NCBI GenBank assembly: GCA_001464455.1 | Contig: LNEI01000009.1 | Span: forward strand, 1-64,000 | DNA from: Acidobacteria bacterium Ga0077534 | GTDB taxonomy: Bacteria; Acidobacteriota; Blastocatellia; Pyrinomonadales; Pyrinomonadaceae | DNA length: 64,000 nucleotides | Direction of reading: 5' to 3' | In this document: in pieces, positions 1 to 64,000 of the stretch | Position numbering within the stretch: position 1 is the stretch's first letter | How the letters are laid out: every line of letters begins with the position of its first letter | The notes under the pieces: generated by a model | Seen by the model: only the letters and a program-made list of their open reading frames with translations | What the model was told of the DNA's origin: nothing | The model's database searches: none | Position numbers and translations under genes: made by a program

Positions 1-162
1 CAGACGGTGACAACAGGAAGCTTCGGCAACTACACCTTCGAAGGCCTCGAACTAGGACGCGACTACATGGTCACCGTCCAGAATCGAAGGTTCCGCTTCG
101 GAGCTAGGATCGTCAACCTAACGGAAAACCTTGCAGGTTTCGACATGGTTGGCCTCGAGTAG
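1..162 (+). CDS. C-terminal end of a surface protein (carboxypeptidase-regulatory-like domain), 5' end outside window
   Basis: The frame is open from base 1 to a TAG at 160-162 and gives 53 residues, so only the end of the gene is visible. The segment TTGSFGNYTFEGLELGR and the following RFRFGARIVNL match, nearly position for position, the last 50 residues of the convergent 2050-residue protein (SFGIYRFESVESGR, RYRFSPRVVNV). Both look like the end of a carboxypeptidase-regulatory-like beta-sandwich, which often closes secreted adhesin-like proteins. The full product is probably a related secreted protein; nothing more can be said from 53 residues. Confidence 0.75.
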   Translation, partial: QTVTTGSFGNYTFEGLELGRDYMVTVQNRRFRFGARIVNLTENLAGFDMVGLE

Positions 163-192
163 GTACCGGCTTGATCCAGTCGCGTTCAAATG

Positions 193-233
193 AAAAAAGG
201 CTGCCCGCACACTTGTGCTGGCAGCCCTTTTTT
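193..233. terminator. Bidirectional Rho-independent terminator
   Basis: A run of A's, then GGCTGCC, an inner GCAC/GTGC pair, GGCAGCC and a run of T's form a hairpin with A/T tracts on both sides. It lies between two convergent genes (stop at 162 on plus, stop at 252 on minus) and can serve both. Confidence 0.85.
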
Positions 234-251
234 CTTGTCCAGATCGCGATG

Positions 252-3200
252 CTATTGCTGCCCCACGAAATTAACATCGCTCAGCGAGTCAACTACGTTA
301 ACGACCCGCGGTGAGAAACGATAACGCTTGCCGGCCACGCTTACGACGTAGGCCCGGCCCGACTCGACCGACTCGAAACGGTAAATACCAAACGATGCCG
401 TCGTTGCGGTCCTGCGAATCCCGTCCGGATCCGTCATCATAACGATAGCATTGCGGATTCCCTGTCCTGCGGCATTTGTGACTCGCCCGGAAACAGCTAC
501 ACCGGAAGCGGTCGATCCGATTTGAACATAATCCGTCTGATAGATGGTCGGCAATAGAACGCCGGCGTTACTTGATACGCTCTTTATCGTCGGGCCGTTC
601 TCAAATGTAACCGGATAGAGACCGGTTTGGGCCGTCGGCGAGACGTTGAAGCGGACAGTGATGATCTGGCGTGTTCCAGGCGCATAGTTTACAACTGAAT
701 CGATTAGAATGCCGATCTTTCCTTCATTGAGAACGTTTACGTTGGTGCCAAGATTCGTTCCATACGAGACACCGTTCCCTAGGGATACAATCGGATTCCC
801 AAGCACGGTTTCGTCGTAGTTGATCGTGAAACTGGCTGATGATTCGTTTCCTTGAGAATCGATCTCAAACTGGACGGTCACTACCTCGCCGGGGCGAGTT
901 CCAACACTGACAGCCCTGATGACGCGCTCATTTCCGGCGATCACGATCGGCGTCGGAGCCGCGTCCGGAACGACCGGTCCGGCGGCTGTAGTATCGGGCA
1001 GCATACCCAGACTATAGAGCCGAACGACTGTCACATCCGAGGCGTCTATGACCCCATCACCGAATAGATTCGTCTGAGGATCGCGCGGAGCGGTGTCACC
1101 TCGTTGGAACTGGCCCATGCCCATATTCGCTTCGGTATTTCCAAGTGCGAAACCGCGGGCCACGCCGAGGTCGTCACCGTGAACACCGTCACCACCCATA
1201 GGACTGCCCGAAGAGTCTACGACGTCGCCTTCGCCACCGATCTGTGGGCCTGGTGTAGGAGTCGGCACTGGCGTGCCATCTGGATCCGGGGTTGGCGTCG
1301 GGGTAATAGCCGGCGTCGGCGAAGGGCTAACCGCTGGTGTCGGCGTTGTTCCCGGTGTCGGCGATGGAGTCGCCGACGGCGTGGGTGACGGAACTACAAT
1401 CGGCCCATTTCCTGCTATGAAATCCGCATTAGTTATATTGTCGACAACGTCGGTGTAAACACGTTCCGTTGGGGTGTAACTATACCCAAGTCCTGACGGG
1501 ACCACGGTGTAATTCCCTTCCGGAACCATCGACGCAAACGAGTAGTTTCCGCTCGCGTCGGTGGTTGTCTGCCCTGTGATCGAACCTCCGATGGTTACCG
1601 TGCTACCCGGCAGGTTTTCGGGGTTGCCAAAAGGGATAAGCCGTTTAATATTGCCCGCAATAAGGATCACCGTTGGGTGGGCAGCGGCTCCTGAGGAACT
1701 CGGATGGAAATTTCCATCGCCGGCATATGCAGCAGTAACACTACGATTCCCGGGGAGCGATGATGTCAGGGAACACAAGCCGACCTCGACTGGTGCCGAA
1801 CAGGTTGCCCCGGCATCGTCAGCTACGACAACGATTCCGGTTGGTATACCGTTTATCGACTGTAGTGTCGTGGTGACCCAGCGAACGTTGTAAGACTCTC
1901 CAACGCGCGATCGGATGCCCGATAACTCTCCGGTATTCGTGATCTGCGTCGTTGTCGGTGCCTTTGTGATCGAAAGGATGGCTCCGCTGAACACGAACTG
2001 GTAGTTTCCAGCTGCCAATGTTCCTTCAGAGACGGTTATCGGATAGTCTCCAACCGGGCTTGAGATGGTCGCTGCGGTTGCAAAGCTCGGCAATCCCGTC
2101 ACGCCGCCGGTCTGTGCGTTTTCACCATTTACGAAACCGCTGTACTGGAAGCCAAACTGTGGATTCGGCATTCCATACGGGCGAGTAGTATTGGCCGCAG
2201 AGATCGTAAGGACGGCCTTGTCGATCGTCAGCGTTCCGTTAACGAAGCGAAAGCTGTAGTTGTTGGATTGAAGCGTTCCCGCACTGGCAACTATCGGATA
2301 CGGCCCCCCTAAAACCGGGCTCACTGCTGTCGCAGGCGTTGAAAGCGATGGTTGCCCGATAACGCCACTCGTAGCGAGGGTCTGACCCATTGCGAAGCCG
2401 GTGACTGTCGATGTCAGAGATGGATTACTTGCTCCGTAAACGCGGTTTTTGTTGTCAGCCGTTAGGGTTAGTTCCCTCTTGCCAACGGTGAGGCCTCCGC
2501 TGACAAAATTGAAAGTATAGTTTGCGGAAGTTCCGCCTGAGCAGGTTACGGGATAGTCGTCTTCACTAACTGGCGAACCTTGTGTGTAGGTGCTGGAACA
2601 CGTCGGCTGTGTCGCAAGGCTCGACGCTGTCTGACCAAGGACAAAGCCTGAGATCGACGGAGAGAGCGTTGGAGGCAGATCGCCAAAGGTAAGCGTCGAG
2701 CGTGGCGCCGTTACAGTCAGCGGAGCTTTCGCAACGGACACCGCTCCATTTACATAACTGAAGTCGTAATTCGCAGATTCAGCACCTGTGCAGCTGGTCG
2801 AGACATTTGCAGCCTGGGCTGCAGTTCCAGACGTGTACGTTGTTGCACAGATCGGCTGTGTGGTGAGTTGCTCGGCTCCATGCGCAAACAGGAATCCGGC
2901 ATAGCTCGGCGTGACGGCAGGTGCGGCGTCGCCGTACGTTACCGAGTGGCTGGATGCAGTCACAACGACACTTGCCTTTGTCATACTTACGGCGCCGTTA
3001 GTGTATGCAAAATTGTAGTTAGGCGAACTCGCTCCCGTGCAGCGCGTCGAATAGGGACCTCCTGCGACCGTGGATCCAACCGTGTAAGTTGTCGAACAGG
3101 ACGCAGGCATCGTCAGATCGCTAGGCCCCTGTGAAAGGACAAACCCTGAATATCCGGCCGTCACGGCGGGTTTAGGAGCTCCGTACGAAACCGAATGGCT

Positions 3201-6200
3201 TGATGCGGTCACATTGACCAGTGCTTTCCCAACGGTAACGGTACCCGGAACATACACGAAATCGTAATTTCCGGCGGCCGCACCTGAACAGTTCGTTGTT
3301 AGTCCCGCAGTTCCGGCGCCCGTTCCCTGCGTGTAGGTCGTGGAGCATGTCGGCTGAGCCGTAAGATTCCCGGGGCCCTGCCCAAGGAGGAAGCCAGAAT
3401 ACGAGGGAGTGACAGTAGGTACCGAGTCGCCGTAGGTTACGCTCGGGCTCGAAGCTGTGACGGTCAGTGTCGTGCGGTCCATCGTCACGACGCCATTCGC
3501 GTAGGCAAAGTCATAGTTCGGAGAGACTCCTCCGACACAACTTGTCGGATATGGGGCTCCGCTTACGCTTGCTCCGGCAGTGTATGTCGTCGAACAGGTC
3601 GGCACGGTTGTAAGTGTCGCCGGGCCCTCTGCAAGCACAAAGCCTGAGTAGCTCGGCGTGACCACAGGTGCGGCATCTCCATAAGTGACAGCGTGGCTCG
3701 AGGCCTGAACGGCGAGAATAGCCTTGTCTACCCCGACCGATCCATTTGCGAAGGCGAAATTGTAGTTTGGAGAGGCTCCACCGGAACAACTCGTCGAATA
3801 TGGCGATCCAGCAACGCCGGAACCTGCAGAATAGGTCGTCAAGCAGCTAGGCAAAACGGTTAAGGCGGCGGAGTCTTCGCCCAGAACGAATCCGGAGAAT
3901 ACTGGCGAGACACTCGGAGCCGTATCACCGTAGGTGACGGTATGGCTTGAAGCGGTTGCTGTTAGTGTGGCTTTGTTAACCGCTACCGATCCGGCAGTAA
4001 ATACGAAGTCGTAGTTTGAAGACGTGCCGCCCGAGCAGGCCGTTGAATAAGGTCCGCCGGTGACCGCTGATCCGGCCGTGTAGGCCGTTGTGCAGCTAGG
4101 TGGGGTTGAGACCACGGGTACGCTTTCGCCCAGAACGAAACCCGTGTATGACGGTGTGACATTTGGAGCGGGATCGCCGTAGGTAACGGTGTGACTTGAT
4201 GCGGTCACTGATAGAGGGGCTTTATTTACCGTGACCGTTCCACCGGTGAACTCGAAATTGTAGTTCGAAGCCGCGCCGCCCGAGCAGCTTGTCGAATATG
4301 GTGATCCGCCAACCGGGGAACCCGCAGCATAATTGGTGGTACACGATGGCTCGGCGGATATTGAGCCGATTCCTTCGCCAAGTACGAATCCCGTGTAGGA
4401 CGGCGTGACGGCGGGTGCCGAAGCTCCGTAGGTGACAGTGTGGCTCGATGCGTTGACCGAAAGCTGTGCTTTTTGGACTGCCACCGACCCGTTCGTGAAT
4501 ACGAAATTGTAATTAGTCGAGGCGCCGCCGTTACAACTAGTTGAATACGGTAATCCACTTGCTCCAGAACCCGTCGCGTAGGACGTCGTACAGGTTGGAG
4601 GCGCGGTCAATACGCCAACACCCTGACCAAGGACAAAGCCCGAATATGATGGAGTAACAGTCGGTGCAGCCGCGCCATAGGTAACCGTATGGCTCGATGC
4701 CGTGACACTGAGGTTGGCTTTGTTCACTGTTTGGGCGACTGTGTTTCCGCCGCCGGTAAAGTTTGGACCGGGCGAATACGAAGCGGTAATAGTCCTGGAA
4801 CCGGCCGCAAGATCGGCGACGGTACAGGCTGCTTGACCGGAGGCATTTAAGGGAACGTTCTGACAGCCCGGGATCGGAGGACCGCCGTCGAAGAACGTTA
4901 CCGTGCCATCAGGAGTTCCGGCGCCAGGCGCCACGGTTGAGATGGTAGCGGTAAAAGTCACCGATTGACCATACGTGCTTGACGAGTTCGAGGTCGAAAC
5001 CGACGTTGAGGTAGCGGCCGTTGTTACGTTCTGGCCGCCAGAAAGTGTGCCTGAACTCGGATCAAGGTTTCCGCTGTAGTTCGCCGTGACGGTGTGATTG
5101 CCTATTGATAAGTTGCTCGTCGTCAGTTGTGCGGTCCCATTACTTACGGGAACTGGCGGACCAAAATTGCCGCCATCTACAACGAATTGTACGTTGCCGG
5201 TCGGGGTCGCATTGCCTGAAACCGGAGCAATAGTTGCCGTAAAGGTAACATTCTGATTGATCACCGACGGGTTTGACGATGATGTAACAGTCGTCGTGGA
5301 CGGCGTCACGGAAGCGATAACATTCGTTATTACGGTTCTCCCGCCGACGGTCGGAAATCCCGGTGCGGAGATCGAGTAGTTGCCATGTGCTAGCGAACCG
5401 CCACCGCCTGCTGTCACATTCCCCGTAACGGAAAAATTGCCGCTCGCCCCTGAAGGAATATTGTTGTAATTGCAGGTAACAGTTCCCGCGCTCAGCGAGC
5501 AGTTTGTTGTATCGGAAATGGATGTGAAGGAAACACCCGCTGGCTGGGTAACCGTTACCGCTCCGTTAACTGCATTTGAGGCTCCATTCTTGTATGTATA
5601 GTCGTATGTGATCGGGCTACCCGAAACCACGCTCGCTGGCCCGGTTGCGGTCACCGTTGGCCCGGCGATCTCGTTATCGGTGATCTCATCAACATATACA
5701 TAGCCTGGATGGCCGCCGAGAGAACATCCGGCGGCAGTGACTTCGACACGGATCTGATCGCCGGCATTCACGGGATGCCCGGCTCCGGGTGTCAGGTCAA
5801 CGACTTGCCAGTTCAGATAGCTCCAACTCTCACCTCCGCTAAACGCAGATCCCGGAAGCCAATTTTTCCCCGGTTCATTGACATACGACGCAAAATCATA
5901 CAAAACGTCGCCGCCGTTACTCAGATTAATGACCCGCACACGAAAATAAGGCTTTTCTTCAGCGGTGTGAGGATTGCTAACCGGATTGACCATAACGGCC
6001 GCGTAGGCGAACTTAACATGGGACAAGTTATCGGCCGGGTCAATGTATGCGGATAGCTCCTGGGTGATGCGGTTGGCGTTTCTGCTATACCCGCCGCTTG
6101 AGTAGGACAGTTCACTATTCACTCGAGCTGAATAGTGTCCGTAGGCTGGATATTGGATCTGATTATTAGACCGCGGATCGGAAAGACTGAGAGGAGCGGT

Positions 6201-6404
6201 CGTGGGTCCCCCGACGATCGCACTCAGGTTTGTCATCGTAGTACCCGGTGGTTGACTAAATCCGTTGTTACGAAAAGCGGTTATCGTCCACGAACCAAAG
6301 GTGCCCGATTCGAAATTGCCGTTAAGTATAAGGGCCGAAACCGAGGTTGAAATTATGAGAGCGCCGACGAGTACGGCGACAAAGAGTACGCTGAAACGTT
6401 TCAT
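252..6404 (-). CDS. Giant secreted repeat protein with MBG, Ig-like, dockerin-like and cohesin-like regions
   Basis: The 2050-residue protein starts with a signal peptide (MKRFSVLFVAVLVGALIIS, about 1-24). In order it shows an N-terminal NGNFE-type beta domain (27-245), a DUF11-like domain (250-360), two Big_3_5-like Ig domains (370-560), eleven tandem MBG-type repeats of about 82 residues (562-1475; signature ASSHTVTYGDxAP, then GFVLG), another Ig-like domain, a carboxypeptidase-regulatory-like domain (about 1575-1660), a Pro/Thr/Ser linker (about 1668-1720), a dockerin-like calcium segment (GDGVIDASDVTVVRLYSLG, near 1775), a cohesin-like domain (about 1815-1960) and a second regulatory-like domain to the C terminus. 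Repeats 1-9 carry two conserved cysteines; repeats 10-11 lack them. No catalytic domain is visible, so an adhesive or matrix role at the cell surface is inferred. It sits alone, tail-to-tail with the gene ending at 162. Confidence 0.85.
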   Translation of the reverse strand: MKRFSVLFVAVLVGALIISTSVSALILNGNFESGTFGSWTITAFRNNGFSQPPGTTMTNLSAIVGGPTTAPLSLSDPRSNNQIQYPAYGHYSARVNSELSYSSGGYSRNANRITQELSAYIDPADNLSHVKFAYAAVMVNPVSNPHTAEEKPYFRVRVINLSNGGDVLYDFASYVNEPGKNWLPGSAFSGGESWSYLNWQVVDLTPGAGHPVNAGDQIRVEVTAAGCSLGGHPGYVYVDEITDNEIAGPTVTATGPASVVSGSPITYDYTYKNGASNAVNGAVTVTQPAGVSFTSISDTTNCSLSAGTVTCNYNNIPSGASGNFSVTGNVTAGGGGSLAHGNYSISAPGFPTVGGRTVITNVIASVTPSTTTVTSSSNPSVINQNVTFTATIAPVSGNATPTGNVQFVVDGGNFGPPVPVSNGTAQLTTSNLSIGNHTVTANYSGNLDPSSGTLSGGQNVTTAATSTSVSTSNSSSTYGQSVTFTATISTVAPGAGTPDGTVTFFDGGPPIPGCQNVPLNASGQAACTVADLAAGSRTITASYSPGPNFTGGGNTVAQTVNKANLSVTASSHTVTYGAAAPTVTPSYSGFVLGQGVGVLTAPPTCTTSYATGSGASGLPYSTSCNGGASTNYNFVFTNGSVAVQKAQLSVNASSHTVTYGASAPAVTPSYTGFVLGEGIGSISAEPSCTTNYAAGSPVGGSPYSTSCSGGAASNYNFEFTGGTVTVNKAPLSVTASSHTVTYGDPAPNVTPSYTGFVLGESVPVVSTPPSCTTAYTAGSAVTGGPYSTACSGGTSSNYDFVFTAGSVAVNKATLTATASSHTVTYGDTAPSVSPVFSGFVLGEDSAALTVLPSCLTTYSAGSGVAGSPYSTSCSGGASPNYNFAFANGSVGVDKAILAVQASSHAVTYGDAAPVVTPSYSGFVLAEGPATLTTVPTCSTTYTAGASVSGAPYPTSCVGGVSPNYDFAYANGVVTMDRTTLTVTASSPSVTYGDSVPTVTPSYSGFLLGQGPGNLTAQPTCSTTYTQGTGAGTAGLTTNCSGAAAGNYDFVYVPGTVTVGKALVNVTASSHSVSYGAPKPAVTAGYSGFVLSQGPSDLTMPASCSTTYTVGSTVAGGPYSTRCTGASSPNYNFAYTNGAVSMTKASVVVTASSHSVTYGDAAPAVTPSYAGFLFAHGAEQLTTQPICATTYTSGTAAQAANVSTSCTGAESANYDFSYVNGAVSVAKAPLTVTAPRSTLTFGDLPPTLSPSISGFVLGQTASSLATQPTCSSTYTQGSPVSEDDYPVTCSGGTSANYTFNFVSGGLTVGKRELTLTADNKNRVYGASNPSLTSTVTGFAMGQTLATSGVIGQPSLSTPATAVSPVLGGPYPIVASAGTLQSNNYSFRFVNGTLTIDKAVLTISAANTTRPYGMPNPQFGFQYSGFVNGENAQTGGVTGLPSFATAATISSPVGDYPITVSEGTLAAGNYQFVFSGAILSITKAPTTTQITNTGELSGIRSRVGESYNVRWVTTTLQSINGIPTGIVVVADDAGATCSAPVEVGLCSLTSSLPGNRSVTAAYAGDGNFHPSSSGAAAHPTVILIAGNIKRLIPFGNPENLPGSTVTIGGSITGQTTTDASGNYSFASMVPEGNYTVVPSGLGYSYTPTERVYTDVVDNITNADFIAGNGPIVVPSPTPSATPSPTPGTTPTPAVSPSPTPAITPTPTPDPDGTPVPTPTPGPQIGGEGDVVDSSGSPMGGDGVHGDDLGVARGFALGNTEANMGMGQFQRGDTAPRDPQTNLFGDGVIDASDVTVVRLYSLGMLPDTTAAGPVVPDAAPTPIVIAGNERVIRAVSVGTRPGEVVTVQFEIDSQGNESSASFTINYDETVLGNPIVSLGNGVSYGTNLGTNVNVLNEGKIGILIDSVVNYAPGTRQIITVRFNVSPTAQTGLYPVTFENGPTIKSVSSNAGVLLPTIYQTDYVQIGSTASGVAVSGRVTNAAGQGIRNAIVMMTDPDGIRRTATTASFGIYRFESVESGRAYVVSVAGKRYRFSPRVVNVVDSLSDVNFVGQQ

Positions 6405-6600
6405 GATCTGTTAGGGGTTCTCCAAGATTGTCGAGAAGACAGCAGGGCCCGGCTAAGTTCCGGCCGAAAGAGCATAGTGATCCCCGGGGAGGGACCTTGA
6501 TCTGTTTAGAGTTACTGAGGATGAGCGCCCCGCGAGAGCCGGGCTGTGGTGCAAGACGGCTGAAGCCGCTAACGGTAAGTTAACCGATTTTCAAATCAAA
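6405..6600 (-). promoter_or_regulatory. Possible structured leader of the giant repeat gene
   Basis: Upstream of the start at 6404 the minus strand contains several hairpins: GGCCGG/GCCGGGCC near 6445-6467, GATC..GGGGATC near 6480-6502, and GCGGCTTCAGCCG near 6556-6570. The density suggests a folded 5' leader, but I could not match it to a known riboswitch. The rest of the gap up to 6860 is A+T-rich and shows no gene. Confidence 0.25.
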
Positions 6601-6870
6601 TGTCAAATATTTATTAACAATGACTAACACTTCAACCCGCACTTTCATTCTATCCCAAAGGGCCGCTAAATTGCTTAGGGCTTCAGAACCGGGGCAAAGT
6701 CGCGTTCTAGCAGAGTCCGACACTTGCTTATGCTCAATTCCGAATATGTGAATAAACAGTTGGTTGAAAAATTAAATGATGGCTTTTAAGCTCTTGCAAC
6801 GCATTCAAAGAGGAAGAGAAGTATTCTTCGAGTCGAATTTGTATCGACTTATCAAAAAAAGGAGGCAATT

Positions 6871-6951
6871 ATGGCAACTGATCTATTACTACAATTGGAC
6901 GGAATACGTGGAGTCATCGAAATGATCATATTTCGAATCTTCGTAGCATAA
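6871..6951 (+). pseudogene. Truncated Hcp-family (type VI tube protein) remnant
   Basis: An ATG at 6871 follows an excellent ribosome-binding site (AAAGGAGG, 6858-6865). The first 14 residues, MATDLLLQLDGIRG, match the usual start of Hcp proteins, whose consensus is roughly MA-D-hydrophobic-L-K-I-DGIKGES. The frame then breaks: the next codons read VIEMIIF and stop at 6951, but one base shifted the sequence reads GESSK, as an Hcp would continue. A second slip would be needed for the following D-H. This is best read as the decayed 5' end of an hcp gene, because the rest is absent before the convergent korB at 6984. It could instead be a translated 26-residue peptide, since its RBS is intact. 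Confidence 0.5.
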
Positions 6952-6983
6952 CGAGACAACGGCATCCCAAATACAATTGGGTA

Positions 6984-8036
6984 TCAACGAAGTGATGCGT
7001 TTATCTCAGAAAGCATCTCACTTCCCGGACACAAGTCGGCCTTTGAGAGTGAGTTCAGAGGCCGTTCACTTGTCTTGATCATTTCATGCAGGTCGCTCGA
7101 ATCCTGATCCACATACAATAAACCTGTCAGGATCTCTCCCTTCTGTTTAGCTCGCAGCATCGCATCGATCACCGAAAACCGATCTAGAGGGTCCCAATCT
7201 TTTTGTAGTTTATGCAAACGGATCTCCGAACCGTCGTGCATGGTGATGTCCGAGATATCCCCTGCCTCATAAGAAGCCGTGATCTCGCTCATCATCGGAG
7301 CAAAATCCATCGTTCCTGTGATCTGGACATGCTCGCGGACGTAATCGTAGGATTTTGTCGAGCCTGGATTGTTATTGAAGGTCACACAAGGCGATATCAC
7401 ATTAAGAAACGCAAACCCATTGTGCTTCATTGCCGCTTTCATCAACGGAATAAGCTGATCCTTGTCGCCCGAGAAGCTTTGGCCGACAAACGTCGCCCCG
7501 AGTTCGATAGCAAGGCTCGCGAGGTCGATAGCTTCGAACAGGTTAACGCTTCCCGCTTTGCTTTTGGAACCGGCGTCGGCAGTCGCACTGTCCTGGCCTT
7601 TGGTCAAGCCGTAGCAGCCGTTGTTCATCACGAGGTAAACCATGTTCAGGTTTCGCCTTACAACATGGACGAACTGCCCCATCCCGATCGAAGCAGTGTC
7701 GCCGTCGCCAGAAACGCCGAAATAGATCAGGTCGCGGTTCGCAAGGTTCGCGCCAGTCGCGACGCTCGGCATTCGGCCGTGCACGGAATTAAACCCGTGC
7801 GAGTTCGATAAAAAGTAGGCTGGCGATTTCGACGAACACCCGATTCCCGATAGCTTTGCCACCTTATGCGGCTCGATATTCATTTCCCAACACGCCTGCA
7901 CAATAGCCGCGTTGATCGAATCATGCCCGCACCCGGCACATAATGTGCTTAGCGAGCCCTCGTAATAATCAACCGTATACCCAAGGTCGTTTTTGGGTAA
8001 TGCGGGATGGCGGAATGTTGATCGAACGTAAGTCAT
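6984..8036 (-). CDS. korB: 2-oxoacid:ferredoxin oxidoreductase, beta subunit (KorB-like)
   Basis: 350 residues, the usual size for the thiamine-diphosphate-binding beta subunit of 2-oxoglutarate or related 2-oxoacid:ferredoxin oxidoreductases, which decarboxylate the 2-oxoacid to acyl-CoA while reducing ferredoxin. LCAGCGHDSI (about 32-41), SGIGCSSK and SPCVTFNNN supply the cysteines expected for a 4Fe-4S cluster. GDGDTASIGMGQ followed by NNGCYGLTKGQ is the TPP/Mg-binding stretch. The start is three bases after the stop of the secreted esterase upstream, so the two are almost certainly co-transcribed. Its partner korA lies 2.3 kb upstream on the same strand rather than adjacent. Substrate preference (2-oxoglutarate or another 2-oxoacid) cannot be decided here. 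Confidence 0.93.
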   Translation of the reverse strand: MTYVRSTFRHPALPKNDLGYTVDYYEGSLSTLCAGCGHDSINAAIVQACWEMNIEPHKVAKLSGIGCSSKSPAYFLSNSHGFNSVHGRMPSVATGANLANRDLIYFGVSGDGDTASIGMGQFVHVVRRNLNMVYLVMNNGCYGLTKGQDSATADAGSKSKAGSVNLFEAIDLASLAIELGATFVGQSFSGDKDQLIPLMKAAMKHNGFAFLNVISPCVTFNNNPGSTKSYDYVREHVQITGTMDFAPMMSEITASYEAGDISDITMHDGSEIRLHKLQKDWDPLDRFSVIDAMLRAKQKGEILTGLLYVDQDSSDLHEMIKTSERPLNSLSKADLCPGSEMLSEINASLR

Positions 8037-8039
8037 GTA

Positions 8040-8954
8040 TTATTTAGCTCCCTGAGCAGCAAGTTGCTTGGCAAAAATCCGCGAACTTAGGTCGTAAAGA
8101 TCCGGAAACGTGTTAGGCGGGAACACGTCGTGTCCGCCGGGAAACTGGCGGTATTCATGAGGTATTTTCCGTTCTATCATCAACCCAGCAAGATCGCGAT
8201 TTGGCTTGAAAAGGCCGAGCTCGTCCTCAGTGCCGCAGTCAAGATAGAAGAATGGCAGATCTTTGAGTTTTTCTGATGGGTATTGCGCGAACAGCTTGAA
8301 TAGATCGTTCGCTTGAAGATCGGTGCGGTCCTTTCCATCACCGAACACGGTTGTCAACGTCTGCTTTAGGGACGGAATGGAAGGCAGATCCGTTGCATCG
8401 TGAAACGAAGTCACGTTAACCGCACCGCTCCAAGATACAGCCAAAGAAAACAGCTGCGGATACTTTATTCCAAATTTTAATGCGCCGTATCCGCCCATTG
8501 AAGCCCCCGCGACTGCTCGACCGCGTCGTTCAGCGACAGTTCGGAATTTCTTGTCCACGTCCGGGATCAACTCCTTGATGATGTACGATTCCCACTTATC
8601 TGCGGCCTTTGTCGCACTATCGGTATAAAATCCATTCCCACCCTCGACAAAGACCATTATTACCCGCTGCTTATCGGTGTATTTTGCCGAGGTCAACCTG
8701 GTTATCTTATGGCTTCCACCGAGCCCGTGCATCATGTAGATAACTGGAAAATGGACATCCTTTTCAGCTTCATAACTGGCCGGTAAGATAACGCTAAAGG
8801 GCATCTTACGCTCCATTAACTTACTGTCCAGTTCCGAGGTCTGGATCGTTGGTGCAGCAACAGGCGATGGCCTCGACTCCGGCGACTGTGCGAACGCCGT
8901 TATGACGAGAGCCATAACTATGAGGACCGAACCGAGGAATCTTTGATTTTTCAT
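8040..8954 (-). CDS. Secreted esterase (esterase D / PF00756-type alpha/beta hydrolase)
   Basis: 304 residues beginning with a signal peptide (MKNQRFLGSVLIVMALVITAFAQ). The core is the esterase D / S-formylglutathione hydrolase-like fold: FPVIYMMHGLGG near 70, nucleophile elbow GASMGGYGALK near 150 (Ser of GxSxGG), an acidic residue in LDCGTEDELG near 240, and His in GGHDVFPP near 275. It probably hydrolyses ester substrates in the periplasm or outside the cell; the substrate is unknown. The gene lies in the kor region, with korB starting 3 bp after its stop, although a secreted esterase has no obvious link to ferredoxin chemistry. Confidence 0.88.
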   Translation of the reverse strand: MKNQRFLGSVLIVMALVITAFAQSPESRPSPVAAPTIQTSELDSKLMERKMPFSVILPASYEAEKDVHFPVIYMMHGLGGSHKITRLTSAKYTDKQRVIMVFVEGGNGFYTDSATKAADKWESYIIKELIPDVDKKFRTVAERRGRAVAGASMGGYGALKFGIKYPQLFSLAVSWSGAVNVTSFHDATDLPSIPSLKQTLTTVFGDGKDRTDLQANDLFKLFAQYPSEKLKDLPFFYLDCGTEDELGLFKPNRDLAGLMIERKIPHEYRQFPGGHDVFPPNTFPDLYDLSSRIFAKQLAAQGAK

Positions 8955-9093
8955 AACTGATCCAAGGTAACCGTTATCTGCTGACGTCTTTATCGTTCTG
9001 CGACCCTTTGGCGTTAAATTCCATCATGATCAGGCTGCCGAATCGGGCGTCGAATCGGCTTGAACCATTTCGACGCCCGATCTACGGTACTTA

Positions 9094-10248
9094 TCACCGA
9101 GGTTGCGGAACCACGGGACGGATGGAACGGATCGTCCTGCCAAAGATCCCGAAGATGGTCATGTTCGGCACACTTGAGTTTAGTGTTCGGCAATTGCCTG
9201 TATAGTTAACTCCGCTGCAAATCTCCCAAACGCCTTGGCCAACGGTCACGCTGCCTGTCGTTTTGGCTATCCTAGGCTGTGCGCTGCGATAGTTGGTGGG
9301 GGTTCCGCGGTAATTCGCCTGAGTGTAAAGCACGACATACCAATCGGATCCCGGTTGAGGTCCCGGTTGAGCAAAGTCAGCCGGACGGACCGATGCGACC
9401 CGTCGATTCATTCCGACCGATGAGAGGTTCGGAGTGCTTCGGTCAAGGGTGACGCAGCGGCCGGTAAAGTTGGCTCCTTCACAAAACTGCCACGAGCCGG
9501 CTCCAATGGTCACGCTCTGTGCACGACGATTGAGGTTTGACGCCGCAGTGTTGTAATTTGTCGGATTGCCCCGATAGTTCGGCTGGTCATAAAGGACAAT
9601 GTACCCTTCCGAAGGCGCTGGCCCTGGAGTGACCGATCCATCCAGCGGGCGTGCGGACGCGATCCGGCGCCAGAGCGAGTAGGTTCGCAGATCGGGAACG
9701 CTCTGCGCGATCCTGATGCAAGTTCCCCTAAAGTTTGCCAAAGTACAAAATTCCCAGGTGCCGCGACCAATTGTCACGCTCTGGGCGGTGAGCGGCAAGT
9801 TGGCGACTGCCTGGCTATAGTTTCTGGCGTTGCCGCGATAGTTCGTCTGGTCAAACAAAACAATGTACGACGACCCCGGAGTTCCCGGCTGCCAGGTGCC
9901 AATGCGGCGGAACGAAGAGATCATGTTGTCCCAAGAGTTACGGCGCAGGTCGCTTTCCTCGCCCGAAACGACTACGCAGCGACCCTGATAATACGCATCC
10001 TGACAAACTTCCCACCGCTCACCCGGCCCGACGCGAATGCTCGAGATCCTGTCATTGAACCCGCTGCCGTCCAGGTTCTGTACGTCACTGGTGTAGGTAG
10101 CGGTCCTGCCGCGAAAATTCCTGTCCTGAAATACGGTGATGCCGATCCCGCCCATTTCCCTGTCCTGAGCGTAAGTCGAGACGAAAGATCCGGCGATCAC
10201 CAGCAATAAGGCTATTAAATTCAACACGTTAAAGTATCCTCTTTTCAT
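9094..10248 (-). CDS. Secreted four-domain beta/gamma-crystallin protein
   Basis: 384 residues with a signal peptide (about 1-27) and four tandem crystallin-like domains of about 85 residues. Each contains an F/Y-x-x-x-x-F/Y-x-G half such as FQDRNFRG or YDQPNYRG, and a Cys-bracketed half such as CQDAYYQGRC or CEGANFTGRC. Domain 1 carries both calcium clamps, NDRISS and DNMISS, matching the (N/D)(N/D)xx(S/T)S signature. In domains 2-4 these positions read AQSVT, RRIAS, RRAQS and RRVAS, so calcium binding is probably lost. The RBS GGAGGAT stands 4 bases before the ATG. A structural or protective envelope role is inferred. The gene sits between korA (77 bp upstream) and the esterase. Confidence 0.88.
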   Translation of the reverse strand: MKRGYFNVLNLIALLLVIAGSFVSTYAQDREMGGIGITVFQDRNFRGRTATYTSDVQNLDGSGFNDRISSIRVGPGERWEVCQDAYYQGRCVVVSGEESDLRRNSWDNMISSFRRIGTWQPGTPGSSYIVLFDQTNYRGNARNYSQAVANLPLTAQSVTIGRGTWEFCTLANFRGTCIRIAQSVPDLRTYSLWRRIASARPLDGSVTPGPAPSEGYIVLYDQPNYRGNPTNYNTAASNLNRRAQSVTIGAGSWQFCEGANFTGRCVTLDRSTPNLSSVGMNRRVASVRPADFAQPGPQPGSDWYVVLYTQANYRGTPTNYRSAQPRIAKTTGSVTVGQGVWEICSGVNYTGNCRTLNSSVPNMTIFGIFGRTIRSIRPVVPQPR

Positions 10249-10326
10249 ACATCCTCCATGTTCAAAATGGTTACTAGGCCCCCGGCCGATAGGGAGAATT
10301 CGCTAATGAGGACGGTGGAAATATTA

Positions 10327-12297
10327 TCATAATCTTAACTTGATACAGCGGTGGACAAGGTCAGCTGTTATCGGCGTTCCGTCATAGTTAAGGACCGATA
10401 CAAGCTTTGAAGAATCTGCTCCCAATTCGATCATCATCAAGCTGCGGAATTGGGCGTCGCGGTTTTGTTCAATGACAAAGATACGATCGTGCGTTTCTAC
10501 AAAGTCACGAAAAGATTTGCCAAACGGAAAAGCTCGAACTCGCATTGCGTCAAGGTATATTCCTTCTTCCGCAAGCAACTCCAGAGCCTCTTCCGCCGCA
10601 TATGTTGAGGTCCCGAAGTAGATGACTCCCAATTCTGCATTTCGAACATCGGATGATGAATCCTCTGAACGCACCGATTCAGGGTACGAAATTCGATACT
10701 CTTCATTCGAGTGAAACTCGGGCTGTGGTACAAGTTCCTTCGCCGTTTCCCACTTCTTTGCGAGGCGATCGACATTGCGGCGGTAGGCGTCTCCGTCTTC
10801 GGTGTAGACGCCGTATTCGTCACGGGACGAGCCGCGTGTGACGAATGCTCCGCGGGTCGCATGCGTTCCGGCGATGGTTCGGTATGGGATGCCGTCGTCG
10901 TCGATGTCGAGATAGCGGCCGAATTTGCCGCGAAACTGTTCGAGCGGTTCGCCAGCGGTCTCGTCGCTGCCGTCATCGGCATTCAAACCGGAGTTGCCAT
11001 CCAGCACGTCGTGGCCGTTGCCGTTCGAAGCAGTAATGGCTGCCTGAGCAGCATAGATCCGGTCCATCTGCTTTGCAGTCAGGACTTTGCCGCGATCGTA
11101 AGTCCGGGAATCGTCCCATACCAGCGGATCCGTGATGTGGTCGTTCATGCCTAGATCGAGGTCGGTCATCATAATGACGGGCGTTTGCAGGCGTTCGGCC
11201 AGGTCGAACGCATCGGCCGTCATCTCAAAACACTCTTTCGGACTTGCCGGAAACAGCAACGGGTGTTTTGTGTCACCATGTGATGCGTAGGCGGCCAGCA
11301 GGATGTCCGATTGCTGAGTTCGTGTCGGCATACCCGTTGACGGTCCAGTTCGCTGTACGTCGATCAGTACCGTAGGTACTTCTGCAAAATATCCGAGTCC
11401 CAAAAACTCGTTCATCAACGACACGCCGGGACCGCTGGTTGCTGTAAACGATCGAGCCCCATTCCACGAGGCTCCCATCACCATGCCGATCGCCGCTAGT
11501 TCGTCTTCGGCTTGGACGATCGCGTAGTTGTTTTTGCCGGTTTCGGGATCGACGCGGTACTTCGCAGCGTACTTGGCAAACGCGTCAACGACCGAGGTCG
11601 ACGGCGTGATCGGATACCAAGCCGCAACCGTCGCACCAGCGTAGACAGCGCCTAATCCGCACGCGGAATTGCCGCCGAACAAGATCTTATCGCCTAACAG
11701 ATCACGGCGTTCGACGCGGATGTTGAGCGGGCAATCGAAATTCTCACGGGCGTAATTTACACCGATGTTCAAAGCCCTAATATTTGGCTCGATCAGTTTT
11801 TCCTTTCCCTTGAACTGCTCTGCGATCTGCCCTTCGAGCACGGAAAATTCCAGATCAAGCAATGCCGATAAGGCGCCTATATAAATGATGTTCTTAAACA
11901 ATTGCCGCTGCCTCGCATCGGTAAACTCAGCGTTGCAGAGATTCATCAGCGGGATCGGGACGTGCGTTATGTCGTCGCGGTCGTAACCCGGCGGCAGAGG
12001 CTTCGACGAGTCGTAAAGAAAATAACCGCCGGCCATAACATCGGCGTAATCCTTTTTCATCGACTGCGGATTGACCGCGATCATCAGATCAACGCCTTCG
12101 CGGCGGCCGAGATGTCCTTTCTCTGAAACACGGACCTCGTACCATGTCGGCAGGCCCTGAATATTCGACGGAAAGATGTTCTTCGGCGTCACCGGCACGC
12201 CCATCCGAAACACCGCCTTAGTAAACAAAGCATTAGCCGACGCCGAACCGGTGCCGTTGACGTTTGCAAATCTAACTACGAAATCGTTGGTTTTCAT
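10327..12297 (-). CDS. korA: 2-oxoacid:ferredoxin oxidoreductase, fused gamma-alpha subunit (KorA-like)
   Basis: 656 residues in the fused arrangement: an N-terminal gamma domain (about 1-190; begins VVRFANVNGTGSASANALF) and an alpha domain (about 200-656) with the landmarks GGNSACGLGAVYAGA, YPITPSTS, VQAEDELAAIGMVMGAS and SGPGVSLMNEF. With the beta subunit it forms the ferredoxin-reducing 2-oxoacid dehydrogenase that can replace lipoate-dependent complexes in the citric acid cycle. A stretch near 430-455 (NGNGHDVLDGNSGLNADDG) is low-complexity and probably a surface insertion. The gene starts 6 bp after the ParE/RelE toxin stop, so the toxin-antitoxin pair shares or drives its transcript. 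Confidence 0.92.
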   Translation of the reverse strand: MKTNDFVVRFANVNGTGSASANALFTKAVFRMGVPVTPKNIFPSNIQGLPTWYEVRVSEKGHLGRREGVDLMIAVNPQSMKKDYADVMAGGYFLYDSSKPLPPGYDRDDITHVPIPLMNLCNAEFTDARQRQLFKNIIYIGALSALLDLEFSVLEGQIAEQFKGKEKLIEPNIRALNIGVNYARENFDCPLNIRVERRDLLGDKILFGGNSACGLGAVYAGATVAAWYPITPSTSVVDAFAKYAAKYRVDPETGKNNYAIVQAEDELAAIGMVMGASWNGARSFTATSGPGVSLMNEFLGLGYFAEVPTVLIDVQRTGPSTGMPTRTQQSDILLAAYASHGDTKHPLLFPASPKECFEMTADAFDLAERLQTPVIMMTDLDLGMNDHITDPLVWDDSRTYDRGKVLTAKQMDRIYAAQAAITASNGNGHDVLDGNSGLNADDGSDETAGEPLEQFRGKFGRYLDIDDDGIPYRTIAGTHATRGAFVTRGSSRDEYGVYTEDGDAYRRNVDRLAKKWETAKELVPQPEFHSNEEYRISYPESVRSEDSSSDVRNAELGVIYFGTSTYAAEEALELLAEEGIYLDAMRVRAFPFGKSFRDFVETHDRIFVIEQNRDAQFRSLMMIELGADSSKLVSVLNYDGTPITADLVHRCIKLRL

Positions 12298-12303
12298 CAG
12301 TAT

Positions 12304-12597
12304 TTATCTATCTAATCCCAAATCAGGATCACGGCTATCGTGTTTAACGACGACAACGTGGACAGTTGACTCGTCGAGAACCTCAAAAAGAATGTGGTAT
12401 GGAAACCTATCGAAATTGATCCGTCGAAGCCTAGACGTATACATCGGAAATGCCTTCGCCCGCTCCTCGACAACGCCTAAACATCTGAGAAATTCTTCGT
12501 AGAAACCGATCGCGATCTCCGCACCTGCTTCGCGAGAATAATACTCGATGTGGCTGACTAGGTCGTCATCGACCAGTGGATGAACTATGACTTCCAT
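12304..12597 (-). CDS. RelE/ParE-family toxin
   Basis: 97 residues of the ParE/RelE fold: EVIVHPLVDDDLVSHIEYY at the N terminus, a central F-Y-E-E-F helix, the FPMYTSRLRRINFDRFPYHI stretch, and a C-terminal beta strand VHVVVVKH. Such toxins act on gyrase (ParE) or ribosome-bound mRNA (RelE); which one cannot be told from sequence alone. The gene overlaps the end of the antitoxin gene by 13 bp, the usual translationally coupled arrangement, and is followed 6 bp later by korA. Confidence 0.85.
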   Translation of the reverse strand: MEVIVHPLVDDDLVSHIEYYSREAGAEIAIGFYEEFLRCLGVVEERAKAFPMYTSRLRRINFDRFPYHILFEVLDESTVHVVVVKHDSRDPDLGLDR

Positions 12598-12818
12598 CCG
12601 AATCTCTCGCGAATCCGCCGGTCAAGCTCCTCGATTGACATCCCAAGTTCAGGATTCTTCCTCAATTCGTCGCTTCGTCTTAATGCCTCGTCAACGCCAT
12701 CATCGTTATCATCCCAACCAGGCGAAGGCAACGAGCGGATAATCTTACCTGCCAACGCGGCCCGATCTTTCACCGAAAGACTCAACACGATCTTCTCTGC
12801 TTCTGCTATTGTTGACAT
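12585..12818 (-). CDS. Addiction-module antitoxin (Unstab_antitox type)
   Basis: 77 residues with the pattern of the putative addiction-module component family (PF09720): an N-terminal helix AEAEKIVLSLSVKDRAALAGK followed by the acidic SLPSPGWDDNDD region and a C-terminal helix of the E-L-D-R-R-I type. It precedes and overlaps the ParE/RelE-like toxin, so it should neutralise it and probably repress the pair. Confidence 0.85.
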   Translation of the reverse strand: MSTIAEAEKIVLSLSVKDRAALAGKIIRSLPSPGWDDNDDGVDEALRRSDELRKNPELGMSIEELDRRIRERFGWKS

Positions 12819-12857
12819 ACTTTCACCCTTGTCAAATTATATCACCGACACGCTCTC

Positions 12858-13214
12858 TTACTCCGCCGTTCTTAGTATCTTCTCCATCTTCTTGCCCTTC
12901 GAGAGTTCGTCGATGAGCTTGTCCATCCAGCGGATCCTTTGCATCAGCGGGTCTTCGATGGTTTCGACGCGGATGCCGCAGACGGTGCCGGTGATGAGCG
13001 GGGCGTTTGGGTTGAGCCGTGGGGCCTTTTCGTAGAAGTCACGCATGCTCGTCCGCTTCTCGATCTGTTTCGCGAGCCCCGCCTTCGTATATCCCGTCAG
13101 CCAGCGAATGATCTCGTCAACCTCTTCCCTGGTCCGCCCCTTCTTCTCAGCCTTCGCCACATAATGTGGATAAACGCCCGCAAAACTCATCGCAAAAACT
13201 CTTTCGTTCGACAT
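12858..13214 (-). CDS. DUF2200 family protein
   Basis: 118 residues that match the whole length of the DUF2200 family: [20 protein letters not shown], then [14 protein letters not shown], and the C-terminal [19 protein letters not shown]. The family has no settled function. No signal peptide or membrane segment is present, so it is cytoplasmic. It stands on the minus strand between the antitoxin and an unknown membrane protein and may be monocistronic. Confidence 0.85.
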
Positions 13215-13244
13215 TCGATACCCCTCAAAATATTCGAATCGGTG

Positions 13245-14066
13245 CTAAACGCTCAGTTCACCTTGACGTTGAACGACCGTTTCTTTCTTATTCAGAAGTC
13301 CGGTCGATAGCAGTAAAACGAGCATGATCACAAAGCTAGCGCCGAAGGTGATAGTTTCATTAAATGAGCCCACGAAGGCCGTTGATCGCGGCATGAGGTC
13401 ATTGCTCTCGAGAATTGCCCCGACCAAGAAACTCGATAACGGCATTAGGCCGGTGACCAGCAGAGGCCAGTTGTTCCTTCGGTCTTTGAGGAAAAAGAGG
13501 ATCCCGATGATGAGGCGAATAACGAGACCCGTTATCGCGGCATACGCGAATCGGTAGAAGGTTTCCGGGCCTTCGATCTTGAACTGAGGGACAAAGGTGA
13601 GAAGCGAGAAAAATATTGCAACTCCCACGAATGCCAGCGCCGTACTCAAAAGAAACGCTCCATGCAATGCCCTTCTTTTCCTCACAACAAAAGCAAACAG
13701 GATCAGGACCGCCAATTCAATCGTCCCCATCACGTTCTGCACAAACAAAGGGTCGCCTCTACCGGAGATCACCCCTTTATTGGCCGAATGCACCGTCATG
13801 ATCGCCGTAGTCGCCACGAGCAAAGGTGCAAAAAATAGAATTGAGAGCCCGATCTGTTTGTGACCCCAAACTTGTTTCTTTCCGATAAGGCTAAGTTGAT
13901 AGAGGAGCAGAAACAGCCAGACAAACACGGTGATCACGTGAAAGAAATGGTGAGAAGTAGGTTTTGCTTCGGGACCGAAGAAGATATTCCAAAAGCCGGT
14001 AATACCCAAACCTATCGCGCCGATCATAAGCACGTACTCGAATCTATATTTTTTGAGATTCGTCAT
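13245..14066 (-). CDS. Multi-pass membrane protein of unknown function
   Basis: 273 residues with about eight hydrophobic segments, starting YVLMIGAIGLGITGFWNIFF and including VFVWLFLLLYQLSLI, FFAPLLVATTAIM, LAVLILFAFVV, FVGVAIFFSLLTF, LVIRLIIGILFFL and SFVIMLVLLLSTGLL. A histidine cluster (SHHFFHV near 40) lies at the start of helix 2, and HKQIG and ALHG histidines follow, resembling heme- or metal-linked membrane proteins; that is inference. I do not recognise the family. Confidence 0.7.
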   Translation of the reverse strand: MTNLKKYRFEYVLMIGAIGLGITGFWNIFFGPEAKPTSHHFFHVITVFVWLFLLLYQLSLIGKKQVWGHKQIGLSILFFAPLLVATTAIMTVHSANKGVISGRGDPLFVQNVMGTIELAVLILFAFVVRKRRALHGAFLLSTALAFVGVAIFFSLLTFVPQFKIEGPETFYRFAYAAITGLVIRLIIGILFFLKDRRNNWPLLVTGLMPLSSFLVGAILESNDLMPRSTAFVGSFNETITFGASFVIMLVLLLSTGLLNKKETVVQRQGELSV

Positions 14067-14233
14067 TGTTTGAAAAAGCTAAGCCTGCCCACGAATGCGA
14101 AAAGCCCTTTGATCTTCAGTCGGCCAACAAACAACCTCGTCGACGTCATCCATACGCCGCGCGAGGCACTTTTCGCGATTCGTCTCGAATTATTGCTCTT
14201 CGTGAGGGAATTATTGGCCAACGTGAGCGATTT
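14067..14233. other. Intergenic stretch without a supportable gene
   Basis: 167 bases between two membrane-protein genes on the minus strand. Short open frames cross it on both strands but show no recognisable protein and no good ribosome-binding site. I see no terminator or repeat. Confidence 0.4.
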
Positions 14234-14770
14234 TCACGGTCTAAGAGCCGACTGCGTTGTGTCTAAGGGAATTTTGGTTATTGATCCCGCGGAACGAATG
14301 GCGGCGAATATATCTGTCCCAAGCAAAACTATAAGGACGGCTGCGCACGCAATATCCACATAAACCGAGTTCTCAAGGAAGTCATATCGACTCCATATAT
14401 CACGAAGGTAGAACTTATAGTCAAGCATGTTGTAGTACTGAAATCCTGCTACTGACAGTGCTAGCAGTCGTACGACCAACCCTCCACTGCGGGAGCCGAA
14501 TATATGGCCTACAGCATACACTGCGAAGCAGATGCTGATTATGATGTACCAAATGTTGATCGACTGAAAATGATTGGGGCCGTGGGCCGCAAAGCCGTGT
14601 GTAGGGGGATCGGTAAAGACGCCATAGAGATAACCATATTTAGAGCTCAATCTACTCCAACTCAGAAAACATAGGCCGATACATGCCACCGCCAAGACGA
14701 GCGGTATCCACCTGCGGACTCGTAGCACCCATACTTCACTCAACATCGGACTAGACCGCGCCATTTCCAT
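14234..14770 (-). CDS. Four-helix membrane protein of unknown function
   Basis: 178 residues with about four hydrophobic segments: WIPLVLAVACIGLCFLSW, IWYIIISICFAVYAVGHIF, LVVRLLALSVAGFQYYNML and YVDIACAAVLIVLLGTDIF. It overlaps the end of the upstream flavoprotein gene by 20 bp, so translation is probably coupled; an ATG six bases further in (14764) is an equally good start. No family recognised. The coupling raises the possibility of a membrane partner for the redox protein, but nothing in the sequence itself shows this. Confidence 0.65.
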   Translation of the reverse strand: MEMARSSPMLSEVWVLRVRRWIPLVLAVACIGLCFLSWSRLSSKYGYLYGVFTDPPTHGFAAHGPNHFQSINIWYIIISICFAVYAVGHIFGSRSGGLVVRLLALSVAGFQYYNMLDYKFYLRDIWSRYDFLENSVYVDIACAAVLIVLLGTDIFAAIRSAGSITKIPLDTTQSALRP

Positions 14771-16709
14771 TCCTTTCTATCTGCACTAGATTAGCTACGA
14801 CCGTCGGGCCATATTTCACCTCGCCGGCTTTGCTGATGTTGTACCAGAAGGCCTGCATGTCCCAGGCGGCGGTGGGGCAGCGTTCGGCGCAGAGGCCGCA
14901 GTGGAGGCAGACGTCTTCGTCTTTGGCCATGATGCGGCCGGTTTTTAGGCCGTCGGCGACGTAGATATCCTGGGTTAGATTAAGGGCAGGCACCTTTAAG
15001 CGACTACGCAGATCGTCCTCTTCTCCGTCTCCGGTAAACGTGATGCAGCTGGTCGGGCAGATATCGACGCAGGCGTCGCACTCGATGCATTTGGGGGCGT
15101 CGAAGACCGTTTGTACGTCGCAGTTCAGGCAACGCTCGGCCTCTTTGTAGCCCGCAAGCGGGTCAAAACCGAGTTCTACTTCCTTTTTGCGGTCCTTGAG
15201 GGTGAATTCCTTCGGGGCTTGCGGCACGGCGAGGCGGTCGTACTCGTCGATCGCGCTGTCGTATGCCCATTCGTGAATGCCCATCTTCACCGAATGAAGA
15301 TTGACAAAGGGGGAGAGGCGTTCGGTCTTTACGTCTTTGCCGTTGCAGAAAAGGTCGATCGAGACCGCTGCCTGGTGGCCGTGGGCGACGGCGGTGATAA
15401 CGTTCTCCGGACCAAATGCCGCGTCGCCGCCGAAGAATACCTTTGGATGCGTTGATTGAAAACTAACTTTATCAACGACAGGCATTTCCCATTTGTCGAA
15501 CTCCACACCGCAGTCACGCTCGATCCACGGGAAGCTGTTCTCCTGACCGACGGCGATCAGGACATCGTCCGCCGGATAGAATACGTCGGGTTCGCCCGTC
15601 GGCACGAGGCTTCGCTTGCCGTTCTCGTCGTACTTGGCCTCTACCTTTTCGAAGGTCATGCCGACGAGCTTGAACGGAGAGCGGACGCTCTTGTCCGCAT
15701 CGCCGGTTCCTCCGGCGACACTGCTACCGTAACCTTGTCCAGCCGACGAAGCGTCGCCTGTGCGGACAGGAGTGTCTGCGCTCCGTTCGTAGACGAAGCT
15801 CTTTGGAACGTGATTGTCGATGATCGGGATGTCTTCGTGCTGAGCATCCTCTTTTTCCCAAGGGCTGGCTTTCATCGAGGCGAAGGGCGAGCGGACGATG
15901 ACCTTCACATCCTCGCCGCCGAGTCGACGCGCCGTGCGGCAGCAGTCCATCGCGGTGTTTCCGCCGCCGAGGACGATCACGCGTTTGCCGATCTTCGTCG
16001 TATGTTCGAAAGCGACAGAGCCGAGCCAGTTGATGCCGATGTGAATATTCGCATCGCCTTCCTTACGCCCCGGAAGGTCCGGAAGATCACGGCCCCGTGG
16101 AGCCCCAGTTCCAACGAAGACCGCGTCGTAATCCTGTTCGAGAATTTCCTTTAAGCTAGGAACATAATGCTTGAAATGGGTGTGGATCCCGAGCCGCAGA
16201 ATATAATCGACCTCTTCGTTCAAAACCTGCTCGGGTAAACGAAACGCCGGTATCTGCGAACGCATAAACCCGCCGCCTTTGATCTGTTCGTCAAATAAAT
16301 GGACTTCGTAACCCAACGGTGCCAGATCGCGGGCAACGGTCAAACTAGCGGGCCCGCCGCCGATCAACGCGACCTTTTTACCGTTCGACGGAAACGGCCC
16401 CTGGGGCATAAAAGGAATGACATCGTCTCGATTATCCGCCGCAACACGTTTCAGCCGGCAGATCGCGACGGGCTCTTCATCAACCTCGACACGGCCGCGA
16501 CGACACGCAGGTTCGCATGGACGATCGCATGTTCGCCCGAGAACGCCGGGAAACACATTCGAATCCCAGTTGATCATATACGCTTCCGTATATCGTCCGG
16601 CCGCGATCAATCGAATGTACTCGGGAACAGGCGTGTGTGCCGGACACGCGTACTGGCAATCGACAACCTTATGGAAATACTCGGGGTCCTTGATATCAGT
16701 TGGTTTCAA
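14751..16709 (-). CDS. GltD-like FAD/NAD(P) oxidoreductase with N- and C-terminal Fe-S domains
   Basis: 652 residues. The N terminus has the Fe-S domain of glutamate-synthase small subunits (CQYACPAHTPVPEYI, TCDRPCEPAC). An FAD site VALIGGGPASLTVARDL lies near 112 and an NAD(P) site VIVLGGGNTAMDCC near 245. The C terminus has two 4Fe-4S motifs, CIECDACVDICP and CLHCGLCAERCP. Such proteins pass electrons between NAD(P)H and ferredoxin-type carriers; beside korA/korB it may recycle the ferredoxin reduced by that enzyme (inference). Residues about 308-345 are a foreign in-frame segment (TPVRTGDASSAGQGYGSS) encoded by an inverted-repeat element, listed separately. It falls in a loop between conserved strands, so the enzyme may remain active. 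Confidence 0.88.
   Translation of the reverse strand: MKPTDIKDPEYFHKVVDCQYACPAHTPVPEYIRLIAAGRYTEAYMINWDSNVFPGVLGRTCDRPCEPACRRGRVEVDEEPVAICRLKRVAADNRDDVIPFMPQGPFPSNGKKVALIGGGPASLTVARDLAPLGYEVHLFDEQIKGGGFMRSQIPAFRLPEQVLNEEVDYILRLGIHTHFKHYVPSLKEILEQDYDAVFVGTGAPRGRDLPDLPGRKEGDANIHIGINWLGSVAFEHTTKIGKRVIVLGGGNTAMDCCRTARRLGGEDVKVIVRSPFASMKASPWEKEDAQHEDIPIIDNHVPKSFVYERSADTPVRTGDASSAGQGYGSSVAGGTGDADKSVRSPFKLVGMTFEKVEAKYDENGKRSLVPTGEPDVFYPADDVLIAVGQENSFPWIERDCGVEFDKWEMPVVDKVSFQSTHPKVFFGGDAAFGPENVITAVAHGHQAAVSIDLFCNGKDVKTERLSPFVNLHSVKMGIHEWAYDSAIDEYDRLAVPQAPKEFTLKDRKKEVELGFDPLAGYKEAERCLNCDVQTVFDAPKCIECDACVDICPTSCITFTGDGEEDDLRSRLKVPALNLTQDIYVADGLKTGRIMAKDEDVCLHCGLCAERCPTAAWDMQAFWYNISKAGEVKYGPTVVANLVQIERNGNGAV
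15675..15785. repeat. REP-like inverted-repeat element inserted in frame inside a coding gene
   Basis: Two imperfect inverted arms of about 30 bases (15675-15704 and 15751-15785) share, after reverse complementing one, the core CTCTTGTCCGCA / CTCCTGTCCGCA. They flank a small CGCCGG..CCGGCG hairpin (15701-15717). The element lies wholly within the GltD-like gene and keeps its frame. Confidence 0.7.
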
Positions 16710-16914
16710 AGCGGCTAACTTCCTTTAGCAATAATTATTTAAGTGAATAGCAGAAAGATAATAAGGTAATAGTTAGCTATTTCCAAGCGTTATTTACATC
16801 GGAGAACCGATTCTGCTTAGGTAAGAAATAAATCAGCAAAAATGTTGCGCCCCGCTGTAAGAAAATGCGGCTATACGTCATATACAACGACGGCGATTCC
16901 TTCTACTAAACCGT

Positions 16915-17019
16915 CTAACCTCACCGGAACCCGGTTTGAAGGTGAAGGGGTTCCAGGGCTCAGGCTCTGGAAAAGCGGACCCTGATCTGATCAAATACGG
17001 GTTCTCGTGAGGCTCTTGC
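16915..17019 (+). ncRNA. Candidate rod-shaped structured RNA, unidentified
   Basis: CCTCAC..AACCCG pairs with CGGGTT..GTGAGG about 95 bases downstream. Inside this, GTTTGA pairs with TCAAAT, GGG with CCC, and TTCCAG with CTGGAA around an apical loop. A GC-rich terminator follows directly. The shape recalls SRP or 6S RNA, but the SRP tip sequence is absent and I cannot assign a family. It could also be a leader of the downstream gene. Confidence 0.35.
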
Positions 17020-17059
17020 GGACGGCCGGAAATACCCTTTCCCGGCCGTCCATTTTATT
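17020..17059 (+). terminator. Rho-independent terminator
   Basis: GGACGGCCGG and CCGGCCGTCC form a 10-bp stem with a short loop, followed by ATTTTATT. It ends the candidate structured RNA and lies upstream of the tlpA-like gene, so it implies a separate transcript or an attenuator. Confidence 0.65.
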
Positions 17060-17160
17060 CCGAAAACGCGACAAGCTTTTCCCTTCCCTCTCGCATCAAA
17101 CTCCAATTGCCGTGCCCGCAATTGGGCATCTTCGATCAATGTAGTATAAATGGAATAAAT

Positions 17161-17772
17161 ATGAGGCTAGATAGAATCATTTACGTTATGAAGTCGTTTT
17201 TGATCGCCATCGCGTTGTCTACTTCGCTTTTTGCGAATGGCCTGTTACCTGCCGCCGTCGCGGAGGGGCAGAAAGGCGGAAACGTCGCGTCGGCGTCGTC
17301 CACCGATGTTACCGATTTTGATTTCATCGATTTCGCCGGCAAGCCCCGTAAGTTTTCTGAGTTCAAGGGCAAGGTAGTGCTTATTGACTTCTGGGCGACC
17401 TGGTGCGGGCCATGTCTTGCGGACATTCCGAAGCTGAAAAAGCTTTACGAAAAATATAAGGCTGATGGATTTGAGATCCTCGCAATGAACACTGAGACCA
17501 TCGGCGATGACGATCCCGACCCGGAATTTATAAAGGGTACGAAAAAGCGAGCTCTTCAGATCGTAACGTCCCGCGGAGTCACGTGGCCTCAGGCCGATTC
17601 GGATTCTTCGCTGCCGGTCGCAGAAAAGATCTTCGGCGTGAAGGTTCTGCCGACCAAAGTACTGATCGGGCGCGATGGAAAGATCATCGCCCGCATCGGT
17701 GAAAAGGACGACACTGATAAGATCGTTTCAGATGCAATGGCCGCGAAGACCGCCGCTGCAACCGACAAATAG
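17161..17772 (+). CDS. TlpA-like periplasmic thioredoxin-fold protein
   Basis: 204 residues from the ATG at 17161. A hydrophobic leader (SFLIAIALSTSLFANGLLPA) is followed by a thioredoxin fold with the redox site WATWCGPC (about residue 80) and the cis-proline strand VKVLPTKVLIG. TlpA/ResA proteins reduce disulfides in the periplasm, often for cytochrome c or copper-site maturation. An upstream TTG at 17107 would put the signal peptide 27 residues in and lies inside a hairpin, so I reject it; ATG 17188 (MKSFLIAI) is an alternative start. The DsbD-like reductase gene follows 99 bp downstream and is the natural electron donor. Confidence 0.87.
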   Translation: MRLDRIIYVMKSFLIAIALSTSLFANGLLPAAVAEGQKGGNVASASSTDVTDFDFIDFAGKPRKFSEFKGKVVLIDFWATWCGPCLADIPKLKKLYEKYKADGFEILAMNTETIGDDDPDPEFIKGTKKRALQIVTSRGVTWPQADSDSSLPVAEKIFGVKVLPTKVLIGRDGKIIARIGEKDDTDKIVSDAMAAKTAAATDK

Positions 17773-17871
17773 AAAGACGTGACGGTTGTCGAAGGGTAGT
17801 ATCACAGTCAGCTTTACGCTTAAAACTAACCCGAAATAACTTGATCTCTCATTCAGCGTATTATCTAAATC

Positions 17872-19878
17872 TTGAATAAATTACTACGCCAACTTGTTCC
17901 GCTCACTCTGGTGCTCTTGACGGGCTTTTTCACGTCGGCGGCTCAGAATCCCGTTTCGGGCAGCGTTTCCGTTTCGCCTTCGACCGTTCCGGCGGGTGGT
18001 AAGGGCACGGCCCGTGTCTCGATCAGTATCGACGCCCCCTGGAAGATGTATTCCATTACCCAGGCCGCGGGCGGGCCAATACCGACGCGGATCACGCTCG
18101 GCGAAGGCCCGTTTACGATCGGCGGAGTTTCCGGCCCGCGGCCCAAGGTCGCGATGGACCCGAATTTCGGCATCAATACCGAAACTCACACCGGGGGAGT
18201 AACTTACACGGTTCCGTTTACAGTCAACGCCGGCACTCCAGAAGGGCCGCAAACACTGAATATCAATATGCGATATCAGGTTTGCACCGACACTGTCTGC
18301 CTGCCCCCCAAAACACTCAGGCTATCATCGTCAGTAACGATAGGTCCGGGTAAGACCGCGGCATCGCCGTCACCTACTCCTACGCCGGGCCCTACGGCTA
18401 CACCGAGCCCCGGTTCATCCCCGACCCCTTCGCCGTCCGCTTCGCCAACACCGGCCGACACGGACGCAAATGTTGCAAGCGTGTCAACCGCGACCGCTCT
18501 GCCGCCGGATTCGAACAGCAACACCCAAGGATCGGTCGAGCGGCCCGCCGAGGGGAACATCAACGATCAGCCGATCTGGGGATTTATCTGGCTAGCGATC
18601 ACTTTTGGAGCCCTTTCGCTGCTGACGCCTTGTGTTTTCCCGATGATCCCGATCACTGTTTCGTATTTTACGAAGCACGGTTCCGATTCGCGGCTAGGGT
18701 CGATTCGTGATGCGGGTGTTTATGCTTTCGGTATCATTCTGACGTTCACTGCCCTCGGTATCCTGCTCGCGGTCATTTTTGGAGCAGCGGGGATAAATCG
18801 GTTTGCGGCAAATCCGTACGTCAATCTGCTGATCACAGGTATTTTTCTCGCCTTCGCGTTCAGCCTGCTGGGAGCTTATAACCTGGGAGTTCCTTCGAGC
18901 GTACTTACCAAACTCGACGGATTTACGCGATCGAAGGAATCCGGAAAATTCATCGGCCTCCTGCTGATGGGCCTGACGTTTTCGCTCACGTCGTTTACGT
19001 GTACGGCGCCGCTTGTCGGGACGATCCTTGTGTCGGCAGCCGGCGGTGACCTGCTCTATCCGGTCGTCGGAATGCTTGCATTCTCCAGCGTTTTCGCTCT
19101 GCCGTTTTTTATCCTTGCGCTCGCGCCTAATTTGCTCAATTCCCTGCCGCGTTCGGGCTCGTGGATGAATTCGGTCAAGGTCGTCATGGGTTTCCTCGAG
19201 ATCGGGGCGGCACTGAAGTTTCTCTCGAATGTCGACCTCGTTTGGGGCTGGGGCATTTTCTCGCGGGAAGTTGTGATCGCCGGATGGATAGGTCTCTCCA
19301 TTTTGATATTTCTTTATCTGCTTGGCGTCTATAAATTCGCGCACGATTCTGATAACCAGAGGGTAGGTTTGGTGCGGGTCTTGAACGCGTTTCTTTTTGC
19401 GACGATGACCTTCTACCTTTTGACCGGACTTTTCGGAGGCCGGTTGGGTGAAATTGAGTCGTTCCTTCCGCCCATGAAACAGGTGGCGTCAACTTCCTCA
19501 GGCGGCGGCCAGACCGCGAATGGCGAATTATTCTGGTTAACAAACGACTATCAGGCGGCCCTCAAGCAGGCCAAGGACGAAAATCGCCGAGTTTTCATCG
19601 ATTTCACGGGCTACACTTGTACGAATTGCCGATGGATGGAAGCGAATATGTTTCCGCAGCCTGCCGTGCGAGCCGAACTTGAGAAGTTTGTGCGGGTAAA
19701 GCTTTTCACCGATGGCGAAGGCGAGCCGTACGAAGGCTTCCAGAAAATGCAGGAGCAAAGATTTGGTACCGTCGCTCTGCCTCTTTACGCGATCATCACC
19801 CCTGACGATCAGATCGTCGCAAGATTTGAAGGACTGACGCGAAACGAAAGCGAATTCGTGAATTTTCTTAAGAAGTAA
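17872..19878 (+). CDS. dsbD: DsbD-like thiol:disulfide interchange protein
   Basis: 668 residues from a TTG start. Order: signal peptide (about 1-25); a DsbD-N type beta domain with the redox pair in VCTDTVCLPP (near 142); a Pro/Thr/Ser linker (about 165-200); a transmembrane CcdA/DsbD core of about eight helices with LLTPCVFPMIPITVSYF and SFTCTAPLVGTILVSA carrying the two membrane cysteines; and a C-terminal thioredoxin domain with FTGYTCTNCRWME (CTNC). All three modules needed to carry electrons from cytoplasmic thioredoxin across the membrane are present. The upstream TlpA-like protein is a likely acceptor. The Pro-rich linker is longer than in enterobacterial DsbD. Confidence 0.92.
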   Translation: MNKLLRQLVPLTLVLLTGFFTSAAQNPVSGSVSVSPSTVPAGGKGTARVSISIDAPWKMYSITQAAGGPIPTRITLGEGPFTIGGVSGPRPKVAMDPNFGINTETHTGGVTYTVPFTVNAGTPEGPQTLNINMRYQVCTDTVCLPPKTLRLSSSVTIGPGKTAASPSPTPTPGPTATPSPGSSPTPSPSASPTPADTDANVASVSTATALPPDSNSNTQGSVERPAEGNINDQPIWGFIWLAITFGALSLLTPCVFPMIPITVSYFTKHGSDSRLGSIRDAGVYAFGIILTFTALGILLAVIFGAAGINRFAANPYVNLLITGIFLAFAFSLLGAYNLGVPSSVLTKLDGFTRSKESGKFIGLLLMGLTFSLTSFTCTAPLVGTILVSAAGGDLLYPVVGMLAFSSVFALPFFILALAPNLLNSLPRSGSWMNSVKVVMGFLEIGAALKFLSNVDLVWGWGIFSREVVIAGWIGLSILIFLYLLGVYKFAHDSDNQRVGLVRVLNAFLFATMTFYLLTGLFGGRLGEIESFLPPMKQVASTSSGGGQTANGELFWLTNDYQAALKQAKDENRRVFIDFTGYTCTNCRWMEANMFPQPAVRAELEKFVRVKLFTDGEGEPYEGFQKMQEQRFGTVALPLYAIITPDDQIVARFEGLTRNESEFVNFLKK

Positions 19879-20044
19879 CTCCAAACCAAGCACAGTCGGC
19901 TATAGATTGGACCGCATGCGGCCCGCTTGCAGTTCTGCGGAGAGCTCCGCGAAATTCCTTTCCTTTTCCTGCAGATAGATTTATCATTGTCCTTGCCGTT
20001 TGACCGCTCCGACGGCTCGCGAACCTAACACACATCTGATCGAC

Positions 20045-20926
20045 ATGCCCGCTTTATTCGAAGCCAATTTTGGTATTCCAGACACCTTTCTTTACGCGAT
20101 CGTCTTTATTTGGGGCGCCGTGATCGGCAGTTTTTTAAATGTCGTTATTCACCGTGTTCCAAATGAGCTTTCGCTGCTTCCCAGCTCAAAATGTCCGAAA
20201 TGCGATAACGGCATTAAGCCTTATCACAACATTCCGATCTTTGGCTGGCTGATGCTGGGCGGCAAATGTGTGGTATGCAAGAACCCGATCGCGTGGCGAT
20301 ATCCTGCTGTCGAACTGGTGACAGGGCTCGTTTTCGTCCTGACGTTTTCGCAGATCGGACTCAGCGCGTTTCTGCCGGTCGCTTTGGTCTTTGTTGCGAC
20401 GATGATCGCCCTGCTTTTTATTGACGCGGAGCACATGATCCTGCCAAACGTGATCACGTACCCGCTTTTTGTTGCCGCTCTCGCCGTACGCATCATCTAT
20501 CCGATAGCTATCGAGGGTGCGAGGTTTTCTGACATGAACTTCGCCCCGGTCAACTACCTCGTTGGCTATCCGGAATGGGCTGTAAGCCTCGCCGGAGCCT
20601 TGCTTGGAGCTCTTGCGGGTGGAGGGTCGCTTTGGCTGGTCGGTGCGATATGGAAAGCCCTTCGCGGCGTCGAGGCCATGGGGCTGGGCGATGTGAAGAT
20701 GCTGCTCGGCGTCGGAGCGCTGCTCGGATGGCGGCTGACGCTGCTGACGATCTTTCTCGGGGCTTTTTCGGGAGCTCTGGTCGGCGTGGTCATGATCATG
20801 AAAAGCAAAGATCGCGACCTGCAGACTCAGTTACCGTTCGGGATATTCTTAGGGATCGGCTCGATCGTCGCTTTGTTGTTTGGCGAGCGAATGATCTCTT
20901 GGTACGTGAGCAACTTCATTCCGTAA
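20045..20926 (+). CDS. pilD: Prepilin peptidase (type IV leader peptidase, PilD/GspO family)
   Basis: About 294 residues from ATG 20045; a TTG at 20000 in the same frame is a weaker alternative. The N-terminal methylase-type domain has the two CxxC pairs of the zinc site (SKCPKCDNG and GKCVVCKNP). The aspartic protease residues appear in FIDAEHMILPN and GLGDVKMLLG (GxGD motif). Seven to eight hydrophobic segments make it an inner-membrane enzyme. It cleaves and N-methylates type IV prepilins or type II secretion pseudopilins. No pilin or secretion genes are nearby, so it may serve systems elsewhere. Confidence 0.93.
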   Translation: MPALFEANFGIPDTFLYAIVFIWGAVIGSFLNVVIHRVPNELSLLPSSKCPKCDNGIKPYHNIPIFGWLMLGGKCVVCKNPIAWRYPAVELVTGLVFVLTFSQIGLSAFLPVALVFVATMIALLFIDAEHMILPNVITYPLFVAALAVRIIYPIAIEGARFSDMNFAPVNYLVGYPEWAVSLAGALLGALAGGGSLWLVGAIWKALRGVEAMGLGDVKMLLGVGALLGWRLTLLTIFLGAFSGALVGVVMIMKSKDRDLQTQLPFGIFLGIGSIVALLFGERMISWYVSNFIP

Positions 20927-20952
20927 AGCAGCCTGCCCGCTGATGCAGCTGA

Positions 20953-21225
20953 CTAGCTCAGGCATTCGTCCGAGCAGTAAAACTGTTGTCCGACCTTTCT
21001 CGCCCGATTCTGCGGAACCCAAACCCCGCATTTTGTACAGTTAACTAAGGCTGAAGCAGCTTTTTCCGGCTGCCTGGCCGTCGGCATACTGCCGATGGCA
21101 CCGCTCTTTGCGTCCTTTAGCATTTTTGCAAAGCCCAGGACACCGGCGATAGCTTTCCGATATCTAAACGCGGTCCAGCCCGTCAGAACAAGGATAACTA
21201 GAAGGATGAAAAGGGCTTCTCTCAA
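20953..21225 (-). CDS. Small membrane-anchored protein with C-terminal zinc-finger-like motif
   Basis: 90 residues: one N-terminal membrane helix (ALFILLVILVLTGWTAF), a basic segment, and a C-terminal four-cysteine motif NCTKCGVWVPQNRA...YCSDEC (CxxC then CxxxC) that should bind zinc. It starts within an ATGA overlap with the TPR gene upstream, so the two are co-translated. Short membrane proteins with this kind of zinc finger recur in several phyla but have no defined role; I do not assign one. Confidence 0.75.
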   Translation of the reverse strand: MREALFILLVILVLTGWTAFRYRKAIAGVLGFAKMLKDAKSGAIGSMPTARQPEKAASALVNCTKCGVWVPQNRARKVGQQFYCSDECLS

Positions 21226-21950
21226 TTTGCGCCGCCTTTTTGCTGGGCAAGTAGCGAATCGAGTTCTTTGATCGCAGAATTGCCGGGATTGACGGTCTTG
21301 AGTTTGGCAAGGGCCTTTTCAGCATCTGCTACCCGTTCGAGCTTGAGGTAAACACGGACGAGAAACTGTAGCGATCGGTCGTGATCCGGCTTTGCTTTCG
21401 CAACCTTTTCAAGTTCGGTCGCCGCTTTCGCGTTGTCGGGTGGTTCCTGGAGAAAATAGGTCAGGCCGAGGTCGGTGGTTACATCGGGTTCACCAGGTTT
21501 TATGACTAAAGCCTTGCTGTAAACGTCACGGGCCTTTTGGAAACTGGCCAGATCCTTCTTATAGAAACCGATGTCGAAATGGGCATTTCCGAGCGCCACA
21601 ACAACGTCAAAATCCTTCGGGTCAAGCGAGTTCGCCCGCTCGAGCACTCGGGCTGAGTCGGCAAGCAACCCGATGTCCTGTTTCATAGCGGCGTAGCGGT
21701 AGAGCGATACGCCGAGACCACGCTGAAACGCCACATTGGTCGGATTCGCGTCCGCTTCGGCTATTTTCTCGCGTATCTCAGCCTCGCTAAGTTCAGTTTG
21801 CGGGGCAGCTGAGTTTGAATTCGAATTGGTCACCGTCGCGACGGCCGGAGCAGTCCGGTTTATCGAGTTGGCCAGCCAAAAACCAGCTACAAAACCGCCA
21901 AGGGCGGCTGCTATCACAAATGCTAGTGTATTTCGGTGCATCCTTATCAA
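21222..21950 (-). CDS. Membrane-anchored TPR protein
   Basis: 242 residues: an N-terminal anchor (LAFVIAAALGGFVAGFWLA), a Ser/Asn-rich spacer, and about four TPR-like helix pairs with the usual A/L/Y/P spacing (for example VVVALGNAHFDIGFYKKDL and PDVTTDLGLTYFLQEPPD). It resembles the TPR part of CcmH/NrfG-type assembly proteins, though no cytochrome-assembly genes adjoin it. TPR domains mediate protein contacts, here probably in the periplasm. It forms an operon with the zinc-finger gene through a 4-bp overlap. Confidence 0.82.
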   Translation of the reverse strand: MIRMHRNTLAFVIAAALGGFVAGFWLANSINRTAPAVATVTNSNSNSAAPQTELSEAEIREKIAEADANPTNVAFQRGLGVSLYRYAAMKQDIGLLADSARVLERANSLDPKDFDVVVALGNAHFDIGFYKKDLASFQKARDVYSKALVIKPGEPDVTTDLGLTYFLQEPPDNAKAATELEKVAKAKPDHDRSLQFLVRVYLKLERVADAEKALAKLKTVNPGNSAIKELDSLLAQQKGGAN

Positions 21951-21975
21951 GATGGTAGCAAAGAACCTGCGAGAC

Positions 21976-22006
21976 GAAAAAGTGCCGCCCTAAAAAGGGC
22001 AGCACT
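21976..22006 (-). terminator. Rho-independent terminator of the RHH gene
   Basis: Read on the minus strand, AGTGC-TGCCCT, a T/A loop and AGGGCGGCACT form an 11-bp stem with one mismatch, followed by TTTTT. It starts 27 bases after the stop of the ribbon-helix-helix gene. Confidence 0.75.
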
Positions 22007-22032
22007 GATACAAAATAACTCTTCGCTTCGGA

Positions 22033-22299
22033 CTATTTTTTGTCAGTCGGAGCAATGTACGGCAGATCGTCTGCACGGCGGCGGATAGGCGGATCGGTAG
22101 CGCGGCGGCGCGGAACTTCGCTTGCATTGCGACGGTCGACGCTTCCTGCCGGCAGGCCTTTTCCATGAACGGCCTCGACCAAAATTCGTGTGATCTCTTG
22201 AGAGAGTGTGCGATGTTCACCGGCGGCCCGGCGCCTGAGCGATTCCTTAAGCTCGTTGGGTACATACGCACCAATAAAAACACCTTTACGGTTAGCCAT
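22033..22299 (-). CDS. Ribbon-helix-helix (Arc-type) DNA-binding protein
   Basis: 88 residues. The first half is a clear RHH fold: strand GVFIGAYVP, helix ELKESLRRRAAGE, then TLSQEITRILVEAV. The second half is basic and probably disordered (RRNASEVPRRRATDPPIRRR). RHH dimers bind DNA as repressors or antitoxins; no toxin gene adjoins it, so a free-standing regulator is more likely. The start has a good RBS (AGGAGAAGG), and a strong terminator follows. Confidence 0.8.
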   Translation of the reverse strand: MANRKGVFIGAYVPNELKESLRRRAAGEHRTLSQEITRILVEAVHGKGLPAGSVDRRNASEVPRRRATDPPIRRRADDLPYIAPTDKK

Positions 22300-22354
22300 A
22301 AATAAACCTTCTCCTGTTTTTTACGAAAAGAAACTGCCGAGCTACCAAAATAAA

Positions 22355-22740
22355 TGAGACGCGTCTATAAGCCGAATCTTGTCTCCCGCTGGATATAGCG
22401 GGCGGTGATCATTCATCTAGGCCATTCGTTGCCGAATGGCTCAAGCGGCCTACCCGGAAACGCCGCCTTTCGGCACCCGAACGGGCAGCTCGGTCTCGTT
22501 TCCCTATTTGGCCTTGCACCGCGAGGAGTTTACCTGGCCGCCGAATGTTACCACCGACGCCGGTGAGCTCTTACCTCACCGTTTCACCCATCACCCCAGA
22601 TCGTTAGATCGGGGGCTGGTCTGCTCTCTGTTGCACTTGTCGTCACCCATCATCAAGGTGCCCGGACGTTATCCGGCTCGCTGCCCTATGGTGTTCGGAC
22701 TTTCCTCTGTTTATCACAGCGATCACCCAACGCGTCTCAA
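22355..22740 (-). ncRNA. rnpB: RNase P RNA (class A)
   Basis: On the minus strand the 5' region contains GAGGAAAGTCCGAACACC and ATAGGGCAGCGAGCCGGATA, the universal 5' core of bacterial RNase P RNA. The 3' region contains ACAAGATTCGGCTTATAG, the universal 3' core. The ends GAGACGCG (22738-22731) and CGCGTCTC (22363-22356) pair to form helix P1, which fixes the boundaries to within a few bases. At about 386 nt the size fits a class A molecule. It processes tRNA 5' ends together with RnpA. Open frames across this stretch are artefacts. Confidence 0.95.
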
Positions 22741-22803
22741 TTATCAAGGCTCAGAAAGTATAGCAAAATTTGTTGAACAATCAAAGAATTTGTTACATGG
22801 ATG

Positions 22804-23856
22804 CTAATTCCCGATCTCTATCACATCACCGGGAGCGAGGAACGGGTCTATCGCCTTGCCCGATCTGATCGACCTGAGATTGTGCTCCTGGACATTAAAT
22901 AATCCCTTATCGTTCTTGCGCCGGATAACGGCCTTCTTAGGATCGCCCTTTGCACCGCCGGCAGCGACTATCGCCTGGTAGAGCGTTAAGCCGCTCGTCA
23001 GTGTCTTTTGTCCTCCGCTCGCGATCTCTCCGCCGATGAAGTATGAACCATTCGCTCCGATCGGCAAGCTGTCTCCTATGAATTCAATGATATCCCCTGG
23101 GTGGATCAGCGTATTCTCCGTCTGCGGGTCGTTTAGATCAAGAATCTCCGCGTTCTGCGTTCCGCGACGGATCGAAACCTTGGTTGCTTTTGGACTCGTG
23201 ACAGCCTCAGCTCTAATTGCAAAAAGGGGCATCGCTTCTCGCTGCAGATACTTGTCTCCCGCGTTTTCGACCATTCCGCTGACCGTGATGCGGTGACTCG
23301 CATACTGACGAACCTTGACCTCGACCTGTGGTTCCTTGAACAAGGTTATCGAGCCGGCCAGGAGCTCTTCGATCGTATCGATCGTTTGATCCGCGACTTG
23401 GACGTTCTCGCCCCCTAGCGGATAGTCTATGGTTCCGTCCGGACGAACTGTAAAATATCCCGATCCCTGGGGAGAATTTCGTAGGCCGACATAGAGAACG
23501 TCGCCGATACCGATCTTGTAAATTTCAGTTGGCGGCAGAGCTTTCGCATCCGCAGCCTTGGCTATCTTGAATGTTGCCTGTGCGATCGACGGGCGGTTCG
23601 TTTCGGTTCTAGCAACGTCATCAGAAACGGGGCCTGACTTCTGCATTACAAAAGAAACCGAACCGTCATTTTTGGATGAAGCGGATGGAGCAACGTCGTC
23701 ACGCCTGGCGGCCTTGCCTTTCGGGCTTGGTGAGTACGGGTTATTGCGGCTTCTCCCTTCGTTCGATTGACCAAAACCCTCGCCAGCGATGAGCGTCAAG
23801 GCAATAACGCAAATGCTGGCGAACAGGTATATTTTACGGAGAACGATCGTCTTCAT
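22804..23856 (-). CDS. Polysaccharide export protein (Wza-like, SLBB domain)
   Basis: About 350 residues from ATG 23856, chosen because the signal peptide (YLFASICVIALTLIAGEGFG) then begins at once and GGAAG lies upstream; an ATG 11 codons earlier (23889) is possible. A polysaccharide-export domain (IYKIGIGDVLYVGLRN..FTVRPDGTIDYPLGG, about 115-195) is followed by SLBB-type domains (HRITVSGMVENAGDKYL and SYFIGGEIASGGQKTL). Wza-type proteins form the outer-membrane channel for capsule or exopolysaccharide. No lipobox is visible and no glycosyltransferases adjoin, so the polymer is unknown. It follows the enzyme I gene by 102 bp on the same strand. Confidence 0.87.
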   Translation of the reverse strand: MKTIVLRKIYLFASICVIALTLIAGEGFGQSNEGRSRNNPYSPSPKGKAARRDDVAPSASSKNDGSVSFVMQKSGPVSDDVARTETNRPSIAQATFKIAKAADAKALPPTEIYKIGIGDVLYVGLRNSPQGSGYFTVRPDGTIDYPLGGENVQVADQTIDTIEELLAGSITLFKEPQVEVKVRQYASHRITVSGMVENAGDKYLQREAMPLFAIRAEAVTSPKATKVSIRRGTQNAEILDLNDPQTENTLIHPGDIIEFIGDSLPIGANGSYFIGGEIASGGQKTLTSGLTLYQAIVAAGGAKGDPKKAVIRRKNDKGLFNVQEHNLRSIRSGKAIDPFLAPGDVIEIGN

Positions 23857-23958
23857 CAGTGGCACTTCCGTTTGCTTATTTGTTCGCAAGCAGCGGGCAA
23901 GCTGTTGCGACGTTGAAATAAACGAACAAAGACCCGACGATTTTAGTTTTTTAATGAA

Positions 23959-25782
23959 TTATCTGTGTTTGGCGTCAAGCAAGCCGCTTGGGAAAAGCGT
24001 TTGCCAATGTTCTTTGTAGAATTTGCGAAGAATCGCCTCGACCTGATCTGCGGTTTCGGCGATGTCGACGGAGGCAGCTAACGACTGCGCATCAGCTAAG
24101 CCGATACCTGAGATAAGATGGCGTATCTGACTGATAGAGTTCGAGTTCATGCTCAACTCTCGGGCACCGAGGCCGATGAGCAACGGCACGTAGAATGCAG
24201 ATCCTGCCATCTCGCCGCAGATAAGGAGTGGCTTCCTTGAAGACTCAGCCGCATCGATAACCGCTCTCAGCGCACGGATCACGGCGGGATTCAGCGTTTG
24301 ATAGAGTTCGGACACCTGATCGTTGTCGCGATCGACCGCTAGCAAGTATTGGACGAGATCGTTTGTTCCAAGAGCTAGAAAATCGACCTTTGCCGCTATC
24401 TCGCGAGCGGTAAAAATAGCCGAAGGTACCTCGATCATTGCTCCGATCTGCGGTGAGCCGTGTTCAACACCTTTTAGCGAAAGCTCCTTGCGTTCGGCCT
24501 CGATCATCGCCATCGCCTCCTCAACCTCGCCCACGCCCGAGATCATAGGCAGCACGATCGCGATACCGTGATGTGCGGCCGCACGAAGAAGCGCTCGGAT
24601 CTGAACGCGAAAATACGATCGTTCGTGCAGGCTGAGACGGATCGATCGCAGTCCAAGCGACGGATTGATCTCGGTGTGGCGTCCGTTTGGTGAGTATCGT
24701 TCGATACCTATATCAAATGTCCTGATACGGACGCCTTGATCGCCAACTGCCGATCCAATTTGGCTGTACGCTCTAATCTGCGCATCCTCGTCCGGGATCC
24801 GGCCGGGCTTGCCGATAAGGGATTCAGACCGAAACAGACCAATTCCGTCAGCACCGGCTTGCTTAGCGAGAGTAAAAGCCGCCTCGCTGTCTGCGTTGGC
24901 ACGGATCGTTATATTAGTTCCATCGATGGTTTGTGTGCCGCCGCCGCCAATTTCGGATGGTGGGCCATCGGAGATCGAAATTTCAGTATTAACGGCATAT
25001 GTCGAAAGAGATATCTCAGACGGATCGACGATGATCCTGCCTTTTTGCCCGTCAACGATCACCATTTCGCCGCCGAGAAATTTAGTTTCGATGGATTTTA
25101 CTCCAGACACCATCGGCACCTGGAACTCGCGAGCCAGGATCGATGAATGCGATGTCCACCCGCCGCGTTCGGTTATGATCGCCGCCGGACTCTGACGGCA
25201 TACTTCCACCATTTCAGAGGGTGTTAGTTCATGAGCGGCAACTACAAAGTCTCGATAGGTTGTTTGCTGCTTCCTGGTTTCGCCGGAAAGTGCCGCGGCT
25301 ATACGATTACAGACGTCTTCGATATCGAGACGCTTTTCGCGGTGGTGAGGGTCGTGTACGCTGGCCATTTTTTCGGCGTACCGTAGCTGAACATTCTGAA
25401 GGGCCGATTCCGCAGTGAGGCGCGCACTTTGCATCTCGTCCTCAACGTTTGAGACAAAAGACGACTGTTCGAGGATCAGCAGCTGAATATTCAGGATGTC
25501 GGTAAGGTGGCCGTTCGGGGTCACATCCGCTGCGTCGATCAATGATCGAAGTTCTTCGATACTTCTATCTACCGCGAGTCTGAAGCGTGATATTTCGGTA
25601 TCAGCATTCGGGCGTTCGTCCGCGATGCGTTCGAAGCGTTGATTTCCGCGCTCGAACATTACGACAGAGCCCATCCCGACACCTCTTGATACGGCTACGC
25701 CGTCTATCCGCCATTCGGTAACGGTGGTAGCATTCGGATTCGGGACGTCGCCGATCGCGACTGCGTTTGATCTAATTTCCAA
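23959..25782 (-). CDS. ptsI: PTS enzyme I (phosphoenolpyruvate-protein phosphotransferase)
   Basis: About 607 residues. I take a TTG at 25782 as start: it overlaps the stop of the upstream AIM24 gene and has GGAGG about 10 bases before it. An ATG at 25899 in the same frame would add 39 residues lying inside the AIM24 gene. Enzyme I features are present: start domain VSRGVGMGSV, phospho-histidine loop GGWTSHSSILAREF, PEP-binding DGIGLFRSESL, RTFDIG, NPSLGLRSIR, IGAMIEVPSA, LGTNDLVQYLLAVDRDN and the catalytic cysteine in LICGEMAG. It transfers phosphate from PEP to HPr. No HPr or sugar permease is nearby, so a regulatory PTS elsewhere is likely. Confidence 0.9.
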   Translation of the reverse strand: MEIRSNAVAIGDVPNPNATTVTEWRIDGVAVSRGVGMGSVVMFERGNQRFERIADERPNADTEISRFRLAVDRSIEELRSLIDAADVTPNGHLTDILNIQLLILEQSSFVSNVEDEMQSARLTAESALQNVQLRYAEKMASVHDPHHREKRLDIEDVCNRIAAALSGETRKQQTTYRDFVVAAHELTPSEMVEVCRQSPAAIITERGGWTSHSSILAREFQVPMVSGVKSIETKFLGGEMVIVDGQKGRIIVDPSEISLSTYAVNTEISISDGPPSEIGGGGTQTIDGTNITIRANADSEAAFTLAKQAGADGIGLFRSESLIGKPGRIPDEDAQIRAYSQIGSAVGDQGVRIRTFDIGIERYSPNGRHTEINPSLGLRSIRLSLHERSYFRVQIRALLRAAAHHGIAIVLPMISGVGEVEEAMAMIEAERKELSLKGVEHGSPQIGAMIEVPSAIFTAREIAAKVDFLALGTNDLVQYLLAVDRDNDQVSELYQTLNPAVIRALRAVIDAAESSRKPLLICGEMAGSAFYVPLLIGLGARELSMNSNSISQIRHLISGIGLADAQSLAASVDIAETADQVEAILRKFYKEHWQTLFPSGLLDAKHR

Positions 25783-26659
25783 AGCTAAATCCGCCTCCGC
25801 TGCCGCCCTGCGACGGGAAAAAAGGCTTGAGCATGCCGGCAAAAGCGGCAAGGTTTCGCGTTTGAATAAGTATCTCGCCAGGGCCGGTAAACTCAGCAAC
25901 CATGCCCTCGCCGCTCAGCATACTGCGGAAAAAGCCGCTTTTCGCCGCCTTTCGCAGGTTGTATTGCATGTGGCCTTCCCAGGCCACAAGATGGCCAGTA
26001 TCGATGACGTACTGTTCGCCCGGACGCAGCGTTTTGCGATGGATCGCCCCAAACGACGACACCAGCAGCAAACCTGCACCGGAAACCTGAAGAACGAAGA
26101 GGCCTTCACCTCCAAAAAATGACTTGGCACCACCAAATTTCGTATCAACCGTGAGAGCCGTGTCGCCCGCAAGATACGAACTCGATTGGACCATGAAAAC
26201 CTGATTCTGCATCTCGATGCCCGCGACATCGCCCGGAGCTCCCGGAGCCAAACTCACCTCGCCCGGACCACCCTGGGCGGTAAATGTCGACACAAATGCC
26301 GACTCGCCGCCGACCGCTCGTTTCAAAGCCCCGAATACGCCACCCTTGAGTTCTGAATTGAGATCAATGTTCGCTGACATCGAGACCATGGCTCCTGCTT
26401 CAGCGGATATTGACTGGTTCGCCTTTAAATTTACGACCGCCAGAGCAAACGCTCCCTGGTGCTTTATTTCCCAGGTATATCCTCGGCCCTGTCCGCGACC
26501 GTCGGTGTCAAAGTGAAATGCTTCGTTCCCTGACTGCGGGGGCATTTGAGGGGTTGGGGCGACCGGTGGAGGCGGTGCGGCTGCTTGCAGAACAAGTCCG
26601 CAGGAACCGCAAAATCTGGCCCCGTCCAGCAACGGAGCATTACATTTAGGACAATTCAT
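25772..26659 (-). CDS. AIM24/TIGR00266 family protein with N-terminal zinc ribbon
   Basis: 295 residues. A zinc ribbon (CPKCNAPLLDGARFCGSCG, 3-21) is followed by a Pro-rich linker and an AIM24-type beta-sandwich domain (about 65-285), with YTWEIKHQGAFALAVVNL, SISAEAGAMVSMS, FFGGEGLFVLQVSGAG and HLVAWE as landmarks. The family is widespread, and related to the mitochondrial AIM24 protein, but its bacterial function is unsettled. The C terminus is Gly/Ser/Phe-rich. It overlaps the LOG gene upstream (ATGA) and the ptsI start downstream, so three proteins appear translationally linked. Confidence 0.87.
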   Translation of the reverse strand: MNCPKCNAPLLDGARFCGSCGLVLQAAAPPPPVAPTPQMPPQSGNEAFHFDTDGRGQGRGYTWEIKHQGAFALAVVNLKANQSISAEAGAMVSMSANIDLNSELKGGVFGALKRAVGGESAFVSTFTAQGGPGEVSLAPGAPGDVAGIEMQNQVFMVQSSSYLAGDTALTVDTKFGGAKSFFGGEGLFVLQVSGAGLLLVSSFGAIHRKTLRPGEQYVIDTGHLVAWEGHMQYNLRKAAKSGFFRSMLSGEGMVAEFTGPGEILIQTRNLAAFAGMLKPFFPSQGGSGGGFSFGN

Positions 26660-27213
26660 CGTGAAACTTCTCCAGGACGTCCTATCAGAAAAGATGCCGC
26701 TGTTTCGGCATCATCTGCAAAATCGAGAAAAGAAAGGTCCTTATCGCTTACGACTAGGTTTGACCTCCACGCCTCCACGACTGCGTTCCAGCAATCGCCC
26801 ACCAGAACGAGCGGACGCGGTTCGAGAACGCCTGTGGTCAGCTTGTTCCAAACGAGCGATATCTCCGTAACGGTTCCCATTCCGCCACGAAAAGCAACGA
26901 ATCCGACGGAACGCGCAATGAGATTCTGCAGCCTGTCATAAAAATGATCGGTCGCGACTTTGTCGGTCAAAAAGCGGTTAGGCTCGGATTTGAACTGATT
27001 CATCACGATGCCCAGCACGCGGCCGCCTTTCTCGCGTGCGCCGCGTGATGCGGCTTCCATTACGCCGAGATATCCGCCGGTGCAGATCGTAAATCCAGCC
27101 TCAGCAAGGCGCCCGCCAAGTTCGCGGGCTTCACGGTATTCGGGCGAATCTTCGCCGCATTTTGAGCCGCCGAAGATGGTTACTATTTTTTCGGTATTAT
27201 TGGTTGCGAGCAC
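26656..27213 (-). CDS. LOG-family Rossmann-fold protein (TIGR00725-like)
   Basis: About 186 residues from a GTG at 27213, which has GGAG 9 bases upstream; a TTG at 27255 directly after the upstream stop is the alternative. VTIFGGSKCGEDSPEY starts the nucleotide-binding fold, TGGYLGVMEAASRGA and the GGMGTVTEISLVWN stretch carry the family signature (usually PGGxGTxxE; here the Pro is Arg). LOG proteins cleave nucleotide monophosphates to the free base, and members of this branch are often called molybdenum-cofactor-carrier-like without proof. Cytoplasmic. It is packed between the MFS gene and the AIM24 gene. Confidence 0.82.
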   Translation of the reverse strand: MLATNNTEKIVTIFGGSKCGEDSPEYREARELGGRLAEAGFTICTGGYLGVMEAASRGAREKGGRVLGIVMNQFKSEPNRFLTDKVATDHFYDRLQNLIARSVGFVAFRGGMGTVTEISLVWNKLTTGVLEPRPLVLVGDCWNAVVEAWRSNLVVSDKDLSFLDFADDAETAASFLIGRPGEVSR

Positions 27214-27255
27214 GTCAATGACTCCATTATAGTCCGTTTTCTCAGGTAATTTCAA

Positions 27256-28620
27256 TTAAGCCTTACTTGCTTCCTCCGGCGTCATGTTACCGGCTTCGTG
27301 AATAGCACGCGTGGTATCGGTGAACAAGAGAACGATCGTTCCAACAACAAAAAAGACGATCAACCCGAGTATTGCTTGCCGAAACGACCCGGTCGCTCCG
27401 ACGATGATCGTGAACATGAGCTGGCCCATCCATGATGTTCCTTTCTCCGATATCTCGTAAAGACCGAAGAATGCCGACTCGCGGCCTTTGGGGATCATTT
27501 GCGAGTAAAGCGATCGCGAGAGAGCCTGCGCTGCACCGAGAACCATGCCGATCGCACCGCCCATAAGGTACGCCTGTGTCTTGGTTTCAAAGAATGCGTA
27601 TGCGTATATTACGATCCCGCTCCAGATAATAAGCGCAAGGATTATGGTCGACTTAGAACCGAGAAACCGTGCGATCCTTTCAAATATGAGAGCCCCGAGA
27701 AATGCTGAAAACTGTGCGATACAGAAAATAATGATCAGAAATGAATTGTCGGTTTCGAGGCCCTTCGAGGTAAACAGCTCATAAGAAATGAAAACGGAAG
27801 ACTGCAGGATCACGGTTTGAATACCGTCATTATAGAAGAGATAGGCGATCAGAAATAGCATTGTAAACCGCAGCCGCTTTAGCTCCCTGAATGTCTGCCA
27901 TAACTCGCGAAATCCGACCCTGACCAGGTCCTTATTCTGCTTCACCGATTTTTCCGGCAATCGGTTGCGAACGAGTGAAAAGGTGACAACAGCAAACAGC
28001 CCCCACCACAGCGACGCTATCAGGAACGAGATCCTTACCGCCATGCCCGTCGATATCCCGAGGGCTTCTGCATTTGATATAAAAAGCAGATTCAGCACCA
28101 GCATGACAAAACCACCGATGTAGCCAAGCCCGTAGCCGTAACTTGAAACCTTATCCCGCTGGTCCTCGGAAGTTATGTCGATGAGAAAGGCATTATAAAA
28201 AACATTGGCGGCAGCAAAACTCATCGTCGAGACGATATACAAGATGCTGCAGGCGATGTACGATTCGGTAACGAAGAAAAGCAAGGCACCCGCGATGACG
28301 CCCAGATAGCAAAATGCAGCCATCATGAGCTTTTTTAGGTGTGTGTAATCTGCGATCGCACCCAGTACTGGGAGAAAGATCACCAGCGAGACGACAGACA
28401 GGGCCGTGCAGAACGCCGGCAGGCCCTTTGGCGTTACATTAAAAAAGAAAAGGTCGAGGATGACCCCATTTTCGCCTACCGCTTGCTGGGCCAGATTTAG
28501 AAGATACGGCCCGATGAGAACGCCGACGACGGTCGTAAAGAACGCCGAATTCGCCCAGTCGTACATCATCCATCCGAAGATCTCTCTGCGGTCATTTTTG
28601 CCGACGATCGTTTCGGTCAT
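27256..28620 (-). CDS. MFS transporter of the UMF1/ATG22 type
   Basis: 454 residues with about 12 hydrophobic segments. The start, EIFGWMMYDWANSAFFTTVVG, is the hallmark of the UMF1 family (vacuole effluxer Atg22-like). IADYTHLKKLMM is the loop 2-3 motif, and GAAQALSRSLYSQMIP plus FFGLYEISEKGTSWMGQL are the conserved C-terminal motifs. Bacterial members are thought to export amino acids or other small molecules, but the substrate here is unknown. It heads the run MFS, LOG, AIM24, ptsI on the minus strand and is divergent from the murU-like gene. Confidence 0.9.
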   Translation of the reverse strand: MTETIVGKNDRREIFGWMMYDWANSAFFTTVVGVLIGPYLLNLAQQAVGENGVILDLFFFNVTPKGLPAFCTALSVVSLVIFLPVLGAIADYTHLKKLMMAAFCYLGVIAGALLFFVTESYIACSILYIVSTMSFAAANVFYNAFLIDITSEDQRDKVSSYGYGLGYIGGFVMLVLNLLFISNAEALGISTGMAVRISFLIASLWWGLFAVVTFSLVRNRLPEKSVKQNKDLVRVGFRELWQTFRELKRLRFTMLFLIAYLFYNDGIQTVILQSSVFISYELFTSKGLETDNSFLIIIFCIAQFSAFLGALIFERIARFLGSKSTIILALIIWSGIVIYAYAFFETKTQAYLMGGAIGMVLGAAQALSRSLYSQMIPKGRESAFFGLYEISEKGTSWMGQLMFTIIVGATGSFRQAILGLIVFFVVGTIVLLFTDTTRAIHEAGNMTPEEASKA

Positions 28621-28762
28621 ATTGTTTCGCTAAGCGGAAAGTAAGTTTCAAAATAGAGCAGATAGCCGAGTTTGTCGAACGCGGATGCCTCTGAACTTTC
28701 GACTTTGTAACATTGATTTTCAAAACATCCCGATTTCCCTTATCATCTTTATTTCGACTTGT

Positions 28763-29761
28763 ATGAAGGCAATGATCCTCGCCGCGGGTTTCGGCACGCG
28801 ACTCTTTCCACTGACCATCGACAGAACCAAACCGGCAATTCCCTTCCTGGGTAAGCCATTGGTGGGATACGTCGCGGAATATATTGCAAAATTTGGCATT
28901 ACGGACATCGTCGTAAACCTGCACCACCAACCGCAGTCGGTCATCGACGCTCTCGGTGACGGGAGCAGGTTTGGTGTGAATATCGACTATACGGTCGAGC
29001 AGCCCGCTATCCTTGGAACATCAGGCGCTCTCGATTTCGCTCGCAAGCATCTCGAAAACGACACTTTTGTCATCGTAAACGGAAAGATAATCACCGACAT
29101 CGATATAGCCGCAGCGATCGAAACGCACAAAAGGTCCGGAGCGATCGCCACGATGGTCCTCAAGGAAAATCACAAGCGAGAGAAGTTTACCGTTGTCCAC
29201 ACAAAAGACGGTGCGATAGATTACTTTGGCCCCCACGCGACGCCCGTGACCGGTGCAGAGCTTCGCGATACCGAGCATGACATCGTAACGCCGCTGATGT
29301 TTACGGGAATTCACATCCTTGAACCCGAGATCCTCGACATGATCCCGCCCGGCGTCTACTCCGACACGGTGACCGACATCTATATCCCTTATATTAAAAG
29401 CGGAGGAAAGATCGCGGCACACGTCGCCGATGGAGAATGGTTCGAATTATCGACCATTCCGCGATATCTGGACATCTCTCTAGCTATGATGGGGACGTGC
29501 AATATGCATTTCGGCGAGAATTGCGTACTTCGCGGGGCAGCGGGGCTGCGTGATTCGATCCTTTGGGACGGCGTCACGATCGGCGATGGTGCGACGCTAT
29601 ACAGGACGATCATCGCGGACGGCGTCACGATCGAGCCGGGTGAGCATTTTGAGAACGCCGCCATCGTCCGAGCGGATATGGTCAGAACCTGTAAAGAAAT
29701 TCCAGAAAAAGCACTAAAAGGCTACGTGCAGGGCGAAAATTACATTGTTCCGTTGAACTAA
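28763..29761 (+). CDS. Nucleotidyltransferase, MurU-like (MurNAc-1-P uridylyltransferase candidate)
   Basis: 332 residues from ATG 28763, where the conserved MKAMILAAGFGTRLFPLT begins. The catalytic domain (about 1-235) has the signature loop, the KP of DRTKPAIPFLGKPL, and VIVNGKIITDIDI in place of the usual VxNGDxxxD. It is followed by a short left-handed beta-helix-like end (DGVTIGDGATLYRTIIADGV). The gene is 6 bp from an AmgK-like kinase. In Pseudomonas the AmgK/MurU pair converts recycled MurNAc to UDP-MurNAc, so that role is likely. The beta-helix tail is absent from the shorter Pseudomonas MurU, so another NDP-sugar product is possible. Confidence 0.8.
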   Translation: MKAMILAAGFGTRLFPLTIDRTKPAIPFLGKPLVGYVAEYIAKFGITDIVVNLHHQPQSVIDALGDGSRFGVNIDYTVEQPAILGTSGALDFARKHLENDTFVIVNGKIITDIDIAAAIETHKRSGAIATMVLKENHKREKFTVVHTKDGAIDYFGPHATPVTGAELRDTEHDIVTPLMFTGIHILEPEILDMIPPGVYSDTVTDIYIPYIKSGGKIAAHVADGEWFELSTIPRYLDISLAMMGTCNMHFGENCVLRGAAGLRDSILWDGVTIGDGATLYRTIIADGVTIEPGEHFENAAIVRADMVRTCKEIPEKALKGYVQGENYIVPLN

Positions 29762-29767
29762 TACTCG

Positions 29768-30772
29768 ATGTCCGACCACCAAAAACGGTTAGAAGCTTTC
29801 CTCGATTCACGCTCTCAGCCCCGCGATCTCCAGTCGCTGACGGCGGATGCTTCGACGCGCGAGTATTTTAGGATCAGTTGGAACGGCTCGTCCGCGATCG
29901 CGTGCGTTTACCCGGAACCTTTCGACCCGACCAGCCAACCCTATCTCGACGTAACCAGGCTTTTCCACGCCGGCGGGCTTCCCGTGGCAGATGTTTACGA
30001 CTATGACGGCGATCAAGGCGTGATCGTTCAGGAAGACCTCGGCGACACGATCCTTCGCGAGGTCCTGCTCGAAACGGACGAAACGGACGCTAAGCGCAAA
30101 CTCGACGAGGCGATATCCCTGATCGCGCGGATCCAAACCGTCACTCAGAAGGCGTACGATACAAATTCCATCGCATCGAGGCTTAAGTTTGACGCGGAGA
30201 AGCTTCTCTGGGAACTGAATTTTTTTAAGGAGCATTACTTCACGACCTACAGAAAATCCCCGCTCACGCCGGACGAGGACGCCGAAATAAGCGCCGAATT
30301 TGTAACTTTAGCGTCGGAACTCGAGTCGTGTGCGACCGTGCTGTGTCACCGCGACTTTCATGCGGCCAATATCATGATCGACGGCCGCGGACAGATGCGG
30401 ATCATCGACCATCAAGACGCCCGGATCGGCTCACCCACGTACGATCTGGTCTCGCTGCTGCTCGATCGGATAACCGAACCGCCCTCACGCGAATGGCTCG
30501 GCGAGAAACGAGGTTATTTTTTGAGCGTGAGGCGACGGCTCGGGCTTCCGGCACTGGATGAAGACCAGTTCGCGAATGAATTTCGCTTACAGACGATCCA
30601 GCGGTGCCTAAAAGCCGCGGGAACGTTCTCCTTTCAGTCGGTAAATCGCGGAAAAACCTATTTTGTGCCCTTTATCAAGCCGATGTTCCGTATTTCCTTA
30701 CGCTCAGCCGAAAGCCTGGGCCGATTTCCCTTCATCCAAAAGATCCTCGCCCGAGCGATCTCACAGGATTGA
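29768..30772 (+). CDS. Aminoglycoside-phosphotransferase-fold sugar kinase, AmgK-like
   Basis: 334 residues. The N-terminal DASTREYFRI, the catalytic loop CHRDFHAANIMI (HxDxxxxN, about 197-208) and the metal-binding IIDHQDARIGSPTYDLVSLL are those of AmgK, the anomeric kinase that phosphorylates MurNAc and GlcNAc at C1. True aminoglycoside kinases lack the HQDA/GP-type context. The nucleotidyltransferase 6 bp upstream supports a cell-wall recycling pair. Cytoplasmic, no signal peptide. The stop is followed by the 21-bp repeat array. Confidence 0.85.
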   Translation: MSDHQKRLEAFLDSRSQPRDLQSLTADASTREYFRISWNGSSAIACVYPEPFDPTSQPYLDVTRLFHAGGLPVADVYDYDGDQGVIVQEDLGDTILREVLLETDETDAKRKLDEAISLIARIQTVTQKAYDTNSIASRLKFDAEKLLWELNFFKEHYFTTYRKSPLTPDEDAEISAEFVTLASELESCATVLCHRDFHAANIMIDGRGQMRIIDHQDARIGSPTYDLVSLLLDRITEPPSREWLGEKRGYFLSVRRRLGLPALDEDQFANEFRLQTIQRCLKAAGTFSFQSVNRGKTYFVPFIKPMFRISLRSAESLGRFPFIQKILARAISQD

Positions 30773-30818
30773 TCGCAGGCCCGCGACGGGTGATTCCGCA
30801 GCGAACAAATTCACGTGA

Positions 30819-31070
30819 CCTGAGCCCTCTGCCCCGTGACCTGAGCACTCTGCCCCGTGAGTTGAGTACTCTGCCCCATGACCTGAGCCCTCTGCCCCGC
30901 GAGTTGTGCACTCTGCCCCGCAACCTGAGCACTCTGCCCCGTGACCTGAGCACTCTGCCCCGTGGCCTGAGCACTCTGCCCCGTGGCCTGAGCACTCTGC
31001 CCCGTGACCTGAGCACTCTGCCCCGCGACCTGAGCACTGTGCCCGCAGGGCTGAGAGGTCTGCCCGCAGC
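30819..31070. repeat. 21-bp tandem repeat array, 12 units
   Basis: Twelve units of exactly 21 bases with core TGAGCACTCTGCCCC. Units vary at 1-5 positions; the last two are the most diverged. Because 21 is a multiple of 3, several frames on both strands stay open and would encode LSTLPRD-type or AQVTGQS-type repeats, but none has a proper start and the pattern is base-level, not codon-level. The array follows the AmgK-like gene by about 45 bases. A related array lies at 42032-42262. Confidence 0.9.
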
Positions 31071-31225
31071 AAAATAGTCGGAAACTCAAGTCACTAGTAA
31101 AGATCTTCCCGCGTGATTCGCAGAAATAGGCCGCCGGACACCGCATTGGTACTGGCGTTCGTGGAATTTGGGACTAAACTGTATTTTCGAGACGTCGGAT
31201 CGAAGCTAATGCGGGCGATGCATGC

Positions 31226-31660
31226 CTAAACTCGCAGATGATCGCCGCGCCAATTCTTTATCGCCAGCTTTATTTCCTTTGTGGACGCGAAATCTCCGTT
31301 CAAGGTCCGCTCGACCAGAGCCGGAAGTTCCTCGTCCGACGCAAACCTCAAGGCAATTATCTGGCCCGTGCGAAGTCCGCCCGCCCGCTTTGCGAGTTCC
31401 GGCGACAAAACCTCGCGGTAACGCAGCCGTTCCTCGAGCCTGATGACGCGGTCCTGAGCCTTGAGCGACTGCAATCTCGCGGCGAGCGAAAGCAAGGCGA
31501 CTCCGAACGAAAGCAGCAGATATTGAACGCGGAACCATTCGAATTCCATCACGACGCAGACGGCCGCCCAGATGAGATTGATGAGCAGGATCGGCGTGAT
31601 CACGAAATGAACGAGCGGGTACCAGCGGGTGTGATTTTGATAGGTTTGTGTTTCGGCCAT
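31226..31660 (-). CDS. DUF6526-like membrane protein
   Basis: About 144 residues from ATG 31660 (MAETQTYQNHTRWYPLVHF), chosen because it starts the conserved NHTRWYPLVHF region and avoids overlap with the ABC exporter; an ATG 7 codons earlier is possible. Two membrane helices (FVITPILLINLIWAAVCVV and YLLLSFGVALLSLAARL) are followed by a cytoplasmic helical part that contains DRVIRLEERLRY. The pattern fits the DUF6526 family, whose function is not established. It follows the ABC exporter by 4 bases on the same strand. Confidence 0.75.
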   Translation of the reverse strand: MAETQTYQNHTRWYPLVHFVITPILLINLIWAAVCVVMEFEWFRVQYLLLSFGVALLSLAARLQSLKAQDRVIRLEERLRYREVLSPELAKRAGGLRTGQIIALRFASDEELPALVERTLNGDFASTKEIKLAIKNWRGDHLRV

Positions 31661-31664
31661 TTGA

Positions 31665-33632
31665 TTATAGTTTGGTCGCACTTAGCGTTTCTTTTTCTTT
31701 ACCGGTGAAGTCTTCGCCGGGATTTACAAATAAATTCTGTTCAAAACGGTACTGCTTATCGTAAAGCTGTCGATAACGCCCGTCCATCGCGATCAACTCG
31801 TCGTGCGTGCCGCGTTCGAGGATCTCGCCGGCTTCGACCACTAGGATCTGATCGGCACTGCGGATCGTCGAAAGACGGTGGGCGATGACAAATGTGGTTC
31901 TTCCCTTTCGCAGATTATTTAAACCTTCTTGAATTAAAGCTTCCGATTCGCTGTCGAGGCTCGAGGTCGCTTCGTCGAGGATAAGAATTCGCGGGTCGGC
32001 GAGCAGAGCACGTGCGATAGCGATGCGTTGCCGCTGTCCGCCCGAAAGCTTGACGCCTCGTTCTCCGACGATGGTGTTATAGCCTTCGGGAAATTTCTCG
32101 ATGAACTCATCCGCGTTCGCTACGCGGCAGATCTCCTTGATCTTCTCAAGGTTTGCTTCGGGGTTTGAGAAACGAATGTTGTCGAGTATCGTGCCGTCGA
32201 AGAGAAAATTGTCCTGCAAAACAACCCCGAGATGGCTGCGGTAATCGCGGAGTTTGACGGATTGGAGGTCCTTGCCGTCGATCGTGATACGACCGGCGTC
32301 GACAGACCGGTCAGAACCGCCTGCGTCAGCGGGCGGCAATCTCTTCGCGTCGTCGTCAAGTTGAGTCGCAGGTTCTGGCGTTGATTTCGCGGCAGCGTCA
32401 GTGCCCCCCGCTAACGCAGGGGGGTCTGACTTCTTAGGCTGAATAAAATTCAACACCAGACTCAATATCGTTGACTTGCCCGAACCGCTTGAACCAACCA
32501 ACGCGGTCGTCGTTCCCGCTTCCGACCGGAACGAGACGCCCTTCAAGACCGGTACGCCCGGGTCGTATTCAAAATAAACGTTCTCAAACTCGATCGCCCC
32601 GTCCACGGATGGCAGCGGCTCTTTTTCCGCGTCTTCGTCGGTCTCGGTCTTCATCGCCATCACTTCGCGGATGCGGTCGAGGCCGGCCAGGGCTTCGGTT
32701 ATCTGCGTTCCGACCGAAGTCAGCTCAAAGACCGGGATCGCGAGCAGGAACGTGAACGATATGTACATCAGAAAATCGCCCAGCGTCATCGTGCCTGTCT
32801 GGACTGCATTCCCGCCGATAAGGATCATCACGACCGCAACGGCGCCGATGATGATCGAGGAAAACGAACCGATCGCCGAAACGCCGGTGACCGATTTGGC
32901 GATGTTCCGAAACAGCCGGTGGGCACCACGTGTAAACGAAAGCTCCTCGCGTTTTTCCGCCGTGTATGCCTTTACAATACGAATTCCGCCCAAACTTTCG
33001 CCGAGCCGTCCCGTAACCTCAGCCGTTATCTCGCCGCGTTCGCGAAAGATCGGCCGCAGCACCTTGAACGCGTACATCAGCGCAGAACCAAAAATGATCA
33101 AAACAACCAAAGTCGCCGCCGTTAGCTGCCAATTCAGATAAAAGAGCACGCCGATCGCAATGATCGCGGTCACGATGCCGCCGAGTATCTGCCCAAGCCC
33201 CGTGCCGACGAGATTTCGAATGCCTTCTGCGTCGTTCATGATCCGCGAGATCAGTTGGCCGCTCTGCGTCGAGTCAAAATAGTTGATCGGCAGCCGCTCG
33301 ATGTGAGCCTGCACGCGCATTCGCATGTTCGTGATCGCAAGCTGAGCCGCGACGCCGAGTATCTGCGACAAAGCAAAGCTGGTAATTCCCTGCACCAAGG
33401 TCGATACGCCGATCGCAAGGGCGATCCACTTGATCAGCTCATACCGTTGGTTCGTGAAAACCTCATCGCCGATAAACTTCGTCGACGCCGGCAAAACCAT
33501 TCCCGCGAGCCGCGAAACAAGCATCAGCAAACTGCCCACCAGCAGCCGCCACCGCGCGTTCCACATGATCTTGCGAGCCTCGGCCCAGGCGGTCGAATAG
33601 TTCACCTTCTTCTTTTTCTTTTCTTCCGCCAT
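31665..33632 (-). CDS. ABC exporter, fused permease and ATPase (MsbA/LmrA type)
   Basis: 655 residues: a six-helix exporter domain (about 20-320) and an ATPase domain with Walker A GSSGSGKST (near 380), Q-loop VVLQDNFLFDGTI, signature LSGGQRQRIAIARALL, Walker B ILILDEATSSLD and H-loop IAHRLSTI. It is a half-transporter that works as a homodimer, typically flipping lipids or exporting drugs or peptides. Residues about 401-441 (DPPALAGG ... LPPADAGGSDRS) are an in-frame insertion encoded by an inverted-repeat element, placed in the variable loop after the Walker A helix and before GRITIDGKDL. It is divergent from asnS. Confidence 0.92.
   Translation of the reverse strand: MAEEKKKKKVNYSTAWAEARKIMWNARWRLLVGSLLMLVSRLAGMVLPASTKFIGDEVFTNQRYELIKWIALAIGVSTLVQGITSFALSQILGVAAQLAITNMRMRVQAHIERLPINYFDSTQSGQLISRIMNDAEGIRNLVGTGLGQILGGIVTAIIAIGVLFYLNWQLTAATLVVLIIFGSALMYAFKVLRPIFRERGEITAEVTGRLGESLGGIRIVKAYTAEKREELSFTRGAHRLFRNIAKSVTGVSAIGSFSSIIIGAVAVVMILIGGNAVQTGTMTLGDFLMYISFTFLLAIPVFELTSVGTQITEALAGLDRIREVMAMKTETDEDAEKEPLPSVDGAIEFENVYFEYDPGVPVLKGVSFRSEAGTTTALVGSSGSGKSTILSLVLNFIQPKKSDPPALAGGTDAAAKSTPEPATQLDDDAKRLPPADAGGSDRSVDAGRITIDGKDLQSVKLRDYRSHLGVVLQDNFLFDGTILDNIRFSNPEANLEKIKEICRVANADEFIEKFPEGYNTIVGERGVKLSGGQRQRIAIARALLADPRILILDEATSSLDSESEALIQEGLNNLRKGRTTFVIAHRLSTIRSADQILVVEAGEILERGTHDELIAMDGRYRQLYDKQYRFEQNLFVNPGEDFTGKEKETLSATKL
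32309..32432. repeat. REPIN-like inverted-repeat element inserted in frame inside the ABC exporter gene
   Basis: Arms 32309-32340 and 32401-32432 are inverted copies of each other (GTCAGAnCCnCCTGCGT, then AGCGGG). Each arm is itself a hairpin: CCGCC..GGGCGG in one, CCCCCC..GGGGGG in the other. Two REP-like hairpins in inverted orientation are the architecture of a REPIN. The insert length keeps the reading frame. Confidence 0.75.
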
Positions 33633-33739
33633 ATTTGTATGCCCTCAGTCTGATTATTATCGGGACGCAAGTCAACACTCCTTTTCCGCAGATCGGGCTT
33701 CGATGCGGGGCGGATTCTCGCGCATCGAGATTCTGCCTT

Positions 33740-33822
33740 TGCGTTTTCTTTGCAATCTTTGCCGCTTCGCGTGAGAAATGGTTCGTTACCGCAAAGCCCC
33801 CGAAGTTCGCGAAGAAAATGCG
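33740..33822. repeat. Intergenic inverted-repeat element
   Basis: TGCGTTTTCTTTGC at 33740 onward and its near-complement, GCGAAGAAAATGCG, at 33809-33822 belong to arms of about 33 bases, roughly 70% identical when inverted. The element lies in the 240-base divergent gap between the ABC exporter and asnS. Nothing else was seen in that gap except the presumed promoters. Confidence 0.55.
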
Positions 33823-33873
33823 TTTTGTTTGTTAGTTTCTATCATTTAGAATCGTAGTTCTCGTGAGATCTCT

Positions 33874-35184
33874 ATGAAACAGACCTACATCAACCAACTC
33901 AAAGGCCATATCGGCGAAACCGTCACCGTAAAAGGCTGGCTTTATAACAAGCGTTCCAGCGGAAAGCTCGTATTTCTTCAGATCCGCGACGGCAGCGGCA
34001 TCGTTCAGGGCGTAGTTTTTAAGCCAAATGACGAGGCTCTTTACGATCTCGCGGACTCGCTTGGACAGGAAAGCTCGATCATCGTGACCGGCAGCGTGAA
34101 GGAGGACACGCGGTCTTCGCTGGGCGTGGAACTCGACGTCACCGGCCTCGAAGTCATTCAAAACGCACACGATTACCCGATAACGCCAAAGGAGCACGGC
34201 ACCGAATTCCTGATGGACAACCGCCATCTGTGGATCCGCTCGAAGAAACAGCACGCGGTCTTGAAGATCAGGCATACCGTGATAAAAGCGGTACGTGATT
34301 TCTTTGATAACGACGGCTTTACGCTGGCCGACACGCCGATATTTACGCCCGCGGCTTGTGAAGGAACGACGACTTTGTTCGAGGTAGATTATTTCGACGA
34401 TCAGAAGGCGTATTTGACCCAGTCGGGACAGCTTTATAACGAAGCGACGGCTGCCGCTTTTGGTAAATCGTACGCTTTCGGGCCGACTTTTCGTGCCGAA
34501 AAGTCAAAAACACGCCGTCACCTGACCGAATTCTGGATGGTCGAGCCCGAAGTCGCCTACGCGGGCTACGAAGACATGATGGACCTCGGCGAACGCATGA
34601 TCCTCGCGATCGTTGAACGCGTGCTGACGGACCGTCAGGAGGAATTAAAGACGCTCGAACGCGATACGACCATCCTCGAGGCGATAAATTCGCCGTTCCC
34701 GCGTCTGCACTACGACGATGCCGTCAAAATGCTGCAGGAAGGTTTTAGTAAAGGCGAACTCGAGAACAATTTCGAATGGGGCGGCGACTTCGGAGCACCC
34801 GACGAGACGTATCTCTCGACGCAGCATGGCAAGCCGGTCTTCGTACACCACTTCCCGACTGCGATCAAGGGATTTTACTTCGAGGTTGACAAAGACCGCC
34901 CCGAATGTGCCCTCGGCATCGACCTCCTCGCCCCCGAAGGCTACGGCGAAATCATCGGCGGCGGCGAACGCGCCGCGAATCTCGAATACCTAGAAAAACA
35001 GATCGAAGCCCACGGCCTCCCGCGCGAGTCGTTCGAATGGTACCTCGACCTCCGTCGCTACGGCAGCGTCCCCCACGCGGGCTTCGGCATGGGCATCGAA
35101 CGCTGTACAGCATGGATGGCAGGCATCGAACACGTGCGCGAGACCATTCCGTTTCCGAGGATGTTGTATAGGTTGAGGCCCTAA
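33874..35184 (+). CDS. asnS: Asparagine-tRNA ligase
   Basis: 436 residues, normal for AsnS. An N-terminal OB-fold anticodon-binding domain ([19 protein letters not shown], about 17-105) precedes the class II catalytic core with motif 2 ([20 protein letters not shown]) and motif 3 ([16 protein letters not shown]). It joins asparagine to tRNA-Asn in the cytoplasm. AspS or an archaeal-type AspRS is less likely because of the AsnS-type ATP-binding and C-terminal sequences. The last 66 bases recur in diverged form at 35740-35805 beyond the toxin-antitoxin pair. Confidence 0.95.
35119..35184 (+). repeat. asnS 3'-end direct repeat, left copy (within asnS)
   Basis: The last 22 codons of asnS. A second copy of equal length with about 15 differences lies at 35740-35805; the two bracket the toxin-antitoxin module. 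Confidence 0.7.
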
Positions 35185-35226
35185 AGTTCTGGAGTTTACT
35201 GCGGAAAGACGTATAATGTTGGACGT

Positions 35227-35427
35227 ATGCATACTGTAGAAGCGATCGTTAAAAATGGGATGGTCGTACCCCTAGACGACACGGAACTGGAAGAAGGCGC
35301 ACGAGTTCTCGTGACGATCTCGGACGGGGAGGATCGAGACTTTTGGATGGCCGCGACCGAGGCGAGCCTCAAAAAGATATGGGACAACGAGGAAGACGAT
35401 ATCTATGCCGAGTTACTCAAGGGGTGA
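35227..35427 (+). CDS. Antitoxin partner of a MazF/PemK-like toxin
   Basis: 66 residues. HTVEAIVKNGMVVPLDDTEL and EGARVLVTISDGE resemble the short beta-hairpin antitoxins of the DUF104/AF2212 kind (VEAxYxNGxxxPLxxxxLxEGxxV). The acidic C terminus (DNEEDDIYAELLKG) would bind the toxin. It overlaps the toxin gene by 23 bp, so translation is coupled. The gene begins 42 bp after asnS and, with the toxin, lies between two copies of the asnS 3' end. Confidence 0.75.
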   Translation: MHTVEAIVKNGMVVPLDDTELEEGARVLVTISDGEDRDFWMAATEASLKKIWDNEEDDIYAELLKG

Positions 35428-35758
35428 TATCGTCCTCGTCCGAATCCTTTTCTCGGATCTTTCAGGCTCCAAGATCCGGCCTGCGGTCGTTATCAGTCCC
35501 TCCCACGCTTCGCGAGATTTGCTGCTTGTTTCACTTACTTCAAAAACAACATCGCTTCTAGCGGGGGAGTTCGTGATCAGAGATTGGTCTCGAGCCGGAC
35601 TACTTACCGAGACTGCGGTCAAACGAGGCATCTTCACGATTGAAGACAAACTCGTTTTGAAATCCCTTGGTCATTGTCAGCGGACGACATGGCGGAGCTC
35701 GAACGCTCTATGCTGTTTTGGCTGGGATTGTAGAAGGTGGCTGGCATCGAGCCCGTAG
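35405..35758 (+). pseudogene. MazF/PemK-like toxin with a frameshifted C terminus
   Basis: The first about 88 residues follow the MazF/PemK endoribonuclease family: SYSRGDIVLVRILFSDLSGS, then KIRPAVVIS, LLVSLTSK and the TAVKRGIFTIEDKLV stretch. After LKSLG the open frame becomes HCQRTTWRSSNALCC, which is not family-like. One frame over, bases 35671-35733 read LSADDMAELERSMLFWLGL then stop, the normal family C terminus. A single missing base near 35668-35670 explains this. Either the toxin is inactivated, or this is a sequence error. The intact gene would end at 35733. Confidence 0.75.
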
Positions 35759-35805
35759 GCGACACAGTTCCGTTTCCGAGGGGGTTGAATAGACTAAGGC
35801 CCTAG
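35740..35805 (+). repeat. asnS 3'-end direct repeat, right copy (detached)
   Basis: 22 codons read AGIEPVGDTVPFPRG then LNRLRP and TAG, aligned without gaps to the last 22 codons of asnS ([21 protein letters not shown]). About half of the 15 differences are synonymous, so this copy looks like it came from a coding asnS of another lineage or is an old copy. It has no start of its own. Confidence 0.7.
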
Positions 35806-35809
35806 TATA

Positions 35810-36235
35810 ATGTGCCACGCACTCTACATCGCATCCTCTCAGCCGTTACCGCTTGTTGGATGGGACGAGCAGAATCCGGGATTTCATACTACGCAATTGC
35901 AAGAGCATGAAGAACTGGTGAGAAAGCAATTCACGCTTCCCTTTGTTGCGTACGCCGGATCTTTTGAAGGTTGTTCTTGTGGTTTTGTTTATGACGATGA
36001 ACCAATTGATGACGACGAATTTGAAATTGAGTATGATCGCCAATCTCGTGAATCAGTACGCCAATTGGGCCTATACATTTCCGATCTTCTGGAAAAGAGC
36101 GAGGTTGAGATATTTTCTTGCTGGGAAGGTGAACACGTAAACCCTCCGTTAGTACATTTAAACGTCGGGATGGAATTTTTCAGTCAGAAAGTGTTTGGTT
36201 TTGAGGAATCAACACTCGTGAGCATAACTAAGTAG
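35810..36235 (+). CDS. Unknown cytoplasmic protein
   Basis: 141 residues with no signal peptide or membrane segment. Notable are MCHALYIASS at the start, a CSCGF motif near 56-60, an acidic DDEPIDDDEFEIEYD stretch, and the Trp/Cys FSCWEGEH segment. I do not recognise the family. The sequence is visibly more A+T-rich than its neighbours, and the gene begins 4 bases after the detached asnS end copy, so it may have arrived with the same insertion event. Confidence 0.7.
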   Translation: MCHALYIASSQPLPLVGWDEQNPGFHTTQLQEHEELVRKQFTLPFVAYAGSFEGCSCGFVYDDEPIDDDEFEIEYDRQSRESVRQLGLYISDLLEKSEVEIFSCWEGEHVNPPLVHLNVGMEFFSQKVFGFEESTLVSITK

Positions 36236-36262
36236 TATATTGGCGAAAAGTGCACAAGAATT

Positions 36263-36724
36263 ATGTCAACCTACACAGCAAGGATCATTTGGAAATCCGA
36301 CGCACCCGAAAGCTTTACAAAGAACCGCTACACACGCGGCCACGAATGGTCGTTTGATGGTGGGGTGACTGTTCCTGCAAGTTCTTCGCCGCATGCGGTT
36401 CGGGTTCCGTTTTCGGTTGAGGCGGCGGTTGATCCGGAGGAGGCTTTGGTGGCGTCGGCTTCGTCTTGTCATATGCTGACGTTTTTGTGGTTGGCGGCGA
36501 CGGCGGGGTTTAATGTTGAGTCTTACGAAGACAATGCTGTCGGTGAGATGACCGCGATGGAAGACGGCCGGCAATGGGTTTCGACGATCACGCTCGACCC
36601 GCAGATCGCCTGGACCGGCGACAAACTCCCAACAGCCGAAGACATCGCCCACCTCCACCACGAGGCTCACGCAAAATGCTATATTGCCAATACGATCAAG
36701 TCTAAGATCGTTATCAAACAGTAA
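36263..36724 (+). CDS. OsmC-family protein
   Basis: 153 residues, the usual OsmC/Ohr size. The central EEALVASASSCHMLTFLWLA carries the first reactive cysteine and HHEAHAKCYIANTIKS the second. These proteins reduce organic hydroperoxides with a thiol pair in the cytoplasm. Sequence around the first cysteine favours the OsmC/YhfA side rather than Ohr, but the substrate is not certain. The hydrolase gene follows 19 bp later and could share a transcript. Confidence 0.9.
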   Translation: MSTYTARIIWKSDAPESFTKNRYTRGHEWSFDGGVTVPASSSPHAVRVPFSVEAAVDPEEALVASASSCHMLTFLWLAATAGFNVESYEDNAVGEMTAMEDGRQWVSTITLDPQIAWTGDKLPTAEDIAHLHHEAHAKCYIANTIKSKIVIKQ

Positions 36725-36743
36725 GATAATACAGGGGGGAACC

Positions 36744-37985
36744 ATGAAAACGCTCCGACTTTTCCTATTCACACTCGTTCTCTTTGCCGTCACCGTCTCC
36801 GGCCAGGCTCTCGTTTCATCCTCTTTAAATGGAACGATGTCAGCGTCCGAACTTAACGAACGGATGGCGAAAGCGTTCGGCGAATCCGCTCCGCCATCGG
36901 CGTCGACGGATGTGGAATTGCATAAGATCACCTACACATCGATCGATGTAAACAAGAAGAAGGTAAATCTAACAGGCCTCGTCGCGTGGCCCGTCGGCGG
37001 TGCTCCGAAAGGGTTGGTCGTTTATTGCCACGGCACAACCGTCGACCGCGACCGCTCTCCGTCGAGGTTCAAAGGGAAAGGCGAGGCTCCGGAAACGATC
37101 GAGGCGATCACCGCATTTGCGACCGGCGGTTACGCGGTGATACTCCCCGACTATCTTGGCCTCGGCGATCACAAAGCGGCTCATCCCTATCCGCTTAGTG
37201 TGGTCAATGCCCGTTCCGGCGTGGACATGATCTCGGCGGCACGTGCCTTTTCGAGGCAAAAGAACTATCCCATCGGCCGCGAGCTTTACATAACCGGCTA
37301 CAGCGAAGGCGGCGGCGTGGCGATGGCCTTGACTCGGTCGCTGCAGTCTTACATGAACGAGGAATATCAGGTCACGCGCAGTGCTCCGGCGAGCGGGCCG
37401 TATGATCTGTCGGGCACGACGCGTGAATTCATGCTGCAGGAAACAGGCGAACAGACCGGATTCGTTTTGCGGCTCTATCTGATGTCGTACGCGACGAATT
37501 ACCTGAACAAGGAAAAAGGCATAAAGCTAAATACCTTCTACAGACCTTCGCTCGCCAACGCTCTGGGGCTAAATTACCGGCTAAACCCATCGGACGAAGG
37601 CGTCATTAAGAATATCGGACTAACAACGACGCTGATGCGTTCGAAGAATCAGCTTTCCAATGTCCTGCAGCCCGCATTCCTGCGTGATATGAAGGCCAAC
37701 CGCAAGAGCAATCCCTTTGTGCGGATGCTCCACGAGAACGACGTTTACGACTGGGCCCCGACGCGCCCGATGCTTCTGATCTACGTTGATAAGGATTTCG
37801 TTGTCAGCCCCGAAAATACGGAGAAAGCCTACCGCACGATGAGGGCTCGTGGTGTCACTGATCAGATACTCAGAAAGCTCATGCTTCCTGCGAGCTATGA
37901 TCATCTGACAGGAATTCCGCCGGCAATGGCTCTCGCTCGGGCATATTTTGATGGTGGATTTGCGGCTGTACCGGAAGCCCGTTGA
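36744..37985 (+). CDS. Secreted alpha/beta hydrolase (secretory-lipase-like)
   Basis: 413 residues from ATG 36744, chosen for its perfect RBS (AGGGGGGA) and the immediate signal peptide (LRLFLFTLVLFAVTVSGQ). The oxyanion segment LVVYCHGTTVDRD, the nucleophile elbow YITGYSEGGGVAM (GxSxGG) and a late ASYDHLTGIP with the likely catalytic His fit the secretory-lipase/prolyl-oligopeptidase group. It should act on esters or peptides in the periplasm or medium; the substrate is unknown. Its stop overlaps a TTG of the pirin gene. Confidence 0.83.
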   Translation: MKTLRLFLFTLVLFAVTVSGQALVSSSLNGTMSASELNERMAKAFGESAPPSASTDVELHKITYTSIDVNKKKVNLTGLVAWPVGGAPKGLVVYCHGTTVDRDRSPSRFKGKGEAPETIEAITAFATGGYAVILPDYLGLGDHKAAHPYPLSVVNARSGVDMISAARAFSRQKNYPIGRELYITGYSEGGGVAMALTRSLQSYMNEEYQVTRSAPASGPYDLSGTTREFMLQETGEQTGFVLRLYLMSYATNYLNKEKGIKLNTFYRPSLANALGLNYRLNPSDEGVIKNIGLTTTLMRSKNQLSNVLQPAFLRDMKANRKSNPFVRMLHENDVYDWAPTRPMLLIYVDKDFVVSPENTEKAYRTMRARGVTDQILRKLMLPASYDHLTGIPPAMALARAYFDGGFAAVPEAR

Positions 37986-37993
37986 GTTATCTG

Positions 37994-38884
37994 ATGATCA
38001 GAACCGTCGAATTCATCCTGACCGCAAGCGAGTCTTACCTTCCGGGCGATTTCGTAGTCTATCGTGCCCTGCCTCGAAGAGAATTGCGGCGGGTTGGTGG
38101 GTTTGTGTTTCTGGATCATTTCGATCAGCAGGATGTCACACCCGAGCTTTTCGACGTTCCGCCGCATCCGCATATCGGGCTGCAGACCGTGACGTACCTT
38201 TTTGAGGGCGAGGCGTTTCACACCGATTCGCTGGAGAACGCATTGTCCATCAAAGCGGGCGATGTCAACTGGATGACGGCCGGCCGCGGCATCACACACG
38301 CTGAGCAGGTCGCGACGACGCAGCCAAGGATGCACGGGCTGCAGAGCTGGGTCGGCCTGCCGCACGAAAAGCGAAAGGTCGAGCCCGCCTTCGACAATTA
38401 CCCTGCTGATTCTCTGCCCAAGATAGCGATCGACGGCGTCTCGGTCACCGTGATCGCCGGCGAATTGCACGGGCGGGTTTCTCCGGTCACGACATTTCAG
38501 GAACTGAGCTACTTTGATATCTCCGTGACGCATACAGCGGCGGTTGAACTACCGGTAAATGCAGAGCACGAGCTGGCTATCTACGTTACAGAGGGCTCCG
38601 TTGAGGTCGGCGGCGACGAGATCACGCTCCACGATCTCGCAAAGCTCACGCCCGGCGACAAATTTGCTTTCGCGGCCGAAGCCGGGACGCGATTTGTCCT
38701 CTTCGGCGGCGAGCCGCTGCCCGAACCGACGGTCATTTACTGGAATTTCATCACCGACACCGTCGGCGAGGCGAAGCAGGCGGCGATCGACTGGCAGGAT
38801 GGCAAGTTTCCGCCGGTCGACAAGTACAGAAAGTTCACATCTGCCGACGTCGGCGACGAAGCCGAGCGGATGCAGCTACTCTAG
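37994..38884 (+). CDS. Pirin-family protein
   Basis: About 297 residues from ATG 37994 (a TTG at 37982 is in frame). The N-terminal cupin has the pirin signature: VGGFVFLDHFDQQ, then PPHPHIGLQTVTYLFEG with the metal-binding histidines, and GDVNWMTAGRGITHAEQ. Bacterial pirins are metal-binding cupins, some with quercetin dioxygenase activity, others regulating pyruvate metabolism; the actual role here is open. It directly follows the hydrolase and is followed 8 bp later by a small unknown gene. Confidence 0.92.
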   Translation: MIRTVEFILTASESYLPGDFVVYRALPRRELRRVGGFVFLDHFDQQDVTPELFDVPPHPHIGLQTVTYLFEGEAFHTDSLENALSIKAGDVNWMTAGRGITHAEQVATTQPRMHGLQSWVGLPHEKRKVEPAFDNYPADSLPKIAIDGVSVTVIAGELHGRVSPVTTFQELSYFDISVTHTAAVELPVNAEHELAIYVTEGSVEVGGDEITLHDLAKLTPGDKFAFAAEAGTRFVLFGGEPLPEPTVIYWNFITDTVGEAKQAAIDWQDGKFPPVDKYRKFTSADVGDEAERMQLL

Positions 38885-38892
38885 AAGAGATT

Positions 38893-39183
38893 ATGCAGGA
38901 TGAATGGACCTACCATAGGTCGAAAAAATACGACAAGCAGAAGATGCGTTGGCATTTCGTGACGCGATATTTCTACGTTGAGGACGGCGAGGACGAGCCG
39001 CGTGAGTTGTATTTTCGAAATGACGACAGGACAGAGTTCGGAATGCTCCGATTTGACCGGATAAAGGACAATCCTTACCGCGATTGGGACGCTGTTATGA
39101 CAAAGATCATGAACAACGTCCCGTTTCGCCGCTCGCTGCTCGATGAAGAGACAAAGACCGTCTGGAAAAAGAAGTGGGATTAG
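38893..39183 (+). CDS. Small unknown protein
   Basis: 96 residues, rich in Trp, Arg, Lys and Asp (WTYHRSKKYDKQKMRW, LYFRNDDRTEFGMLRFDRI, ending VWKKKWD). No signal peptide, membrane segment or recognised domain. It begins 8 bp after the pirin gene and reads as one transcript with it. Confidence 0.65.
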   Translation: MQDEWTYHRSKKYDKQKMRWHFVTRYFYVEDGEDEPRELYFRNDDRTEFGMLRFDRIKDNPYRDWDAVMTKIMNNVPFRRSLLDEETKTVWKKKWD

Positions 39184-39203
39184 CCGGGGCCCCGCAGACT
39201 AGA

Positions 39204-39473
39204 TCAAGTCCACGACTCACGTGTGATCCTGATCTCGCGAAGTTTAACGACAAAGCTTCTCTGAGTTAACTCGATAGCTCCGTTCGCAACGGCGATCTCG
39301 CGGCCCAAGGCTGTCAGGTCAAAATGTGGGGAACTTTTGGGCTGAAACCACTCGCGTTTCAGCCCGATGCTTTCGGCGAATTCGATCAACTCCTCGACCG
39401 AATCGCCGATCAGATGGCAGGAAGGCCCGTGCCGCCAGCCATAATCGCGAAGATTATCAACGTAAACCGCCAC
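39204..39473 (-). CDS. DUF4031 family protein
   Basis: 89 residues that follow the DUF4031 pattern: VYVDNLRDYGWRHGPSCHLI at the start, EELIEFAESIGLKREWFQP, then HFDLTALGREIAVANGAIEL. The function of the family is unknown. It lies 8 bp downstream of the lipoprotein stop on the same strand and is convergent with the gene ending at 39183. Confidence 0.85.
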   Translation of the reverse strand: MAVYVDNLRDYGWRHGPSCHLIGDSVEELIEFAESIGLKREWFQPKSSPHFDLTALGREIAVANGAIELTQRSFVVKLREIRITRESWT

Positions 39474-39481
39474 GTCCGACT

Positions 39482-40273
39482 TTATTTCTTCTTCGCGACC
39501 TCAGTACCGAGTTTCTTCACGCCGCGGCCACCCCAGCTTCCGTCCAGCGTTCCGTCGGCCTGAACATCGTAGCCGACAAATGCGCACTGCTTGCCGCCGA
39601 AGCCTACCGCGATCAGTTCGCCGGCTCTAATGCCAAAGCCCTGAAGCGTATCAGGAGCAGACCACATAAAATCGTATCCCAGGCCATCTTTCTTGATCTT
39701 TAGATTCCCCTTGTACTCCTGTCCTTCGGGGTTCTTGCCGCTGATCTCGTACTCGCCTTCGAGGTCGGTTCCGCTCTTTCGGGTGGCCTTCTCGACTTCC
39801 ATCTTATTCTCGCCCCAATATCCGACCTTTCCGTCGAGCGATCCGTCGGCGTTGATCTTATAGAGGACGACGCCGCAGCCCTGCCCGTCTTTTCCGGTGG
39901 TGTATGCGACCGCGACTGCGTTCCCGTTCTGAACGCCGACGCCGTCATAATCATTTCCGCCTGATTTCCACGAGAATTGATAAACATCATCCCGCTGGGT
40001 CACGGTAAGGTCCGCCTTGTAAGCGGCTCCGTCATCCGGATTAGTGCCGTTTGCTTCATAATTGCCGGCGATGTTCTTCGGGGCGGCTGGAGCCGACGAC
40101 GCGGTGTTAGCCGGAGCGGTGTTAGCTGCGGCAGTGTTCGCCGCGGTGTTCGAGTTAGAGTTTGACGAGGATCCGGAGTTGGTCCCGACACTAAACTCGC
40201 AGCCCGCTCCGCCTACCGCAATTGCGATGATCACGAGTGCAAGCCCAAATAGGCCGCGTTTATTTTTCGACAT
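39482..40273 (-). CDS. Lipoprotein with two internal repeats
   Basis: 263 residues. The lipobox AVGGAGCE puts the acylated Cys at residue 25. A low-complexity Ser/Asn/Thr/Ala stretch (about 30-68) follows. Then come two related domains of about 95 residues, each beginning with the pattern GxYExxGxNPxG..YKxxL and containing a Y-x-F-x-W segment (YQFSWKSGG, YDFMWSAPD) and a strand ending in AVAYTTGKDGQGC or AVGFGGKQC. I do not recognise the domain. It is outer-envelope attached; the role is unknown. Divergent from the phosphodiesterase gene. Confidence 0.8.
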   Translation of the reverse strand: MSKNKRGLFGLALVIIAIAVGGAGCEFSVGTNSGSSSNSNSNTAANTAAANTAPANTASSAPAAPKNIAGNYEANGTNPDDGAAYKADLTVTQRDDVYQFSWKSGGNDYDGVGVQNGNAVAVAYTTGKDGQGCGVVLYKINADGSLDGKVGYWGENKMEVEKATRKSGTDLEGEYEISGKNPEGQEYKGNLKIKKDGLGYDFMWSAPDTLQGFGIRAGELIAVGFGGKQCAFVGYDVQADGTLDGSWGGRGVKKLGTEVAKKK

Positions 40274-40369
40274 GAGAAGTTCTCCTTTGATTTAAGATTC
40301 CGGTAAAGCTTGATTGCGATTATGATATTAAAGAACATCAAAAACATCCATTCGGGACCCGAACATCTT

Positions 40370-41611
40370 ATGAAAAGGTACATCTCCGCGATTCTTTTGA
40401 TCATAATTACGGTCGGCGGCGTCGTTGGCGAGTCGTCAAAGGCCCAAGATCTGAAGCCGACGGTCATTTTGATATCGCTGGACGGCTTTCGCTGGGACTA
40501 TCTCGACAAATTTAGCCCGCCGACGTTAAATAGGCTCGCGAAGAACGGCGTGCGGGCAAAATGGATGATCCCGTCCTTTCCCACCAAGACCTTTCCGAAC
40601 CATTACACGGTCGTCACGGGGCTCTATCCGCAGAATCACGGCATCGTGGAGAACAGCGTCTACGACTTTGGCACGACGCTGACGATGTCGAAGCGCGAAG
40701 AGGTGCAGAACGGCCGCTGGTGGCTGGGCGAACCCATCTGGGTGACGGCCGAAAAGCAGGGGCAGCGAGCGGCGAGCATCTTCTGGCCCGGCTCCGAGGC
40801 GAGAATTTCGGGTATTACTCCGACCGATTGGCTGGTCTACAACGGCGATATGCCCAACACCCTGAGAATCGATCGCGTACTCGCCTTGCTCGACCGGCCT
40901 GCGACGACGCGGCCGACGCTGATCACGACATATTTCAGCCACACCGACGACGTGGGCCACGCCTTCGGGCCGGATGCCGAGGAAACGAAGTACTCCGTGC
41001 ACGAGGTCGACACCTACATCGAGCGCCTGATGGCCGGGCTGAAGAAACGCGGCATCGACAACCGAGTGAACGTGATAATTACGTCCGACCACGGCATGGC
41101 GAACGTCGACGTCAGGAAGGTTACCTTCCTCGACGACCATTTCGACACCGAAGCGCTCACCGAACGCATTATTTGGACGAGCGAGATCATCCAGATATTC
41201 CCAAAGCCCGGCAAACTGGAGGAAATTTACGCCAAGGTCAAAGATCTGCCGCACACAACCTGTTGGAAAAAAGGCGAAATACCTGCGCGGCTGAACTACA
41301 ACGACGGCCCGCGCGTCGCGCCTCTCATTTGTTCGAGCGAATTGGGCTGGATGACGAACAATCACGAGTGGTACGACCCTTGGTTCAAACGCCTCGACGC
41401 CCCCGAACGCCCCCGCGGTGCCCACGGCTACGACAATAAATACCAGGAGATGCAAGCCACCTTCATCGCCCACGGCCCCGCCTTCAAAAAAGGCTTCACC
41501 GCCGAGCCGTTCGAGAATGTCGAGGTCTACAACATCATGTGCCGAATCCTCAACCTCACCCCCGCCAAAAACGACGGCGATCTCAGCCGCGTAAAAGCCA
41601 TGCTGCGGTAA
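40370..41611 (+). CDS. Secreted type I phosphodiesterase / nucleotide pyrophosphatase
   Basis: 413 residues from ATG 40370, where a signal peptide begins (YISAILLIIITVGGVVG). The alkaline-phosphatase-like metal sites are clear: SLDGFRWDYL (Asp), nucleophile Thr in FPTKTFPNHYTVVTGLYP, THTDDVGHAFGPD-type segment near 200, ITSDHGMANV, and a late GAHGYDN histidine. The order matches ectonucleotide pyrophosphatase/phosphodiesterases (PF01663), which hydrolyse nucleotide or phosphodiester substrates outside the cytoplasm using two zinc ions. An in-frame ATG at 40310 would give an unlikely hydrophilic extension. Confidence 0.92.
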   Translation: MKRYISAILLIIITVGGVVGESSKAQDLKPTVILISLDGFRWDYLDKFSPPTLNRLAKNGVRAKWMIPSFPTKTFPNHYTVVTGLYPQNHGIVENSVYDFGTTLTMSKREEVQNGRWWLGEPIWVTAEKQGQRAASIFWPGSEARISGITPTDWLVYNGDMPNTLRIDRVLALLDRPATTRPTLITTYFSHTDDVGHAFGPDAEETKYSVHEVDTYIERLMAGLKKRGIDNRVNVIITSDHGMANVDVRKVTFLDDHFDTEALTERIIWTSEIIQIFPKPGKLEEIYAKVKDLPHTTCWKKGEIPARLNYNDGPRVAPLICSSELGWMTNNHEWYDPWFKRLDAPERPRGAHGYDNKYQEMQATFIAHGPAFKKGFTAEPFENVEVYNIMCRILNLTPAKNDGDLSRVKAMLR

Positions 41612-41637
41612 CGAAAGCGAAGATATTGAACCCAAAA

Positions 41638-42012
41638 GCCCGCGTAGCGGGCGAAATAATGTAGCCACGGGCGTGAGCCCGTGGAAAGAACGACCAAGAT
41701 CGTGGAAAAGGCGACCAAAACGATGATAGCCCACGTAGCGGGCGGCAGCGGACGGGGCGAAATGAAGTCAAACGAGTTCCAAAAGCCCGCGTAGCGGGCG
41801 GAAGCATGTAGCCACGGGCGTGAGCCCGTGGAAAGGGCGACCAAGATCGTGAAAGCCCGCGTAGCGGGCGACAGCGGGCCCCCCAAAATGTCCTCGCGTC
41901 AGTCCGAATATCAATAATTCCCGCTCTCGCCCGCTACGCGGGCTTTGTTTTACCTCTCCGCCGTTCCACGGGCTTACGCCCGTGGCTTTATGCTGCCGCC
42001 CGCTACGCGGGC
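41638..42012. repeat. Cluster of REP-like palindromes
   Basis: The palindrome GCCCGCGTAGCGGGC or a one-base variant occurs at 41638-41652, 41729-41743, 41785-41799 and 41855-41869 in one orientation, and at 41929-41943 and 41998-42012 in the other. A second palindrome, CCACGGGCGTGAGCCCGTGG, alternates with it at 41665-41684, 41812-41831 and (inverted, one variant) 41966-41985. The layout, four in one direction then two reversed, would fold into a large cruciform. No coding gene lies here. Confidence 0.9.
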
Positions 42013-42031
42013 TGACTGAGCCGCCCGCCGG

Positions 42032-42262
42032 GTTGAGCACTCTGCCCGCTGGGTTGAGCACTCTGCCCGCTGGGTTGAGCACTCTGTCCGCTGGGTTGAG
42101 CACTCTGCCCGCTGGGTTGACCACTTTGCCCGCTGGGTTGAGCACTCTGCCCGCTCGGTTGAGCACTCTGCCCGCTGGGTTGAGCATTCTGCCCGCCGGG
42201 TTGAGCACTCTGCCCGCTGGGTTGAGCACTCTGCCCGCTGGGTTGAGCACTCTGCCCGCTGC
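42032..42262. repeat. 21-bp tandem repeat array, 11 units
   Basis: Eleven units of exactly 21 bases with core TTGAGCACTCTGCCCGC; eight differ from consensus by at most one base, so the array is more homogeneous than its relative at 30819-31070. Open frames cross it on both strands (LSTLPAG, AQPSGQS) but have no supportable start. The last unit of both arrays is followed by GCAAA. Confidence 0.92.
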
Positions 42263-42295
42263 AAATTCGACAAAATCCTTGTAAATATGACCGGC

Positions 42296-42315
42296 TTGGC
42301 ATAGAATTTTGCCAA
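42296..42315. promoter_or_regulatory. Dyad upstream of the unknown 234-residue gene
   Basis: TTGGCA, eight bases, then TGCCAA: a perfect 6-bp dyad 35 bases before the start codon, in an A+T-rich promoter-like stretch. It may be an operator. Confidence 0.35.
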
Positions 42316-42349
42316 ATAATTGCCCGATATCAACATTTTAGGAGGAAAC

Positions 42350-43054
42350 ATGGCGGATTTTTACCCAGGAAACATGGAAGGCAAGGCCCAATGGCACAAG
42401 ATCTTCGCGGCTCACCTTCCCGGCTTGGCGGCGAAGTACAATATCACGCCGGCGCAGCTCGCATCGGTGGCGGCGGACAATGCATGGATGCAGTTTTGGG
42501 TCGCCCAGCGTCACTTGGCGGCGACTTTTGCGTCGCAATTGGCGGCATATTTCAACTCGGTCTCGGGAAATGACGCGAGTCTCGACCCGCCGGCGACCCC
42601 GGCCTTCGCGCTAGCCGGCCCGCCCGCCGAGGTTCCGTGCGGCATCGAGTTCCGCAGCCGCGAACTCGCGAGACAGATCAAGGGCCACAGCTCGTACTCC
42701 GAAGCCGACGGCACCCTGCTCGGCATCATCGGCGAATTCAGCGGCGCACTGAGCATCAGCAGTTCCCTAAAGCCGAAGATCCAGGCCGTCGCCGCCTCGT
42801 CGGGCTACGCGTTCACCGTCTCCGTCTCACTGCGCGGCAAATCCGACGCCTGGCAGGTCTGGGCCACCGTCGCGGGCGAGAACAAATGGCAAAACATCGC
42901 CACCGCCACCGGCCGCTCCGCCACGGTCACCTACACGCCCCTCGATCAGGACAACAAACTGCCCTACCAACTAAATATCCGCGTCCAACTGCGACGCAGC
43001 AACCGCGATTACGGCGAAGTTTCCAACATCGCCCCGGTGACAGTGAACCCATAG
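42350..43054 (+). CDS. Unknown protein with a C-terminal beta domain
   Basis: 234 residues from ATG 42350, chosen for its perfect RBS (AGGAGGAA). The N-terminal half is helical (MADFYPGNMEGKAQWHKIF, then HLPGLAAKYNITPAQLASVA). The C-terminal half looks like an Ig or fibronectin-type strand pattern (FTVSVSLRGKSDAWQVWATV, SNIAPVTVNP). No signal peptide. I do not recognise a named family. It stands isolated between palindrome clusters and a 21-bp array. Confidence 0.75.
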   Translation: MADFYPGNMEGKAQWHKIFAAHLPGLAAKYNITPAQLASVAADNAWMQFWVAQRHLAATFASQLAAYFNSVSGNDASLDPPATPAFALAGPPAEVPCGIEFRSRELARQIKGHSSYSEADGTLLGIIGEFSGALSISSSLKPKIQAVAASSGYAFTVSVSLRGKSDAWQVWATVAGENKWQNIATATGRSATVTYTPLDQDNKLPYQLNIRVQLRRSNRDYGEVSNIAPVTVNP

Positions 43055-43420
43055 CCGGGCGCCATTCCAGAAAAGCCCGCGTAGCGGGCGAAATAATGTA
43101 GCCACGGGCGTAAGCCCGTGGGAAAGGCGAGTAGTTTCATTCAAGCCCGCGTAGCGGGCGACAGAGGGCAATAGAAATGTCGGCACGAATTCCGGTCGCC
43201 GCTGCACGCCGTTGTCACCCGCTTCGCGGGTTCTGTCGTAACTCGCCGCCATTTGCATACCTTTACCTCGCACGGCTTGAAACTTGTCATCCGAAGTCTC
43301 GTCGGTTGCATCTAAATCGGTAAAGGCTATATCGCAGGGTTTAAAAGATGGCCTTTGTTTGTTCTTGTACAGACTTTTGCCCCGGGACGTAATAGTCTGA
43401 GGGCGGGAAGGAGAATCGAT
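43055..43420. repeat. Second REP-like palindrome cluster (366-base gap)
   Basis: GCCCGCGTAGCGGGC at 43075-43089 and 43145-43159, CCACGGGCGTAAGCCCGTGG at 43102-43121, and a CCCGCTTCGCGGG variant near 43219. These are the same sequences as in the cluster at 41638-42012, so the gene between is bracketed. The remainder to 43420 shows no gene. Confidence 0.85.
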
Positions 43421-44011
43421 ATGTTAAGAAAGAATATTATTGCGACAGCGTTGATTATCGGGGTTTTTGCATTATCGGGCTTTGCACAGAGATCGGCGAC
43501 CTTTACCGGGACGGCGGTTATTTATGGCTCGGGGTTTAATACGCGGACCGTGACCCGCACCTTTACGTTAAAGGTAGACAGAGTCACACCGGCGGAAGAT
43601 GCGGCGAGATATCTCACCACTCTCGAGCAGGGCGGGCAAAACGCCTTGATGGATGAGATCAGGAATAACGACCTCGGGCAATTTACGCTCGGCGGCTCGC
43701 TCGGGCGCGACCTGAATGCGGTGATCTTTGACACTCACGACGGAAAAACGAGGATCAGAGCGATCTTTGACAGATGGGTCGGTTTCGGCGAGCTGCGAAC
43801 AGGTGCCCGCTCGGTCGATTATCCTTTCGGATACGTGGAAATACTCGTCGACCCGAAAACCGGACGCGGTGACGGAACGATAATCCCCGCCGCCCAGGTG
43901 CGTTTCAAACGCGGAAAGAACGGCGCCACCGATACCGTCGAAATAGAAGACTTCGGCATCTACCCCGGCCGCCTCATCGGAGTCCGGAGCCGCGGGAATA
44001 TCGCGATGTGA
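43421..44011 (+). CDS. Secreted protein of unknown function
   Basis: 196 residues from ATG 43421 (RBS GGAAGGAG). A signal peptide (IIATALIIGVFALSGFAQ) precedes a beta-rich domain with SATFTGTAVIYGSGFNTRTV, LKVDRVTPAEDAARYLTTLE, and FGYVEILVDPKTGRGDGTII. No recognised family or catalytic motif. The end VEIEDFGIYPGRLIGVRS is well ordered rather than low-complexity. A periplasmic or secreted location is inferred. Confidence 0.75.
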   Translation: MLRKNIIATALIIGVFALSGFAQRSATFTGTAVIYGSGFNTRTVTRTFTLKVDRVTPAEDAARYLTTLEQGGQNALMDEIRNNDLGQFTLGGSLGRDLNAVIFDTHDGKTRIRAIFDRWVGFGELRTGARSVDYPFGYVEILVDPKTGRGDGTIIPAAQVRFKRGKNGATDTVEIEDFGIYPGRLIGVRSRGNIAM

Positions 44012-44033
44012 TCAAGGGGCCCGATCGTATTTG

Positions 44034-44438
44034 CTAAACGGTCGGGCCATTGACCAAACAAAAAAGAATAAACGACCCCATCGCTGCCGCTACTATTGCG
44101 AGAAGTTTGGGGTATTTTAGTACCGGCGGCACCGAAAGATCGGCGAAGCGCTTGTGCCACTGCCAGGGAATGACGGCGAGGACAGCCGAAGTGCCGATCA
44201 GTAGCCAGCCGAAGACCAAAAACACCGGGCTGAACAGCATTTTGGTCGCCCAAACGACCAAAGCCGCGCCCACGATGATGCGAAGAGATATCTCGAGATA
44301 GTGCGTGAACGCCGAGGTCGCAAAACCGAGCAGAAAGTTCTTTCCCCGCTCCTCCGAGAAAACCAAAAGCCCCGCCAGCGTCAGCAGAAAGATGCCAAAC
44401 GCAAGGACCACAAGAAATAGAGTGATATCGATGAGCAT
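44034..44438 (-). CDS. Small four-helix membrane protein
   Basis: 134 residues with four hydrophobic segments: ITLFLVVLAFGIFLLTLAGL, ISLRIIVGAALVVWATKML, FLVFGWLLIGTSAVLAVIP and LAIVAAAMGSFILFCLV. No recognised family. It lies 39 bp downstream of the CadC-like regulator on the same strand and may share its transcript. Confidence 0.65.
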   Translation of the reverse strand: MLIDITLFLVVLAFGIFLLTLAGLLVFSEERGKNFLLGFATSAFTHYLEISLRIIVGAALVVWATKMLFSPVFLVFGWLLIGTSAVLAVIPWQWHKRFADLSVPPVLKYPKLLAIVAAAMGSFILFCLVNGPTV

Positions 44439-44477
44439 CCGCGTTACTCGTTTTCCCTCATGGCGAGCCGGTGTCAG

Positions 44478-45854
44478 TTAAATGGGCCGCGTGAATTGTT
44501 TCGCCTGACGCACTACTTCAATATCGGTTGAAATTTCGCCTGTGTTGTTTTTGTAGGAGCCGGACCAGTTCAGGATCCTGTCATTGACGCTCAGAAATAA
44601 CCAGCCGCTCAGATTGCTCTGCTGCTTTGGAAGATCCTTCCCGGCTTTGAATGCCGGGTTGCTGCCGATCTTTCCGATCAAGGAACGGGCATTGAGCTCG
44701 GGCGCCAGATGATCGGTGGTTAGATGATCTGAACCGTCAAGATCATACAGTTCACCGTTCTTCCAGTATGCGACATTGCCGCGGCTGCGGATCTCGATCG
44801 TGTCCGCCTGCTGAATATTCACCAGTTCTTTTCCCCACGCCATCTCGATATCATCGTCTTCCGCATAAATATTGTATTGGCGATACAAAATGACGGCCAC
44901 ATTAAGCCCGCCCCGGTTATCGGCATAGCTGTTCACCAGGTCATTTACCGCCAAATACAGTTCACCGCTCTTTTTGGCCTGGAAAGCAGGATTTGTGCTG
45001 GCCTGAAAATAGTTACTCTTGTCGCTTTCGCTTCCGATCCACGCAACTAAAGACCCCGGATAGGCTTTTTGGAAAGTATGACTGGCCGAGACCTCTCCTT
45101 TTTCGTCGCCTTGCAGGGTCAGGGTTTGCCCCGCTTCCGGCTGATGGACGCCCATCGCGGAAACTCTGAGAACATCTCCGGGCAGGACCTTTAATCCAAC
45201 CTCAACATACTCACTGGTCGCGTCAACTGTGATGTTCTTAACGGTGATGGTCGCTTTTACGTTCAGCTTATTAGCGTCAGACAATGTGTCGCCCACGTTC
45301 TGCGGTGCTTGCTGATCTCGATAAAGAAAGAATCCGACCCCAATGACCAGACTGAAGATAACTGCGAGAAACAATATCGGATAAACAGCAAAATATCTCG
45401 CCGGCCTTTTTTCTTTTGTCAGCGCCAGATCCGAGCTATTAAAGGTTATGGTTTCCTCGCCTCGAAAATGCTGGACGGTTTGTTCTTCAACGATAAGAGC
45501 GGTTCCGGCCGGCTGCGTGATCGTAACCTCCGGCGTAAACCGGTAGCCGAGCTTCGGAACCGTTTCGATCATTCGTTTGCCGCCTGAACCGTCTCCCAGC
45601 AGAGTTCGAAGCGACGACACATTTCGCGCGAGCGTATTCTCCTCGACGTAAGTTCCCTGCCAGACCGCATCTAGCAATTCGTCCTTCTTCGTCGTCCGTC
45701 CGGCGTTCTCTACAAAGAAAAAAAGCAGGTCAAACTGCTTGGGTTTGAGCGGAATTTCCTCGCCGCCGCGCCATAAACGGCGCTCAGCTAAGTCGAGATC
45801 AAATTCACCGAAGTGATAAAACTCCTGTGTTTGTTGGGGTTGAGCGTTATCCAA
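44478..45854 (-). CDS. CadC-like membrane regulator with two lectin-like periplasmic domains
   Basis: 458 residues. An OmpR/ToxR-type winged helix (about 10-105: LKPKQFDLLFFFVENAGR, then ENTLARNVSSLRTLLGD and METVPKLGYRF-like end) is followed by one membrane helix (YFAVYPILFLAVIFSLVIGV, near 165) and a large periplasmic part. That part holds two domains with the PA-IL/LecA-like pattern: PGSLVAWIG ... SGELYLAVND, and ARSLIGKIGSNPAFKAG ... GWLFLSVND. Such one-component regulators sense outside and bind DNA inside; a sugar ligand is inferred from the domains. Divergent from a small HTH gene at 45947. Confidence 0.8.
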   Translation of the reverse strand: MDNAQPQQTQEFYHFGEFDLDLAERRLWRGGEEIPLKPKQFDLLFFFVENAGRTTKKDELLDAVWQGTYVEENTLARNVSSLRTLLGDGSGGKRMIETVPKLGYRFTPEVTITQPAGTALIVEEQTVQHFRGEETITFNSSDLALTKEKRPARYFAVYPILFLAVIFSLVIGVGFFLYRDQQAPQNVGDTLSDANKLNVKATITVKNITVDATSEYVEVGLKVLPGDVLRVSAMGVHQPEAGQTLTLQGDEKGEVSASHTFQKAYPGSLVAWIGSESDKSNYFQASTNPAFQAKKSGELYLAVNDLVNSYADNRGGLNVAVILYRQYNIYAEDDDIEMAWGKELVNIQQADTIEIRSRGNVAYWKNGELYDLDGSDHLTTDHLAPELNARSLIGKIGSNPAFKAGKDLPKQQSNLSGWLFLSVNDRILNWSGSYKNNTGEISTDIEVVRQAKQFTRPI

Positions 45855-45946
45855 AAGAAATCCAAAAAAAATCCAAAATAAATCAAGACCCTGAGCGGCA
45901 ATTTCATTAAGTTAGCAGAAATTGCTTTTAACACTAAGCCAAACCA

Positions 45947-46222
45947 ATGGAAATCACGCGAAAAGTAGAGTTTTCGATTGCGACAAACCGCCGGTACGTC
46001 ATACGTGAGTCGGAAGGGCTTTCACGACCGACCTGCTTTGTTTGCGGTGAACCGATGCTCACGACAGAGCAGGCAGCACGCCTGTTTGGCATCACCCAGC
46101 GCCGCATCTTTCGAATGATCGAACTAGACGCAGTTCACGCGACAGAACTGGCAAGCGGCGCCGTGTTGATCTGTCTAGCGTCCTTATCGCAGACCGTAGA
46201 CCGTGAATCACACGCGGAGTAA
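45947..46222 (+). CDS. Small protein with CxxC and helix-turn-helix-like segment
   Basis: 91 residues. A CFVCGEPM motif (31-38) could bind zinc, and LTTEQAARLFGITQRRIFRM is a good excisionase/MerR-type helix-turn-helix, followed by HATELASGAVLICLASL. It could be a small regulator of the neighbouring adhesin gene, which starts 44 bp downstream, but that is inference. No closer family is recognised. Confidence 0.65.
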   Translation: MEITRKVEFSIATNRRYVIRESEGLSRPTCFVCGEPMLTTEQAARLFGITQRRIFRMIELDAVHATELASGAVLICLASLSQTVDRESHAE

Positions 46223-46266
46223 AAAAGGCAGATTCCAAAGCAGATTTCAGCAGATCAGAAATAAAA

Positions 46267-48501
46267 ATGGAGAAAATTACAAGTATGAGATTCAAATTGC
46301 TCGCAATCTTCGCGAGCCTATTACTAACAGCCTCGGCACACGCCGCGACTTACACGGTGACGAACACGAACGACAGCGGAGCAGGCAGCCTGCGCGATGC
46401 GATCGCGGCGGCAAATGCGACCGCTGCAAATGACGTCATCGAATTCGACGCCTCGTTAAGCGGTCAGACAATAACTCTCAACGGCACGCAATTGACGATC
46501 GTTAACAACGGCACATTGTCGATCAACGGTTTGGGAGCCGATCAGTTGGCGGTGTCGGGCAACAACCTGAGCCGCGTGTTTTTTGTCGATAGCGGAGCCA
46601 CGGCCGCGATTTCAGGCTTGACCATCACGGCGGCCCGATTCACCGGCGGTAACGGGGGCGGCATTGTTGCCGGCAATTTATCAACTTTGACGCTGAGCAG
46701 CCTTCGCGTAACGGGCAACTATGCTCAGTCGGGCGGCGGTATTCTCGCCTCGCCGGGCAGCACCGTCAACCTTACCGACAGCACCGTAACTAATAATGAC
46801 ACTTTCCGTGCTGGCGGCAGTCTTGGCGGAGGATTATACAACGATCAGGGTACAGTTACCATCGCAAATTCAACCTTCAGCAGCAACAACGCGGGATTTG
46901 GCGGCGGTGTTTTCAGCAACGGTCCGACGACAGTAACCTACTCGACCTTTACGCTGAATACTGCAAATCTTGGCGGCGGGATTTCGAACGGTGCCGGTTT
47001 TCAGGGCGTCAACAGCAGCATTGCTTTGACTATTGCTGACACGACGCTCAACGGAAACATCGTAACGGGTAGCGGCGGCGGACTGTATGTTTTTGGCAGG
47101 ACGACAACCATCTCTAACACCTCATTCACCAGCAACGCAGCCCCATTTGGTGCCGGAGTTTATAACGAAAGGGGAACCGTCACGATCACCGGTTCGTCTA
47201 TCAAAAACAATGTTGCCAACAACGAAGGCGGCGGACTTAGCAATAACACCAACTCTACCGGTGGCTCAGTAACCGTTAACGACTCGGTCATTGAAGGAAA
47301 CAGGGCAAACGGAACCGCCGGAAACGGCGGTGGCGGTATTGCAACCTTTGGAATCGGAACCCTGACCGTAAATGGTTCTACCATTAGCGGTAACACGTCT
47401 ACTGGATCGGGCGGCGGCATCATCGTCTTCTCCGGCATGGCAAACCTGACAAATTCGACCGTCAGCGGCAACACATCAACAATCGGAAACGGGGGCGGCA
47501 TCCGCAACCTCGGAACTTCGACACTGACGAGCTCAACCTTTAGCGACAACTCCGGCAATAATGGCGGCGGGGTATCTAATGGCGGCACGATTAGCAGCAT
47601 GACGCTCGAGAATACGATCGTGGCCAATAGTCCGAGCGGCATTGATTGCGGCAGTACGGGCGGCACTATAAATGCAGCCTACAGTTTGATTGAAAGCGGT
47701 CTCGCGTGTCTCAACGGATTGAACTCAAACAACCTAACCGGCGATCCGCAGCTTGGCTCGCTTCAGGATAACGGCGGTGCCACCTTCACCCACGCATTAC
47801 TCGCCTTTTCGCCTGCGATCGACAAGGGCTTCTCCACCTTGACGACAGACCAAAGAGGACTCGTCAGGCCGGTAGACCTGCCTAATTACCCGAACGCCGC
47901 CGTTGGAGCAGATATCGGTGCGTACGAGCTGCAGCAGGAATACGACCGGGACGGCGACGGCACTTCGGATACCGTTGACAACTGTCTGGATACACCCAAC
48001 CCCGATCAGGAAAACAGCGATAACGATTCGCTCGGCAACGCCTGCGATGACGACGATGACAATGACGGCGTGCTGGACGGAAACGACGCGTTTCCAACCG
48101 ACCCGACCGAATCGGTAGACACCGACGGCGACGGCACCGGCAATAATGCTGACACCGATGACGACAACGACGGTCAATCGGACGCGGACGAAACGACGTG
48201 TGGTTCAAATCCACTTCAGGCGACGAGCAAATCGCCCGACGCAGACAGCGACAACTCGCCCGATTGCGTCGACCTGGACGACGACAATGACAACATACCA
48301 GATGTCTGCGACGTCGATCAGAACCCGGGTTCGGTCGACTTCGACCGCGACGGGATCGTCGACAGTTCACAGTGCGACACGGTGATCGGACCTCCCGTTG
48401 ACAAAGAACAGTGCAAGAACGGCGGATGGATGCGGTTTAACAACCCCACCTTCCCCAATCAAGGTCAATGCGTCAGCTTTGTTGTGAGCAATAGGCCGTA
48501 G
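46267..48501 (+). CDS. Secreted right-handed beta-helix protein with thrombospondin type-3 repeats
   Basis: 744 residues. After a signal peptide (RFKLLAIFASLLLTASAHA) the CSLREA-like entry TYTVTNTNDSGAGSLRDAI leads into a beta-helix of about 450 residues rich in N/G/T/S ladders (for example NSTFSSNNAGFGGGVFSNG), the choice-of-anchor Q type. From about 560 the protein carries calcium-binding thrombospondin type-3 repeats (DRDGDGTSDTVDNC, DDDDDNDGVLDGNDAF, DTDGDGTGNNADTDDDNDG). The end, CKNGGWMRFNNPTFPNQGQC, is a Cys-bracketed tail seen on related secreted proteins. An adhesin or matrix role is likely; no enzyme motif is seen. Confidence 0.88.
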   Translation: MEKITSMRFKLLAIFASLLLTASAHAATYTVTNTNDSGAGSLRDAIAAANATAANDVIEFDASLSGQTITLNGTQLTIVNNGTLSINGLGADQLAVSGNNLSRVFFVDSGATAAISGLTITAARFTGGNGGGIVAGNLSTLTLSSLRVTGNYAQSGGGILASPGSTVNLTDSTVTNNDTFRAGGSLGGGLYNDQGTVTIANSTFSSNNAGFGGGVFSNGPTTVTYSTFTLNTANLGGGISNGAGFQGVNSSIALTIADTTLNGNIVTGSGGGLYVFGRTTTISNTSFTSNAAPFGAGVYNERGTVTITGSSIKNNVANNEGGGLSNNTNSTGGSVTVNDSVIEGNRANGTAGNGGGGIATFGIGTLTVNGSTISGNTSTGSGGGIIVFSGMANLTNSTVSGNTSTIGNGGGIRNLGTSTLTSSTFSDNSGNNGGGVSNGGTISSMTLENTIVANSPSGIDCGSTGGTINAAYSLIESGLACLNGLNSNNLTGDPQLGSLQDNGGATFTHALLAFSPAIDKGFSTLTTDQRGLVRPVDLPNYPNAAVGADIGAYELQQEYDRDGDGTSDTVDNCLDTPNPDQENSDNDSLGNACDDDDDNDGVLDGNDAFPTDPTESVDTDGDGTGNNADTDDDNDGQSDADETTCGSNPLQATSKSPDADSDNSPDCVDLDDDNDNIPDVCDVDQNPGSVDFDRDGIVDSSQCDTVIGPPVDKEQCKNGGWMRFNNPTFPNQGQCVSFVVSNRP

Positions 48502-48508
48502 ACCAGGG

Positions 48509-48536
48509 CGGAGACTCAAGAATCTTCTTGGGTCTC
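48509..48536 (+). terminator. Hairpin after the beta-helix gene
   Basis: GGAGAC-T-CAAGAA, a 2-base loop and TTCTTG-G-GTCTCC form a stem of 13 pairs with one mismatch, starting 8 bases after the stop. It lacks a clear T tract, so it may act as a weak terminator or mRNA end. Confidence 0.5.
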
Positions 48537-48589
48537 CATTCGAAAGCTAACGACAAAATAAAACCAAGACCTTAAACCAAAAGAAAATT

Positions 48590-49276
48590 ATGAAGAATCA
48601 ACTGACAAAAATCACGTTTATCGGCGTCTGTCTCGTGGTAGCGGGCTTTGCCGCGGCCGAAAGCGTCTCTGCCCAAAATTGCCGCCCGAACGCTAACCAG
48701 ATAGCGATCTTTGACGATTGGAAGTTTGGAGGAAAATGCAAGGTGCTCGACATCGCGGGATATGCGACGCCCGAGGCGTTGGGATTTGATAACGACAGCA
48801 TCTCGTCGATCCTCGTCGGCAAGAATGTACAGGCTGAGATCTGTCAGAACGACCTTTATAAAGGCGCCTGCGAGATACTCGTAAGCGATAATGATTTTCT
48901 GGAAAATTCGCGGGTTGGTAACGATTCGGTCTCTTCGATCCGCGTTACGCGCAAGGGGCCGGGCGGCAGTACTTCGGCTGCGGCGGCGACCGGAGTAGAA
49001 GGCCTCAAGAGACTGCTGATCGGCTCATCATGGATCTTTGATGACGATAAAACCGTCAAGATCGTTTGGGGGGCAAGCAGCTGGAAATCCTACAAGAACG
49101 GCAAATACAACCGGACGACGGGATACAAGCTCCTAGAGCCGAACATCATTGAGTACCCGAATTCCGAAGGCGTGATGCGTCAGGGGTACATCCGCTTCGA
49201 GAACAACAACAGGAAGCTGATCCTGGAACGGCCAGATATAAACGAGACGTTTACATACACACGCGTCGGAAAGTAG
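48590..49276 (+). CDS. Secreted single-domain beta/gamma-crystallin protein
   Basis: 228 residues. The leader LTKITFIGVCLVVAGFAAAE is followed by one crystallin domain (about 32-125) with IAIFDDWKFGGKC, the clamp NDSISS, CQNDLYKGAC and the clamp NDSVSS, so calcium binding is predicted in full. The C-terminal part (about 140-228; SSWIFDDDKTVKIVWGASSW, ending ETFTYTRVG) resembles a small beta-barrel domain that I cannot name. A paralogous gene starts 31 bp downstream, indicating an operon. Confidence 0.85.
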   Translation: MKNQLTKITFIGVCLVVAGFAAAESVSAQNCRPNANQIAIFDDWKFGGKCKVLDIAGYATPEALGFDNDSISSILVGKNVQAEICQNDLYKGACEILVSDNDFLENSRVGNDSVSSIRVTRKGPGGSTSAAAATGVEGLKRLLIGSSWIFDDDKTVKIVWGASSWKSYKNGKYNRTTGYKLLEPNIIEYPNSEGVMRQGYIRFENNNRKLILERPDINETFTYTRVGK

Positions 49277-49307
49277 ACGCGAACCCAGCAGAGGAGAGAA
49301 AAAGCAT

Positions 49308-50756
49308 ATGAAGAAACTACTTTTTATCGGCTTGTGCCTCGGATTCATTTTCGCGGCCGCAGAAACGGCTTCGGCCCAGTTTTGTAGACCCAACGTCAAC
49401 CAGGTGGCTATATTTAACGATTGGCGATTTGAAGGGGCTTGCAAGATATTGAACCCAGGTGAGTACCGCACGCCTCAGAGTATGGGAATGCCGAATGACA
49501 GCATTACATCCATAATCGTCGGCGCCAATGTCCAGGTGGAGCTCTGTGCAGACAACGACTTCCAGGGCGTCTGCCAGACGTTCGGATCGAATAACGATTT
49601 TCTGGGGAATACGCGTGTGGGGAACGACAATGTCTCGTCCCTGCGCATCTTTCCTAAGGGTAACGCGGGAGGCAATCAAAACCCGCAGGGTGCCTCAACC
49701 GGAACGAGTCCACTATGCAGACCAAACGTCAATCAGATCGCGATCTTCAACGATTCACAATTCGGCGGGGCCTGTAAGATCCTGAACCAAGGCGACTTCC
49801 GTACGCCGCAAAGCATGGGAATGCCTAATGACAGCATCTCGTCGATCATCGTGGGCGCGAACGTTCAGGTAGAACTCTGTGCTGACAACGATTTTCAAGG
49901 CGCCTGCCAGACCTTCGGTTCCGACAACAACTTCCTTGGTAACACTCGCGTCGGGAACGACAATGTCTCGTCATTGCGTATCTTTAGGAAGGGATCCGCC
50001 GCCGGCAACCCTAATCCTGTACCGGCACCTGTTGCTCAGCGGCCGGCCCCGCCACCGCCTGCAAATCTCCCGCCGCCGACCGACGAGATGCTATATCCGT
50101 TCAAGGCCAGGGCAAACGTTACTAACTGCACTCCGAATCCCGGCTGGGCAAAATGTATACAGCTCGCAGATCCGACGATCCGTATCATGGCGACAAAGGC
50201 CGTGAGCCAGTCAGCAATGAACGGCGTGGCGAACGTCTATGCTGAGATGCTGCGTCGCTTGAACCCGAGATACCCTAAGAACAAGCTCGATACTTTCATC
50301 GTTCACATGACAAACGCCGAACCGTGGTCAGAACTAATTAATCTGGCACCGATCGGGATGGCGTATCCGCAGTCGCCGTATGATAGCAGTGGCGATTTCC
50401 TTCGCGGTTACGGAAACCCTGATAATTTGTGGATCACCGAACAGATGATCTGCAAGCAGGGCGTTAAAACGCGAAATGACAAGAAGCCGAACTCCGATAA
50501 TGAGTACAGGTCGTTCGACCAGGTGGTCCACGAATTCGGACATTCGCTTCACTCCAATCTTCTTACCGATCAGTTGGTGAACAGCACGTTCAAGTTCATG
50601 ACCATGACTCCGCTGGAAAGCTTTCCTTATCGCATCCAGCAGTGGTTCCGAGTTCCTAATCTGGATCAGGTGCCGATCTCGCCGAAAGAGGATGCCTTTA
50701 TGAAAGGCTTCTTCTCCGCGAGAGCGTCGTTTTCGTGCGACGGCTATAGACCCTAG
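49308..50756 (+). CDS. Secreted protein with two beta/gamma-crystallin domains and an HExxH peptidase-like domain
   Basis: 482 residues. Signal peptide (about 1-24), then two crystallin domains (25-118 and 138-230) that are about 88% identical, each with the clamps NDSI(T/S)S and NDNVSS. A Pro/Ala linker (PVPAPVAQRPAPPPPANLPP) leads to a C-terminal domain (about 265-482) with the zinc site HEFGHSLHSNLL (HExxH, with a further His at +3 of the second His) and several aromatic/acidic segments (SPYDSSGDFLRGYGNP, PLESFPYRIQQWFRV). It is probably a zinc metallopeptidase displayed or targeted by the crystallin domains; the third zinc ligand is not certain. The peptidase family was not identified. 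Confidence 0.85.
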   Translation: MKKLLFIGLCLGFIFAAAETASAQFCRPNVNQVAIFNDWRFEGACKILNPGEYRTPQSMGMPNDSITSIIVGANVQVELCADNDFQGVCQTFGSNNDFLGNTRVGNDNVSSLRIFPKGNAGGNQNPQGASTGTSPLCRPNVNQIAIFNDSQFGGACKILNQGDFRTPQSMGMPNDSISSIIVGANVQVELCADNDFQGACQTFGSDNNFLGNTRVGNDNVSSLRIFRKGSAAGNPNPVPAPVAQRPAPPPPANLPPPTDEMLYPFKARANVTNCTPNPGWAKCIQLADPTIRIMATKAVSQSAMNGVANVYAEMLRRLNPRYPKNKLDTFIVHMTNAEPWSELINLAPIGMAYPQSPYDSSGDFLRGYGNPDNLWITEQMICKQGVKTRNDKKPNSDNEYRSFDQVVHEFGHSLHSNLLTDQLVNSTFKFMTMTPLESFPYRIQQWFRVPNLDQVPISPKEDAFMKGFFSARASFSCDGYRP

Positions 50757-50781
50757 GTCGCGGCGTTTCTTTTCGAAGAGA

Positions 50782-51010
50782 CTAGAAAATGATCCCGTAG
50801 TACGCAGAGAAGAAATTATTGCCGCGGCCGGAATTTCCGAAGGAGTACGCGAACGTTAACGTTTGCGACTCCTTCGTTTTGTAGCTAAGGCCTACGTTCG
50901 AGGTGCCGAGAGCATTGTTTCCGCTGGTAAAGTCAGCTACCAGGGTCAATGGTTTGATAGAGGCTTCTCGATCCCAGCCATTACACCCGTCCTTCTTCCG
51001 AAATTGTTGT
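50782..51010 (-). pseudogene. C-terminal remnant of an outer-membrane beta-barrel-like protein, frameshifted
   Basis: Read on the minus strand, the frame ending at a TAG (50784-50782) encodes SIKPLTLVADFTSGNN, then GTSNVGLSYKTKES, QTLTFAYSFGNSGRGNNFFS and a terminal Phe, YYGIIF, the alternating pattern of outer-membrane strands ending in Phe. Upstream of about 50962 the same protein continues in another frame (NNFGRRTGVMAGIEKP). So a slip has broken the gene. No intact start is found, so only the 3' part remains. The function of the parent protein is unknown. Confidence 0.5.
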
Positions 51011-51256
51011 TGGCGGTTGCAACTGCGTGCTGACGAGTCTTAGTGTCCTGCATAGTGGTCGAGTGAATGAATAGCATTCCGGACCGCACCGCAGCGATGA
51101 CAGCAGTGGGGGCAGAAAAGATTAAGACCAGACAAAGCCGGGTTAATGTCGGCACTGACAATAAAGATCATCTTCTACTAAGAGAGCTTACGGGACAAAG
51201 AACCAACGCTCCAGCCGCCACAGCCGCGAATAAAACACTGCTCACACAATGATCCG
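51011..51256. other. Remaining part of the 500-base gap without an intact gene
   Basis: This lies between the pseudogene remnant and the AAA ATPase stop. Short frames cross it on both strands, but none has a recognisable product. It may hold more of the decayed membrane-protein gene. Confidence 0.35.
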
Positions 51257-51982
51257 TTACATATCTTCGAGCAAAACCTCTAGCATCCTCTCTCGATTCA
51301 TCAAAAAGTCTCGTGTCACCTGATAATGTTCGGTTTCCTCGTAGGTGGTTTCGATGATCCCGTCGGCGGTGCATTCATAAATAGTCGCGTCAGGGTACGC
51401 CATCAGGATCGGCGAGTGGGTGGCGATAATGAACTGCGAGTTGTCGCGGACCAGATCGTGTATCCGCGAAAGTATCGCGAGCTGCCGGGCCGGCGACAGA
51501 GCGGCTTCGGGCTCGTCGAGGATGTAAACGCCGTCGCCGCGAAACCGTGTGGTCATCAGCGTGAGAAAACTTTCGCCGTGCGACTGCTCGTGCAGCGATC
51601 TGCCGCCGTACCAGCCCTGCAGATCGAGCTCGTCGATCTGTGTAGCGACATTAAAAAAGCTCTCAGCCCTCAAAAAGAAGCCGTCACGCGGCTGCCGATG
51701 GCCCTTTGTCACCCACAGGGCACGCGAAAGGTCTTGCCGCTCGTCACGCGTCTCAAAATTGAAGTTCTTCGTCCCGCCCTCGGCGTTAAAACCCAAGGCG
51801 ACGGCGATCGCTTCCAGTAAAGTGGATTTCCCGCTCCCGTTTTCGCCGATAAAGTAGGTGATCTTAGGGTGTAGCTTGAGCCGGCGCAAGTTTTTTAGCA
51901 CGCCAAGGTTAAAAGGATAAGCGTCATTCGACGGTATCCTCTCACGTTCGAGCACGAGATCGAGCAGGTAATGGGAATGCAT
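51257..51982 (-). CDS. Single-domain AAA/ABC-type ATPase
   Basis: 241 residues. Walker A is GENGSGKSTLLEAIA (near 46), and the Walker B/signature region is YILDEPEAALSPARQLAIL (near 158), followed by the H-loop IIATHSPILMAYP. This is the compact AAA_21/OLD-like ATPase type that resembles SMC/Rad50 heads without a coiled coil (residues 75-130 give only a short helical insert). Its partner and function are unknown; some members accompany defence nucleases, but no nuclease gene is beside it. Cytoplasmic. Confidence 0.85.
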   Translation of the reverse strand: MHSHYLLDLVLERERIPSNDAYPFNLGVLKNLRRLKLHPKITYFIGENGSGKSTLLEAIAVALGFNAEGGTKNFNFETRDERQDLSRALWVTKGHRQPRDGFFLRAESFFNVATQIDELDLQGWYGGRSLHEQSHGESFLTLMTTRFRGDGVYILDEPEAALSPARQLAILSRIHDLVRDNSQFIIATHSPILMAYPDATIYECTADGIIETTYEETEHYQVTRDFLMNRERMLEVLLEDM

Positions 51983-52024
51983 CAGCTTATACTACAACGG
52001 TGCGTTTATCTCGGTGAATTTCAG

Positions 52025-52927
52025 CTATCCTGACCGCACCGTCAAAACCCGAATTTCCGGCGGGACCATGAATCGGAACGGCAAAATGCTGCAGCCGATG
52101 CCGCTGGTTACGAAAAGATCGACATTGTTTTGGCGTACATGGCCATAAGCGTACTTCTGGCCGTAGTTTGAGGGGACGACGGGCCGGCCGAGCACCGGTA
52201 AAGCGATCTGTCCGCCGTGCGTGTGGCCCGCGAGGAAGAGTTTCAGGTCCTTGGAGATGGCCAGTTCGCCCGTTACGACCGGAAAAAGGTCGGGACTGTG
52301 CTGGAGCACGATCAGATTCCCTTCGCCAGCATCGTCAACGATCTTTTTCGCGTCCGCTGAGGTTTCTTTCCAGGGTTTATTGAGCTTCAGGTGGTCGATC
52401 ATGCCGAAGATACGGAGCTTTTTGCCCGCATTCTCGATCGACGCGACCTCATGACGGAGGACTTTGTACCCGACGCGGGTGAATTCGGCCGCAACGACGC
52501 TGTCGTCGTACCAACCGTCGTGATTTCCGAGCACGGCGAAAACACCATATTTCGTTTTCATCCCCGCCAGGCCGTCCGCGACCGTTTTCATCTCCATTTT
52601 GAGCCCCACTTTCGCCACCGGCTCGTCCTCAACGGTCTCGGAAACGTAATCGCCGAGCAAAACCACGACGTCGGCGTTCTGCTCGTTCACCTTTGCGACA
52701 ACCTCGCGAAGCCTTTCCACGGTCACGCCGTTAGACCCGCCGTGAATGTCGCTCAGCATCACGATTTTCAGCCCGTCAAACTCCTTTTCCCAGTCTTTGA
52801 TCTTTAATTCGGCCTCGTTTACGACCAAACGATTCGGTTCAATGAAATATCCGTACCCAAGACACGCCAAACCGACGACGGCGAGCGTCGCGAAAGTGAA
52901 AAGGAGATAGCGAAATGGTTTTTTCAT
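52025..52927 (-). CDS. Membrane-anchored metallophosphoesterase
   Basis: 300 residues. An N-terminal membrane segment (LLFTFATLAVVGLACLGYGY) is followed by a calcineurin-like phosphoesterase: MLSDIHGGS (DxH), VVVLLGDYVSE (GD), FAVLGNHDGWYDD (GNHD), a later VLQHSPDLF histidine and LAGHTHGGQI (GHxH). The arrangement is that of YkuE/YaeI-type enzymes, which hydrolyse phosphodiester or lipid-linked substrates at the membrane; the exact substrate is unknown. It lies just upstream of the ATPase (42 bp) on the same strand. Confidence 0.92.
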   Translation of the reverse strand: MKKPFRYLLFTFATLAVVGLACLGYGYFIEPNRLVVNEAELKIKDWEKEFDGLKIVMLSDIHGGSNGVTVERLREVVAKVNEQNADVVVLLGDYVSETVEDEPVAKVGLKMEMKTVADGLAGMKTKYGVFAVLGNHDGWYDDSVVAAEFTRVGYKVLRHEVASIENAGKKLRIFGMIDHLKLNKPWKETSADAKKIVDDAGEGNLIVLQHSPDLFPVVTGELAISKDLKLFLAGHTHGGQIALPVLGRPVVPSNYGQKYAYGHVRQNNVDLFVTSGIGCSILPFRFMVPPEIRVLTVRSG

Positions 52928-52942
52928 CGCGTAGCGATCGTG

Positions 52943-53062
52943 CGAATTTAGCCGTGGGTTTCAACCCACGGAAATCAGGAAAGAAAGATATTTGTCGCGT
53001 CAGCGACTGACGGCATCCGTGGGTTTAAGCCCACGGCTAAAGTCGGTTGCCGCCCTGCGGCA
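52943..53062. repeat. REP-like palindromes between two minus-strand genes
   Basis: CCGTGGGTTTCAACCCACGG at 52952-52971 and CCGTGGGTTTAAGCCCACGG at 53017-53036 flank a GTCGC..GCGAC palindrome (52994-53007); a TGCCGC..GCGGCA pair follows near 53048. The design, two long palindromes around a shorter one, parallels the clusters at 41638 and 43075 but the sequences are a different family. Confidence 0.8.
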
Positions 53063-53067
53063 GACTC

Positions 53068-54825
53068 TCAAAACGGAAAATATTCCTTCCACCGGTTATC
53101 CACGAGCTTTACGATATCCTCACGCGGCTCAACCTCCTTCGGATACCACGATTTCATTCGAGCGTCGATGATGATCGGGGCCTCGTAGCCGATGTGGTTG
53201 TTCTTTAACGTGGCATCTTTTGCGTAAATATCGCTCGCCGGATCAAAACGCGTCCAAGTCGCCCACAAAAACTTCTCAGCAGAACGCGCGAACTCGACAT
53301 CGTCGTGGATAACGACCATCTGCCAGTCGTCAAACTTCCCCGCTTTCGCGATACGGGCGGCGAGATCCTTGTCGTTTTCGTAGTTATCGCCTTCGACCAC
53401 CAAGCATCCGCCGCAAAACGGCTCGGCCCGCTTGATGCCCGCGGGAAGCTCGCCGGAGAACTCTCGTTTCAACTCACGTTTCGCATCGCCCATGCCCATT
53501 AGAATAGCCTTGCTGCCGTAGTTTATCTTCCCGCTCGCATAATCGAGCGTATCGAACGCTGTCTGGCTGAAAATGAACAGGTCGCGATGCCACTCGGCAC
53601 GGGCGAGGATGTGTTCGAACAAGGATCTAAAGTCGCGAAGGTCCTGCGGCGTGTCCGTTAGAAGCAAAAACTTTGTCAGAGAAAGCTGGCCCTCGCCTAA
53701 AATGCGAAATCCGGCGGATAAACCTTCGCGAGCATATCGATCCTTTACGACCGCCGCCGAAAGCGAGTGAAATCCGGTCTCTCCGTAGCTCCAAAGGTCT
53801 TTCACGCCAGGCATTACGAGCGGAAACAACGGCGAAAGCAGTTCCTGCAAGTAATCGCCGATAAAGAAATCCTCCTGGCGAGGCTTCCCGACGACCGTCG
53901 CAGGATAGATCGCGTCCTTCCGCTGAAAAACGGCGTCCGCACGGAACACAGGATAGTCGTGAACGAGCGAATAATACCCATAATGATCGCCAAAAGGGCC
54001 CTCTGGGCGTCGCTCATGCGGAGCGACCGAGCCGCAGATGGCAAATTCCGCCTCGGCGATCAGTCGATGCCGACCCTCGCCGAGCGGGTTCTTCGCCGTC
54101 GCGATCTTTCCGTCATTCAGGAGCGAGGCAAGCATTAATTCGGGAATGTCCTCAGGCAGCGGAGCGATTGCCGACAAGATCATCGCAGGAGCACCACCGA
54201 GAAATATGGTCACCGGCAGAGGTTTATTCTGTTTCTCCGCTTCGAAATAGTGAAAACCGCCGCCCTTACCGATCTGCCAATGAATTCCCGTGGAAGTCTT
54301 GTCGTAACGCTGGATGCGATACATACCGAGATTGTGCTTGCCGTTGACCGGGCTTTCGGTATAAACGAGCGGCAAGGTCACAAAGTGCCCGCCGTCTTCG
54401 TGCCACAGCTGGAGAAGCGGGATCTTCTCGAGATCGACGGTCGATTGGCGGCTTTCTAGAACCGGAGCATTGCTCACGCTCTTGGTTCCGAACTTAAGAG
54501 CGGAAAACGCGAGGTCGCGATACTCCCAAAGCTTCGACGGCTTTGGCGGCAAAAGGTTCTCAGCGGCGTGAACGACACGCTTTACGAATTCAAGAGGTTT
54601 GGAACCGAATGCGAGATCGATCCGCTTGCGTGTTCCAAATAGATTTGTAACGACGGGAAAATCGGAACCCTTTACCTTGGTAAAAAGAAGCGCCTTCCCT
54701 TCATTCTCGATCACACGCCGGTGGATCTCCGCGATCTCAAGATACGGGTCAACTGCCGCCGATATCTCGACAAGGTCATTCTCTCTGCGGAGCGATTCAA
54801 TGAAGGTTCTGAGGTTGCGATGCAT
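53068..54825 (-). CDS. UbiD-family decarboxylase (menaquinone-type)
   Basis: About 585 residues from ATG 54825; a GTG four codons earlier (54837) is possible. The start, LRTFIESLRRENDLVEI, and the conserved segments RYDKTSTGIHWQIGKGGG, MILSAIAPLPEDIPELMLAS, GDHYGYYSLVHDYPVFR and YPATVVGKPRQEDFFIGDYL are those of UbiD/MenD-like prenylated-FMN decarboxylases. Such enzymes decarboxylate aromatic acids in ubiquinone or menaquinone (futalosine) biosynthesis, or in aromatic breakdown. The flavin prenyltransferase UbiX is not in the window. Divergent from a beta-propeller gene. Confidence 0.92.
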   Translation of the reverse strand: MHRNLRTFIESLRRENDLVEISAAVDPYLEIAEIHRRVIENEGKALLFTKVKGSDFPVVTNLFGTRKRIDLAFGSKPLEFVKRVVHAAENLLPPKPSKLWEYRDLAFSALKFGTKSVSNAPVLESRQSTVDLEKIPLLQLWHEDGGHFVTLPLVYTESPVNGKHNLGMYRIQRYDKTSTGIHWQIGKGGGFHYFEAEKQNKPLPVTIFLGGAPAMILSAIAPLPEDIPELMLASLLNDGKIATAKNPLGEGRHRLIAEAEFAICGSVAPHERRPEGPFGDHYGYYSLVHDYPVFRADAVFQRKDAIYPATVVGKPRQEDFFIGDYLQELLSPLFPLVMPGVKDLWSYGETGFHSLSAAVVKDRYAREGLSAGFRILGEGQLSLTKFLLLTDTPQDLRDFRSLFEHILARAEWHRDLFIFSQTAFDTLDYASGKINYGSKAILMGMGDAKRELKREFSGELPAGIKRAEPFCGGCLVVEGDNYENDKDLAARIAKAGKFDDWQMVVIHDDVEFARSAEKFLWATWTRFDPASDIYAKDATLKNNHIGYEAPIIIDARMKSWYPKEVEPREDIVKLVDNRWKEYFPF

Positions 54826-54981
54826 ATTTCCGGTCACGCCTAAACCTCAATTGAATCAAAGCGGCATCGAAAGGGCAAACCTATGAAAGATAGGGATTTA
54901 ATAATATTTGGCGTCAATGAAACTAACAACTGACATCGCGCATCTTAGATTGCAAATTGTCCAGAGGAAGCAAGGAATCAT

Positions 54982-56274
54982 ATGAAGAGGACCGTACATT
55001 CCATCACCCTTGCCGTCGCCGTTTGCGCTTTTGCTACTTTCGAATGCTTTGCACAGACTCCGGAAGAAATGACGACGGCACAGACGGCCGAACACGCAGC
55101 AAGAAAAGCTTTTGCTGAGAAGGCCTATCCGGAGTTCTTAACGCAAATGATCGCCGCAAATGCCGCTCGGCCAAATCATTCGAGACTTATTTACAATCTA
55201 GCGACCGCGTACGTTCTGAACGCGGAAAATGACAAGGCTCTGAGCCTGATAGAACGCCTCGCAAAGATGGGACTCGCGTTTGCCGTCGAAAGAGATCCTA
55301 GTTTTAAGCCGATAGCTGATAGTGAGCGGTTTAAGGCGGCACAGGCACTATTTGCAAAGAATCGGGAACCTATAGGCCGCAGTCAGAGAGCATTTACAGC
55401 CGATGACAAAACCCTCATCGCCGAAAGCATCGCGTACAATCCGAAAACGCAGACATATTATATGGGGAGCGTGCATCAGCGGAAGATCATTGCTATTGAT
55501 AAGAACGGCGTTGCGACGGATTTTTCCAAACCCGCTGAGGGGTTGTGGAGCGTTCTAGGAATGCGGGTCGATGCGGCCCGCGGATCTCTATGGGTTTGTA
55601 CGAGTGCGTTCCCCCAAATGCGCGGATTTTCTGCAGAAGATAAAGGCCGGGCCGGAATATTCAAATACGAACTCGCGACGGGAAAGCTGGTAAAGAAATA
55701 CATTCTTCCGCCCAGCGAAGCCCACGCTCTTGGCGACCTGATCATTGACCGTGACGGCAGTGTTTTCGCGACCGACAGTATCGCTCCGGCAATCTACAAG
55801 ATCTCGGCGAAGGGTGACACGATCGAGGAATTTCTGCGATCGAACATGTTTTCGTCGCTTCAGGGCCTCGCTTTCGATAATGCCGGGGCGAATCTCCTTG
55901 TCGCGGACTATTCGAAAGGGATCTTTCGGGTGGATCTGTCCTCTAAAGAGATCGTCCAGCAAAAGCCTGCTGAAAACATTACATTGCTCGGGATCGACGG
56001 TATTTATCAACACAACGGCAGCCTGATCGCTATCCAAAATGGTGTTTCGCCAAATCGCGTGATGCGTCTATCTATTGTCAGAGATCAGATCGTATCTCAG
56101 GAGATACTCGAGGCGAATCATCCCGATTTCGACGAGCCGACGCTCGGGGTTCTGGTCAATGACGACCTTTATTTCATCGCCAACAGCCAGTGGAACAACG
56201 TCAACGAAAAAGCTGAGCTTGCTGTCGATAAGCTGCGTCAGCCAGTCGTTCTCAGGCTCAAGCTGAAGAAATAG
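54982..56274 (+). CDS. Secreted six-bladed beta-propeller protein (SMP-30/NHL-like)
   Basis: 430 residues. A signal peptide (SITLAVAVCAFATFECFAQ) precedes a helical segment of about 100 residues with TPR-like repeats (AARPNHSRLIYNLATAYVL). The rest is a six-bladed propeller with blade starts such as ESIAYNPKTQTYYMGS, GSVFATDSIAPAIYKIS and LLVADYSKGIFRVDLSS, as in SMP-30/strictosidine-synthase-like proteins. Enzyme activity is uncertain; it could bind a partner. It is divergent from ubiD and convergent with the M16 pair. Confidence 0.8.
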   Translation: MKRTVHSITLAVAVCAFATFECFAQTPEEMTTAQTAEHAARKAFAEKAYPEFLTQMIAANAARPNHSRLIYNLATAYVLNAENDKALSLIERLAKMGLAFAVERDPSFKPIADSERFKAAQALFAKNREPIGRSQRAFTADDKTLIAESIAYNPKTQTYYMGSVHQRKIIAIDKNGVATDFSKPAEGLWSVLGMRVDAARGSLWVCTSAFPQMRGFSAEDKGRAGIFKYELATGKLVKKYILPPSEAHALGDLIIDRDGSVFATDSIAPAIYKISAKGDTIEEFLRSNMFSSLQGLAFDNAGANLLVADYSKGIFRVDLSSKEIVQQKPAENITLLGIDGIYQHNGSLIAIQNGVSPNRVMRLSIVRDQIVSQEILEANHPDFDEPTLGVLVNDDLYFIANSQWNNVNEKAELAVDKLRQPVVLRLKLKK

Positions 56275-57726
56275 TTATTTACGCAAGTTATCTTTACTCA
56301 GGTCGATATCGTCCGCATTGATAACGTCAAATGTTGTACCCGGAAAACGTTTTGCGAGATCTTCCCTAAACAATGAATAGTCCCCGACGATGATCACATC
56401 GCCGCCGTACAGATATTCTGATGCGAAGTCCTTTACCCGCTGACTTGTTACGGCGTTGATGTCGCCGACATAGGAATTCAAGGCAGTTGTAGGCAAACCG
56501 AATACGTAGAGATCACCAAGAGCGGCTGCGAGTCCGCCGCCGTTTTCAAGATTGCGGCTAAATCCTCCGGTCAGAGCGGCTTTGCGCGGTATCAACTCTT
56601 CTTCGGTGACCGATGTCTCGACCATGCGTTTCAGCTCGGTGAGGATAAGGCTTGCAACTTCCGGAGCAGATTCGTTCTTGGTTTGAACCTGCGCACTGAA
56701 ATTCACAGAAGAATTTCGCCACACGAAACTGCTAAATGCTCCGTAGCTCAACCCGCGTTTGATGCGGATCTCCGAATTAAGCCGCGACGAGTAACCGCCG
56801 CCGAGGATCGAATTCAAAACCGATGCGGTGAAGAATTTCGGGTCCTTACGGCTGATAGGAGACATTGGTTTAGCATAGGTCACCGCAGCCTGTCCCGATT
56901 TTGGGAGGTCGATGACCAGGATTCGTCGGAATAACGGCGTTTGGCCCTTAGGGCGCTCCGAAATCGCTTCATTTTTCGTTCCATTTGGCGAACGTTTCCA
57001 GCGACTGAAATATCTATTTGCCATTGCATAAGCGGTTTGCTGATCAATGTCGCCCGAGAAGACCAGAACTGCCGAATCTGGGCTGTAATTAGCCTTATAG
57101 AAATCCGAGATTTCCTTCTCAGTGATCGCTTCGACGCTCGCCTTTGTACCCGTCGCCGGATGTTCGCCGAATGAATATTTACTCACGACATAATTTGCTA
57201 GCGATGTCGGCTGTTTTAGATCGTAGGTCAGGCCGTCGAGAGTCTGAGTTTTGATTAGGTCGAGTTCCTCTTTAGCAAACTTTGGATTTAGCACCACATC
57301 AGCAAGTATTGCCATCGCCTGGGGCAGTTTATCGGACGTAACCGTTACACCAACAGACGTGCCGAGCCATCCCGCCGGGCTAAAGATCGAACCGCCGAGG
57401 AACTCGACCGATTCCGCGATCTGTGTTGCCGTCCGTGTTTTCGTTCCCTTTGTGAGCATGGCTGCCGTCAGATCGGCGAGGCCCGCTTTGCTTGCAGGCT
57501 CATTGTTCGCCCCTTTCTTTATGACGAGCCGAACGGTAACTATCGGGCTGGCTGTGCGGCGTACTACGCTTACATTCAATCCATTAGCAAGGTTTTTCTC
57601 GGCCACAGCAGGGATCGATACAGCCTTTGGCGGCCCCGGCATCGGCGGCTGAGACTGAGCTGGGACGGCTGATGTCAGAATTGATGCCAGCGATAGGAGG
57701 ACGAAGGATATTCTCACTATCTTCAT
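56275..57726 (-). CDS. M16-family protein lacking the catalytic motif (inactive partner)
   Basis: 483 residues with a signal peptide (about 1-25). Two M16 domains are recognisable (KNLANGLNVSVVRR near 45, then GGGYSSRLNSEIRIKRGLSY near 325). Where active members have HxxEH, this one reads GLADLTAAMLTKG, so zinc cannot bind there. Bacterial M16 enzymes often work as an active/inactive pair. The ATG overlaps the stop of the upstream active subunit by one base (TAATG), so the two are translated together and should form a heterodimer. Confidence 0.9.
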   Translation of the reverse strand: MKIVRISFVLLSLASILTSAVPAQSQPPMPGPPKAVSIPAVAEKNLANGLNVSVVRRTASPIVTVRLVIKKGANNEPASKAGLADLTAAMLTKGTKTRTATQIAESVEFLGGSIFSPAGWLGTSVGVTVTSDKLPQAMAILADVVLNPKFAKEELDLIKTQTLDGLTYDLKQPTSLANYVVSKYSFGEHPATGTKASVEAITEKEISDFYKANYSPDSAVLVFSGDIDQQTAYAMANRYFSRWKRSPNGTKNEAISERPKGQTPLFRRILVIDLPKSGQAAVTYAKPMSPISRKDPKFFTASVLNSILGGGYSSRLNSEIRIKRGLSYGAFSSFVWRNSSVNFSAQVQTKNESAPEVASLILTELKRMVETSVTEEELIPRKAALTGGFSRNLENGGGLAAALGDLYVFGLPTTALNSYVGDINAVTSQRVKDFASEYLYGGDVIIVGDYSLFREDLAKRFPGTTFDVINADDIDLSKDNLRK

Positions 57727-59060
57727 TATTTCGTACCTCCTTCGTTTAAGTAGTAGATCACGACGCGGTTGGTATCCGTGAAATATTTTCTCATCACACG
57801 CCTAATGTCGGCGGCGGTTACAGCCTGCAGTCGGGCGACGGACGTGTTCACTTTTTTCGGGTCGCGTTGGTAGGTGATCGCAGTTTCGATGGCAATTGCT
57901 TTGCCGTCGTTGTTTTCCCTGCTCTGTATCTCACCTGCAATCACCTGATTTTTTGCCTTGGCAAGTTCCTTTGCGGTGACACCTCGTGTCTGGATCAATT
58001 TAAGCTCAGCAAGTAATGATTTTTCTAAGGCTTCGGCGGTAGAGCCTTCTGATCCAATGGCGTAAAGATATGCCAGGCTTAAGTCAACTTTGTTGTCGAG
58101 CGTCAATGTCGCTTCCTGAGCTATCTGCTGCTTGTAGACGAGGCTTTGGTAGAGCCTGGAGCTTTCGCCAGCGGAGAGAATATTGCTTGCCATTATAAGC
58201 GGCGCGATATCGGCGTCGCTGGATTTCGGAGCCAGATAAGTAATGGCTACTGCGGGAAACGGAACGTTCTGACCCGTTGTAACGTGTCGAACCTCTTTTG
58301 TCCGAGTGGGTTCGGTTACGGTGACGCGCGGGATCGAACCTGAGGGCCTAGCGATCGCTCCGAAATACTTGTCGGTCCACGCATCAAACTGCCGTTGATC
58401 GAAATCCCCAACAACGATCAGATAAGCGTTATCCGGCCTGTAGAAAGTTTCGTAAAATGCTTTTGCATCTGCGGGCGTCGCGGCGTCGAGTTCGGCTAGA
58501 TTGCCAATGACACCTCGTTTGTACGGGTGAGCTGAATAAGAAAGCCGTGCAATATTTTCAAAGAACTGGCCGTAGGGCTCGGCGAGAACGCTCTGTCGAA
58601 ACTCTTCTTTGACCACTTCGCGTTCGGAGTTGAAGTTTGCTTCATCGACATTGAGATTTACCATTCGCTCCGCTTCGGCCCACAGCAGCGGTTCGAGGTG
58701 ATTGGACGGAACAACCTCGTAGTAGTTGGTATAGTCGTCCCACGTTGAAGCGTTATTGAAACCGCCTACATCCTCGGTCAAACGGTCCATCTTCTCGTTC
58801 GGCATGTTCTTGGTCGCCTTGAACATCATATGCTCAAACATATGGGCAAACCCCGACCTGCCCGGCGGATCGTCCTTGCCGCCAACGTCGTACCAAACGC
58901 GTATCGCAACTGTCGGGCTGGAATTGTCTTGAAGCGAGACCACTTTCAGCCCGTTCGCGAGCGTCCGTTCCTTTATGTTGAGCGGAGCTAGTTTTAGCTG
59001 AGCGTATGTCGATGCCGCAAACATTATTGCAGCCATGGCTAGGAGGATTATTTTCTTCAT
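57726..59060 (-). CDS. M16-family zinc peptidase (catalytic partner)
   Basis: 444 residues from ATG 59060, where the signal peptide MKKIILLAMAAIMFAASTYA begins; an upstream in-frame ATG at 59096 would precede it by 12 residues and is less likely. The zinc site HMFEH lies in the segment RSGFAHMFEHMMFKATKN (near 75-92), with the downstream Glu supplied by the N-terminal domain (NSEREVVKEEFRQS, near 150). The C-terminal domain has the AGESSRLYQSLVYKQ segment. It is a periplasmic oligopeptidase in the style of mitochondrial processing peptidase, paired with the gene that follows. Confidence 0.92.
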   Translation of the reverse strand: MKKIILLAMAAIMFAASTYAQLKLAPLNIKERTLANGLKVVSLQDNSSPTVAIRVWYDVGGKDDPPGRSGFAHMFEHMMFKATKNMPNEKMDRLTEDVGGFNNASTWDDYTNYYEVVPSNHLEPLLWAEAERMVNLNVDEANFNSEREVVKEEFRQSVLAEPYGQFFENIARLSYSAHPYKRGVIGNLAELDAATPADAKAFYETFYRPDNAYLIVVGDFDQRQFDAWTDKYFGAIARPSGSIPRVTVTEPTRTKEVRHVTTGQNVPFPAVAITYLAPKSSDADIAPLIMASNILSAGESSRLYQSLVYKQQIAQEATLTLDNKVDLSLAYLYAIGSEGSTAEALEKSLLAELKLIQTRGVTAKELAKAKNQVIAGEIQSRENNDGKAIAIETAITYQRDPKKVNTSVARLQAVTAADIRRVMRKYFTDTNRVVIYYLNEGGTK

Positions 59061-59110
59061 TTCGACAACCTGCGAACAAGAAAAAGGCAAGCACAATGCT
59101 TGCCTGCTAA

Positions 59111-59959
59111 TTACTGATAATCGTAAAAGCCTTTGCCGCTCTTACGACCCAACCATCCGGCATCGACGTATTTTTTGAGCAGCGGACATGGGCGATATTT
59201 AGGATCGCCGAGCCCTTCGTGAAGGACGTTGAGGATCGCGAGGCAAACATCAAGGCCGATGAAATCTGCGAGCGTAAGTGGGCCCATCGGGTGATTCATG
59301 CCGAGTTTCATGATCTCGTCGATCGACTCTTTCGTCGCGACACCCTCGTGGAGGGCAAAGATCGATTCGTTGATCATTGGCATGAGGACGCGGTTTGATA
59401 CGAATCCGGGATAGTCGTTACACTCGACCGGAACCTTTCCGAGCTTTTCCGACAGATCTTTGACGATCCCGTAAGTTTCATCGGATGTTGCAATTCCACG
59501 GATAACCTCAACCAGTTTCATAAGAGGAACCGGATTAAAGAAGTGCATTCCGATCACCTTATCCGGACGTTTTGTCGCCGCGGCGATCTTGGTGATCGAG
59601 ATTGAGGACGTGTTGGATGATAGGATCGCGTCGGGCGATGTTATGCGGTCGAGTTCCTCAAAGATCTTCTTTTTGATCTCGAAATTCTCCGAAGCCGCTT
59701 CTACCACCAGAGTGCAGTCGTTAAGGTCTTCGAGATTGGTCGTTGTTTTGATCCGGCCGAGAACTTCGGCTTTCTGTTCCTCCGTCATCGTTTCTTTTTT
59801 CACAAAACGATCGAGGCTCTTGCTGATATTGGCGACACCGCGTTCGACAAACTCTGTCGAAATATCGCACATGATGACATCAAATCCTGCCCCTGCGGCC
59901 GTTTGAGCAATACCATTGCCCATTGTTCCTGCACCGATAACACCAATTCTTTCTGCCAT
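59111..59959 (-). CDS. hbd: 3-hydroxybutyryl-CoA dehydrogenase
   Basis: 282 residues, standard size. NAD binding: [15 protein letters not shown] (near 5). Catalytic region: [32 protein letters not shown] (HFFNP with the catalytic His), and the dimer interface [18 protein letters not shown]. The C terminus has [11 protein letters not shown] and [17 protein letters not shown]. It oxidises or reduces 3-hydroxyacyl-CoA of short chain. With the thiolase 1.1 kb away and a CoA-transferase at the window end it can form a butanoyl/acetoacetyl-CoA pathway, though membrane genes lie between. Confidence 0.94.
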
Positions 59960-59961
59960 GT

Positions 59962-60303
59962 TTAATTCCCTTTTGATTTTAAATTAACCCACAAGCTATA
60001 GACGCCTGCCGGTAAGCTTATTCCGCATACAATAGCAATGACGCTTCCTGCTATACCCCACCCGTAAGCACCTGGACCGTTTCGTAGCATTTTATATCCA
60101 GCTAATACCTGAAGCAGGAGAAGCAGAATGGTAGCAACTACGGCACCTATCATAACTCGCGTGAATATTATGAAAACTGGCTCTTGGTTCGAATGGGATA
60201 GATCCAAGATCCTGGTTATCATAATTCCGGCGACTACAATGTTCACCACCGCGAAAATTATGAGTAACGATCCTGCGATCTGTCTGTGTTTGACCAAGCT
60301 CAT
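59962..60303 (-). CDS. Small membrane protein, three to four helices
   Basis: 113 residues with hydrophobic segments [40 protein letters not shown] and [20 protein letters not shown]. No recognised family. It ends 2 bp before the hbd start on the same strand and is probably co-transcribed with it. Confidence 0.65.
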
Positions 60304-60417
60304 TGTCCTACGTCTATCCGAAAATTAAAGAATGAATTTATCAAATCGTTTGTCCAAAACAAACGAGCGACCGAAGATAACTTCGAATCGCCCTGTAAAT
60401 CTCGCATTTCCATCATC

Positions 60418-60879
60418 CTACTGCCAACTATTCGGAGGCGGCGGTACGACGTTTGAAGTTCCAGCCAATTGAGAACGATACGCGGGATCATTGAAATACC
60501 GCTTCCCTTCGTCGCTGAACAGAAAGATCAAACCAAAAACGCCGATCGCGGTGCCAAACGGAAACGACAAACACGCCATGATCGACGCCACTACCGCCCA
60601 GATCCATGCCCAGGGCTTTTCCTTTCGAAGTCCATACCCGGCAACGATCTTTGGTACTGAAAAAAGCAGCACAAAGGCGAATGCAAAGGCGAAGACCACG
60701 ACCAGGATGGTCATTATCAATTCCGGCGGCGGATCGCCCGCTTTTTGGGGCACCTGCGAGAACACCATGCCAAAAATACCGATGTAAATTACCGCGATCA
60801 CGGCTACCATCAATATGTTAAATGCCGTGTAGATCCAGAACAGGAGCCCGAGCAATCGTGCTTTATCGTGTGCGTTCAT
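60418..60879 (-). CDS. Small membrane protein, four helices
   Basis: 153 residues with segments LLFWIYTAFNILMVAVIAVI, LIMTILVVVFAFAFAFVLLF, WAWIWAVVASIMACLSFPF and AIGVFGLIFLF. The C-terminal tail (FSDEGKRYFNDPAYRS) suggests a cytoplasmic end. No recognised family; the general shape resembles the neighbouring 113-residue protein, but I saw no sequence match. Short A+T-rich gaps lie on both sides. Confidence 0.65.
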   Translation of the reverse strand: MNAHDKARLLGLLFWIYTAFNILMVAVIAVIYIGIFGMVFSQVPQKAGDPPPELIMTILVVVFAFAFAFVLLFSVPKIVAGYGLRKEKPWAWIWAVVASIMACLSFPFGTAIGVFGLIFLFSDEGKRYFNDPAYRSQLAGTSNVVPPPPNSWQ

Positions 60880-60945
60880 ATGGTTATATCCCTCGCCATA
60901 TCGTACGAGACGGGTTCAAATTTGTTGCACGAAGATTCGTTGCAA

Positions 60946-61011
60946 AAGCCCGCTCGTGAGCAAGGGCGATATGCTCTACTTGCGTGATTCGCCCTTGCTT
61001 ACGCGCGGCTT
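60946..61011. repeat. Inverted-repeat element between thiolase and a membrane gene
   Basis: The left arm 60946-60969 (AAGCCCGCTCGTGAGCAAGG, then GCGA) and the right arm 60989-61011 are inverted copies with about 20 of 23 matches, around a 19-base centre. It starts 15 bases past the thiolase stop on the minus strand, so it may also work as its terminator. Confidence 0.75.
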
Positions 61012-61025
61012 CCGCAAAGAATGAA

Positions 61026-62219
61026 CTAATCCCGCTCAACTGCAAGAGCGACAGAATTCCCTCCGCCGAGACAAAGGGCGGCGACACCGCGTTTGGCTCC
61101 GCGTCGCTTCATCTCGTACAAAAGCGTCGTCAAAACGCGTCCGCCTGAGTTTCCGATCGCGTGGCCGAGAGCAACGGCACCGCCATTGACGTTGACCTTT
61201 TCCATGTCGAGGCCGAGTTCCTGCATCACGCCAAGAGCCTGCACAGAGAATGCCTCGTTTAGCTCAAAAAGATCGACGTCTTTCATGTCCCAGCCAGCTT
61301 TGGCGAGTACGTTCTGAACACCTTTGACCGGGGCCATCATGATGAGTTTTGGCTCAATTCCCGAACTTGCCCAGGCGACAACTCGTCCGAGCGGCTCGAT
61401 CCCGGCGGCTTCAGCATTTGCTGCCGAAGTCACGACCAAAGCCGATGCTCCGTCGTTTACGCCGGGGGCATTTCCAGCGGTTACGGTTCCGCCATCCTTC
61501 TTGAAAGCAGGACGCAACTTGCCAAGGCTTTCAACCGTCGTTTCCGGCCGAACCGGTTCGTCATAATCGAGAATGATCGGGTCGCCTTTCTTTTGTGGGA
61601 TCTCGACCGGGACCATCTCTTCTGCAAATCTTCCTGCCTGCTGAGCTTCGTAAGCTTTTCGGTGCGAATTAAAGGCAAAGTTGTCCTGCTCGTCTCGCGA
61701 TATCTGATATTTCTCGGCGACAACCTCACCGGTATTTCCCATGTGCCAATTCTCAAATGGACACCACAGCCCGTCGTGGATCATCAGATCGGTCGCGGTC
61801 TGGTTGCCCATACGGAAACCTTCGCGAGCGGTCTGCAACGCGTATGGAATGTTCGACATCGATTCCATTCCGCCCGCGACCACATATTCCGCATCACCCA
61901 ACTGCACAGCCTGCGACGCCAATGCGACCGCACGCAATCCGGAGCCGCAGACCATGTTAATGGTCAACGCCGAAACTTCGGGCGGAAGACCCGCTTTTAA
62001 CGCTGCCTGCCGCGCCGGAGCCTGGCCGATCCCCGCCTGAACGACGCAGCCCATGATCACCTCATCAACCTTGTCGGAGCTGATCCCGGCCCGCGTGACA
62101 GCTTCCTTAATAGCTATCGCTCCAAGTTCCGGAGCGGTAAAGCCCTTCAAAAGACCCTGAAACTTCCCCGTCGGCGTTCTTGCCGCACTGATTATTACTG
62201 CTTGTCGATTTGTTGTCAT
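61026..62219 (-). CDS. Acetyl-CoA C-acetyltransferase (thiolase)
   Basis: 397 residues. The acyl-binding nucleophile Cys lies in [15 protein letters not shown] (near 88), with [47 protein letters not shown] (His) and the C-terminal [13 protein letters not shown] (Cys). These are all thiolase landmarks, and the [15 protein letters not shown] segment favours biosynthetic (acetoacetyl-CoA-forming) members over beta-oxidation ones. Cytoplasmic homotetramer by family. Together with hbd and the CoA-transferase it forms a short-chain acyl-CoA set. Confidence 0.95.
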
Positions 62220-62390
62220 TTGAATGGATGGCTCCTATTGTTTAGTCCGGTTGTATAACCATAAACGAGTATTTTACGACAAGGCAGCGGCACGTTCAAA
62301 GTTCCTCAAAGGTAAACACGTTGTGCCTTTTTCCCGCGGTCCGGCGTAGATATACCCAACGCCGGCCCGGCCCGGAACCCCGCATCTTAA

Positions 62391-62503
62391 AACGTTCCAC
62401 TTACTTGCTGAAAGTGGAACGGCTAACCCATTGTATCTGTGCGAGTTACGGGCCAAAATCGTTCCATTTGTAAAAAAGCGAAGCCGCGGAAGTGGAACGC
62501 TCA
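62391..62503. repeat. 112-bp tandem unit, copy A (CGTTCCA dyads)
   Basis: Copy A has two dyads that share the same arms: CGTTCCAC..GTGGAACG at 62393-62421 (29 bases) and CGTTCCAT..GTGGAACG at 62460-62499 (40 bases). The interior contains TTGCTGAAA and TGTAAAAAAGCGAAG. Copy B follows directly with the same lay-out and different dyad arms. Confidence 0.75.
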
Positions 62504-62615
62504 CCGTCTCACCTCCGTGCTGAAAATGAGACGACTTATCTTGTTTATTACTAACATCTTACAGCGAAAATTCGTCTCACATGCAAAAAAGCAGAAGGTC
62601 GAAATGAGACGCCTT
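62503..62615. repeat. 112-bp tandem unit, copy B (CGTCTCA dyads)
   Basis: Copy B has dyads CGTCTCAC..ATGAGACG at 62505-62533 (29 bases) and CGTCTCAC..ATGAGACG at 62573-62611 (39 bases), with interior GTGCTGAAA and TGCAAAAAAGCAGAAG. Interiors match copy A, but all four arms changed from TTCC/GGAA to TCTC/GAGA, keeping the pairing. Confidence 0.75.
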
Positions 62616-62862
62616 TTTTCACAGCGTGGCTCCGATCGAATTTTCAGAAAACTAAGATTTTCCATGCAATGCTGTCACGAATACGAGAACACGTTGCAAG
62701 GATAGCACGCCCACTAAAAAAAGTCAAGCCCGCAGCCGGCACAGAAGACGAGTTGTTCGGAATGATCTGAGGACGGTTTGGAATGGCTCGGAGTGACCAC
62801 GGAATGAGCTAAAGGCGTTCGGAAATACCTGATGGTTGCATTTGACCGAGAGATCTTAACCA
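62616..62862. other. Non-coding stretch after the 112-bp repeats
   Basis: No supportable gene. The right part has several similar short words (CGGAATGA, CGGTTTGGAATGG, CGGAGTGA at 62758-62805), but I could not define a clear unit. Confidence 0.35.
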
Positions 62863-62967
62863 CGAAATTTAACGAAGAGGCACGCCACCGGAAGATCTGA
62901 GCCACTTAACAACAGGAAGGAGCACCAATAAAACCTATCCTCTTTTTGTGCTTTTCGTTAACATTCG
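62863..62967. repeat. Inverted-repeat element upstream of the cytosine deaminase 3' end
   Basis: CGAAATTTAACGAAGAGG and the inverted CGAATGTTAACGAAAAGC lie at 62863-62880 and 62950-62967, with an 69-base centre. It ends 22 bases before the deaminase stop at 62990 and may influence its 3' end. It belongs to a different family from the other elements. Confidence 0.55.
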
Positions 62968-62989
62968 CAGTCGATCTTCCTGGTAAGTT

Positions 62990-63445
62990 CTACTCTTCCC
63001 CAATATCCTCATTCCAAATTTCCGGATGTTCTTCAATAAACCTACCAAGAAGATCGACGCATTCTTGCGAATCCATATCGACGACCTCGACCCCGCATTC
63101 CCGAAGCCATTCAATGCCGCCTGAGAATGTTCTCGACTCGCCGACGATGACCTTTCCGATGCCGAACTGCCGCACGAGGCCGCTGCAGTACCAGCACGGG
63201 GCGAGAGTTGTGACCATGATCGTGTCTTTATAATTCCGCTGCCGTCCGGCCTTGCGAAAGGCGTCGGTTTCGCCGTGGACGGACGGATCGCTTTCCTGAA
63301 CGCGGCGATTGTGACCACGGCCCAGGAGCACACCAGAAGAGTCGAACAAGGCGGCGCCAATGGGTATTCCGCCTTCGGAATACCCGAGCCTCGCTTCCTC
63401 GATCGCTATCGAAAGCATAGCCTGATCGTTATTTGCTGAAACCAT
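62990..63445 (-). CDS. Cytosine deaminase, Fcy1-like
   Basis: 151 residues from ATG 63445, chosen for its RBS (AAGGAGG); the ATG 12 codons earlier has a poor one. Zinc deaminase motifs are VHGETDAF (HxE) and TLAPCWYCSG (PCxxC). Beyond the family core, the protein resembles yeast cytosine deaminase along its length: GGIPIGAALFDSSGVLLGRG, NYKDTIMVTTLAPC, IVGESRTFSGG and the end RFIEEHPEIWNEDIGE, which parallels the yeast end with its substrate-binding Asp. It should convert cytosine to uracil. tRNA adenosine deaminase (TadA) is less likely because its extended tail motifs are absent. Confidence 0.88.
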   Translation of the reverse strand: MVSANNDQAMLSIAIEEARLGYSEGGIPIGAALFDSSGVLLGRGHNRRVQESDPSVHGETDAFRKAGRQRNYKDTIMVTTLAPCWYCSGLVRQFGIGKVIVGESRTFSGGIEWLRECGVEVVDMDSQECVDLLGRFIEEHPEIWNEDIGEE

Positions 63446-63499
63446 ACCTTTCCGCCTCCTTAGAGCGTGACTCAGCCCCAATTGACAATGTGCTGGCCT

Positions 63500-64000
63500 T
63501 CAAATCCCATTGAAGCGCTCGTGGGCCGCAGCCTCGAGCATCTCTCTGTGATCGGGGTGCGCGATCTTTATCAGATCGCTGGCTCTCTGCCGCAGATTTC
63601 TACCGTACAGATAAGCTACGCCGTACTCGGTCACGACGTAGTGGACATGAGCTCGAGTCGTCACAACCCCGGCCCCCGGCTTGAGGAAAGCGGCGATCTT
63701 GCTCTCACCGCGGGTTGTCACCGAAGGAAGTGCGATTATCGGTTTACCGCCATCGGAAAGCCCTGCCCCGCGGATAAAGTCCATCTGCCCGCCAACGCCG
63801 GAGAATTGATATGTGCCTATGGAATCAGCACAAACCTGCCCAGTGAGATCTACTTCTATGGCGCTGTTGATCGCCGTAACCTTTGGATTACGTCTGATCA
63901 CTGATGTGTCATTGACATATGCAATATCCAGCATCAGAACCTGCGGGTTATCGTCGATAAAATCGTAAACTCGCTGCGTTCCCATGACGAATCCGGCAAC
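63500..64000 (-). CDS. Acetyl-CoA hydrolase/CoA-transferase family protein, 5' end outside window
   Basis: At least 167 residues of the C-terminal half. AINSAIEVDLTGQVCADSIG, then YQFSGVGGQMDFIRGA, GGKPIIALPSVTTRGE and VVTTRAHVHYVVTEYGVAYL match the C-terminal domain of the 4-hydroxybutyrate/acetate CoA-transferase family. The catalytic Glu lies upstream and is not visible here. It ends 54 bases before the deaminase start on the same strand. Substrates (acetate, butyrate, 4-hydroxybutyrate) cannot be resolved. With hbd and thiolase it suggests short-chain acyl-CoA turnover. Confidence 0.92.
   Translation of the reverse strand, partial: VAGFVMGTQRVYDFIDDNPQVLMLDIAYVNDTSVIRRNPKVTAINSAIEVDLTGQVCADSIGTYQFSGVGGQMDFIRGAGLSDGGKPIIALPSVTTRGESKIAAFLKPGAGVVTTRAHVHYVVTEYGVAYLYGRNLRQRASDLIKIAHPDHREMLEAAAHERFNGI

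What the first reader, a model, noticed from the sequence alone, without database searches (positions are those of the whole stretch)
15675..15785. Palindromic element inserted in frame inside a GltD-like flavoprotein
An imperfect inverted-repeat element of about 111 bases sits inside a conserved enzyme gene and is translated as 37 extra residues in a loop. This resembles the protein-coding palindromic elements known from Rickettsia, which are rare elsewhere. A second case occurs in this window in an unrelated gene, so insertion into coding sequence may be a habit of this genome's elements.
Basis: partly seen in the sequence, partly recalled or inferred. Interest (0 to 1): 0.72.

Follow-up and report, generated by a model that had tools for sequence, protein, structure and literature searches.

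The report
In-gene REP elements and their transposase
A small foldable DNA element sits, apparently translated in frame, inside an enzyme gene of an uncultured acidobacterium; its relatives do the same in many housekeeping genes across the genus, and in several related species even the transposase gene of this kind of element lies in frame inside host enzymes.

Summary
Window 15675-15785(-) is an inverted pair of REP-like hairpins (GGAG head) read as 37 residues at a beta-hairpin tip of a GltD-like flavoprotein; 67 of 80 homologues have no insert. The hairpin occurs 23 times in this genome, reversed-pattern control 0. Of 14 elements here 11 are in frame inside genes; in 8 genomes of the genus (Pyrinomonadaceae) 67 of 101 copies are in frame and 1 changes frame (a stricter rule decided far fewer). 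The GltD site is a hot spot: 16 of 21 genus members carry inserts there, of several types. New: 11 REP-type transposases (RAYTs), one side of a branch in the tree, lie in frame inside acetyl-CoA-synthetase-like genes (9) or priA (2) of relatives. One of 11 has an ATG near its start, against 20 of 20 free RAYTs; dN/dS is low in the two of six pairs that could be measured. Coding REPs are known (PMC3733652); I found no report of nested RAYTs (ten searches). The window's genome has none. Translation is inferred, not shown.

The parts
15675..15785 (-). in-frame insert, 37 codons (RSADTPVRTGDASSAGQGYGSSVAGGTGDADKSVRSP)
15762..15784 (-). outer REP-like hairpin, GGAG head
15676..15698 (+). outer REP-like hairpin, inverted partner (3 mismatches to the consensus used)
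15744..15756 (-). inner hairpin X (CGACGCTTCGTCG)
15700..15718 (-). inner hairpin Y (TCGCCGGAGGAACCGGCGA)
14751..16709 (-). host gene: GltD/NfnA-like NAD(P)-binding FeS flavoprotein, 652 aa
10327..12297 (-). second host gene in the window: KorA-like 2-oxoacid:ferredoxin oxidoreductase subunit (name recalled from the sequence; not scanned by a library)
10633..10713 (-). insert of another type in the KorA-like gene, residues 529-555, at the site where relatives carry family-A elements (L135, L191)
10936..11031 (-). further lineage-specific stretch in the KorA-like gene, residues 423-454 (11 of 16 homologues with both anchors have 1 residue between them)

Best explanation
The element is a non-autonomous REP dimer (REPIN/BIME-like) of a RAYT-type single-strand transposition system. 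It has inserted into the tip of a beta-hairpin of a conserved enzyme and is tolerated, because its length, its lack of stops in one frame and its neutral, linker-like peptide leave the host protein readable. Shown by sequence: repeat family; clean gap; in-frame placement in many genes; one preferred reading frame; reuse of the same sites by different inserts; in relatives, RAYT genes with the same kind of ends lying in frame inside ACS-like and priA genes, grouping together in a tree, with the transposase part under purifying selection in two measurable pairs. Inferred: that this RAYT group mobilises these elements; that insertion is into single-stranded DNA and blind to frame, selection removing the rest; that the fused proteins are made and work; that the nested transposase is expressed by translation of its host.
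For: Clean gap in 67 of 80 homologues. 23 hairpins against 0 control. Of 101 copies from 8 genomes: 67 in frame, 1 frame-changed, 25 intergenic or at gene ends, 5 between opposite strands, 3 at contig ends; 67 of the 68 with same-strand coding flanks are in frame, P 5e-31 against 1/3 (the stricter rule gave 32 in frame and 2 in different frames). In-frame dimers: length mod 3 = 1 in 46 and 2 in 9 of 55; 20 non-coding dimers: 5, 8 and 7 for 1, 2 and 0. Used frame: net charge -1.2 and Cys 0.16 per 100 residues; the other frames of the same 46 have stops in 30 and 32, and one has 9.5 Cys per 100. Gaps against solved homologues at the insert: ALDH 4v3f, TrmFO 3g5q, ACS 8rpk. Nested RAYTs; one side of a branch in a 32-row tree, 93/92, in 96% of 200 bootstrap trees; dN/dS 0.087 and 0.039; ATG near the start in 1 of 11 nested against 20 of 20 free. 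Ends match: outside ACS, 8 of 8 listed G022 copies carry GGACC as two of the three hairpins at its RAYT do; 21 of 23 G004 copies outside priA carry the T of its RAYT ends, a base seen in 5 of 46 hits in G010.
Against: No nested RAYT in the window's genome: all 10 of its Y1_Tnp matches lie in open frames of 84-256 aa and its two matches to the nested group are 43-45% identical and free, so its elements lack a shown mobiliser there. The head is GGAG (GGAC or GGAA in relatives), not the GTAG of the defined REP superfamily. No target consensus seen in 75 dimers. Some insertions are not benign: the ilvD-like copy (L014) changes frame, and the genome's own ACS-like gene changes frame at site 2 beside another repeat; these may be true breaks or assembly errors. 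The in-frame count depends on the rule (against 39), and the rule errs: one end of the priA-nested RAYT was classed as intergenic. The ACS-like hosts have a 36-39% paralogue. The branch that holds the nested RAYTs is not in the tree's best support class, and the tree is unrooted. No expression data. The AlphaFold model is weak overall (mean pLDDT 55.5).
Confidence: 0.82

Rival explanations
1. The inserts are recruited, functional loops kept because the peptide helps the host enzymes.
For: Inserts that look orthologous persist between species. The used frame is linker-like.
Against: Pooled dN/dS of four such inserts (G010-G019) is 0.69 (167 codons) against 0.04 in 640 flanking codons; two further pairs, not pooled, have dN/dS of about 0.4 (TrmFO, G020-G019) and 0.9 (AsnB-like): the peptide drifts. 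Different insert types occupy one site in sister species.
Confidence: 0.1
2. Survivorship only: elements land everywhere, intergenic copies decay beyond recognition, in-gene copies last.
For: Only copies close to the consensus were counted; purifying selection on hosts protects in-gene copies from indels. Decayed copies were not searched for.
Against: Non-coding copies found are also near the consensus, though they were chosen for that. Silent sites inside four shared inserts differ less than in the flanks (dS 0.087 against 0.376; AsnB-like 0.115 against 1.33), which fits young or homogenised copies. Family B of the same genome, which flanks a free RAYT, looked more intergenic by eye, with at least one copy (L017) inside a long open frame (not scored). 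Does not explain nested RAYTs.
Confidence: 0.25
3. An element of the Rickettsia RPE lineage without a transposase of its own.
For: Same behaviour: palindromic, in frame, several families (PMC3733652 passages; lengths of RPEs recalled).
Against: R. conorii RPE sequences end in CGTC according to PMC3733652, absent here; RAYTs with the same kind of ends exist in relatives. Sequence comparison with RPEs was not done.
Confidence: 0.05
4. Ordinary lineage-specific loop, or assembly artefact.
For: Many of the named relatives are metagenome assemblies; two frame changes in the own genome.
Against: Repeat family with 0 control hits; different genomes carry different family-A copies at the same sites with intact ORFs; purifying selection across the fusions.
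Confidence: 0.02

Closest known systems
Intragenic GTAG/CGTC REPs (Di Nocera et al. 2013, PMC3733652; abstract, found passages and section 15 read)
   Same: REPs inside ORFs, more than half of the inserts dimers or groups coding 20-30 aa, tRNA synthetase genes among hosts; different REPs at about the same recB site in two Xanthomonas.
   Different: Head GGAG instead of GTAG/CGTC; two thirds of the copies examined here are in frame in genes, where most REPs there are intergenic; several insert types at one site across a genus; RAYT itself nested in frame.
Rickettsia palindromic elements (RPE; Ogata et al. 2002, known here only through PMC3733652 and recall; the paper is not held)
   Same: Palindromic repeats in frame inside functional genes, several families.
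   Different: Other head; PMC3733652 finds no dedicated transposase for the CGTC class; here RAYTs carry matching ends.
RAYT/REPtron systems (Nunvar et al. 2010, PMC2817692; found passages read)
   Same: IS200/IS605-related transposase ORF flanked by two inverted REPs.
   Different: Described there as ORFs of their own; the group here lies within host ORFs and mostly lacks a nearby ATG.
Inteins with homing endonuclease (recalled)
   Same: A mobile-element enzyme translated inside a conserved host enzyme at recurrent sites.
   Different: No splicing domain found by Pfam at E<=1e-5 in four fusions; the insert is expected to stay in the protein.

Membership tests
RAYT-associated REP (REPIN/BIME) | short hairpin with 5' head, present in many copies | tested here: met
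   23 hits, control 0; head GGAG
RAYT-associated REP (REPIN/BIME) | arranged as inverted pairs | tested here: met
   of 101 copies, 75 non-edge groups have two or more hairpins, 73 of them one inverted pair
RAYT-associated REP (REPIN/BIME) | cognate RAYT flanked by the same REP in inverted orientation | tested here: met
   in relatives only: G010, G004, G022 from DNA; G048, G046 from the encoded ends
RAYT-associated REP (REPIN/BIME) | cognate RAYT in the window's own genome | tested here: not met
   two free RAYTs at 43-45% identity; L059 has related ends GGAGCGCGGGCATCCTGCCCGC
GTAG REP superfamily | GTAG (or GT[AG]G) head | tested here: not met
   GGAG/GGAC/GGAA; bases before it not conserved
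Rickettsia RPE | in-frame insertion in conserved genes, absent from homologues | tested here: met
   that the proteins function was not tested
Rickettsia RPE | CGTC head, or sequence relation to RPE families | tested here: inconclusive
   head differs; sequence relation not compared
Intein | splicing (Hint) domain around the nuclease | tested here: not met
   Pfam at E<=1e-5 lists host domains and Y1_Tnp only, 4 fusions of 11
RAYT (nested proteins) | Y1_Tnp domain with HUH motif | tested here: met
   Y1_Tnp over cut-off in 4 of 4 fusions scanned; MPNH[AV]H in all 11; the catalytic Tyr was not tested

The most novel reading that the evidence does not exclude
A transposon lineage that lives obligately in frame inside housekeeping genes: its transposase has lost its own start, is made only as an internal domain of host enzymes (ACS-like, PriA), moves between host genes while keeping frame, and seeds coding REP dimers in dozens of genes. 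The host cannot silence it by stop or frameshift without losing the enzyme.
Probability: 0.45. Interest if true: 0.92.

Novelty: new variant of a known kind. Interest (0 to 1): 0.8.

Why it matters
It offers a natural set of loop and domain insertions in conserved enzymes, with empty, small-insert and transposase-bearing states among sister species. It makes directly testable how REP elements move, whether RAYTs are active transposases, and whether mobile DNA can survive by coding itself into host proteins without splicing.

Tried and rejected
A first coding-score cut of 0.12 on the flanks (98 copies judged, 32 in frame, 2 same strand in different frames, 64 other) lay near the mean of true coding windows (0.13) and missed plain cases; the rule was loosened to the best stop-free frame with positive score, where the two different-frame cases (L157, L158) became intergenic/end. 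Both are reported. Codon-position pattern of substitutions in the arms: not informative. Target-site consensus: none found. Rfam at gathering scores: no match to the element; Acido-Lenti-1 elsewhere in the window. AlphaFold model of the GltD-like protein: only its local result is used (strands 300-309 and 346-360 around residues 313-342 with pLDDT under 50). A hypothesis that the elements keep an open frame for themselves was dropped: non-coding dimers show no length rule. dN/dS for four of six RAYT pairs failed because dS was saturated. The -20..+1 codon range for the ATG test was chosen after seeing the lists, and the rows are relatives, so its P value is only a guide.

Full report
What is there. 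The window lies in a 4.2 Mb assembly of the Pyrinomonadaceae, Acidobacteriota, judged by its closest named relatives. The gene at 14751-16709(-) is a GltD/NfnA-like flavoprotein. Inside it, 15675-15785 reads RSADTPVRTGDASSAGQGYGSSVAGGTGDADKSVRSP. The DNA is an inverted pair of 23-base hairpins with GGAG heads around two smaller hairpins and folds far better than shuffles.

It is an insertion. Among 80 homologues fetched from the genome collection (499 relatives found, best 80 kept), 67 have exactly 43 residues in the aligned stretch, a plain turn such as VVENGKLKGM; 13 have inserts, all titled Acidobacteria or Pyrinomonadaceae. The local prediction places the insert as a disordered tip between two strands (weak model overall).

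The site is a hot spot. Of 21 genus members whose sequence covers the site (one partial locus, L084, does not), 5 are empty, 4 carry the same family as the window (A) and 1 an A-like remnant, and 11 carry other inserts at the same turn (families told apart by eye). One of these other types (family E, seen in G012 and G019) is itself a dispersed repeat: 23 copies in this genome, 44, 24 and 39 in G012, G019 and G010, reversed control 0. The remaining types were not counted genome-wide.

Family A prefers coding sequence. In this genome 14 elements were grouped: 11 in frame in genes, 2 intergenic, 1 with a change of frame in an ilvD-like gene. Host genes by Pfam are methionine synthase, aldehyde dehydrogenase, GH92, molybdopterin oxidoreductase, AMP-binding (ACS-like), ArgRS, TatD, GidA/TrmFO, LeuRS and AIR synthase, plus the GltD-like gene. 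Eight of the 22 genomes with hits were examined; for the seven relatives all listed hits at up to 2 mismatches were taken, for the own genome up to 3. Their 101 copies were judged by a codon score of the flanks that does not look at the element: 67 in frame, 1 frame-changed, 25 intergenic or gene end, 5 between opposite strands, 3 at contig ends. By genome, in frame: G000 11 of 14, G010 22 of 26, G004 13 of 17, G019 7 of 10, G016 5 of 9, G002 3 of 6, G020 4 of 12, G021 2 of 7; so the habit varies. Four of the 101 are ends of nested RAYTs, one of them misjudged as intergenic. A stricter cut gave 32 in frame, 2 in different frames and 64 undecided. The element is read in one frame in 46 of 55 in-frame dimers, and its length is then 1 mod 3; 20 non-coding dimers show no such rule. 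The used frame is neutral and linker-like; the other two have stops in 30 and 32 of 46 and are strongly basic, one of them rich in Cys. Solved homologues show gaps at the insert in ALDH, TrmFO and ACS. Some host sites recur between species, at times with the element in the opposite orientation (GH92 and the molybdopterin oxidoreductase), which means independent insertion or flipping through the inverted arms.

The transposase. RAYT-type genes (Y1_Tnp) are common here: 10 matches in this genome, 92 in ten relatives. With the RAYT of G010 as query, 41 genus genomes gave 48 matches in 28 genomes. The best 11 (51-100% identity) lie inside host genes. The other 37 (up to 48%) lie in open frames of 98-598 aa; only a few of these were read in full. 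The one listed at 598 (G016) sits in a stop-to-stop frame of 202 aa when read, and one distant RAYT (L376) is joined to the end of a SpeD-like protein (name recalled). Hosts of the 11, read in full: ACS-like gene at site 2 in G010, G048, G023, G047, G045; at site 1 in G022, G003, G017 and G042 (contig end); priA in G004 and G046. Ten of the 11 open frames are 826-1064 aa, G042's is 361. Pfam finds host domains on one or both sides of Y1_Tnp in the four fusions scanned. The 11 form one side of a branch in a tree of 32 RAYT cores (93/92, just under the best support class; 96% of 200 bootstrap trees; 0 of 500 shuffles as clustered), and the priA pair groups with three ACS site-2 rows (99/96), so the lineage has changed host gene, in a direction that the unrooted tree cannot tell. 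Sixteen of the 48 matches are not in the tree. An ATG between 20 codons before and 1 after the core start is present in 20 of 20 free RAYTs and 1 of 11 nested ones (P 2.5e-7; range chosen after the fact); two further nested ones have a GTG there. dN/dS of the nested RAYT is 0.087 and 0.039 in the two of six pairs that could be measured, at high dS (1.1 and 2.0). The PriA DNA-binding domain occurs once each in G004 and G046, in the nested gene (assemblies 95 and 94% complete). In eight of nine ACS carriers the host is the only match of about 60% or more; G042 has a second copy; all nine also have a 36-39% paralogue.

What keeps the elements. In four shared inserts (G010-G019) the peptide is nearly free to change (dN/dS 0.69 against 0.04 in flanks), while silent sites in the insert differ less than in the flanks (dS 0.087 against 0.376); two further pairs, not pooled, gave about 0.4 and 0.9 with dS 0.163 against 0.846 and 0.115 against 1.33 (host names there partly recalled). 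So the dimers look like tolerated DNA passengers, young or homogenised, whereas the nested transposase is a conserved protein.

Mechanism, with status. Shown by sequence: repeat, insertion, frame, sites, nested RAYT group, selection on the RAYT in two pairs. Likely: RAYTs of this group mobilise family A, since in G022 and G004 the dispersed copies carry the same odd base as the ends of the RAYT (8 of 8 listed outside ACS, 5 of 17 hits unlisted; 21 of 23 outside priA). Inferred: insertion through single-stranded DNA, blind to frame, with selection leaving in-frame cases; translation of RAYT as an inner domain of its host.

Limits. This genome has no nested RAYT, and its own ACS-like gene changes frame at site 2 beside a family-E insert, so insertions are not always harmless, or the assembly errs there. 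No expression data exist here. Papers: searches listed PMC3733652 on coding REPs but, in the rows shown, no report of a RAYT nested in frame in host enzymes; only two papers were opened, and preprints and most subscription journals are not held.

Noticed in passing
window 41637-41684 and 43074-43121 (-): Two Rfam Acido-Lenti-1 RNA matches within a cluster of inverted GCCCGCGTAGCGGGC/CCACGGGC repeats; a RAYT elsewhere in the genome (L053) has GTAGCCCACGGC hairpins on both sides, so this 'RNA family' may be a REP.
   Followed up: no
window 30758-31107 and 41992-42299: Two arrays with a 21-base period, related to each other.
   Followed up: no
L258 4738-5600; L259 4738-5700: A copy of the end of the GltD-like gene (about 30-40 codons) lies 0.7-0.9 kb downstream of its real end, with a short addiction-module-like ORF (recalled resemblance) between in L258: perhaps integration at the 3' end of the gene.
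   Followed up: partly
L376 (G012:C5) 1535-2572: A distant RAYT is joined in frame to the C-terminus of a SpeD-like protein.
   Followed up: no
L374 (G042:C390) 1-1083: ACS-like N-terminus, RAYT, then directly the site-3 sequence: internal loss or assembly join; a second ACS-like copy lies on another contig.
   Followed up: no
L256 (G000:C27:249000-253500): Family B REP pairs flank a free RAYT on both sides, a classical REPtron; next to it an RluD-like gene (name recalled) carries a family-E insert in frame.
   Followed up: partly
L381 (G000:C18:310800-316800) about 1990-2160: The own genome's ACS-like gene has a family-E insert at site 2 with a change of frame, and a further insert type at site 3.
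   Followed up: partly
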